Shown: positions 1-36,276 of the stretch, piece by piece
Layout: each line of letters begins with the position of its first letter
Numbering within the stretch: position 1 is the first letter of the stretch
Assembly (NCBI GenBank): GCA_031180805.1
Contig: JAPSLL010000042.1
Coordinates: forward strand, 1-36,276
Source: Bacillus sp. (in: firmicutes)
GTDB taxonomy: Bacteria > Bacillota > Bacilli > Bacillales > Bacillaceae
Direction: 5' to 3'
DNA length: 36,276 nucleotides
Made by a program: the position numbers and the translations under genes
The notes under the pieces: model-generated
What the model was told of the DNA's origin: nothing
Database searches by the model: none
Seen by the model: only the letters and a program-made list of their open reading frames with translations

Positions 1-22
1 AGAAGACGTTACGTCTTCTTCT
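1..22 (-). terminator. Hairpin at window edge, likely ykuC terminator
   Basis: AGAAGACG-TTA-CGTCTTCT forms an 8-bp stem directly after the stop of the minus-strand MFS gene. Any U tract on the minus strand would lie outside the window, so this is only a likely terminator. Confidence 0.45.
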
Positions 23-1315
23 TTAAATTATATGAATATTAGGGTTTGTTTGTTGATTTCGCTTAATTTTCTTTTCCTTTAAATCAAAGGCTCTACTTAA
101 TTTTGGTAGTGTTAATGCATAGAATAAAGCAACGATAAGAATAATCACTGCCATACCATAATATAAGTAATCAATCGATGCAATGACTTTTGGAAACAGA
201 ATAGCAATTAATCCTAAAGTTAACGATTGAGCAAACATCATCAAAGGATCTATCCATCCACTTACTCTCCCCATTAGCTTTGGATGGACGATTTTTGGCA
301 TCCATCCACCAATTGCGATATTAATTGGACCTAGACAGATACCGATAATGAAGACAATTGCTAAAAATAAAGTTACGCTGTTTGTAAAGCCAAGGAAGAA
401 AATCAGTAGGCTTGCAATAAAGATAGGAAAAACCATTAGCTGATACGGTTTGAATTTTCCTGCAATAACTGTACCTATTCCACTCCCTGTTAATAAGCCT
501 AAGCCTAAAGAGAGAGCAAAAAGTGATGCATACCATTCATAGTTGTCTAAAGTTAGCTCATATTTCATAGTAAACATTGGTAATACAGCAAATGCTCCAT
601 TGACAATTCCGAAAATGAAAAAACCAAATACTAAAGATGCTAAAAGACGGTTTTTAATAATATAAACAATACCAGCTTTAAAATCACCTATTGAAGATTT
701 AAGACTGATATCCTTCCACTTTACCTGTCCATTCGGAAGTCGTGCAGAAATTGGGATATTACATGATTTAATTAACAATGCTGAGATAATAAAGCTAATA
801 AAATCAACAATAACTGCGCCATGAATTCCTACAGTTTTATAGATAAATGCACCGATACCAACACCAAACACCATAAATATGCTAAACAGCATTTGATTTA
901 GGCCAGCTGCTTGTGCGTACTGTTCTTTATTCAATATTCCTTGAACAAGGCTATTTTCTGCGGGGAAGAAAAATTTTGTTACCGCACTTCGTAAAAAGAG
1001 AATAAGAAAAATAATTGGAATGGAATTTAAGAATAAAGCTCCAAATAATACAATTGTTAACCCTGCTCGAATCCAATCACAATTTTCTGCAACCTTTTTT
1101 CTGTCAAATTTATCTGCAACAACACCTACAAGAAAGAAGACTAAAATTGTAGGTAAAGAATACATAAGCTCAGCAATCGTAGCATATGAGGGTTGATTAC
1201 TAAAATGGTCTAATAAATAGAATGCAAATGTCATATTGCCAATTGTTGTTCCCATTTGTGAAAATAAAGCTGCGTAAAACAACTTTACAAAATTTTTATT
1301 ATGAAAAATTTTCAT
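23..1315 (-). CDS. ykuC: MFS transporter, YkuC-like
   Basis: A 430-residue hydrophobic protein with about 12 predicted membrane segments. The loop between segments 2 and 3 carries GVVADKFDRKKV, a good match to MFS motif A. It is a major facilitator superfamily permease of the cytoplasmic membrane, probably an exporter; the substrate cannot be read from sequence. Start ATG 1315 follows AAGGAG with good spacing. It lies 98 bases downstream of ykuD on the same strand, with a minus-strand TATAAT (1358-1363) between them, so it may be separately transcribed. The symbol rests on length and on ykuC-ykuD adjacency remembered from B. subtilis. The MFS call is firm; the orthology is moderate. Confidence 0.75.
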   Translation of the reverse strand: MKIFHNKNFVKLFYAALFSQMGTTIGNMTFAFYLLDHFSNQPSYATIAELMYSLPTILVFFLVGVVADKFDRKKVAENCDWIRAGLTIVLFGALFLNSIPIIFLILFLRSAVTKFFFPAENSLVQGILNKEQYAQAAGLNQMLFSIFMVFGVGIGAFIYKTVGIHGAVIVDFISFIISALLIKSCNIPISARLPNGQVKWKDISLKSSIGDFKAGIVYIIKNRLLASLVFGFFIFGIVNGAFAVLPMFTMKYELTLDNYEWYASLFALSLGLGLLTGSGIGTVIAGKFKPYQLMVFPIFIASLLIFFLGFTNSVTLFLAIVFIIGICLGPINIAIGGWMPKIVHPKLMGRVSGWIDPLMMFAQSLTLGLIAILFPKVIASIDYLYYGMAVIILIVALFYALTLPKLSRAFDLKEKKIKRNQQTNPNIHII

Positions 1316-1413
1316 TTGTTCGCTCCTTAAGTGTCGATATCCACTATTACATTTGTCATTATAAGGGATTTATTGTTTGTTGAATACGCAACTTACAAAA
1401 TCTTAATAAAATC

Positions 1414-1908
1414 TTAAGGTCTTATTAAAACTTTTGTCCCGTTTGGAACTAGTGAAGAAAGCTCTAATACATCTTTATTAAACATTCTTATACATCCATG
1501 AGAGACTGCTTTACCAATAGAGGAAGGGTCATTTGTTCCATGAATACCGTAGTGTAGTTTTGATAAACTTAACCACATTGCACCAAATGGCCCACCAGGA
1601 TTAGGCTGACGATTAACAATGACAAAATCTCCTATCGGTGTAGCAGTAACCATTCTTCCAACTGCAATAGGGTATACTTTAACAACTTGTCCGTTTAAGT
1701 ATAAAGTTAAACGTTTATTTGAAACGGAAATATGAATACTATATGGAATTGTTTCAGGATCAGGTAAGTTTGGGATGACGATTTTTTGCCCGATGTAAAC
1801 AAGATTTGGATTTGTAATTTGATTAGCAATTAATAATTGATTTAGCGGAATCCGATAATTTGCAGCAATGACAGATAACGTTTCACCTTGGCTAACAGTA
1901 TGAATCAT
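1414..1908 (-). CDS. ykuD: LysM/L,D-transpeptidase YkuD
   Basis: 164 residues, the same length as B. subtilis YkuD. Residues 2-46 are one LysM peptidoglycan-binding motif ([13 protein letters not shown] to the GQKIVIP end). Residues 55-163 are the YkuD catalytic domain with HGTND followed by SHGCIRM; the Cys near residue 139 is the nucleophile. The family makes 3-3 cross-links between peptide stems of peptidoglycan, and the B. subtilis protein is associated with spores. There is no signal peptide, as in the B. subtilis protein. Start ATG 1908 sits behind AAGGAGG. A weak minus-strand promoter lies just upstream. Confidence 0.93.
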
Positions 1909-1928
1909 AGCAATCCTCCTTAAAGGTT

Positions 1929-1956
1929 TTTATAAACAATGTCTTTAAATGAACAA
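1929..1956 (-). promoter_or_regulatory. Possible promoter of ykuD
   Basis: On the minus strand TTGTTC (1951-1956), 16 bp, TATAAA (1929-1934). The predicted start would leave a leader of only about 14 bases, so confidence is low. Confidence 0.3.
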
Positions 1957-2067
1957 TATAGATTTTCTCTGGAGGTATGAATGAGGGTTTGTTGTGTAAG
2001 TGATACTCATTTTTCAGACGAATATTCGGGAGTTTTATTAAAATAAGAGACTCTTTATAACGAAGAT

Positions 2068-2117
2068 GCTCACCGCCCACTCCATAGAAAGCTTAGCATC
2101 TGCATGGAAATTAACCA
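2068..2117 (+). repeat. Degenerate intergenic repeat, copy A
   Basis: Contains CACCGCCCA, AAAGC, CTGCAT and AACCA in the same order as the copies at 7114-7163 (opposite strand) and 8438-8481. It resembles a common intergenic repeat of Bacillaceae with a core like CACCGCCCGC...GGAAAGCGAGC...GGAAATCAACCA, recalled from memory. It lies in the 1909-2326 gap, which otherwise holds only promoter elements and no gene. Confidence 0.5.
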
Positions 2118-2196
2118 TACGATACTACGTCAGTAGCAATAAAGTTTTTTGAATGTAGCCAAATATAAAAATCCCAGTATACGATATGATGGATTG

Positions 2197-2205
2197 TGGT
2201 ATAAT
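2197..2205 (+). promoter_or_regulatory. Extended -10 promoter of ppx
   Basis: TGG-TATAAT is a perfect extended -10 element; no good -35 is seen. Transcription would start near 2212, giving a leader of roughly 115 bases before ppx. Confidence 0.55.
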
Positions 2206-2326
2206 GTACCTTATTTTAGAGGATTAGTTCGTATACTGCTCGTTTTATTTTGATTAAGTTACTTGCATTTACAGTGAACTCTTTTAAATTAGAATAAAAG
2301 GAGCAGCTCATCAAAAAGAATAGGGT

Positions 2327-3877
2327 GTGAGAACAATCGTGGATCAAGGAAAATATGCAATTGTTGATATTGGCTCAAATACAATGCGACTTGTTATTTA
2401 CATGAGAGAAAAAAGTGGACGATTAACGGAAATCGAAAATGTGAAAGCAGTCGTCAGACTTCGCAATTATTTGACAGAAGAGCAAGTTTTGGAAAATGTT
2501 GGCGTGAATTTGCTTATTAATACACTTCATACTTTTCAGGAGGTAACAAGGCATTATAAGTTAGATGATGTAAAATGTGTTGCAACCGCAACAATTCGTC
2601 AAGCAATTAACAAAGAAGAGATTTTAGAGAGAGTTAGCAAGGAAACAGATTTTGCAATGCGTATCCTATCAGAATATGAAGAGGCGTACTATGGCTATTT
2701 AGCAGTTGCTAATTCCACATCAATTGAAAACGGCATCACCATTGATATTGGTGGAGGAAGTACAGAACTGACTTATTTTGCAAATAGAAAGCTAGTTAAC
2801 TTTCATAGTTTTCCATTTGGAGCACTTTCTTTAAAAAAGCAATTTGTAAAAGGGGAAACACCAACTCCAGAAGAGCTAACGAACTTACGGAATTTTTTGT
2901 CAACACAATTCTCCAAATTAGACTGGCTAAAAAATAAGGAATTGCCGATTATTGGTATTGGCGGTAGTGCACGTAATATGGTACAAGTCCATCATGAATA
3001 TGTTAATTATCCACTTGCGGGTTTGCATCAATATATGATGAATGTTGATGAAGTCCATTTAATTAATACATATTTACAATCTTTATCATTTGAAGATTTG
3101 CAGCGTGTTGAAGGATTATCAAAGGATCGTGCAGACCTTATTATTCCTGCAGTTGAAGTATTTGAATCATTGATGGGATACGTGGGTGCAGACAAATTTG
3201 TCTTGAGTCGTAAGGGATTGAGAGATGGAGTGTTTTATGAAAAGCTAACGAAGGAATTTGGAGCTACCTTGTTTCCAAATGTTATCGAGGAAAGCTTTTA
3301 TGAGTTAGCAACTGACTTTCAAATTAATGTTAATCATGTTTTCAATGTTACAAAGACAGCACTTACAATAGTTGAATTACTAAATAAATCTGGATTAGTC
3401 ACAATAGATAAAAACGATGTGAATTTATTAAAACGTGGTGCACATGTTTATAATATCGGAAAATACATTGATGCAGAGTCTAGCAGTCAACATACGTTTT
3501 ACTTATTGGCTAATCGGACAATAGACGGTTTAATGCATCGAGAACGTTTAATTATAGCTTTAATTGCATCCTATACAAACAAATCGTCTTTTAAACAAAA
3601 TATTCGCCTATTTAATCAATGGTTTACAAAGGATGAGCTAACAAAATATCGCCTATTAGGTGCAATAATAAAGTTTGCTTATAGTTTAAATGCAACGAAT
3701 CGTAATATCATTAAAAATATGGAGTTGCAAGTTAATGACGATAACCTTAGTTTTTTCATTGTTTGCAGAACAGATTTTAAGCCAGAACAATATCAAGTAG
3801 AAAAGCAGAAAAAGCATTTAGAAAAAATAGTGAAAAAAACAATTCAAGTCCATTTTTCTTATCAACAATTTTCTTAA
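2327..3877 (+). CDS. ppx: Exopolyphosphatase, Ppx/GppA family
   Basis: About 516 residues. The ASKHA-type N-terminal domain shows the phosphate-binding motifs DIGSNTMRL near residue 16 and DIGGGSTEL near residue 139, and a later GIGGSARN. The C-terminal part (from about residue 320) fits the HD-like domain of long Ppx proteins. The enzyme removes terminal phosphate from polyphosphate; a pppGpp phosphatase activity cannot be excluded. Starts GTG 2327 and GTG 2339 are both possible: AGGGTG at 2322-2327 is better spaced for 2339, while AAGGAG at 2298-2303 is too far from either. It sits 156 bases upstream of ppk on the same strand, with its own promoter and no clear terminator between them. Confidence 0.9.
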   Translation: MRTIVDQGKYAIVDIGSNTMRLVIYMREKSGRLTEIENVKAVVRLRNYLTEEQVLENVGVNLLINTLHTFQEVTRHYKLDDVKCVATATIRQAINKEEILERVSKETDFAMRILSEYEEAYYGYLAVANSTSIENGITIDIGGGSTELTYFANRKLVNFHSFPFGALSLKKQFVKGETPTPEELTNLRNFLSTQFSKLDWLKNKELPIIGIGGSARNMVQVHHEYVNYPLAGLHQYMMNVDEVHLINTYLQSLSFEDLQRVEGLSKDRADLIIPAVEVFESLMGYVGADKFVLSRKGLRDGVFYEKLTKEFGATLFPNVIEESFYELATDFQINVNHVFNVTKTALTIVELLNKSGLVTIDKNDVNLLKRGAHVYNIGKYIDAESSSQHTFYLLANRTIDGLMHRERLIIALIASYTNKSSFKQNIRLFNQWFTKDELTKYRLLGAIIKFAYSLNATNRNIIKNMELQVNDDNLSFFIVCRTDFKPEQYQVEKQKKHLEKIVKKTIQVHFSYQQFS

Positions 3878-3923
3878 GCTACTAATAATGGTAGTACTTT
3901 TAGGTGATTTTTAAGTGTCGGCA

Positions 3924-3988
3924 TTTACAAAATAATAACAAAACATTTACAATAAATTTACATTCTAAATATTTGTAAATGCTATTAT
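3924..3988 (+). promoter_or_regulatory. PhoP box array and promoter of ppk
   Basis: Four hexamers lie at an exact 11-bp period: TTTACA (3924-3929), ATAACA (3935-3940), TTTACA (3946-3951), TTTACA (3957-3962), each separated by 5 bp. This is the known PhoP-P binding pattern of Bacillus, TT(A/T/C)A(C/T)A with about 5-bp spacers. An extended -10, TGC-TATTAT (3980-3988), follows. No conventional -35 is present, as expected for an activator-dependent promoter. Confidence 0.8.
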
Positions 3989-4033
3989 TAAACTAAGATG
4001 CAGGAAATTGTCGATTAAAGGGTGGCTAGAAGG

Positions 4034-6148
4034 ATGAATATAGCAAATATAAATAAAAACAGCGTAGAACTTAATAGTCCAATGTATTACAACAATAGAG
4101 AGCTTAGTTGGCTCGCATTTAACGAGCGAGTTCTTGAGGAAGCGTTAGATGAGCGTAATCCGTTGCTAGAAAGGTTCAAATTTCTATCCATTTTTAGTTC
4201 GAATTTGGACGAGTTTTTTATGGTTCGTGTTGCGGGGTTAAAAGATCAGGTAAAGGCAGGCTTTAATAAACCTGAAAATAAGGCCGGGATGACACCTAAA
4301 AGACAATTAAATGAAATTGCCATTAAAACTCATAGATTAGTAGATTTGCAATATAAAACGTATAATGATGTACTATTGCCTAAACTAAGGGAAGAAAATA
4401 TTGAATTTAAAAAAATGAACGAATTGTCAATGGATGAGATTGGAAAACTGGAAACATATTTTGATGAGCATATTTTTCCCGTTTTAACACCGATGGCGGT
4501 TGATGCCTATCGTCCATTCCCAATGCTATTAAATAAAAGTTTAAACTTAGCAATCGTGATTGAAGATAATGAGTATGAGGAAAATCAATTAAAAACTGCA
4601 ATTGTCCAAGTTCCAGCAGTTTTAGAACGTTTCGTAAAGATTGAAGCGTCTGATAATTCGGTGAATTATGTTTTTTTAGAAGACATTATTAGTTATTTTA
4701 TTGATAAATTATTTAAAGGCTATAAAGTTGTATCTGTTTCTATATTCAGAATTACTAGAAATGCAGATATGACCATTCATGAAGAAGGGGCTCGAGACCT
4801 TCTAAAGGAAATCGAAAAAGAATTAAAAAAGCGCAAATGGGGAGCAGCTGTAAGATTAGAAATCCAAAGTAAGGATTTTGATCAAAGAATTTTAAACTAT
4901 TTAACAACTGAATTAGAAATACATGAGAAAGATGTATATGAAATAGATGGTCCATTAGATTTGACAGTTTTCTTCGTATTTTATAAAGAGATAGCCAAGT
5001 TAAAGGAACATTTAATCTACGAAACACTTATTCCACAACCTCCTCGTGATATTGCATCACACGAAAATATATTTGATAAAGTTTCTGAACAGGATGTTTT
5101 TTTGCATCATCCATATGAATCCTTTGAACCTGTAGTGGAATTTGTTGCAGAAGCAGCAGATGATCCAGACGTATTAGCGATTAAGCAAACATTGTATCGG
5201 GTAAGTGGTGATTCACCCGTTATTGAAGCATTAAAAAGAGCAGCAGAAAACGGTAAACAAGTAACAGTGCTAGTAGAATTAAAAGCAAGATTTGATGAAG
5301 AGAACAATGTACAATGGGCAAAAGAGCTAGAAAAAGCAGGCTGTCATGTTATTTACGGAATGACCTATTTAAAAACTCATAGCAAAATTACACTTGTTGT
5401 AAGAAGAAGAAATAATCGAATAGAACGGTTTGTTCATTTAGGTACAGGTAACTACAATGATCAAACAGCAAAAATATATACTGATATGGGTTTACTTACG
5501 TCAAAGCGTAAATTTGGTATTGACGCAACTAATTTCTTTAACTATTTAAGTGGCTACACGGAAAAACCATATTTTCATCACCTATCTGTAGCACCTTTTG
5601 ATATTAGAAAGGATTTTATTCGCTTAATTGACGCAGAGATGGAATTCCATAAGCGATATTCAAATGGTCGAATTATCGCAAAAATGAATTCGTTAACTGA
5701 CAAGGCCTTAATTATGAAGCTCTATGAAGCATCTAATGCAGGTGTTAAAATCGATTTAATTATCCGTGGTACTTGCTGTTTGCGTCCGGGTATTAAAGGT
5801 GTTAGTGAGAATATTAAAGTGAGAAGCATTGTCGGTAGATTTTTGGAGCATAGTCGAATTTACTTTTTCCATCATAACGGGGAGGAAAAAACTTTCCTTT
5901 CTTCAGCAGACATGATGACGCGAAATATGGAAAAGCGAGTTGAAATTTTATTTCCAATTTTTGATGGTGCGATTAAAAAAAGAATCAATGGTATTTTAGC
6001 TGCTGCACTAGCTGACAATGTAAAGGCACGTGAGCAGGATGAAACTGGTGAATATCATTATGTCACACGTGAACAAGGGGAGCCTATCATTGATAGCCAA
6101 TTACTATTATTTGATAAAGCCTATCATGTATTAGAGGATGAGGAATAA
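4034..6148 (+). CDS. ppk: Polyphosphate kinase 1
   Basis: About 704 residues, the usual size of PPK1, with all four domains recognisable. The N-terminal domain carries YYNNRELSWLAFNERVLEEA. The catalytic PLD-like half carries LKARFDEENN and KTHSKI; His449 corresponds to the autophosphorylated histidine (His435 in E. coli). HLGTGNYNDQTAKIYTD and ADMMTRNMEKRVE follow. It makes polyphosphate from ATP. Start ATG 4034 is chosen over GTG 4022 because AAGGGTGG (4019-4026) is 7 bases upstream of it. Expression is probably switched on by PhoP (see the box upstream). A hairpin terminator follows. Confidence 0.96.
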   Translation: MNIANINKNSVELNSPMYYNNRELSWLAFNERVLEEALDERNPLLERFKFLSIFSSNLDEFFMVRVAGLKDQVKAGFNKPENKAGMTPKRQLNEIAIKTHRLVDLQYKTYNDVLLPKLREENIEFKKMNELSMDEIGKLETYFDEHIFPVLTPMAVDAYRPFPMLLNKSLNLAIVIEDNEYEENQLKTAIVQVPAVLERFVKIEASDNSVNYVFLEDIISYFIDKLFKGYKVVSVSIFRITRNADMTIHEEGARDLLKEIEKELKKRKWGAAVRLEIQSKDFDQRILNYLTTELEIHEKDVYEIDGPLDLTVFFVFYKEIAKLKEHLIYETLIPQPPRDIASHENIFDKVSEQDVFLHHPYESFEPVVEFVAEAADDPDVLAIKQTLYRVSGDSPVIEALKRAAENGKQVTVLVELKARFDEENNVQWAKELEKAGCHVIYGMTYLKTHSKITLVVRRRNNRIERFVHLGTGNYNDQTAKIYTDMGLLTSKRKFGIDATNFFNYLSGYTEKPYFHHLSVAPFDIRKDFIRLIDAEMEFHKRYSNGRIIAKMNSLTDKALIMKLYEASNAGVKIDLIIRGTCCLRPGIKGVSENIKVRSIVGRFLEHSRIYFFHHNGEEKTFLSSADMMTRNMEKRVEILFPIFDGAIKKRINGILAAALADNVKAREQDETGEYHYVTREQGEPIIDSQLLLFDKAYHVLEDEE

Positions 6149-6155
6149 AAGGATG

Positions 6156-6205
6156 GAAGAAACGATTTTACTTAATATGAGTAAATCGTCTCTTCCTTTT
6201 TATTT
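6156..6205 (+). terminator. Terminator after ppk
   Basis: A long near-perfect stem (GGAAGA-AACGATTTTACT against AGTAAATCGTCTCTTCC) is followed by CTTTTTATTTT. Confidence 0.85.
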
Positions 6206-6350
6206 TATCTTAAATTGTATCTCACAATAATCATAAGTGTACTTTTATTTCATAAGAAAGATTGTTACTGTAATAATAGAATTTACTTAGAGGTGTATGG
6301 AGTATATGGTATTAAATTTTACAATTGTAATAATTGCTTAGAAAGCAGGT

Positions 6351-6731
6351 TTGAAAGTGAAAAGGAAATTATATAACAGTCTTTTAGTTGCAGCAGGGGG
6401 TGGCATAGGTTCATCTTTACGCTATATTGTTACACTTATACCTGGAATTGGCATTTTTTCAACATTAAGTGTAAATATTATAGGCAGCTTATTATTAGGA
6501 TTTATTACATCTTTATTAATTAATAAACAGAAACAACTATCGATTAAATTGTTACTTGGAACAGGGTTTTGTGGAGGTTTCACAACAATGTCGACCTTTA
6601 GTTTAGAAATAACAGAACTTCCAATTGAACTTGCTTTAGGATACATATGTTTATCTCTTATTTTAGGAATCGGATTTGCTCTTATAGGAATGAAGCTTGC
6701 AGTTTTCGTTAGAAAGGAAGAGAGTTCATGA
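6351..6731 (+). CDS. fluC: Fluoride channel subunit FluC/CrcB (first of pair)
   Basis: About 126 residues with four membrane segments. GGGIGSSLRY near the N-terminus, the NIIGSLLLG segment and GFCGGFTTMSTFS (Phe-box and Thr/Ser track) are the FluC/CrcB signature. The protein forms half of a dual-topology dimer that exports F-. In Bacilli two unlike subunits are often encoded in tandem, as here. The TTG at 6351 and GTG at 6357 are both possible starts; AGCAGG at 6344-6349 suits GTG better. It overlaps the next gene by 4 bases (ATGA). No fluoride riboswitch is recognised upstream. Confidence 0.9.
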   Translation: MKVKRKLYNSLLVAAGGGIGSSLRYIVTLIPGIGIFSTLSVNIIGSLLLGFITSLLINKQKQLSIKLLLGTGFCGGFTTMSTFSLEITELPIELALGYICLSLILGIGFALIGMKLAVFVRKEESS

Positions 6732-7078
6732 TTTATGTTGCACTTGGTGGGGCAGTTGGTGCGGCTATGCGTTATTTCATTTCAGATTATTTAGGGGAAT
6801 ATACAAAGGAAATGAAGCTACCATTACCGACTCTAATCATTAATTGGATAGGCTCATTATTATTAGGGGTATTCGTCGTATTCATCGAAAAAGACCATAC
6901 TTTACTTCTTTTAGGAACAGGATTATGTGGAGGCTTTACAACCTTTTCAACATTTTCTGTCGAAGTGGTACAACTACTTCAAAAGAAGAATTATGTAGTT
7001 TCGATTCTCTATATTTGTATAACGATTTGTGGATGTGTAATAGGGATTTATCTTGGGGAATTCATGAAATCATTTTAA
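6728..7078 (+). CDS. fluC: Fluoride channel subunit FluC/CrcB (second of pair)
   Basis: 116 residues with four membrane segments. GGAVGAAMRY, NWIGSLLLG and GLCGGFTTFSTFS match the family. The ATGA overlap with the preceding gene implies translational coupling and equal amounts, which suits an antiparallel heterodimer. No clear terminator follows on the plus strand. The 7079-7407 gap holds no gene: only a decayed repeat copy and the terminator of the convergent ykuE. Confidence 0.92.
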   Translation: MIYVALGGAVGAAMRYFISDYLGEYTKEMKLPLPTLIINWIGSLLLGVFVVFIEKDHTLLLLGTGLCGGFTTFSTFSVEVVQLLQKKNYVVSILYICITICGCVIGIYLGEFMKSF

Positions 7079-7113
7079 CGAAAGGCTATTTGCTTTTTAT
7101 TAAGTTATTGTTT

Positions 7114-7163
7114 TGGTGGAATTCCTCATGCAGTACTCGCTTTTCACGCGGTGGGCGGTGTGT
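7114..7163 (-). repeat. Degenerate intergenic repeat, copy B
   Basis: Read on the minus strand it gives CACCGCCCA, AAAGCGAG, CTGCAT and CCACCA in the same order as copy A at 2068-2117. Confidence 0.5.
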
Positions 7164-7315
7164 ATTTTTTAGTGTAAACACCTGCTTAACATGAAACTGT
7201 ACCATTCATCTAAGTAGAATTCTCGCAATGCGCGACAATCAACCTGTATAAATAAGTGCTTTAAAAAACTACAAGCTGTTTAGAAAAGAGCATAGCGAAA
7301 ATAAAGGTGTTTAAT

Positions 7316-7365
7316 TTAAAAATGTGCTGAATGTCATCTGAAGTTCCAAATGACAATTCAGCGCA
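7316..7365 (-). terminator. Terminator of ykuE
   Basis: On the minus strand, TGCGCTGAA pairs with TTCAGCACA (one G-U) and an inner GTCAT pairs with ATGAC, followed by TTTTTAAA. It lies 43 bases beyond the ykuE stop. Confidence 0.7.
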
Positions 7366-7407
7366 AAAGTATTATATGCTACAAATTTATTAAAGTAAGT
7401 TTTTTAT

Positions 7408-8265
7408 TTAACGGGAAGTAAGCGTAAAGACAGTTATTTCTGGAATAGATAAAAAGCGAAATGGCAATCTTGTTGTTCCAAGTCCACGATTTACATAAAG
7501 CTGCATTTCACCAATTGAGTACATTCCTTCTGAATAAACAGTTGCATAGGGCGGGGTAATCAATGGGCCGTAAAAAGGAAGTTGAATTTGCCCACCGTGA
7601 CTATGACCTGATAATTGCAAATCCACAGGAAATGTTTTCGATTTAACTGCTGCATCCGGTTCATGTGCCAATAATATATTAAATCTCTCTTTATTTAAAT
7701 TGCCTAAAGTAGCTTCATAGCTTGGTTTTCCTAACATCAAATCATCGAGTCCTGCGATTCCAATCGTTTGATTATTTTTTATTATATTCGAAACCTCATT
7801 TTGGAGAACTTTAAACCCCGACATCGTCATAACATTTTTATAAATGTCTGTCCCATAGCCACCATGATCATGATTTCCATATATCGCATACTTTCCATAC
7901 GGAGCTTTTAGCTTTTCTAAAATAGGTACAATTTGATTTATTTTTGTATATTGATTAGGCTCATCCATTAAATCTCCAGTAAAAATAAGTAAATCAGGTG
8001 AAAGGTCATTGATTTTAGCCACAATCGTATCTAATCTATTTAACGTGAAAAAATCAGATAAATGTGTGTCACTAAACTGAACGATTTTAAATCCTTTGAA
8101 TGCATCAGGTATTTTAGAACTCACAATTGTTTTGTTTACGATTTCCAATCTTGAAGGCTCAATATATCTTGCATATAAATAACCACTAGCTGCTGTCAAT
8201 AACCCTGCAAATGAAATGGTAAAAATTCCTTTAATAAAGGACCTTCTAGAATATAATTTTGTCAT
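7408..8265 (-). CDS. ykuE: Tat-exported metallophosphoesterase YkuE
   Basis: About 285 residues. The N-terminus carries a twin-arginine signal SRRSFIKG followed by a hydrophobic stretch. The body has the calcineurin-like metal-binding set in order: FSDTHLS, TGDLMDE, YGNHDHGG, LLAHEPD, LSGHSHGGQ. B. subtilis YkuE is a Tat substrate found at the cell wall. The natural substrate is not certain. The start is ATG 8265; a TTG at 8274 would add three residues, and no strong ribosome site is seen for either. No Pho box is seen upstream. A terminator follows on the minus strand. Confidence 0.93.
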   Translation of the reverse strand: MTKLYSRRSFIKGIFTISFAGLLTAASGYLYARYIEPSRLEIVNKTIVSSKIPDAFKGFKIVQFSDTHLSDFFTLNRLDTIVAKINDLSPDLLIFTGDLMDEPNQYTKINQIVPILEKLKAPYGKYAIYGNHDHGGYGTDIYKNVMTMSGFKVLQNEVSNIIKNNQTIGIAGLDDLMLGKPSYEATLGNLNKERFNILLAHEPDAAVKSKTFPVDLQLSGHSHGGQIQLPFYGPLITPPYATVYSEGMYSIGEMQLYVNRGLGTTRLPFRFLSIPEITVFTLTSR

Positions 8266-8437
8266 GTTAACCAACCAATCTTAAGAAGTATGTTTTAGAG
8301 ACTAACTTTCAACTAGAGAAGAAAGTATAAATGTCTACATCATTACTTTATCAATGGCTCTTTTCTAAAATATTGTTGTTTTTATACACATTGTAAAGGT
8401 TGTTTGGAGCGTAGCAGGTGTTCACATAGAAGGATTA

Positions 8438-8481
8438 CGAACCACCCGACAGAAAGCGAGCACAAACGCGGGAAACAACCA
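8438..8481 (+). repeat. Degenerate intergenic repeat, copy C
   Basis: CCACCC, AGAAAGCGAGCAC and GGAAACAACCA match copies A and B in order and spacing. The rest of the 8275-8908 gap holds no gene I can support apart from the fadH control region. Confidence 0.45.
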
Positions 8482-8817
8482 AAACGTCTGCTAATAAAAT
8501 GCAACAAAGATTACGAAATCAGCCTTATCAATTATCACTTCAGAACTCTAACTGTCATTAGAAACGAGCTTGGAGGGAGCAGAGTAATCTCTTAAAGTTG
8601 ATATGAGCTATTAGTCAATCTAGGAGCTAAGTAATCTGCCATGAAAAGTATTTAAGTAAAAAGAGGTTGTAAAAGTGATACTTGCCCATATAGTTTACAT
8701 ATAATCTTATTAATAAAATACTTATGTTTATATTTTTGAAATTTTCCTAGTTTAGTATAACATGATTCAATTTCTTACTTCTATGAAAAACAAATATGTA
8801 AACGGATCTTCATATAT

Positions 8818-8871
8818 TTGTTAGATTTTAGTCAAATATTTATGTTAAAATAAAATGAATGTTCATTCATT
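8818..8871 (+). promoter_or_regulatory. fadH promoter with FadR/TetR-like operator
   Basis: TTGTTA (8818-8823), 17 bp, TATGTT (8841-8846) is a usable sigma-A promoter with a start near 8853. Directly on it lies a perfect dyad, AATGAATG-TT-CATTCATT (8854-8871). The half-sites TGAATG/CATTCA are those of the B. subtilis FadR operator (TGAATGAMTANTCATTCA), but the centre is 4 bp shorter. The position over the start site suits repression. Confidence 0.6.
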
Positions 8872-8917
8872 ATTTTGCTGATGTTGGTAATTTAAGACGA
8901 AATAGGGGGTGCTTTGC

Positions 8918-9682
8918 ATGTTAAATAAAGTAATTGTTGTCACAGGTGGTTCAAATGGGATGGGGAAAGCAATGGCTAGCCACTTTGCAAATGCTGGAGC
9001 CAAAGTTGTAATTATCGGGCGCACGCTTGAAAAACTAGAAGCAACAAAGCTAGAAATCGAAACATATGAAGGGCAAGTATTGGCTGTACAGCTTGATGTT
9101 AGGGACCCACAAAAAATTGAGGAAATGATTGAACAGGTAGATCGAAATTTTGGTCAAATTGATGTATTGGTCAATAATGCAGCTGGGAATTTTATTTGTC
9201 CAGCGGAAAAGCTATCGATAAACGGTTGGAATTCTGTGATTAACATCGTTTTGAATGGAACCTTTTATTGTTCTTCCGCTATAGGTAAGTACTGGATTTC
9301 TCGGCAAATTAGAGGGACGATATTGAATATGGTCGCAACATATGCATGGGATGCTGGTGCGGGAGTCATTCATTCTGCTGCAGCAAAGGCAGGCGTTTTG
9401 TCGCTAACAAGAACTTTAGCTGTTGAATGGGGCAGTAGATATGGAATAAGAGTAAATGCGATTGCACCCGGACCAATAGAGAGAACAGGTGGGGCTGAGA
9501 AACTATGGGAGTCAAAAGAAGCAGCAGATAGGACTCTACGTAGTGTACCATTAGGAAGATTAGGCACCCCTGAGGAAATTGCCCATCTTGCGTCATTTTT
9601 AATATCTGATGAGGCATCTTATATTAACGGAGAATGCATAACAATTGATGGGGGACAATCATTGAGGCAACACCCTTTTTAA
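8918..9682 (+). CDS. fadH: 2,4-dienoyl-CoA reductase (SDR family)
   Basis: 254 residues, equal to B. subtilis FadH (YkuF). The Rossmann motif TGGSNGMGKAMA is at the N-terminus; NNAAGNFICPAE and APGPIERTGGAEKLW are hallmarks of the dienoyl-CoA reductase branch of the short-chain dehydrogenases. It uses NADPH to reduce 2,4-dienoyl-CoA during beta-oxidation of unsaturated fatty acids. Start ATG 8918 is 8 bases from AGGGGG. It stands alone here; the partner fadG known from B. subtilis is absent. Control by a FadR-like repressor is likely from the dyad upstream. Confidence 0.93.
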   Translation: MLNKVIVVTGGSNGMGKAMASHFANAGAKVVIIGRTLEKLEATKLEIETYEGQVLAVQLDVRDPQKIEEMIEQVDRNFGQIDVLVNNAAGNFICPAEKLSINGWNSVINIVLNGTFYCSSAIGKYWISRQIRGTILNMVATYAWDAGAGVIHSAAAKAGVLSLTRTLAVEWGSRYGIRVNAIAPGPIERTGGAEKLWESKEAADRTLRSVPLGRLGTPEEIAHLASFLISDEASYINGECITIDGGQSLRQHPF

Positions 9683-9856
9683 GCATTGTACAATCTTATG
9701 TTAAATCATTTCAAGAAATAGACAAAGTAGGATATAACTTTATACGGTTTTAACTAAGAAGGTTATATTCGTAAACGTAAGGATTGAAAACAGTCTATAC
9801 CTAACAAATTAGTTGTTCAAAACGCTGTTTAGAAACACGAAATCGTATAGGATTTA

Positions 9857-9865
9857 TGATATAAT
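9857..9865 (+). promoter_or_regulatory. Extended -10 promoter of ykuI
   Basis: TGA-TATAAT, a perfect extended -10 element, lies about 40 bases before the ykuI start. No clear -35 is seen. Confidence 0.5.
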
Positions 9866-9903
9866 CATTCATACTTAGATACATATAGGGTGAGGGGATT
9901 GTC

Positions 9904-11124
9904 ATGGATCCATTAGATATTATGTCAAATATGGAAAAGGTTATACCATATTATCAAGCCATCTTTAGTGCTGATGAACAAAGGGTCATTGGTTATGAAA
10001 TATTAGGTAGAATCGAGCTTAATCAAAATGAAATTAAAAGTCTAGGTTCATTTTTTCAAGATGATAATATACCAGATGATTTTCGAGTAGAGGTAGATGA
10101 TTGGATCGTTAATAAAGCGCTAGATGAATTTTTGCAGCTAAAAGATTCAGAACTTTTAATCTTTATAAATCGTGATGCTAATCTTCTCATGCTTGATCAC
10201 GGTGAAAGCTTTCTCGAAATTCTCCTCGAAAAACAGAATCAAGGTTTGAAGTTAAATCAAGTTGTAATCGAGATGAATGAACATAATTTCCGTGGAGATG
10301 TTGATCAGCTTTATCATTTATTAATGTATTACAAAACATATGGAATCAAAATTGCAATCGATAATATTGGGAAAGCAAGCAGCAATTTAGATCGAATAGG
10401 CCTGCTATCACCTGATATTTTAAAAATAGACTTACAGCCGTTGCGTATGACATCACCTTTACAATCTTACTATGATGTTCTTTATTCCATTTCACTATTA
10501 GCAAGAAAAATCGGTGCGACCTTGCTATATGAGGATATTGAAGTGAACTTTCAACTTCAATATGCATGGAAAAATGGTGGGAGATATTATCAAGGTTATT
10601 TTTTAGAGAAGCCAAAAAGACAATTTATTCATCGAGATGATTGTAAGGAAAGGTTGAGAAATGAATTTCAGCTTTATATTTCATCTGAAAAAAAGAAGCT
10701 TGAAAAACTTCACCATTTTACTGAGAACTTTCATGAGCGAATCCACCAATTAATAGCAAAATTAGGGAAGCAATATGAAAATTATGATGAATTATTAGCT
10801 GAATTAGCAGTTCATTTAGATGATTGTAGTTTTAGAATTTATATATGTGATGAGGACGGTTTTCAACAATCAGTGAACATATATAAAAAAGATGAATGGG
10901 AAGTTCAACCGGAATATTATTTAAAAAATTGGAGTTGGCGTCCTTATTTTTTAGCTAATATTATGAAAATGCGTTTTGATAAAAAAGGTTTTTTAAGTGA
11001 TGTATATAGTGATATTGAGAAGGGGGATTTAGTTCGCACTTTTTCCTATCCTTTGAGTCAGGATCATTATCTATTTATTGATTTGTCCTATGAATTTTTG
11101 TATGAACAGGAAAGTTTATTGTAA
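9904..11124 (+). CDS. ykuI: EAL-domain c-di-GMP binding protein YkuI
   Basis: 406 residues. Residues 12-245 form an EAL domain: GYEILGR (Glu32), FINRDAN, IEMNEHNF, ILKIDLQPL, YEDIE and QGYFLEKP. The usual DDFG is DNIG at 153-156. A helical linker follows, then a PAS-like C-terminal domain (about 290-400). B. subtilis YkuI binds c-di-GMP, but phosphodiesterase activity was not detected, to my recollection. It is therefore probably a receptor or a very weak enzyme of the cytosol. Start ATG 9904 follows GTGAGGGG. It precedes a small membrane-protein gene on the same strand by 83 bases. Confidence 0.92.
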   Translation: MDPLDIMSNMEKVIPYYQAIFSADEQRVIGYEILGRIELNQNEIKSLGSFFQDDNIPDDFRVEVDDWIVNKALDEFLQLKDSELLIFINRDANLLMLDHGESFLEILLEKQNQGLKLNQVVIEMNEHNFRGDVDQLYHLLMYYKTYGIKIAIDNIGKASSNLDRIGLLSPDILKIDLQPLRMTSPLQSYYDVLYSISLLARKIGATLLYEDIEVNFQLQYAWKNGGRYYQGYFLEKPKRQFIHRDDCKERLRNEFQLYISSEKKKLEKLHHFTENFHERIHQLIAKLGKQYENYDELLAELAVHLDDCSFRIYICDEDGFQQSVNIYKKDEWEVQPEYYLKNWSWRPYFLANIMKMRFDKKGFLSDVYSDIEKGDLVRTFSYPLSQDHYLFIDLSYEFLYEQESLL

Positions 11125-11207
11125 GGGCTATACTTAAGAAGGAAATGAAATCCAAAGCATATTCCTAATCATTCTGAGGTATCTTACGTATTAAGGGGTG
11201 AAATGGA

Positions 11208-11447
11208 ATGAGCAATTTTACAACGATTCTTTTTGTACTAGCTCTAATAATTTCCTGTGTTAGTTTAATCTATACGTTTAAAGTTGGACGGACTGTAAGT
11301 GACAGAAGAGCGAAACAGGATAGTCAAATAAGCGAAAAAGTTCAAGCACATCCATATATAAGAAATCCGGTTTTTTTAGCATTTTTAATAGCAGGTATTC
11401 TATCTCTAGCATATATCTTTTATCTTGCTTATACAATCAGTTGGTAA
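11208..11447 (+). CDS. Small two-segment membrane protein, unknown
   Basis: 79 residues. Hydrophobic segments at about 5-25 and 54-75 flank a charged loop containing GRTVSDRRAKQDSQISEKVQ and HPYIRNPVF. Start ATG 11208 follows GGGGTG. I do not recognise a named family. It lies 83 bases after ykuI and ends at a strong terminator whose stem begins immediately after the stop codon, so it is probably co-transcribed with ykuI. No function can be assigned. Confidence 0.75.
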   Translation: MSNFTTILFVLALIISCVSLIYTFKVGRTVSDRRAKQDSQISEKVQAHPYIRNPVFLAFLIAGILSLAYIFYLAYTISW

Positions 11448-11473
11448 CAGCGGAAGAGTTCCGCTGTTTTTTT
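11448..11473 (+). terminator. Terminator after the 79-residue membrane protein
   Basis: CAGCGGAA-GAG-TTCCGCTG followed by seven T residues; the stem begins directly after the stop codon. Confidence 0.92.
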
Positions 11474-11592
11474 ATGAAGGCACTGTGGAAATTATCGTTA
11501 ATCTTTATCTCTACGTTTGACTTTATTTATCACGGCTTAAGTTACTATTAATAAATACTATAAATTAATAGAAAAAAGTTAGCTAAAAAAGG

Positions 11593-11621
11593 TTGACATT
11601 GAAACTGATAATCATTATCAT
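11593..11621 (+). promoter_or_regulatory. Fur-controlled sigma-A promoter
   Basis: TTGACA (11593-11598), 17 bp, TATCAT (11616-11621) is a near-consensus promoter. Over it lies a perfect 7-1-7 Fur box, TGATAAT-C-ATTATCA (11606-11620). Fur bound to Fe(II) would block RNA polymerase, so the promoter should fire under iron starvation. No plus-strand gene follows before a strong terminator at 11762. Confidence 0.88.
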
Positions 11622-11627
11622 TGTAAA

Positions 11628-11797
11628 TAAGAACAATAACTTTTCGATTTCTTGGTCAAATATATTTATGTTAGAGGATTTAACCCGAGTCTTCAATTAA
11701 CCAGGAATTTGATTAGTCATGCAACTCTCGATTTTCCCCCAAACCCCTTTTAATAGAAAGTGAAAAAGCTTGGCTGGTCACCAAGCTTTTTCTATGT
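11628..11797 (+). ncRNA. fsrA: Probable FsrA-type iron-sparing small RNA
   Basis: The Fur-controlled promoter drives a segment with no credible gene, ending at a 12-bp hairpin terminator. Near its 3' side is a C-rich, probably single-stranded tract, CCCCCAAACCCC (11736-11747), able to pair with G-rich Shine-Dalgarno sequences. In B. subtilis the Fur-repressed RNA FsrA lies, as I recall, between ykuI and ykuJ, the same place as here. The predicted length of about 170 nt exceeds the roughly 84 nt of B. subtilis FsrA, so the start site or processing may differ. Ends are predicted from promoter and terminator only. Confidence 0.7.
11762..11797. terminator. Bidirectional terminator, small RNA and glutaredoxin-like gene
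   Basis: GAAAAAGCTTGG-CTGGTCA-CCAAGCTTTTTC, a perfect 12-bp stem with T-rich sequence on both strands. It ends the plus-strand RNA and the minus-strand gene that stops at 11805. Confidence 0.9.
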
Positions 11798-11804
11798 TTT
11801 TGCT

Positions 11805-12044
11805 TTATTTTATCTCCAATAGCTCCTCAAGTTTTTGCAAATCAAAGCCTATGACAATATTATCATCAACTGTCACAGTTGGCGTTGAAGTAGAAGATAG
11901 TTCATTTACTAAAATATCGCGAGCTTTCGAATCTATGCTTACGTCTTTTTCGCTGTATTCTATTTGATAATGATTTAAAAATTGTTTGACAATTTGACAT
12001 GGTGGACAGCTTGGTTGTGTATAAACAACAACTTGTTTTTTCAT
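11805..12044 (-). CDS. Glutaredoxin-like thiol protein (CPPC)
   Basis: 79 residues with one glutaredoxin/NrdH-type fold. YTQPSCPPCQIVKQFL carries a CPPC redox pair at the start of helix 1, and TSTPTVTVDD carries the cis-proline TP motif that binds glutathione or the substrate thiol. It is a cytosolic thiol-disulfide carrier; the partner is unknown. Start ATG 12044 lies behind AAAGGAG with 8 bases spacing. It is convergent with the Fur-controlled small RNA and shares its terminator. I do not assign a symbol. Confidence 0.85.
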   Translation of the reverse strand: MKKQVVVYTQPSCPPCQIVKQFLNHYQIEYSEKDVSIDSKARDILVNELSSTSTPTVTVDDNIVIGFDLQKLEELLEIK

Positions 12045-12329
12045 TACAGTTCTCCTTTTGTATAATTCCAATAAAAACGAATTAATATACGTTTAATATT
12101 GTTAAAAATGATGCCGAGATAATGAATAAAAATCGACAATTTTTTTATTTTGTAGAGAATAATAAAAGTTTTATTTGGTAATCCCTTAATACATAGTGTA
12201 AAATTGTAAAGGCACAAAGTAAAGATACTTATTATTGAAACATTATTTCGTGGATAAAATGTATGGTAGAGTATAACAATACGAATAGGAAACAGTTTTC
12301 CGTTAACTCTTCCGGAAGGGGGATATTTA

Positions 12330-12566
12330 GTGTCACAATTATTAGGAATTATTACAAGACTACAAAGTTTACAAGAAAATGCAGGTTCTGGTGAGCCTCT
12401 ACAACGTTTTTTTGAGGTTGAAGGTGAAAAGCGTTGCAGTGTGAAGTATTTCGATAAAACTAATACGTTTGAATTAGAGGTTTATCAAAAAGGCGAAAAA
12501 CCACAATCATACCAATTTGATAATATTGATATGATTGCGATGGAGATTTTTGATTTACTTCAATAA
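12330..12566 (+). CDS. ykuJ: YkuJ family protein
   Basis: 78 residues beginning with GTG 12330, 8 bases after GGAAGGGGG. The sequence (MSQLLGIITRLQSLQE, CSVKYFDKTNTFELEV, FDNIDMIAMEIFDLLQ) closely follows B. subtilis YkuJ as I remember it. The function of the family is unknown. It opens a run of small genes (ykuJ, zinc-ribbon gene, ykuK, abbA). The 12072-12329 stretch before it holds no gene; promoter elements there are unclear. Confidence 0.88.
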   Translation: MSQLLGIITRLQSLQENAGSGEPLQRFFEVEGEKRCSVKYFDKTNTFELEVYQKGEKPQSYQFDNIDMIAMEIFDLLQ

Positions 12567-12628
12567 GTATTAAGTATAATGTTGTTCGATTTAAGATGGT
12601 TCAAAAAACACGAGAGAAGGAGTCTATC

Positions 12629-12778
12629 ATGAGAAAAGATCCTAAAGTTATTTGCCCATTCTGTCAACAACAACAATCACTGTCAAAGACGTTAACAGCT
12701 CAATCAAATCAAAATGTCATCTTTACGTGCTCTCATTGTCATGAGTCAATTAAAAACATTGAGACAAGTAAAGGATAG
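12629..12778 (+). CDS. Small zinc-ribbon-like protein
   Basis: 49 residues from ATG 12629, which follows AGAAGGAG. Two knuckles, CPFC near the N-terminus and CSHC about 25 residues later, would bind one zinc ion. No family is recognised. It lies between ykuJ and ykuK and ends in a terminator whose stem starts just before its stop codon, so ykuJ and this gene form one unit. A role in nucleic-acid or protein binding is only a guess. Confidence 0.7.
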   Translation: MRKDPKVICPFCQQQQSLSKTLTAQSNQNVIFTCSHCHESIKNIETSKG

Positions 12779-12808
12779 TCATTCCAATTATGGGATGACT
12801 ATTTTTTA
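12775..12808 (+). terminator. Terminator after the zinc-ribbon gene
   Basis: ATAGTCATTCC-AATTA(T)-GGGATGACTAT, an 11-bp stem with one G-U pair, then TTTTTATTTT. Confidence 0.85.
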
Positions 12809-12943
12809 TTTTAATAAAAATAAAATTGAACGTGTTTACGCTCCTGTTTTCTTCAGATTCAACTCATATTTCAACTTATTGAAATCATATAATGCAATGA
12901 AAGGCAATTTTGACAAAAGCGGTTAATGATAAGGAGTAATGAT

Positions 12944-13462
12944 ATGAACGAATCTTTCACCTTTTATAATGTCTCAGAAAAGCGAATGTCATTTGCAACA
13001 GTAATCGAGCGTATAAAAGGCTTTTTGCTAAAAGATCCACGTTCAGAATATGTCCTATCGATTGGTTCTGATTCCCATGTTCATCATCAGGAGACAAAGT
13101 TTATAACAGCGATCCATATCCACCGTGTTGGTAAGGGAGCTTGGGGTTGTTTAAAGTTACATAGTGAAAAGAGGCCAATAGTAAGCTTAAGAGAGAAAAT
13201 TTCGATGGAAACGGCTCTTAGTCAAGAAATAGCAGCTTATTTTATATCTGATCATTTAAATGATTTAACAGACCTGTTAATTCCGTTTGTTCATGAAGGT
13301 GCTAATTTATTGTTTGAAATCCATCTTGATATCGGAAGAAAGGGTATGACGAAGGAGTTAATACAAGAGATGACAGGAAGAATAGAGGCGATGGGAATTG
13401 AAGCAAAGATAAAACCTGAATCATATACGGCTTTTAGTTATGCGAATCGATTTACAAAATAA
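12944..13462 (+). CDS. ykuK: YkuK, DUF458 RNase H-like protein
   Basis: 172 residues from ATG 12944, with AAGGAG 7 bases upstream. YVLSIGSDSHVHHQETKF and FEIHLDIGRKGMTKELI are conserved in the DUF458 family, predicted from structure to be RNase H-like. The acidic residues in SDSH and HLDIG could be its metal ligands. Biological role unknown. A TATAAT at 12888-12893 suggests its own promoter. abbA follows 33 bases later, so they are probably co-transcribed. Confidence 0.88.
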   Translation: MNESFTFYNVSEKRMSFATVIERIKGFLLKDPRSEYVLSIGSDSHVHHQETKFITAIHIHRVGKGAWGCLKLHSEKRPIVSLREKISMETALSQEIAAYFISDHLNDLTDLLIPFVHEGANLLFEIHLDIGRKGMTKELIQEMTGRIEAMGIEAKIKPESYTAFSYANRFTK

Positions 13463-13495
13463 AGGTTATGGAAAATTTTAATTTGTGGAGGAAAC

Positions 13496-13684
13496 ATGGA
13501 AACGACGCTAAAAAAATTAACCTTAGACGATAAACAATTATTAGCGGAAACGTTAATTAGCCAACAATATGCACTTGAAATCATAATCAGTGAGTTGAAT
13601 GATATAGAATCCGGGATAAAAAGGATGGATCAATCGAAGTATTTACAACTACTTACTCTTTATGAGAAATTAAGGATTCGGTAA
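13496..13684 (+). CDS. abbA: AbbA, antirepressor of AbrB
   Basis: 62 residues (B. subtilis AbbA has 65). The core YALEIIISELNDIESG and the end YLQLLTLYEKLRIR match AbbA as remembered, and the place between ykuK and ykuL is the same. AbbA is a small DNA-mimic that binds AbrB and frees stationary-phase genes; in B. subtilis its gene is under Spo0A control. ATG 13496 follows GGAGG. A terminator lies 60 bases beyond the stop. Confidence 0.85.
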   Translation: METTLKKLTLDDKQLLAETLISQQYALEIIISELNDIESGIKRMDQSKYLQLLTLYEKLRIR

Positions 13685-13744
13685 AAGAAATTTTGAATGT
13701 GAAAAAGATGATCATGACGAATTTAAAGATTAAATTATTACAAA

Positions 13745-13770
13745 GATACCAGTTAGGTATCATTTTTTTT
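13745..13770 (+). terminator. Terminator after abbA
   Basis: GATACC-AGTTA-GGTATC followed by ATTTTTTTT. Confidence 0.88.
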
Positions 13771-13827
13771 CGATTTCAAGTAAAGGTATATTTGTAAGTG
13801 TTTTCACACGAAAGAATGAATACAATA

Positions 13828-13836
13828 TGTTATGAT
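13828..13836 (+). promoter_or_regulatory. Extended -10 promoter of darB
   Basis: TGT-TATGAT, an extended -10 with one mismatch; start near 13843, leader of about 110 bases. No clear -35. Confidence 0.45.
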
Positions 13837-13952
13837 AGAAAAGGGTATTTTAATTCAATGATGATTGATTCGTTTCACTTTCACACACTTTCTCGGTTAA
13901 TGAATTAGAAAATGGTGAAGAGATATTGAAATGAAGAGAGGAAGAAACAGCA

Positions 13953-14399
13953 ATGATGAATATTAAAACAGAAGAGTTAATGAATGCGACAATACAAGAT
14001 TTAATGATACCAGGAGATAAAGTAGCTCATGTTCAAATTGGCAATAACCTACAACATGCGTTACTTGTATTAACGAAAACCGGCTATACGGCAATTCCAG
14101 TATTAGATCCAACTTTTAAATTACATGGTTTAATAGGAATGAATTTAATTATGGATAGCATATTTGGATTAGAGCGAATCGAATTTGAAAAGCTAGAGAA
14201 AATGAAAGTAGAAGAAGTAATGAATACGAATATTCCAAGATTATTTTTAGATGATACATTGGAAATTGGCTTAGACCTTGTTGTTAATCATCCATTTGTA
14301 TGTGTTCAAAATCAAGATCATGTGTTTGAAGGTATTTTTACAAGACGGGCAATTTTAAAGCGCCTAAAGAAACGGGTATACCAACCTGACAATGGATAA
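13953..14399 (+). CDS. darB: c-di-AMP binding CBS protein DarB (YkuL/CbpB)
   Basis: 148 residues comprising two CBS motifs (about 18-75 and 82-140), the length and position of B. subtilis YkuL, now DarB/CbpB. The B. subtilis and Listeria proteins bind c-di-AMP; without the ligand DarB stimulates the (p)ppGpp synthetase Rel and pyruvate carboxylase. TKTGYTAIPVLDP and the terminal FTRRAILKRLKK are typical. ATG 13953 follows GAGAGGAAG; ATG 13956 is equally possible. It has its own promoter and terminator. Confidence 0.9.
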   Translation: MMNIKTEELMNATIQDLMIPGDKVAHVQIGNNLQHALLVLTKTGYTAIPVLDPTFKLHGLIGMNLIMDSIFGLERIEFEKLEKMKVEEVMNTNIPRLFLDDTLEIGLDLVVNHPFVCVQNQDHVFEGIFTRRAILKRLKKRVYQPDNG

Positions 14400-14424
14400 A
14401 GAACGATGAAAGTCGTTCTTTTCG
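14398..14424 (+). terminator. Terminator after darB
   Basis: AAGAACGA-TGAAAG-TCGTTCTTTT, overlapping the stop codon; the T tract is short. Confidence 0.7.
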
Positions 14425-14469
14425 CCATTTTCAATTACATATTTTAAACTGAAAAGGAATTGATTTTTC

Positions 14470-15972
14470 TTGGGACAAGTATTATTTCAGTCTAAACAAA
14501 AAACAACAAAAAGGCCTTTTGTTCTCGTAACAGTGATGTTAGCCATGTTCATGGCTGCGATTGAAGCGACAATTGTAGCTACAGCAATGCCGGCAATTGT
14601 CGCTGAATTAGGAGATTTCTCGTTATATAGCTGGGTTTTTTCTTCATATTTATTAATGAATGCAGTCACGGTATTAATCTATGGAAAATTATCTGATTTA
14701 TTCGGCAGAAAACCAATATTAACAATAGGTATTATACTCTTTCTAATTGGCTCCATTTTATGTGGGCTAGCAACGTCAATGGAATGGTTAATTTTTGCTA
14801 GATTTGTACAAGGTTTTGGTGCCGGTGCAGTAATGCCTATCGCAACTACGATAGTTGGTGATATATACACAAAGGAAGAAAGAGCAAGTATACAAGGCTA
14901 TTTGTCTAGTGTATGGGGGATTTCTGCAATAATGGGCCCTGCCATTGGTGGACTTTTAGTTGAGTTTGTCAGCTGGCGATTTGTTTTCTGGATTAACGTT
15001 CCTCTAGGAATATTGGCAATTATAGGTTTATATCTTTTTTTACATGAAAATATTGAGAAGAAAAAGCCACAGATCGATTATATTGGAGCAATCCTTCTTA
15101 CAATTGCAGTTACAGCCTTTATGTTTGTTTTAGTTGAAGGGGGAGTTCGCTGGGCATGGATCTCATTTCCAATTATTTTCCTCATCGGAATATCAATTAT
15201 ATCGATAATAGCTTTTGTTATCTATGAAAGAAAAATTGATGAACCGATGATGCCATTTGAACTTTGGAGTGAACGCTCAATCCTAATTGCTAATCTCACT
15301 TCTTTAACAACAGGTGTCATATTAATTGGACTCTCTTCATTTTTACCAACCTTTGTCCAAGGTGTTATGGAGCAAAAAGCAATTATTGCTGGTTTAACTT
15401 TAACAACAATGTCAATTGGTTGGCCGATTGCCTCGATGATTTCTGGAAAAGCAATTTTAACAATTGGATTTAGGTCAACATCACTCATAGGTGGCTTATC
15501 GTTAGTTGTTGGTACTACTATATTTATCTTTTTATCTAGCGAAAATAGTCCTATTGTGGCAGCTGCAGGCTCTTTTTTTATTGGAATCGGAATGGGACTC
15601 ACATTAACAGCATTTATCGTGTCAATCCAAAGTACCGTTTCCTGGAATAAAAGGGGGGTTGCAACTGCAACAAATATGTTTATGAGAAATGTAGGTAGTA
15701 CAATAGGTGCAGCATTGCTAGGAGGAATTTTAAATAGCAAAATCATGCAGTACTTTTCTGATCATGGAGTTAAGGATAATATTAACCTAGATTCAACTAC
15801 TACTTTACTTGACCAATCAAAAAGAAGTGATTTGTCAGAGGAAGCAAGAAATCTTTTGCAGAATGGTCTAGAATTTGCTTTACATCATGTCTTTATATTT
15901 ATTTTTGGTTTTGCGATTATTAGCTTTTTGCTTATTTTATTTTTACCTAAATCAAAAAGGGCTGATTCTTAG
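14470..15972 (+). CDS. MFS drug exporter, DHA2 (14-TM) family
   Basis: 500 residues with about 14 membrane segments. Segment 1 has AAIEATIVATAMPAI, the DHA2 motif D1 with Glu in place of the usual Asp. GKLSDLFGRKPI is motif A, and WGISAIMGPAIGGLL is motif C of proton-coupled antiporters. It probably exports hydrophobic drugs or metabolites; the substrate is unknown. TTG 14470 lies 10 bases after AAAAGGAA. It sits between darB and ccpC, where my memory of B. subtilis has no such gene, so it is probably a lineage-specific insertion. Confidence 0.88.
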   Translation: MGQVLFQSKQKTTKRPFVLVTVMLAMFMAAIEATIVATAMPAIVAELGDFSLYSWVFSSYLLMNAVTVLIYGKLSDLFGRKPILTIGIILFLIGSILCGLATSMEWLIFARFVQGFGAGAVMPIATTIVGDIYTKEERASIQGYLSSVWGISAIMGPAIGGLLVEFVSWRFVFWINVPLGILAIIGLYLFLHENIEKKKPQIDYIGAILLTIAVTAFMFVLVEGGVRWAWISFPIIFLIGISIISIIAFVIYERKIDEPMMPFELWSERSILIANLTSLTTGVILIGLSSFLPTFVQGVMEQKAIIAGLTLTTMSIGWPIASMISGKAILTIGFRSTSLIGGLSLVVGTTIFIFLSSENSPIVAAAGSFFIGIGMGLTLTAFIVSIQSTVSWNKRGVATATNMFMRNVGSTIGAALLGGILNSKIMQYFSDHGVKDNINLDSTTTLLDQSKRSDLSEEARNLLQNGLEFALHHVFIFIFGFAIISFLLILFLPKSKRADS

Positions 15973-15985
15973 CATCAGCCTTTTT
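15954..15985 (+). terminator. Terminator overlapping the MFS stop codon
   Basis: AAAAAGG(G)CTGAT pairs with ATCAGCCTTTTT with one bulged G; the TAG stop lies in the loop. Confidence 0.82.
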
Positions 15986-16040
15986 ATTTGGAATAATCTA
16001 AAGATGAACTATTTGAATTATGTTGAAGAAGGTGTTTTTT

Positions 16041-16907
16041 ATGCAAACGTCAGAACTGCAAATCTTAGTTGTATTGGCTGAAGAAATGAATATGAGAAAG
16101 GCATCAGAACGATTGTTTGTTACTCAGCCGGCATTATCACAACGATTACAATCAATTGAGAAGTCCTGGGGGTTTCAAATTTTTATTCGTTCTCCAAAAG
16201 GTTTATTGTTAACACCTGCTGGGGAGAAAGTGATCTCATTTGCAAGAGAGGTCGTGGAAAAGGAAGAAAAGGTGAGAGAGCAAATTTCTGAACTGGAAAA
16301 TGAGGTGCATGGGACATTGAAGCTAGCTGTTGCCTCAATAATAGGGCAGCATTGGTTACCTGAAAGATTAAAAAAATATGTTCAAACATATCCGCATGCG
16401 AAGATTTCACTTATAACAGGATGGAGTAGTGAAATACTAAAAAGCATGTATGATGATCACGTTCACCTAGGAATAATTCGAGGAAATCATGATTGGAAAG
16501 GGATAAAAGAACATCTTCTAACAGATACTTTATACTTAGTTGATACAGAAATTAGCCGGGTCGAAGATGTCCTACATACTGAAAGACCCTTTATTCAATT
16601 TAAAAGTGATTCAAGCTATTATCAGGAAATACAGGATTGGTGGCATCGCCAATTTCAAACAACTCCCAAGCGCACGATAGTTGTTGACCAAATTGAAACG
16701 TGTAAACAAATGGCTTTTAATGGTATTGGCTTTGCGATATTACCGTCAGTCACTTTAAAGGAAGACGAGCAAAATATATATAAAATACCACTATTAGACG
16801 AAGATGGTCAGCCAATAGAACGTGACACATGGTTATTAGGGTTTGAATCTTCTTTTGAACTAAAACAAGTAAAAGCATTTATTGATATTATTCGTAATGA
16901 AAAGTAA
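16041..16907 (+). CDS. ccpC: LysR regulator CcpC
   Basis: 288 residues. The N-terminal winged helix-turn-helix reads LAEEMNMRKASERLFVTQPALSQRL; the rest is a LysR effector domain. SIIGQHWLPERLK, LITGWSSEILKSMYDDHVHLGIIRG and VDQIETCKQMAFNGIGFAILPS match B. subtilis CcpC (YkuM) as remembered. CcpC is citrate-responsive and represses citrate synthase and aconitase genes. ATG 16041 follows AAGAAGGTG; an in-frame TTG farther upstream is less likely. The ykuNOP flavodoxin genes that follow it in B. subtilis are absent. Confidence 0.9.
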   Translation: MQTSELQILVVLAEEMNMRKASERLFVTQPALSQRLQSIEKSWGFQIFIRSPKGLLLTPAGEKVISFAREVVEKEEKVREQISELENEVHGTLKLAVASIIGQHWLPERLKKYVQTYPHAKISLITGWSSEILKSMYDDHVHLGIIRGNHDWKGIKEHLLTDTLYLVDTEISRVEDVLHTERPFIQFKSDSSYYQEIQDWWHRQFQTTPKRTIVVDQIETCKQMAFNGIGFAILPSVTLKEDEQNIYKIPLLDEDGQPIERDTWLLGFESSFELKQVKAFIDIIRNEK

Positions 16908-17060
16908 ATTGGATAGGGAGCTAATTTATGGCTGATAGCATTAGATGCATTTTTAAGAACTCAAAGTGTTAGAATATGGTTGCATCTTAAATATGTTTAA
17001 GTGGTTTATAGCGTAATTTTGTTTCAGTGAAAAAATTAAGCAAACATAGCTTGTCAACCG

Positions 17061-17090
17061 AATCATCCTTTGATACAGTAAAGGATGATT
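17061..17090 (+). promoter_or_regulatory. Hairpin in the dapH leader
   Basis: AATCATCCTTT-GATACAGT-AAAGGATGATT, a perfect 11-bp stem, ends 12 bases before the dapH AGGAGG. No T tract follows, so it is not a plain terminator. It may protect the mRNA end or be regulatory. Confidence 0.45.
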
Positions 17091-17117
17091 GACATATCGA
17101 ACAGGAGGTATATACAT

Positions 17118-17828
17118 ATGAAAATGATGGATGCAAATGAGATTATCTCATTTATACAAAACAGTAAGAAGTCTACACCTGTAAAGGTCTATGTAAAGGG
17201 TGATTTAGAAGGGATTAATTTCGGTGAATCAGCTCAAACGTTCTTAACAGGAAATACTGGAGTTGTATTCGGTGAATGGTCAGATATTCAAGAAGCAATT
17301 GAAAATAATAAAGAGAAAATTGAAGATTATGTAGTTGAAAATGACCGACGTAATTCAGCTATTCCTTTATTAGATCTTAAAGGGATTAAAGCACGTATTG
17401 AGCCAGGTGCGATTATTCGAGACCAAGTTGAAATTGGTGATAATGCTGTCATTATGATGGGAGCTTCTATTAATATTGGTAGTGTAATTGGTGAAGGTAC
17501 AATGATCGATATGAACGCGGTTCTTGGTGGACGTGCGACTGTTGGGAAAAACTGTCACATTGGTGCTGGGTCAGTATTAGCTGGTGTTATTGAGCCACCT
17601 TCAGCAAAACCAGTTGTTATTGAGGATGATGTTGTCATCGGCGCTAATGTTGTTGTTTTAGAAGGTGTGACTGTAGGAAAAGGTGCGGTTGTTGGTGCAG
17701 GAGCTATTGTAACAAAGGATGTTGAACCATACACAGTTGTAACAGGTGCTCCAGCTAGAAAAATTAAAGACATTGATGCAAAAACAAAGTCAAAAACTGA
17801 GATAATGCAGGAATTACGACAATTATAA
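17118..17828 (+). CDS. dapH: Tetrahydrodipicolinate N-acetyltransferase
   Basis: 236 residues. Residues 90-220 are a left-handed beta-helix of hexapeptide repeats (for example [40 protein letters not shown]). The N-terminal [24 protein letters not shown] and [14 protein letters not shown] match DapH (YkuQ). It acetylates tetrahydrodipicolinate with acetyl-CoA in the acetylase branch of lysine/diaminopimelate synthesis. ATG 17118 is 9 bases after AGGAGG and fits the family length. It forms an operon with dapL 52 bases downstream. No L-box is recognised upstream. Confidence 0.96.
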
Positions 17829-17834
17829 GAGGTG

Positions 17835-17858
17835 GGCGTGGATGATTTAATCCGCGCC
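17835..17858 (+). other. Hairpin between dapH and dapL
   Basis: GGCGTGGAT-GATTTA-ATCCGCGCC, a 9-bp stem with one G-U pair and no T tract. It may tune dapH/dapL mRNA levels. Confidence 0.5.
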
Positions 17859-17880
17859 TTCAGTATATGGTGGTGAAAAG

Positions 17881-19011
17881 ATGCAAAAGGAACAGTTAAT
17901 CCAAATCCGGAGGGACTTACACCAAATTCCCGAAATTGGCTTTCAAGAAGTGAAAACACAGCAATATTTATTAAACATTCTTAACCAGTTTCCTAATGAA
18001 CGATTAGAAATAAAAACGTGGCGAACTGGTATTTTTGCCCTTGTCAAAGGAACAAATCCGAAGAAAACGATTGGATATCGTGCTGATATTGATGGATTGC
18101 CAATAACTGAGGAAACGGGATATGATTTTCAGTCAACACATCCAGGCTATATGCATGCTTGTGGTCATGACTTTCATATGACAATTGCACTTGGAATTCT
18201 TTCGCATTTTATTGAAAATCCGATTGAAGATCATGTGCTATTTTTATTCCAACCTGCTGAAGAAGGTCCTGGTGGAGCGGAACCAATGTTAAACAGTGAA
18301 ATTGCAATGCAATGGAAACCAGATATCATTACTGCATTACATATTGCTCCAGAGCTTCCGGTTGGAACAATTGCAACAAAGCCTGGCTTATTATTTGCTA
18401 ATACTTCTGAGCTATTTATTGATTTAAAAGGGAAGGGAGGTCATGCAGCATATCCGCACAATACAAATGATATGGTTGTTGCCGCATGTTCCCTTGTGAC
18501 ACAGCTTCAATCAATTGTGTCTCGCAATGTTGACCCACTTGATAGTGCTGTGATTACAATCGGAAAAATAACTGGAGGTACCGTTCAAAATATTATTGCG
18601 GAAAATGCTAGATTAGAAGGTACGATACGTACTCTTTCAGTAGGATCAATGGAGAAAGTAAAAGAAAGAATTGAAGCTCTTGTAAATGGACTTGAAATCG
18701 GCTACTCCTGTCAAGCAGTAATTGATTATGGTGCAATGTATCATCAAGTCTATAATGAGGAAGCATTAACAGCTGAATTTATGGAATATACTGCTGAACA
18801 TACAGATTTTGATGTACAGTTATGTACTGAAGCGATGACAGGTGAGGATTTTGGTTATATGGTTAGTCAAATTCCAGGCTTTATGTTTTGGCTTGGGGTT
18901 GGTTCACCTTACGGATTACACCATGCGAAATTAACTCCAAATGAAAAGGCTATTGAAGTTGCGGTAGAAGTTATGGCAAAATACATTACCTTCAAATCAA
19001 AACAAAAGTAG
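17881..19011 (+). CDS. dapL: N-acetyldiaminopimelate deacetylase
   Basis: 376 residues of the M20 amidohydrolase family. [14 protein letters not shown] opens the protein; [42 protein letters not shown] and TGEDFGYM hold the metal-binding and catalytic residues. It corresponds to B. subtilis YkuR. It removes the acetyl group from N-acetyl-diaminopimelate, the last special step of the acetyl branch opened by DapH, with which it is co-transcribed. ATG 17881 follows GGTGGTG. Confidence 0.94.
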
Positions 19012-19138
19012 TGAATCATTACTTTCGTTTAAAAAATGTTGTGCTTTTTAAAAAGTATACTTTAAAGTAAGTGATTGTTTAGTAAAAAGTATATTTTATC
19101 TACCTATGTACAAAATACATGTAGGAGGTGGATAAACT

Positions 19139-19384
19139 ATGCCAAAAATTGGTGTGGAACAATCATTGTCAGATGTGACAGCAGCACTGCAACAAAAGGG
19201 TTATGATGTTGTCCAATTAAAAAATGAAAATGATGCACAAGGCTGTGATTGCTGTGTGATAACAGGGCAGGATAATAACATAATGGGTATAAGCAACACA
19301 GTGACAGCGGGATCTGTAATTGAGGCAAGTGGATTATCTGCGGATGAAATTTGTCAAAGAGTTGAAAGTAAATTTAATCAATAA
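19139..19384 (+). CDS. ykuS: YkuS, UPF0180 family protein
   Basis: 81 residues. [38 protein letters not shown] and [15 protein letters not shown] are typical of UPF0180, which includes YkuS. The function is unknown; the DCC pair is a visible feature. ATG 19139 follows TAGGAGGTGG, and an imperfect stem in the leader (TATGTA...TACATG) lies just before this ribosome site. It shares a bidirectional terminator with the convergent ykuT. Confidence 0.88.
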
Positions 19385-19389
19385 AAGAG

Positions 19390-19424
19390 AAAAGAGGTTG
19401 GATTTTTTCCAACCTCTTTTATTT
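19390..19424. terminator. Bidirectional terminator between ykuS and ykuT
   Basis: AAAAGAGGTTGGA-TTTTT-TCCAACCTCTTTT, a perfect 13-bp stem with T-rich ends on both strands. Confidence 0.92.
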
Positions 19425-19440
19425 GTTTGAAAATAGTAGT

Positions 19441-20232
19441 TTAAAGATCATTTTCATCAAGAGTAGTTTTTAAAAGCTTTCGTAAATTTCTCTCGACAGC
19501 CCACTGCTGCATATTTTCTGTTTTCGCAATGACTCTTATAACAACATCAGAAGATCCAAGTGCTTGTACACCTATAACATTTGGTCCTTCAACAATTGAA
19601 GTTTCCTCATTCCGGTATTTATCACAAGCATCTTGTAAAACAGCTATTGCCCGATCAAGATCTTTATCATGAGGTATACTTATATCGACGAGAGCCCGCA
19701 TATTACCTCGGGAATGGTTGCTCACTTTTTTTATTTCACGATTTGGAATAAAATGAAGTGTTCCGTCAAATCCTCTAACCTGTGTTGTACGAAGTCCGAC
19801 TTGCTCAACGATCCCTTCAAAGTCAGCAATTGTTACATAATCTTCAACATCGATTTGTTTTTCAAGTAAGAGAAAAAAACCTGTAACAACATCGCTAACT
19901 AACCCTTGAGCACCGAATCCTATGGCTAGTCCAACAACACCAGCTCCTGCAAGTAATGCTGTCGCATCATATTCGAAAACTTGAAAAACCATAACGATAA
20001 ACATGAATAATAATACATATGACAAAACATTTAAAGATAAGCTTTGCAATGTTAAAGAACGTCCAGCTGAAATATTATTCCGTTCTTGAAAACGTTGAAA
20101 TAACTTTTTAACAATTCTATTACCAATAGCTCTGACAATGAAAAAGGCGATGGTAATACCAATTAATTTTAAAATAATGATGCTTGCATTTGTTAATAAT
20201 AATGCCCAATTTACATTTGTTATGAAATCCAT
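19441..20232 (-). CDS. ykuT: Small-conductance mechanosensitive channel YkuT
   Basis: 263 residues of the MscS family. Three membrane segments are expected at about 15-35, 60-85 and 90-125. The pore helix reads [26 protein letters not shown], followed by the cytosolic beta domain ([23 protein letters not shown]). It opens on hypo-osmotic shock to release solutes. ATG 20232 lies behind AAAGGAAG on the minus strand. Position and length agree with B. subtilis YkuT. Confidence 0.93.
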
Positions 20233-20604
20233 AAATAACTTCCTTTCAAAAATTGTTACAAACCATCTTAACGTTTTTGTTTAGTTACCTTACCTTTCAA
20301 TAGTTAAACATAAAATAGAGGAAATATACAATGTTTGTTAAGTAAAAAGAATAATATAGGAAAATAGCATTATCATTCAATCTTTTTTAAGGTTTGTTAT
20401 CGTTTATTACTTTGTGCAATGCTTGCTTTTTAGGGGGGCGAGACTCTCAAGGTGTAAACACATGTTGCTCTCCTATCCGACGCTTCCTGCAGCAATCTTG
20501 CACTAACCGTTACAACGTTAAGCATACAAACATTAATATTTTCGAAAAGAGCCTTTTTAAAAGATAGTTCAAAAAGTCTTTTTAATATTCTATTTTGCCT
20601 TGTA
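20233..20604. other. Intergenic stretch, no gene seen
   Basis: Divergent spacer between ykuT and ykuV. No credible coding frame. It contains GTGTAAACACATGTTGC (20452-20468), partly like GTGTAAACACCTGC near 7173, which may be another faint repeat remnant. ykuU of B. subtilis would lie here and is absent. Confidence 0.5.
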
Positions 20605-20633
20605 TTGACTGCACAAGATGTCTCCCATATAAT
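20605..20633 (+). promoter_or_regulatory. Strong sigma-A promoter of ykuV
   Basis: TTGACT (20605-20610), 17 bp, TATAAT (20628-20633). Start near 20640, giving a leader of about 115 bases. Confidence 0.85.
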
Positions 20634-20661
20634 GTCACTGTAAAAAGAATAGAGCGGTTAT

Positions 20662-20715
20662 TTGGAATGATAAATTTTCCAACTAACTTACATAGATTTC
20701 TGTAAGCGCCTTTTT
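20662..20715 (+). promoter_or_regulatory. Two leader hairpins before ykuV, possible attenuator
   Basis: TTGGAA/TTCCAA (20662-20682) is followed by CTTACA/TGTAAG (20687-20706) and CGCCTTTTT. The second hairpin with its T tract looks like a weak terminator inside the leader. Confidence 0.35.
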
Positions 20716-20754
20716 CTTCATTTTACAATTGACACAATGTGGAGGGAAATTAAG

Positions 20755-21198
20755 ATGAAATTACGCGAGCAGATGCCAGAGCTTACGGGTGCTACGGTGT
20801 GGTTAAATGGTGAAGTTACTAAAGAACAATTGATTGGAGAGATACCAACACTTTTGCATTTTTGGTCAATTAGCTGTCATGTTTGCAAGGAAGCTATGGC
20901 ACAAGTAAATCAACTTCGTGATCATTACAGAGGTAAATTAAATGTTGTTGCAGTACATATGCCGATTTCTGAAGATGATTTAAATATTGTTGATATTGAG
21001 AAAATTGCAGAAGAACATAGTATTTTTCATCCTATCTTTGTTGATAGTAAGAAAAAATTAACTAATGTATTTGAAAATCAATATGTACCTGCGTATTATC
21101 TGTTTGATAGAGAGGGGAAGCTTCGTCATTTCCAAGCTGGACTAAGCGGAATGAGAATGCTAGAGAAGCGGATCAAACGTATTGTAACTATGCTTTAA
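20755..21198 (+). CDS. ykuV: Thiol-disulfide oxidoreductase YkuV
   Basis: 147 residues with a thioredoxin fold. HFWSISCHVCKEAM holds the redox pair CHVC (CHLC in B. subtilis YkuV), and FENQYVPAYYLFDREGKLRHFQAG holds the cis-proline region. No signal peptide is present, so it acts in the cytosol. ATG 20755 is chosen because GGAGGG is 8 bases upstream and the length then fits YkuV (148); an ATG at 20737 precedes the ribosome site. It has its own promoter and terminator. Confidence 0.92.
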   Translation: MKLREQMPELTGATVWLNGEVTKEQLIGEIPTLLHFWSISCHVCKEAMAQVNQLRDHYRGKLNVVAVHMPISEDDLNIVDIEKIAEEHSIFHPIFVDSKKKLTNVFENQYVPAYYLFDREGKLRHFQAGLSGMRMLEKRIKRIVTML

Positions 21199-21229
21199 CA
21201 GTTTAAAATCATATAATAAAGTAAAGCTT

Positions 21230-21266
21230 AAAAAGTTGGTTGCTTATTTGGTAACTGACTTTTTTC
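21230..21266 (+). terminator. Terminator after ykuV
   Basis: AAAAAGTTGGTTGC pairs with GTAACTGACTTTTTT, 14 bp with three G-U pairs, ending in a T tract. Confidence 0.8.
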
Positions 21267-21413
21267 ATTGTATAGATGCATAAAAGAGCATGTTAAGATG
21301 ATAGAATGAAAAAGAAGTTATCTTTTTATATAGTCAATGTTTTTACACCCGTGTCATTTATCACAGCAGTTTGAGCTAAAAAGCGGTAAAATTACTAAGG
21401 AGCTGATCGCGAC

Positions 21414-22022
21414 TTGGAGAACATGATTGGCGTATTGTTAGCAGGTGGCCGTTCACAACGATTTGGACAGCCTAAAGCATTTGCACAATTTGAAGGGAAA
21501 TGTTTTTGGGAACATTCAATTGATGCAATGAAAGAAGAAACAAATAAACAAATCATTATTAGTCATCCAGATATCGTACATTTTTTCGAAGAAACATCAA
21601 GTAATGAAATTTTAATGGACGAGACTAGTGTTAGAGGGAAAGGTCCACTAGCTGGGATATATACAGCGATGAAGTATGAAAAGGCGGAATGGTATATGAT
21701 TTTATCGTGTGATATACCGTTAATAAATAAACAAATTATTCGCTGTTTGGTAGATGCTAGAGAACAAGGAACTTTAGCGATTATTCCTAAAATTAATAAT
21801 AGAATTCATCCGTTAATTGGCGTTTATCACTATAATACTTTTGAATATATTGATGAGGCACTTCGGAATGAGCGATATAAAATGATGAGTCTACTTGAAA
21901 AGATAAACGTAAAATATTTGTCGGACAATTTCATTCTTGCTAATCAGGATGCTTTTTGTAATATAAACTCACAGGAAGATTACATTGCTTTACAAAATAG
22001 TGATACTATAAAAGAATTATAA
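21414..22022 (+). CDS. mobA: Molybdenum cofactor guanylyltransferase MobA
   Basis: 202 residues. GVLLAGGRSQRFGQPKAFAQF is the nucleotidyltransferase signature loop, and LSCDIPLI holds the metal-binding Asp. It attaches GMP to molybdopterin to form the bis-MGD cofactor. TTG 21414 is preferred, being 11 bases from AAGGAG (21397-21402); ATG 21423 would be 20 bases away. It is the first gene of the molybdenum operon (29 bases to moeA). I see no molybdenum-cofactor riboswitch upstream. Confidence 0.9.
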   Translation: MENMIGVLLAGGRSQRFGQPKAFAQFEGKCFWEHSIDAMKEETNKQIIISHPDIVHFFEETSSNEILMDETSVRGKGPLAGIYTAMKYEKAEWYMILSCDIPLINKQIIRCLVDAREQGTLAIIPKINNRIHPLIGVYHYNTFEYIDEALRNERYKMMSLLEKINVKYLSDNFILANQDAFCNINSQEDYIALQNSDTIKEL

Positions 22023-22051
22023 TAAAAAAGTTCTTGTGACGGAGTGATTTA

Positions 22052-23332
22052 ATGATAGAGAAAAGAAAGCCTTTAGCTGTGAAAGAGGCCATTAATAAAA
22101 TTCTAAAGTTCTCAAAAAATGGGACTAGTGAATATGTTTCTTTACAAGATAGTAATGGGAGATATTTAGCAGAGGAATTAATTGCTGATCACCATGTGCC
22201 GCCATTCGATCGGTCTCCATATGACGGATTTGCTATACGGTCAGTCGATACAAAGGAAGCAAGTTCTGAAAACCCGGTAGAATTTGAAGTTATTGATGAA
22301 ATAGGTGCAGGATCAGTAAGTAATTTTACGTTAAGGAAAAATCAAGCGATCCGGATTATGACTGGTGCGCAAATACCTAGCGGCTGTGATGCGATTGTTA
22401 TGCTTGAATTAACAAAAGTATATAAAAAGAATGATAAGATATTTATGTCGATAAAACGGCCATTTAACAGTGGGGATAATATTTCCTTTAAAGGTGAGGA
22501 CACTAAAAAAGGGACAATCCTTGTAAAAAAAGGAACATATATTACACCTGGAATCATTGCTCTGCTTGCAACGTTTGGATATTCAAAAGTGGCTGTAGGA
22601 AAAAAACCAAAAATTGGGATCATTGCAACAGGCAGTGAACTGTTAGAGATTGATGAACCGTTAGTGCCAGGAAAAATTCGTAACAGCAATTCCTATATGA
22701 TCGAGTCACAGGTAAGAAGATGTGGTGCAGAGCCTATTTTTTTTGGTAAGCTAGTGGATGATCTTAATACATGCTATAAAGCTGTGAAACAAGCATTGGA
22801 AGAGGTTGATTTTTTAATCACAACCGGAGGGGTTTCTGTAGGAGATTTTGATTATTTACCCGATATTTATAAACTTCTTGGGGCGAATGTTTTATTTAAT
22901 AAGATAGCAATGAGACCAGGAAGTGTTACAACCGTTGCTGAATATAATGGGAAATTATTATTTGGATTGTCAGGTAATCCATCAGCTTGTTATGTTGGAT
23001 TTGAATTATTTGTTCGGCCAATCGTAAGAACTTTTCTCCATTCTAATTATCCACACCTTCAAAAGACAAAAGCTGTATTAGGAAAGGATTTTTTAAAGCC
23101 TAACCCATTTACTCGATTTGTAAGAGGGCGGATGAGCTTTTCAGATGGAACATTAATAGCTACCCCTGTAGGCTTAGATAAATCGAATGTTGTGACTTCA
23201 CTTGCAGATGCGAATATATTTATTGTTTTACCTGGAGGAACAAGAGGGTATCAAGCTGGAGATTTAGTAGAGATCTTAATGATAGAAGATCAAAATGGAA
23301 GTGATATACCGTGGGCAGAGTCCTTCAAGTAA
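22052..23332 (+). CDS. moeA: Molybdopterin molybdenumtransferase MoeA
   Basis: 426 residues. PPFDRSPYDGFAIRS, MTGAQIPSGCDAIV, GIIATGSEL, TTGGVSVGDFDY and FGLSGNPSACYVGFELFVRP are the MoeA signatures. It inserts molybdate into adenylylated molybdopterin. ATG 22052 follows a modest GACGGAG. The 3' end overlaps mobB by 22 bases. moeB, which lies next to moeA in B. subtilis as I recall, is not here. Confidence 0.95.
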   Translation: MIEKRKPLAVKEAINKILKFSKNGTSEYVSLQDSNGRYLAEELIADHHVPPFDRSPYDGFAIRSVDTKEASSENPVEFEVIDEIGAGSVSNFTLRKNQAIRIMTGAQIPSGCDAIVMLELTKVYKKNDKIFMSIKRPFNSGDNISFKGEDTKKGTILVKKGTYITPGIIALLATFGYSKVAVGKKPKIGIIATGSELLEIDEPLVPGKIRNSNSYMIESQVRRCGAEPIFFGKLVDDLNTCYKAVKQALEEVDFLITTGGVSVGDFDYLPDIYKLLGANVLFNKIAMRPGSVTTVAEYNGKLLFGLSGNPSACYVGFELFVRPIVRTFLHSNYPHLQKTKAVLGKDFLKPNPFTRFVRGRMSFSDGTLIATPVGLDKSNVVTSLADANIFIVLPGGTRGYQAGDLVEILMIEDQNGSDIPWAESFK

Positions 23333-23823
23333 TTGGATATCAAAATAGCGGGAAAACGACATTTGTTGTTGATTATATTAATGAGGCAGTGAAAAATGAA
23401 TTAAAGGTTGGAACTATTAAACATCATGGTCACGAAAGTGCAATTTATCATTATGATAAAAAGAAGGATACAGGTAAGCACCGTGAAGCAGGTGCACTTG
23501 TTTCATTGATTGAAGGGAACGGTTCATTAATTCTTAATTCAGAATCCATCACCTTTTCATTGAAGCAGCTTGTAAAGCTGTATTCTCATTTTTCGCTGGA
23601 TGTCATTGTTGTTGAAGGGTATAAAGCTGCTGATTATCCGAAGGTAGTTTTAATAAGAACTACAGAGGATGCTTTTATACTGGAAAATTTAACGAATGTA
23701 TTGTGTATAGTATCAGAGGTTCAACTTCCAGAAGAAATAGTAAATACATATAAACTATTTGCAAATAAGCGAGAATGTATAAAATGGTTAATTACAAATG
23801 AAGCGGGTGAATCGATTGAGTAA
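23311..23823 (+). CDS. mobB: Molybdopterin-guanine dinucleotide protein MobB
   Basis: 170 residues. The Walker A loop GYQNSGKTT is at the N-terminus, and VIVVEGYKAADYPKVVLIR is the typical MobB GYK region. It is a GTP-binding partner of MobA. GTG 23311 is 7 bases after GGAAGTG, inside the end of moeA, so translation is probably coupled. It overlaps moaE by 8 bases. Confidence 0.93.
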   Translation: MGRVLQVIGYQNSGKTTFVVDYINEAVKNELKVGTIKHHGHESAIYHYDKKKDTGKHREAGALVSLIEGNGSLILNSESITFSLKQLVKLYSHFSLDVIVVEGYKAADYPKVVLIRTTEDAFILENLTNVLCIVSEVQLPEEIVNTYKLFANKRECIKWLITNEAGESIE

Positions 23824-24289
23824 GTCGTTATTTGAGATTGTAAAAGAACCAATAGCATTAGAAGAAGTGACAAATAAAGTTATTCGCAGAGAAGCTGGTG
23901 CTATAACAACCTTTATTGGAACTGTGAGAGAATTCACATATGGAAAGAGAACATTATCGTTAGAATACCAAGCTTACGAAAAAATGGCTGTAAAAATGCT
24001 AGAGCGGATCGGAAATGAAATCAAAGAAAAATGGAAGGAAGCGGAGGTAGCCATTACTCATCGGATTGGAACACTAGAGATATCAGATATTGCTGTTGTC
24101 ATAGCTGTATCAACGCCACATAGAAAAGATGCATATGAAGCTAATGAGTATGCGATAGAACGGATTAAACAGATTGTTCCGATTTGGAAAAAGGAAAAAT
24201 GGGAAGATGGGGAGGAATGGATTGGAGATCAGTTAGAGAAAGTATTCTATCCAGAGGGAAAGCCATCAGAGGAGGCAATAAATGATTAA
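23816..24289 (+). CDS. moaE: Molybdopterin synthase catalytic subunit MoaE
   Basis: 157 residues from TTG 23816, the same length as B. subtilis MoaE. AGAITTFIGTVRE, LEYQAYEKMA, HRIGTLEISD, STPHRKDAYEANEYAIERIK and IWKKEKWEDGEEW are all family motifs, including the lysines of the active site. With MoaD it adds the dithiolene sulfurs to precursor Z. An ATG at 23798 is in frame but has no better ribosome site. It overlaps moaD by 8 bases. Confidence 0.94.
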   Translation: MSKSLFEIVKEPIALEEVTNKVIRREAGAITTFIGTVREFTYGKRTLSLEYQAYEKMAVKMLERIGNEIKEKWKEAEVAITHRIGTLEISDIAVVIAVSTPHRKDAYEANEYAIERIKQIVPIWKKEKWEDGEEWIGDQLEKVFYPEGKPSEEAIND

Positions 24290-24515
24290 ACTATTATTAT
24301 TTGCACATTTACAAGAAAGAATAGGAACTGATAGTTTTGAATTGAACATTTCGAACGTTTCAGTTGGACAATTAAAAGCTATGATTTCGGAAAAATATGA
24401 TGTAGGCTCCCTAGAGCATGTTATGGTTGCAATAAATGAAGAATATGCATTAAATGATGACATTGTCCGTGAAGGTGATGTGGTAGCCTTTATCCCTCCG
24501 GTTAGTGGTGGGTGA
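24282..24515 (+). CDS. moaD: Molybdopterin synthase sulfur carrier MoaD
   Basis: 77 residues with a beta-grasp fold ending in PPVSGG, the double glycine that carries the thiocarboxylate. Its ATG lies inside the end of moaE, and its stop lies 5 bases before modA. No moeB/thiF-type activating enzyme is in the window, so the activator must be encoded elsewhere. Confidence 0.93.
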   Translation: MIKLLLFAHLQERIGTDSFELNISNVSVGQLKAMISEKYDVGSLEHVMVAINEEYALNDDIVREGDVVAFIPPVSGG

Positions 24516-24520
24516 ACGAT

Positions 24521-25285
24521 ATGCTAACTAAATATCGCTTTCTATTACTACCATTTTTATTGTTTATGCTTGTAGGTTGCACATCAACTGAATCTGTTGA
24601 AAAGAAAAGTGAAATAACAATATCTGCAGCTGCTAGTTTGAAAAATGTGTTAGAGGAAATTAAAGTAAATTACGAAAAAGAGTATCAAGTAACAATTAAT
24701 CTTAATTTTGCAGCAAGTGGAATGTTAAGTAAGCAAATTGAACAAGGAGCACCAGTTGATTTGTTTTTTTCGGCAGATGAACAGCATTTTACTAGTTTGG
24801 TAGAAAAAGGGATGATGAAGAAAGAAGATACTACACCATTGTTGAGGAATGAGCTTGTCTTAATCACTCCTAAGGAGTCAACGATGTCAGCATTCAATGA
24901 TATTCACCATATTAATAAGCTTGCAATTGGAATTCCTGATACTGTCCCGGCAGGTCAGTATGCAAAGGAGGCTTTAGATAACCTCAATATATGGCAGGAT
25001 ATAGAGGGGAAAATCATTACAGCGAAAGATGTCCGACAAGTTTTATCCTATGTAGAAACAGGTAATGTTGATGCGGGAATAGTATATAAAACAGATGCTT
25101 ATACGACTGATAAAGTAAAAAAAATTGCCACAATAGACTCGTCATTACACTCCCCGATAATTTATCCAGTAGGCATTGTTGCTAAGACAAAAAATTTTAA
25201 GGAAAGTAAAAAATTTTTTGATTACTTAAAGAGTGAAAATTCTTTAAAACTTTTTGAAAAATACGGGTTTAAAGTAGTAGATTGA
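24521..25285 (+). CDS. modA: Molybdate-binding lipoprotein ModA
   Basis: 254 residues. The signal peptide ends in the lipobox LVGC with Cys20. ITISAAASLKNVLEEI, NFAASGMLSKQIEQGAPVDLFFSADEQ and YVETGNVDAGIVYKTDA are the ModA substrate-binding motifs. It captures molybdate at the outer face of the membrane for ModB. ATG 24521 lies 7 bases after GGTGGGTG; a GTG at 24512 is in frame but overlaps that site. It is part of the cofactor operon, tying uptake to synthesis. Confidence 0.94.
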   Translation: MLTKYRFLLLPFLLFMLVGCTSTESVEKKSEITISAAASLKNVLEEIKVNYEKEYQVTINLNFAASGMLSKQIEQGAPVDLFFSADEQHFTSLVEKGMMKKEDTTPLLRNELVLITPKESTMSAFNDIHHINKLAIGIPDTVPAGQYAKEALDNLNIWQDIEGKIITAKDVRQVLSYVETGNVDAGIVYKTDAYTTDKVKKIATIDSSLHSPIIYPVGIVAKTKNFKESKKFFDYLKSENSLKLFEKYGFKVVD

Positions 25286-25294
25286 GGGGTAAAG

Positions 25295-25963
25295 ATGAGT
25301 ACAGAGTTTTTGGAACCGATCATTTTATCGATAAGAATTGCCATAATCGCGAGCGTTATTGTTATGATAATTGGAACCTTTATCGGGAAAATAATGGCGA
25401 ATTTAAAATGGAAGGGGAAGATATTTCTAGAAATCCTTTTTATCTTACCATTAGTTCTTCCACCTTCTGTTGTTGGTTTTTTCCTAATTATTATTTTTGG
25501 AGTGAATAGTCCTATCGGTCAGGGCATTCAATCTATTTTTGGTTCACCAATCATTTTTACTTGGTGGGCAGGTGTCATATCAGCTGTTGTTGTTGCTTTT
25601 CCATTAATGTACCAAGTAGCAAAGGCTGGCTTTGAAATGATTGACAATAGTATAGAGGATGCAGCAAGAGTCGATGGTGCGAATGAATGGGCAGTTTTTC
25701 ACTATATTTCGTTGCCTTTATCATTTCAATCGATTGTAACAGGCTTTATTTTGAGTTTTACAAGAGCATTAGGAGAATTTGGAGCAACACTTATGTTTGC
25801 GGGAAATATTCCTGGGAAAACCCAAACGGTATCAACAGCTATATATGTTGCAATTGATAGTGGTAACCTGGAATTAGCATGGCACTGGGTAATCTCAATT
25901 ATTTTGATCTCTACTAGTCTATTATTTATTGCTCAATTCATAAAAAATAAATCATTCACATGA
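25295..25963 (+). CDS. modB: Molybdate ABC transporter permease ModB
   Basis: 222 residues with about five membrane segments. EDAARVDGANEWAVFHYISLPLS is the EAA loop that contacts the ATPase, and TRALGEFGATLMFAGNIPG is typical of ModB/CysT. ATG 25295 follows GAGGGG, 9 bases after modA. No ATPase gene (modC) follows: the next 440 bases hold hairpins and then a cold-shock gene. The ATPase must be supplied from elsewhere. Confidence 0.94.
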   Translation: MSTEFLEPIILSIRIAIIASVIVMIIGTFIGKIMANLKWKGKIFLEILFILPLVLPPSVVGFFLIIIFGVNSPIGQGIQSIFGSPIIFTWWAGVISAVVVAFPLMYQVAKAGFEMIDNSIEDAARVDGANEWAVFHYISLPLSFQSIVTGFILSFTRALGEFGATLMFAGNIPGKTQTVSTAIYVAIDSGNLELAWHWVISIILISTSLLFIAQFIKNKSFT

Positions 25964-26166
25964 GAGATGATTAACGGTATGACAAGGGGAAGTAAATGCT
26001 TACATTGACAATTAGAGGATAATAGGTTACAGTAATATAGTGCTTATTATAAGAAATTCATTAAAAATAGTGCGTTGTGGATGCTTTTTCTTACTGTTGG
26101 TTAGTAATAACTATTAAGCAGATACGTTAAATCAATTCACACTGGCACGGTCTAGGAGCCGTAAGG

Positions 26167-26196
26167 ACGAAAGAGAGGTAGGGCTTTCGTTGTTTT
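26167..26196 (+). terminator. Possible terminator of the molybdenum operon
   Basis: ACGAAAG-AGAGGTAGGG-CTTTCGT followed by TGTTTT; 7-bp stem, modest T tract, 200 bases after modB. Confidence 0.5.
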
Positions 26197-26285
26197 GAGC
26201 TTTTGCGATTTCAATTATATAAATAAGAGTGATGAAATAGATTATTCGATAGTAATTTATTTTTTGAACAAATTTGGAGCTATAT

Positions 26286-26346
26286 AATTCACATATTATA
26301 GAGATTATCTACTCCTTAATTTGATACTCTCTATAATATGTGAATT
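26286..26346 (+). repeat. Long inverted repeat upstream of the cold-shock gene
   Basis: Two perfect 19-base arms (26286-26304 and 26328-26346, AATTCACATATTATAGAGA and its complement) enclose 23 bases in which TATC/GATA extend the stem. TTTTTATTT follows, so it can act as a terminator; a TATAAT (26283-26288) overlaps the left arm. Confidence 0.8.
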
Positions 26347-26404
26347 TTTATTTACCGGAGTAAATATAGAGTAACATATTAAAAAATCTTTGGAGGTTTC
26401 TCTC

Positions 26405-26608
26405 ATGAAAACAACTGGTACTGTAAAATGGTTTAATTCAGAAAAAGGTTTCGGATTTATCGAAGTTGCAGAAGGAAACGATGTATTCGTTCACTTCAGT
26501 GCTATTACTGGTGAAGGTTTTAAAACATTAGAAGAAGGACAAAAAGTAGAATTCAACATTGTTGAAGGTAACCGTGGTCCTCAAGCTGAAGACGTTGTAA
26601 AATTATAA
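26405..26608 (+). CDS. Cold-shock protein (CspA/CspB family)
   Basis: 67 residues, a single cold-shock domain. [17 protein letters not shown] holds RNP1 and [10 protein letters not shown] holds RNP2. It binds single-stranded RNA and DNA and acts as an RNA chaperone. ATG 26405 is 8 bases after TGGAGG; an in-frame TTG at 26390 lies upstream of that site and is rejected. The leader after the big inverted repeat is short for a cold-induced csp gene. A strong terminator follows. The paralogue (B, C or D) cannot be named. Confidence 0.95.
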
Positions 26609-26624
26609 TAATAAGCATATTGGT

Positions 26625-26656
26625 GGCTGACAAAATTTATTTTGTCAGCCTTTTTA
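26625..26656 (+). terminator. Terminator after the cold-shock gene
   Basis: GGCTGACAAAA-TTTA-TTTTGTCAGCC, a perfect 11-bp stem followed by TTTTT. Confidence 0.93.
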
Positions 26657-26704
26657 ATTTGTTGAAACTATATAACAAGTTTGCTCGCAGCTATGCTTGT
26701 TCAC

Positions 26705-26728
26705 TTTCTATGCGATGACATAGAAAGC
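26705..26728. other. Perfect hairpin, role unknown
   Basis: CTTTCTATG-CGATGA-CATAGAAAG, a 9-bp stem with no T tract on either strand, between two convergent genes. Confidence 0.4.
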
Positions 26729-26801
26729 GGTTTTAAACAGAAGTTTCTTGTAAACTTTTCAAATCTATACTTGCTCTTTATTGCGGTCGGATGTAAAGAA
26801 A

Positions 26802-27101
26802 TCAATCCGCATCTACATACTCATTAATAAGTTGTTGGCAATATACATCGATAACCTTTTCTTCATCATCATCTAATGCGAAGTCTAATACTTGTTCGGT
26901 TTTCTTTTCGATAAAATCATATTGGACAATTTTAGATTGAGCTTCGTCAACAGCATAGATGAGTTTTATCATAACTCCATTTTCGCTATATAGTTCATCA
27001 TCTTCTTCAATATCTAACGTAAGGAAAATTTCAAATCGTTCCCCTGATAAGATACCAAATGGATCTTCTAACTTTTCAATTGTTGCATCAATAATTTCCA
27101 T
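26802..27101 (-). CDS. Acidic protein, DUF6509-like
   Basis: 99 residues, strongly acidic (LDIEEDDELYSE, ALDDDEEKVIDVYCQQLINEY). The opening IEKLEDPFGILSGERFEIFL resembles a small Bacillaceae family I recall as DUF6509; the number is from memory. Function unknown, probably cytosolic. ATG 27101 is preferred because GAGGGAG precedes it; an in-frame ATG at 27128 lies above that site. It is convergent with the cold-shock gene. Confidence 0.78.
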   Translation of the reverse strand: MEIIDATIEKLEDPFGILSGERFEIFLTLDIEEDDELYSENGVMIKLIYAVDEAQSKIVQYDFIEKKTEQVLDFALDDDEEKVIDVYCQQLINEYVDAD

Positions 27102-27252
27102 ATTTGCTCCCTCATTTCTTATGTACATTACATATTATCCTTTTAACAGTATGCCTTTTTCAATAGCTAATTAAAAAAATTGAACGATTTTATTTGAGAT
27201 TTAAGCATACATTGCCCTGTAAATACTTTGGACAAATTATTCTTGGAGGTAA

Positions 27253-27530
27253 TTCAATAACTATTATAGTCTTTTAAAGGAGGGCAAGCCAAATTTTTGA
27301 GTAGGTTTATTATATGAAATTGCTAATAAAGCAGGACAAAATTACTATAGTATCCCGATATGGGCAGTTAATTTGCTAATGGGCCATGTCTAAAAAATGT
27401 TAGTATCTTACAAAATGAAATGGATTTATTGAATGGAACGGAAAAATATGGTGATTAGAAAGAAAAAATATTACAATTCGCTCAATGTATGTTAGAAAAT
27501 CTAACGTACTATTTTCAGAATTTTAGTTAA
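27253..27530 (+). pseudogene. Decayed gene remnant, unknown family
   Basis: One frame reads FNNYYSLLKEGKPNF, stop (TGA 27298), VGLLYEIANKAGQ...NLLMGHV, stop (27391). After a frame change near 27387 it continues LKNVSILQNEMDLLNG, stop (TAG 27450), KEKILQFAQCMLENL to TAA 27528. The peptide-like composition broken by single stops and a shift suggests an inactivated gene. I do not recognise the family. Confidence 0.45.
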
Positions 27531-27535
27531 ACTAG

Positions 27536-27597
27536 TTGACACTTTAGAATTATCGTATAGAATAGTAAATAAGAACAAGATGTTATATTTCCTTACA
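27536..27597 (+). promoter_or_regulatory. amtB promoter with GlnR/TnrA-type box
   Basis: TTGACA (27536-27541), 16 bp, TAGAAT (27558-27563) is a good sigma-A promoter. TGTTA-TATTTCC-TTACA (27581-27597) matches the GlnR/TnrA consensus TGTNA-N7-TNACA at all fixed positions. It sits just downstream of the predicted start (about 27570), a place that suits repression rather than activation. A 7-of-8 match, TGTTAGAAAATCTAACG, lies at 27490-27506. Confidence 0.65.
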
Positions 27598-27633
27598 TCT
27601 TATGATAGTAATAATTACAGAGGAGGAAGTAAA

Positions 27634-28899
27634 ATGGATGCTACTTTTTTAATGAATAGCCTTTGGGTTATGTTAGGTGCAATCTTAGTTATTTTTATGC
27701 AAGGTGGATTTATTTTACTAGAGGCTGGTTCAACAAGAATGAAAAACGCAGGACATATCGCTGGTAAAACAATTTTTACATTCGGTCTTGCATCATTAGT
27801 GTTTTGGGCAGTTGGCTACGGCTTTATATTTGGAAGTAATGGTAATTTTTTTGTCGGCGTATCTGATTTCTTTTATTCGGGTGGCCAGGCGGACGGAATG
27901 GCATTATCAACATCAGTATTCTTCCTATTCCAATTAGCGTTTGCAGGAATTTCGATTACGATTGCATTAGGTGGTTTTGCAGAACGTGCGAAATTATCAA
28001 TCTATTTAGTGTTCACAGTATTATTTTCAGCGCTCGTTTATCCAGTAGTTGCTCATTGGATTTGGGGTGGCGGCTGGTTAGCGGAACATGGTAAGCAAGA
28101 CTTTGCAGGGTCGACTGTTGTGCATTTAACAGGTGCAATGGCCGCATTTGCTGCTACTATACTATTAAAACCTCGTATTGGAAAATTCAATAAAGATGGT
28201 TCGGCAAATAATATCCAAGGGCATAACCAGGTTTTCACAGCTTTAGGAGTAATTGTGTTATGGATTGGTTGGTTCGGATTTAACGCGGGAAGTACAGTAT
28301 CAGTAGATGATGGTTTCTTCGGATTTGTTGCTCTTAATACGAACTTAGCAGCAGGTGCAGGAGCTGTTGCAGCACTTATTATATCTTGGATGGTTCTAGG
28401 AAAATCAGATATTCCTACAATGCTTAATGGTGCTTTGGCAGGATTAGTTGCAATTACAGCTTCTTGTGCATTCGTTGATACATGGGCTGCTGTAGTTATC
28501 GGTTTCATCGCAGGTATTCTTGTATTCTATAGTGCTAGATTTTTTGAAAAGAGAAAGATTGATGACCCAATCTTCGCATTATCGGTACATGGTGTTGCAG
28601 GTGTATGGGGGACATTATCTACAGGATTCTTCGCTACTCCTGAATTAGCTACAGTTGGGTTACCAGGGTTATTCTACGGTGGTGGATTTACACAATTAGG
28701 TGTTCAATTCATGGGAGTTGCAGCTTCAGCGGCTTATGCATTTGTCGTATCATTTGTTATCTTAGCTGTTTGTAAAAAACTAATGAATGGGTTAAGAGTA
28801 ACAGAAGAGGAAGAAATTATGGGCTTAGACATTAGTGAACATGGAAGCTACGGCTATCCAGAGTTAATAGACAATAAGAAGGAAAATCTAGGTTCATAA
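27634..28899 (+). CDS. amtB: Ammonium transporter (Amt/NrgA family)
   Basis: 421 residues with about 11 membrane segments. MQGGFILLEAGSTRMKNA, HWIWGGGWLAEHG, DFAGSTVVHLTGAMAA, WFGFNAGST and VHGVAGVWGTLSTGFFA are Amt signatures, including the pore histidines. The C-terminal tail GLDISEHGSYGYPE is the segment that contacts PII. It takes up ammonium or ammonia when nitrogen is scarce. ATG 27634 lies 8 bases after AGGAGG. No glnK/nrgB (PII) gene follows, unlike B. subtilis nrgAB. Confidence 0.96.
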   Translation: MDATFLMNSLWVMLGAILVIFMQGGFILLEAGSTRMKNAGHIAGKTIFTFGLASLVFWAVGYGFIFGSNGNFFVGVSDFFYSGGQADGMALSTSVFFLFQLAFAGISITIALGGFAERAKLSIYLVFTVLFSALVYPVVAHWIWGGGWLAEHGKQDFAGSTVVHLTGAMAAFAATILLKPRIGKFNKDGSANNIQGHNQVFTALGVIVLWIGWFGFNAGSTVSVDDGFFGFVALNTNLAAGAGAVAALIISWMVLGKSDIPTMLNGALAGLVAITASCAFVDTWAAVVIGFIAGILVFYSARFFEKRKIDDPIFALSVHGVAGVWGTLSTGFFATPELATVGLPGLFYGGGFTQLGVQFMGVAASAAYAFVVSFVILAVCKKLMNGLRVTEEEEIMGLDISEHGSYGYPELIDNKKENLGS

Positions 28900-28956
28900 T
28901 AAATGTTAACAGGCCCTGGTTTTTTAAATACAGTATAATAAAACCAACTATGAAAA

Positions 28957-28995
28957 GTGGAGTATGCACTAATGCTGCTCCACCTTTCCTTATTT
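28957..28995 (+). terminator. Weak terminator after amtB
   Basis: GTGGAG/CTCCAC with an inner GCA/TGC, then CTTTCCTTATTTT. Read-through into the next gene is possible. Confidence 0.4.
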
Positions 28996-29015
28996 TAAGT
29001 GAGGGAGTGTCTCTC

Positions 29016-30011
29016 ATGTTGAATGAAATTGATTCGTATCATTCATTAAAAAAGTGGAAGGATATCCATATTTTATCTAAAATTCACGATACAACTGCAT
29101 TAAATGAATTCCATGATGAAGTGATGAAGGCAGTATGGAAAATTGCGACAACACACTTTGAAAAATCATTTGGTTCACCTCCTTGTTCGTTTTCTTGGTT
29201 TATAACTGGCAGTGGGGGACGCAAGGAGCAGGGCTTATATAGTGACCAAGATCATGGAATTGTATATTACGATGATACAAAAGAGGCCAAAGATTATTTT
29301 CAAAAACTCGGAATTGAAATTTCAAAAGGTCTCAAGCAACTTGGTTATCCGTATTGTGATGGAAAGATAATGAGCTCAAATCCAATGTGGTGTAAATCTG
29401 TAGAAGGGTGGAAGGAGCAGTTAACTCAATGGATGTTGGATAAAAGCTGGGAATCTATCCGGTATTTACAAATCTTTTACGATTCCCGGACGCTTATTGG
29501 AGATCAAAAGTTCCCAATTGACCTAAAAAAAATGATCTTTCATTTTCATGAGCATGATAACCAACTACTACAGCGTTTTTTAGATAATATTCAATTTTTT
29601 AAACATGCAGTTGGGCCGCTTGGTCAATTATTTGTACAATCTAGCGGGAAATATGAAGGGTGTATTGATTTAAAAAGGACTGCATTTTTACCATATGTCA
29701 ATGCAATTCGATTATTAGCGATCAAGGAAGGAATCGTCGAAACGAGTACAATATCGCGAATCGATGAGTTAAGTAAGAAAGAGGATTATCGTTTATTACT
29801 TGCTGAAGTTAAGGGAAATTTCAAAAAGCTACTTTCATATAGGTTATCGATGTTTTCTTCTGCGGAATCATATGAGGATGTTCATTATTTATCAGTGAAA
29901 AATTTAACGAAATATGAAAAAAGAGAAATTAAGACAATATTAAAGGGTGGAAAAAAGGTTCATCAATTAGCCCAAGCAATAATAGAAAAAGGTGTTTATC
30001 ATGACTTTTGA
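29016..30011 (+). CDS. DUF294-like nucleotidyltransferase
   Basis: 331 residues. GSGGRKEQ (65-72) with SDQDHG (76-81) is the pol-beta/GlnD-type nucleotidyltransferase motif, the two Asp being metal ligands. The C-terminal half (from about 170) looks like the substrate-binding helical domain DUF294_C. The CBS and cyclic-nucleotide domains that precede this module in longer relatives are missing. The target is unknown; GlnD relatives modify PII proteins. ATG 29016 follows GAGGGAG. It overlaps the following exonuclease gene by 11 bases, so the two products probably work together. Confidence 0.82.
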   Translation: MLNEIDSYHSLKKWKDIHILSKIHDTTALNEFHDEVMKAVWKIATTHFEKSFGSPPCSFSWFITGSGGRKEQGLYSDQDHGIVYYDDTKEAKDYFQKLGIEISKGLKQLGYPYCDGKIMSSNPMWCKSVEGWKEQLTQWMLDKSWESIRYLQIFYDSRTLIGDQKFPIDLKKMIFHFHEHDNQLLQRFLDNIQFFKHAVGPLGQLFVQSSGKYEGCIDLKRTAFLPYVNAIRLLAIKEGIVETSTISRIDELSKKEDYRLLLAEVKGNFKKLLSYRLSMFSSAESYEDVHYLSVKNLTKYEKREIKTILKGGKKVHQLAQAIIEKGVYHDF

Positions 30012-30702
30012 TCCATTTTTTTTTATGAAGGGTTTTCCTGGTAGAGCTGGGGCGCAGAGTAGTCAGCATGTTGCTTATTTAAGACAGTTACAGCGTGAAA
30101 TGAGAGTTGAGGAGACCCTTCATATCCCACTTACCCAATTAAATGTAATTGTATTTGATATTGAGACAACTGGTTTTTACCCCGATCAGGGAGACCAGAT
30201 TATTTCAATTGGTGCAGTAAAAGTAAAAGGGGATGAAGTAAAAGAGGAGGAAACCTTTTATTCTCTTATAAAATCCGAAAAAAAATTATCTGATGATATT
30301 AAACAATTAACAGGTTTAAAAGATGAACAATTACAAGAGGCACCTTCGTTGTCAGAGGTTTTATTTCAGTTTTTTCAATTTGCAAAGGACTATACGTTAG
30401 TTGCTCATCATGCAAATCATGAGAAAGTGTTTCTCCAGCATGCTTCATGGAAACTGTATCGAGCTCCATTTAAGCATAGATTAGTTGATATGTCGTTTCT
30501 TTACAAAATTGCCGAGCCTGATGTAAAGCTAATTACACTTGAGGAATGCTGCGAACATAATGGGATTTTACCGTTTGGTCGGCATCATGCATTATATGAT
30601 GCGAAGCTTACTGCAATGCTATGGAGCATTTATGTAAATAAGCTTACACAAATGGGATGTACAACGTTAAAGGATCTCTATGAGCAATTAACAATAAAAT
30701 AA
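30001..30702 (+). CDS. DnaQ-like 3'-5' exonuclease (DEDDh)
   Basis: 233 residues. The exonuclease domain (about 50-225) has motif I, FDIETTGFYP, and motif III, HHALYDAK, with the usual His and Asp. Motif II reads VAHHANHEKVFL where VAHNxxFDxxFL is normal: the catalytic Asp is Glu. An N-terminal 45-residue extension precedes the domain. ATG 30001 follows AAAGGTG, inside the end of the nucleotidyltransferase gene. Related pairs occur in proteobacteria beside acetate permease genes, as I recall; here the pair is beside amtB. Its substrate is unknown. Confidence 0.85.
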   Translation: MTFDPFFFMKGFPGRAGAQSSQHVAYLRQLQREMRVEETLHIPLTQLNVIVFDIETTGFYPDQGDQIISIGAVKVKGDEVKEEETFYSLIKSEKKLSDDIKQLTGLKDEQLQEAPSLSEVLFQFFQFAKDYTLVAHHANHEKVFLQHASWKLYRAPFKHRLVDMSFLYKIAEPDVKLITLEECCEHNGILPFGRHHALYDAKLTAMLWSIYVNKLTQMGCTTLKDLYEQLTIK

Positions 30703-30707
30703 ATTTA

Positions 30708-30758
30708 AAAGAGGTAACGGTTTGGAGTCCATCTTTAACGTTACCTCTTTGTTTTTTT
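30708..30758 (+). terminator. Terminator after the exonuclease gene
   Basis: AAAGAGGTAACG and CGTTACCTCTTT, a perfect 12-bp stem, followed by GTTTTTTT. Confidence 0.92.
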
Positions 30759-30808
30759 GCAATTAGATAAAAAAGTCATCTCTAAAATTCCTGATATTTC
30801 CCGATCTA

Positions 30809-30862
30809 TTTACATAAAATCTACATAATACTACAAAAACCTTTACATTGGCTTTGTATAAT
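30809..30862 (+). promoter_or_regulatory. PhoP box array and promoter of the 5'-nucleotidase
   Basis: TTTACA (30809), TCTACA (30820), ACTACA (30830) and TTTACA (30842) are spaced 11, 10 and 12 bases apart. A consensus -10, TATAAT (30857-30862), follows 9 bases after the last repeat, so the array covers roughly -60 to -22, as at known PhoP-activated promoters of B. subtilis. No -35 hexamer of its own. Confidence 0.8.
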
Positions 30863-30904
30863 TTATATGTAGATTATTAGATAAAAATGGAAGGTGGAAA
30901 CAAG

Positions 30905-33352
30905 GTGAGGAAAGATAATCATGCAAAAAAACGCAAGCTTCTCTATGGAACAATCGCTACCAGTTTAATCGTTAGTATGTTCACATTCGCTCCAAAGACA
31001 AGCACTGTTTTTGCTGAAGAGCAACCTGTCACTATGGATGTTAGACTATTAGAGACTACAGATATTCACGCACATATTATGGACTATGACTATTATGGTG
31101 ATAAACCGAGTACAAGTTTTGGTTTAGTTCGTACTTCTGCTTTACTAAAGCAACGTCAGGCTGAGAAACAAAATACTATTCTAGTTGATAACGGTGATTT
31201 AATTCAAGGGAATCCATTAGGTGAATACGTGTTTAGGCAAGGGTTAGATGAAGGTGAGGTTCATCCGATCATTAAAGCGATGAATCTGCTTGGTTATGAT
31301 GCCGCTACCCTTGGAAATCATGAGTTTAATTACGGATTAGAGTTTTTAGATGAGACAATGGACGATGCCAATTATCCAATTGTTAACGCCAATGTTTTTC
31401 ATGCAAGCAACCAAGATGATTATTATTTTAACCCATATGAGATTGTTGAAAAGGAATTCGTGGATTCCAATGGTAATGTACATAAGGTAAATGTTGGATT
31501 TACTGGGTTTGTACCGCCGCAAATCGATGTGTGGGATAAGAAGCATTTGGAAGGCAAAGTTGTCACGAAGGATATTGTAGAATCTGCAAAAAAAGTTATT
31601 CCTGAAATGAAGGAAAAAGGAGCAGATTTAATCGTTGTTATTGCACACACTGGAGTTGACACTAATGAAGGTGTTACAGGATCTGAAAATGCAGTCTTTG
31701 ATTTAACTAAACAAGTTCCTAATATAGATGCAATCGTTTCTGGGCATCAGCACAATCTGTTTCCTGGAGATGCTAGATTTAATGGCGTTGATGCAATCGA
31801 TAACGTAAAAGGAACTGTTAATGGAGTACCTGTAGTTATGCCTAAAAACTGGGGTAGTCACTTAGGAATCATAGATTTAAAGTTACAACTAACTACCAGT
31901 GTAAATGGTGAAGATGATTGGGAAGTTATTGATTCAAAATCAACAGCTGAGTCAATTTCTACTGTAACCGAACCTAATAAAGAAATGGTTGAAGCAGTGA
32001 AAACGGAACATGAAGCTACTTTAAACTATGTGAGACAAAGTGTTGGCTCAACAACTGCACCTATTAATAGTTTTTTTGCACTAGTTCAGGATGATCCTTC
32101 AATACAAATCGTGACGGACGCACAAAAATGGTATGCTGAGGAAAAATTAATAGGAACTGAATATGAGGGAATGCCACTACTTTCTGTAGGTGCTCCTTTT
32201 AAAGCAGGCGGAAGAAACGGTGCTGAATATTATACAAATATCCCTACTGGTGATTTAGCAATTAAAAATGTAGGAGATTTGTACTTATATGACAATACGG
32301 TACAAATTGTAAAAGTTACAGGAGCAGATGTGAAGGAATGGTTAGAGATGTCTGCTGGACAATTTAATCAAATTGACCCCAACAATAATGAGGAACAAAG
32401 TCTAATCAATAATGAATTTCCAACATTCAATTATGATGTAATAGATGGGGTTACGTACCAAATTGATGTAACAAAGCCTGCAAAATATGATACTAGCGGA
32501 AACGTGATAAATCCTGAATCAGCTCGTATTAAAAATTTAATGTATGATGGGAAACCAATTGATTTAGAACAGGAGTTTTTAGTTGTCACAAATAATTATC
32601 GTGCTTCAGGTGGAGGGAATTTTCCAGGCAACCTTAGCTCAAAAATTATTGCTCAGTATCCAGATGAGAATCGTCAAGCTGTTATGAACTATATTATTGA
32701 AAAAGGACAAGTTAATCCATCAGCAGATAATAACTGGTCAATAGCACCTATTTTAGATGAGGTTTATGTAACTTTTGAATCATCTCCATCGGCAAAAGAA
32801 TTCGCAGATAAATCAGAAAATATAAAGTTTGTAGAAACATTAGAATCAGGATTTAGCAAATATTCACTTGATCTAAGTACTGATGGTGATGGACCAAATG
32901 AAAATCCTGATGGTGAAAAGCCAGGGGACGGCTCAAATGAAAATCCAAATGGTGAAAAGCCAGGAGATGGATCAAATGAAAATCCAAATGGTGAAAAGCC
33001 AGGAGATGGATCAAATGAAAATCCAAATGGTGAAAAGCCAGGAGACGGCTCAAATGAAAATCCAAATGGTGAAAAGCCAGGGGACGGCTCAAATGAAAAT
33101 CCAAATGGTGTAAAACCTGATGATGGAAATGATCAAAAATCAAATGTAGAATATCCAATAAATAATAGTGATAACGGAAATACAAAAGGTAATAGTCCTA
33201 ATACAAACATTGGAAATGGATTTGGCAATAATATATTGCCATCAACTGCAACAAATACTTATAATTACATTGCAATTGGGATCATTTTATTAGCTTGTGG
33301 TGCTGTTTCACTTTTCTTGATAAGAAGAAAACAAAAACAATTTCAATCATAA
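30905..33352 (+). CDS. Cell-wall anchored 5'-nucleotidase / 2',3'-cyclic phosphodiesterase
   Basis: 815 residues. A signal peptide (about 1-38, cleavage near VFAEE) is followed by the metallophosphatase domain: LETTDIHAHI, LVDNGDLIQGNP, TLGNHEFNYG, AHTGVD, SGHQHNLFP. The 5'-nucleotidase C-terminal domain (about 375-600) holds FKAGGRNGAEYYT and NNYRASGGGNFPG. Then come 13-residue repeats (about 663-741), LPSTA at about 778, a hydrophobic segment and RRKQK: a sortase signal of the LPxTA type. It frees phosphate from nucleotides outside the cell. GTG 30905 is 7 bases after AAGGTGG; ATG 30887 lies before that site. It resembles B. subtilis YfkN/YhcR. Confidence 0.92.
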   Translation: MRKDNHAKKRKLLYGTIATSLIVSMFTFAPKTSTVFAEEQPVTMDVRLLETTDIHAHIMDYDYYGDKPSTSFGLVRTSALLKQRQAEKQNTILVDNGDLIQGNPLGEYVFRQGLDEGEVHPIIKAMNLLGYDAATLGNHEFNYGLEFLDETMDDANYPIVNANVFHASNQDDYYFNPYEIVEKEFVDSNGNVHKVNVGFTGFVPPQIDVWDKKHLEGKVVTKDIVESAKKVIPEMKEKGADLIVVIAHTGVDTNEGVTGSENAVFDLTKQVPNIDAIVSGHQHNLFPGDARFNGVDAIDNVKGTVNGVPVVMPKNWGSHLGIIDLKLQLTTSVNGEDDWEVIDSKSTAESISTVTEPNKEMVEAVKTEHEATLNYVRQSVGSTTAPINSFFALVQDDPSIQIVTDAQKWYAEEKLIGTEYEGMPLLSVGAPFKAGGRNGAEYYTNIPTGDLAIKNVGDLYLYDNTVQIVKVTGADVKEWLEMSAGQFNQIDPNNNEEQSLINNEFPTFNYDVIDGVTYQIDVTKPAKYDTSGNVINPESARIKNLMYDGKPIDLEQEFLVVTNNYRASGGGNFPGNLSSKIIAQYPDENRQAVMNYIIEKGQVNPSADNNWSIAPILDEVYVTFESSPSAKEFADKSENIKFVETLESGFSKYSLDLSTDGDGPNENPDGEKPGDGSNENPNGEKPGDGSNENPNGEKPGDGSNENPNGEKPGDGSNENPNGEKPGDGSNENPNGVKPDDGNDQKSNVEYPINNSDNGNTKGNSPNTNIGNGFGNNILPSTATNTYNYIAIGIILLACGAVSLFLIRRKQKQFQS
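32893..33126 (+). repeat. Six tandem 39-bp repeats inside the nucleotidase gene
   Basis: Six in-frame units encode SNENPNGEKPGDG; the first and last are diverged. Inner copies differ mainly at GACGGC versus GATGGA, so they are recent. The repeat forms a polar, Gly/Pro/Asn-rich stalk lifting the enzyme through the cell wall. Confidence 0.95.
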
Positions 33353-33377
33353 TAGAAACTAAAGAAAAGACTTTCTT

Positions 33378-33418
33378 AAAGGCTTTGTCCCAATCATTTT
33401 AGGGACAGGCTTTTTTTA
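33378..33418 (+). terminator. Terminator after the nucleotidase gene
   Basis: TTGTCCC and GGGACAG with G-U extension, followed by CTTTTTTT. Confidence 0.75.
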
Positions 33419-33538
33419 TGTATTGTACGATCTTTTAACGTAATAATTAGTGCAATTACATCTGTTTATCGAATAAAATTTAACCGTTTACATAATTGAA
33501 TTTTTTGAATATATAAATATGCATTTTCAAAATAGAAA

Positions 33539-33564
33539 TAAAGTAGTAATATATTACTACTTTA
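33539..33564. promoter_or_regulatory. 26-bp perfect palindrome, candidate operator
   Basis: TAAAGTAGTAATA joined directly to its complement TATTACTACTTTA, with no loop. A loopless dyad suits a dimeric DNA-binding protein rather than an RNA hairpin. It lies about 195 bases before the chemoreceptor gene. The rest of 33353-33759 is A+T-rich, with no gene and no promoter I can define. Confidence 0.55.
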
Positions 33565-33759
33565 GGATGATTCAAAATTAGTAGAATAGTTAGAAAATAT
33601 ACTATTATTTTGAGTTGAAAGTAAAAAAATATATTATTTATCTTTTTATATAAATAATAAGTAGATTCATGTATTAATCAAGGTTCATCGAAATAAGGAG
33701 TAATAGGTATATTTTCTCTAAAAGATATATCGATTTATAGAAGGGAAGTTAAAATAAGT

Positions 33760-35736
33760 ATGAATAGATTAAAGATTAAGATGACAATTCGAGCAAAATT
33801 AATTATCGCATTTGCTTGCATATTGTTAGTTCCGAATTTGCTTATAGGAGGAATTTCCTATCAAATTGCAAAAGCGAAAGTTCAAGATAGTATGGATCAA
33901 ACTGCATATGAAAGTGTCCAGCTTATTAACACGTCCTTAGACTCACAGCTACAGCCTTTAAAAGAGGATGTAGATTATTTTGCGAGAACTGCAAAGAAAG
34001 CAAATACAAGCTTAACGGAAGAAGATATTAAAGATATTAAACAAAGATTTAATCAATATATAAGCACAAAACCAACAGTTCAGGCGATTTATATTGGTAC
34101 AGATACTGGTGAAACAATTCTCTCACCAACAGCACAATTACCTGAAAATTTTGACCCTAGAGAACGAGAATGGTATAAGCTTGCGATGGAGAACAAAGGG
34201 GAAGTTGTCCTAACTAAACCATATATAGATGCAAGTACAAACGAAATGTCGGTCACGTTTGCTAAAACTTTGGATGATTTCTCTGGGGTAATTGCGATTG
34301 ATGTGGATATTGCTTCTCTAAGTAATTTAACAAATAAAGCAAAAGTAGGGAAGAAAGGGTATATTACAGTAATTGATAACACAAAAACATATTTAATCCA
34401 CCCTGAGGAGCAAGGGAAAAAAGTTGAAGGTGATTGGGTCAATAATCTTTTTCAACGTGAAGAGGATAACTTTACATATACTTTCGATGGTGAAAGTAAA
34501 ATGATGGAATATACAACAAATGAATTAACAGGATGGAAAATTGCTGGAACAATGTATGCCAATGAAATTCAAAATGAAATGAAGGAAATCTTTATAAAAA
34601 CATGGATCGTAATAATTGCATCTTTAGTTATCGGTGCTATTATAATTATCTTTATTATCCAATCAATTATTAAGCCGATTCGAACACTTGTTACATCAAC
34701 AAATAGAATCAGCCAAGGGGATTTAACGGTAGAGATTAATACTAACTCGAATGATGAATTAGGACAGCTATCTAAGAGTTTCAAGCAAATGGTAGATCAT
34801 TTAAGAGCAGTTGTATTAAATTTACGTTCAGCATCAGAACGAGTCAGTGCTTCTTCTGAAGAATTAATTGCAAATAGTCATTTAACTGTAGAAGGAACAA
34901 AGCAGGTGACAGAGGCGATACAGCAGGTTGCGAATGGAGCAGACGATCAAACTAATAAAATTGCCACTAATGCAAAATCGTTAGAGGAAATAATGAATGG
35001 AATGATTCACATTGCAAATAGTTCAACCCAAGTAGCTGATATTGCTCATGATACTGTTAATGAAGCGAAGAGTGGACAAAGTTATATCCAACATAATCTT
35101 GAACAAATGATTTCGATTAATCAATCTGTAACTGAATCTAATAAAGTGATTCAATCACTTTCAAAGCGGTCAGAGGAAATAGGTAGAATTATTGAAGCAA
35201 TTACGGATATCTCCGAGCAAACGAATTTGCTAGCATTAAATGCAGCAATTGAAGCTGCTAGAGCTGGAGAGAATGGAAGAGGCTTTGCTGTTGTAGCGGA
35301 TGAAGTGAGAAAATTAGCTGAGCAATCAAGAGAGTCTGCCAATCAAATCGATACGTTAATAAGAACAATGCAACAGGATACAGATAAATCAGTGGTAACA
35401 ATGGATGAGGTTTCAAAAAATGCAGCGGCAGGCTTGCAAATTTCTACAGAAACTGCAGAAAAGTTTGAACAGATAATGAATCGTATGGCTCACATCACAC
35501 CTAAAGTGGAGGAAGTATCAGCAACGGTTCAACAGATAACTGCTGCTATTCAAGAGGTTAGCTCATCAGCAAATGAATTAAATATTATCGCACATGAAAG
35601 CTTAGCAACTTCAGAGGAGGTTGCTGCTACTACTGAACAACAGTTAGCTTCAATGGAAGAAATCACTGATGCTGCTAAGTCCTTAACGGTAATGGCTGAA
35701 GAATTACAATCATTAATTGAAAAATTCAATGTTTAG
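33760..35736 (+). CDS. Methyl-accepting chemotaxis protein
   Basis: 658 residues. Membrane segment 1 is at about 14-36, an extracellular double-Cache domain at about 38-275 ([35 protein letters not shown]), membrane segment 2 at about 283-306, HAMP at about 305-358, and the signalling coiled coil to the end. The tip [20 protein letters not shown] that contacts CheA/CheW is intact. The [15 protein letters not shown] pattern is common in Cache domains that bind amino acids, but the ligand is unproven. ATG 33760 follows AAGGGAAG. No chemotaxis genes are nearby. Confidence 0.95.
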
Positions 35737-35810
35737 GACTTGTCATAATGGGTAGAGATGGGGGAATATTAACATATAGAGTATTTTTTAATAAGGGTGG
35801 TAAATAAAAA

Positions 35811-36239
35811 ATGAAGTTAACAATTGACTGGACAGGTAATATGGGATTTTCAAGTACTACACCAACAGGACATCAAATTAAGATGGACGCAAGTGTTGAG
35901 GTTGGCGGACAAAATAGCGGGCCAAGACCTACAGAGCTATTATTAAATGCTGTTGCAGGTTGTACAGGTATAGATATTATTTCAATTTTGCATAAGATGC
36001 GATTAAAGCCTCTTTCTTTTCATATTGATGTAGAAGGGGTTCGTGCAGAGGAACATCCAAAAAAATTCATAAACGTAAATATTCATTATGCTTTTGAAGG
36101 GGACTTACCAGAAGACAAAGTTGTGCGAGCGATAAAGCTTTCAAAAGATAAATATTGTTCTGTCTCACATTCATTAAGTGCTACGATAACAGCAAGTTAC
36201 TCAATTAATAGTGAAGAAAAAAAGATGCTTGATGAATAA
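35811..36239 (+). CDS. OsmC/Ohr family protein
   Basis: 142 residues. GPRPTELLLNAVAGCTGIDI and SKDKYCSVSHSL carry the two cysteines of the OsmC fold, which in characterised members reduce organic or inorganic hydroperoxides. It belongs with the YhfA-like branch rather than with Ohr, judged from memory. ATG 35811 follows AAGGGTGG. It stands alone after the chemoreceptor and ends in a bidirectional terminator at the window edge. Confidence 0.88.
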   Translation: MKLTIDWTGNMGFSSTTPTGHQIKMDASVEVGGQNSGPRPTELLLNAVAGCTGIDIISILHKMRLKPLSFHIDVEGVRAEEHPKKFINVNIHYAFEGDLPEDKVVRAIKLSKDKYCSVSHSLSATITASYSINSEEKKMLDE

Positions 36240-36250
36240 CAATACACAGA

Positions 36251-36276
36251 AAAAGCTTGAGAATTCTCAAGCTTTT
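36251..36276. terminator. Terminator at window end
   Basis: AAAAGCTTGAG-AATT-CTCAAGCTTTT, an 11-bp stem with A and T tracts at its ends, active on either strand. The window stops here. Confidence 0.85.

Follow-up and report, generated by a model that had tools for sequence, protein, structure and literature searches.

A candidate fsrA gene of Metabacillus and a block in its RNA complementary to the start of citB

FsrA is a small RNA of Bacillus relatives that is made under iron shortage and shuts off iron-hungry enzymes. We analysed a stretch of 36,276 nucleotides (the window), a single contig of a 4.58-Mb assembly whose source genus was taken as Metabacillus, the genome being near M. niabensis. 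The window probably holds the fsrA gene of this species, with an RNA that would act by a two-part pairing mechanism, one part being its C-tracts and the other a block complementary to the start of citB (aconitase). The Fur box, the conservation of the locus, the complementarity and the co-variation with citB can all be read from the DNA itself. That a candidate RNA gene lies here, as the first-pass annotation had observed, is confirmed, and the strongest support for it is that promoter, box, core and terminator are conserved throughout the genus.

According to Pfam matches, the RNA gene is preceded by the genes of an EAL and YkuI_C protein and of a 79-aa protein without clear family, and is followed by a convergent glutaredoxin gene and then by YkuJ (DUF1797). 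The location between ykuI and ykuJ given earlier thus agrees with the outer neighbours, but two extra genes, those of the 79-aa protein and the convergent glutaredoxin, lie inside. Glutaredoxin adjoins the RNA in all 20 syntenic loci, within whose 1.5-kb flanks the 79-aa gene was found in 18, YkuJ in 13 and YkuI in 9; FsrA of Bacillus (genus g2) likewise lies upstream of ykuJ. By DNA match among the genus genomes the closest relative of the locus is that of G010 (94% over 236 bases). The coordinates of the features are collected in Table 1.

Table 1. Features of the candidate fsrA locus in the window.
Feature	Positions	Strand	Remarks
Sigma-A type promoter TTGACA-N17-TATCAT	11593..11621	+	−35 at 11593-11598, 17-nt spacer, −10 at 11616-11621
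Predicted Fur box, perfect 7-1-7, 15 bp, TGATAATCATTATCA	11606..11620	+	exact match to consensus
Predicted FsrA-type small RNA, ~165-170 nt	11628..11797	+	5′ end predicted from promoter
5′ hairpin (upstream arm and apex variable)	11628..11717	+	predicted fold only
citB block TTGATTAGTCAT	11709..11720	+	complementary to citB start codon and codons 2-4; to gltA start with a 3-nt bulge
sdhC block CAACTCTCG, in many relatives TAAACTCTCG	11722..11730	+	faces sdhC codons 5-8
C-rich region CCCCCAAACCCC	11736..11747	+	C-tracts 11736-11740 and 11744-11747; conserved; predicted mostly unpaired
Intrinsic terminator	11762..11792	+	stem of 12 pairs on +, 13 on −

The promoter scores 11/12, the highest of 18 promoter-like sites at positions 10000-13500; since shuffled sequences yield 17.7 such sites, it is no evidence by itself. 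The Fur box is the only site in the window at up to two mismatches, and shuffling gives an expectation of 0.01 exact boxes per window (a single shuffle among 100 contained any). Both elements had been noticed on first reading and both were recovered at the same positions, the box being exact, so that the promoter contains a predicted Fur site as that of FsrA does. The −35/box/−10 arrangement is kept in 19 of the 20 syntenic loci, the exceptional one being L020 of G020; 18 of the loci have an exact box, L005 has a box with one mismatch, and L020 has none. The L020 copy also has degenerate C-tracts, and a Fur box does precede the second copy that the same genome harbors.

A DNA match of some kind was obtained in 21/21 genomes of the genus. 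In G004 it comprises no more than the Fur-box stretch of an iron-transport operon, upstream of its genes, no RNA copy being detectable there; the RNA gene was thus found in 20/21 genomes, in one of them as a copy that lacks the Fur box. A 3′ core of some 80 nt hardly changes between copies, whereas the stretch from promoter to core is variable, sequence and length varying most in the 5′ hairpin region. The predicted total length is 111-190 nt (19 copies), and the unusual length of the RNA is therefore explained by a variable 5′ hairpin before the core.

The predicted RNA folds at −38.6 kcal/mol (z −2.88; 2/200 shuffles equal). In the predicted fold the 3′ arm of the 5′ hairpin holds most of the citB block, which is mostly paired in 20/20 genomes (mean unpaired 0.27-0.45, a range that goes without shuffle control), and the C-tracts are mostly free in 18/20 (unpaired 0.60-0.94; G018 0.50, G020 0.46). 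Only 1 of 11 pairs in the core shows a double change, so the alignment provides no structural proof of the core fold; a consensus fold of alignment A2, in which promoter bases were paired, was set aside. The C-rich tract and strong terminator of the first-pass annotation were found again as two C-tracts and a stem of 12-13 pairs, i.e., a predicted single-stranded C-rich region followed by an intrinsic terminator, as in FsrA, and G-rich ribosome sites are the expected pairing partners of the C-rich region. At positions 10000-13500 there are five terminator-like sites (1.0 expected), and the one of the RNA could equally serve the convergent glutaredoxin gene. Its stem and loop (GCTTGGCTGGTCACCAAGC) do not differ by a single letter among 23 aligned copies, which is more than termination requires; the loop may therefore have some function of its own.

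By position the locus is orthologous to fsrA, as a variant that falls outside Rfam model RF02273 as curated. The covariance search with this model, which had been suggested as a check, gave 19.5 bits at the locus and did not reach the cut-off of 80. The locus is the sole match in its own genome at E≤1, with none at E≤0.001, and in a scan of 401 bases OrzO-P, likewise below its own cut-off, had a better E-value than FsrA. At gathering score Rfam found nothing at the FsrA locus and only BsrC in the window (RF01410, 26117-26203 on the minus strand, 79.8 bits, cut-off 38). RF02273 exceeds its cut-off in 43 of 80 family genomes, all of genus g2 (43/44), and in 0/21 Metabacillus genomes, where its matches fall at the syntenic locus in at least 13/21 and at a second copy in three more. 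The matches in G004, G013, G008, G016, G072 and G028 have no Fur box (up to two mismatches) in the surrounding stretch that was retrieved and were taken as chance.

Model R1, built from 23 Metabacillus cores and no Bacillus sequence, matched at E≤0.01 in 22 of the 80 family genomes, namely 20/21 Metabacillus genomes, G069 and G026. The match in G026, a genome of g2, has an E-value of 0.0026 and is the locus and strand to which RF02273 gives 88.2 bits. In G079, of a third genus (g6), an FsrA-like RNA (47.8 bits) has both the Fur box and the glutaredoxin neighbor and is an intermediate form between the FsrA of Bacillus and that of Metabacillus. These two sequences point to descent of the Metabacillus RNA from FsrA, and together with position, box, core and terminator they support the earlier view of an FsrA-type, Fur-controlled small RNA. 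The R1 match in G069 (39.4 bits), by eye a terminator behind a coding frame, was taken as chance, as was that in G011:C11 (35.5 bits). When, with an eye to other families, 30 ykuJ loci from 152 matching genomes were surveyed with 1.5-kb flanks, 29 besides that of the window, Fur box and C-tracts were seen in 7 of the 29 (all g2) and in none of the other 22; an RNA farther off would escape this survey since only the flanks were covered. The literature searched on FsrA and Metabacillus yielded no description of the Metabacillus form; annotation will miss fsrA in this neighboring genus because the Rfam model covers the Bacillus form only.

The first-pass annotation had called for a search for G-rich Shine-Dalgarno targets, and such sites were found: the ribosome site is GGGGG at citB in 20/20, at sdhC in 20/21 and at gltA in 20/20, as compared with 63/716 background starts (taken from 800 kb of G007 and used for the window's RNA too). 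In G004, which has no detectable copy of the RNA, the sites of citB and sdhC read GGAGG and gltA gave no match; this is suggestive and concerns one genome.

The annotation had also thought of extra pairing regions in a lineage-specific long form, and this has support in the citB block, whose reverse complement, ATGACTAATCAA, is the start of citB; the C-tracts beside it face the GGGGG ribosome site of citB. The longest Watson-Crick run between the core and its own citB is 11-18 in 18/20 genomes (12 in the window's), and 1/716 background starts have a run of at least 12. The exceptions are G017, where one pair is broken (run 9), and G020, which fits poorly (run 7). In duplex energy, which disregards competing structure, the pairing of the block with the citB start is equalled by 0/716 starts for the RNA of the window as well as for that of G007; with the whole core, a ranking that permits long loops, the numbers are 1/716 and 6/716.

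When own citB partners were compared with exchanged ones, 4/20000 and 7/20000 shuffles were as good, and 12/20000 when the untranslated side of citB was considered alone, from which it appears that, within the genus, the bases flanking the block change in step with citB. The own citB is best or tied in only 9/19 genomes, and with eight hand-drawn clades the partner fit is matched by 851/40320 shuffles.

The same block can be read with one codon bulged against gltA, which begins with ATGACTTACAATCAAAT in most copies and has ACT as codon 2 in 20/20; 3/716 starts are as good for the RNA of the window and 20/716 for that of G007. The next block pairs with sdhC in a run of 10-11 in 9/20 genomes, weakly in the window's own; on the coding side 0/716 starts are as good for G007 and 22/716 for the window's genome. 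With the whole core of the window's RNA, sdhC (equalled by 56/716) and gltA (50/716) are unremarkable, whereas sdhC is equalled by 1/716 in G007. Complementarity to the starts of citB, sdhC and gltA can thus be read from the alignments, strong for citB and weak for sdhC here. Co-variation with the RNA was found neither for sdhC (11071/20000 shuffles as good) nor for gltA (17662/20000). A composite pattern GGGG...ATGACT...AATCAA, written after citB and gltA had been seen, has 48 distinct sites, sorted by position, in 20/21 genomes (18 citB, 19 gltA, 7 in the RNA gene itself, on its other strand, 4 others) and in the window's own genome hits citB and gltA only; the reversed pattern, used as control, has 0 sites in the 21 genomes. 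The four other sites belong to proteins that are 110, 495 or more, 301 and 151 aa long and by eye have no link to iron.

Could the RNA be an ordinary FsrA, in which the C-tracts alone act and the longer 5′ part has arisen by neutral drift? The C-tracts and the GGGGG sites are conserved, the 5′ part varies widely in length, and sdhC and gltA do not co-vary with the RNA, all of which would fit. We nevertheless consider this unlikely: within the variable 5′ part the block TTGATTAGTC is invariant in 19/19 aligned syntenic copies and its 5′ neighborhood is not, and the citB complementarity stands above all 716 background starts and is accompanied by co-variation.

It is rather improbable, too, that the match to citB reflects a constraint on the N-terminus of aconitase or the A/T-rich early codons rather than pairing. 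The peptide MTNQ is indeed common to most citB copies, and its codons AAT and CAA are those in usual use (0.74 and 0.78). Codon 2, however, is ACT in 19/20 although ACT makes up 0.24 of the Thr codons near starts, and the Thr codon at position 7 varies; the non-coding bases before the ATG co-vary with the RNA; and citB of Bacillus is without the match.

A translated small mRNA or dual-function RNA is very improbable: the two short frames named before (ATG at 11669 and at 11719) are present and some relatives have an SD-like AGGAGGTG, but neither frame is conserved, single-base indels shift the frame within the core and the ATG at 11719 occurs in 5/19 aligned syntenic copies, so that the earlier statement of no credible gene in the transcribed stretch held when a conserved frame was sought. 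The SD-like AGGAGGTG lies in the variable 5′ part of L011, L015 and L017, where no conserved frame goes with it. Hardly credible, too, is a role as antisense RNA or 3′ region directed at the convergent glutaredoxin gene; terminator and neighborhood are shared and constant, yet the predicted RNA stops short of the region of the glutaredoxin stop codon, it is citB and gltA that its conserved blocks match, and six genomes carry a second copy elsewhere.

These second fsrA-like copies (L023, L024, L025, L026, L359 and L360, in G001, G007, G003, G017, G016 and G020) have a Fur box that is exact or has one mismatch, altered pairing blocks, and a position upstream of a Fur-boxed operon, which encodes a flavodoxin (PF00258) in G001 and a 252-aa protein without Pfam match at E≤0.01 in G007. 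The best lead to a target of their blocks, a LipA-like start (name by eye) with 10 bp, is weak because 6/716 starts have at least 10 bp. FsrA is known to go with Fur-controlled Fbp helper proteins; here genes of the FbpB-like family PF13040 occur in 20/21 genomes, the best hit being downstream of citB in each of the 20 (e.g., G000:C106:4467-4580), and none of 24 such loci examined has a Fur box at up to two mismatches.

For the FsrA with two-part pairing, which we prefer, we infer the following course of expression, iron control, pairing order, repression and mRNA fate. With iron present, Fur bound to its box, which lies between −35 and −10, would block transcription. At low iron the RNA would be made and end at its terminator, and the single-stranded C-tracts would be the first to contact the GGGGG ribosome sites of iron-enzyme mRNAs. 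The 5′ hairpin would then open and its 3′ arm, with TTGATTAGTCAT, zip onto citB from its start codon to codon 4; this order is suggested because the predicted folds leave the C-tracts free and the citB block paired. The two-part duplex would prevent ribosome initiation on citB, while the same block would read gltA with one bulged codon and the adjoining block sdhC codons 5-8.

As described in PMC8464778, pairing of FsrA has been shown in the cell only for gltAB and in vitro for sdhCAB, that with citB being predicted. Metabacillus would provide an independent, evolution-based case for direct FsrA-citB pairing, and TTGATTAGTCAT is a ready-made target for compensatory-mutation analysis.

Among the known systems RyhB and PrrF are alike as Fur-repressed iron-sparing RNAs, whose copies are duplicated in some species according to PMC9410917. 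No sequence match to them is claimed; the PrrF model gives 17.2 bits (cut-off 90) and covers the promoter only. RsaE/RoxS (RF01820) is likewise a C-rich small RNA, with 17.9 bits at a cut-off of 79, and RoxS is not known to have a Fur box. IsrR of Staphylococcus is described as Fur-controlled, C-rich and 174 nt long, with citB and sdhC among its targets (PMC9410917, PMC11257911), its gene being reported to have neither synteny nor sequence in common with fsrA (PMC9410917). By description its pair of Fur boxes and its three C-rich regions set it apart, the window having one Fur box and other neighbors.

The closest system is FsrA of the B. subtilis group (RF02273), with which the RNA shares the ykuI-ykuJ position, the Fur box in the promoter, the CCCC-AA-CCCC region, the CUUGG-type terminator and the predicted targets citB, sdhC and gltA. 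The lengths differ, with 84 nt given for B. subtilis (PMC12871923, PMC8464778) and about 165 for the window, and so does the predicted contact with citB. In Bacillus the AGATCAAGATC region of FsrA matches g2 citB upstream of the ribosome site (8-11 bp, 24/24 starts), whereas in Metabacillus the match is at the start codon; with g2 citB the Metabacillus block gives a poor fit, −8.9 to −14.1 as compared with −28.8 kcal/mol. At sdhC of g2 a 13-bp run with FsrA (ACTCTCTGTTCCC) was found in 17/24 starts, and the codons involved are those matched in Metabacillus too. For both g2 targets one FsrA sequence was run against 24 loci each, without background, sdhC of G027 being unparsed. The sdhC reader therefore looks old and the citB reader relocated. 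We lean slightly toward a relocation of citB recognition from the sequence 3′ of the C-tracts in Bacillus to a new block in the 5′ hairpin arm of Metabacillus, which would double as gltA reader, mRNA and small RNA having co-evolved at non-coding and synonymous positions, and six genomes having gained second Fur-boxed copies with a changed block beside another Fur-boxed operon.
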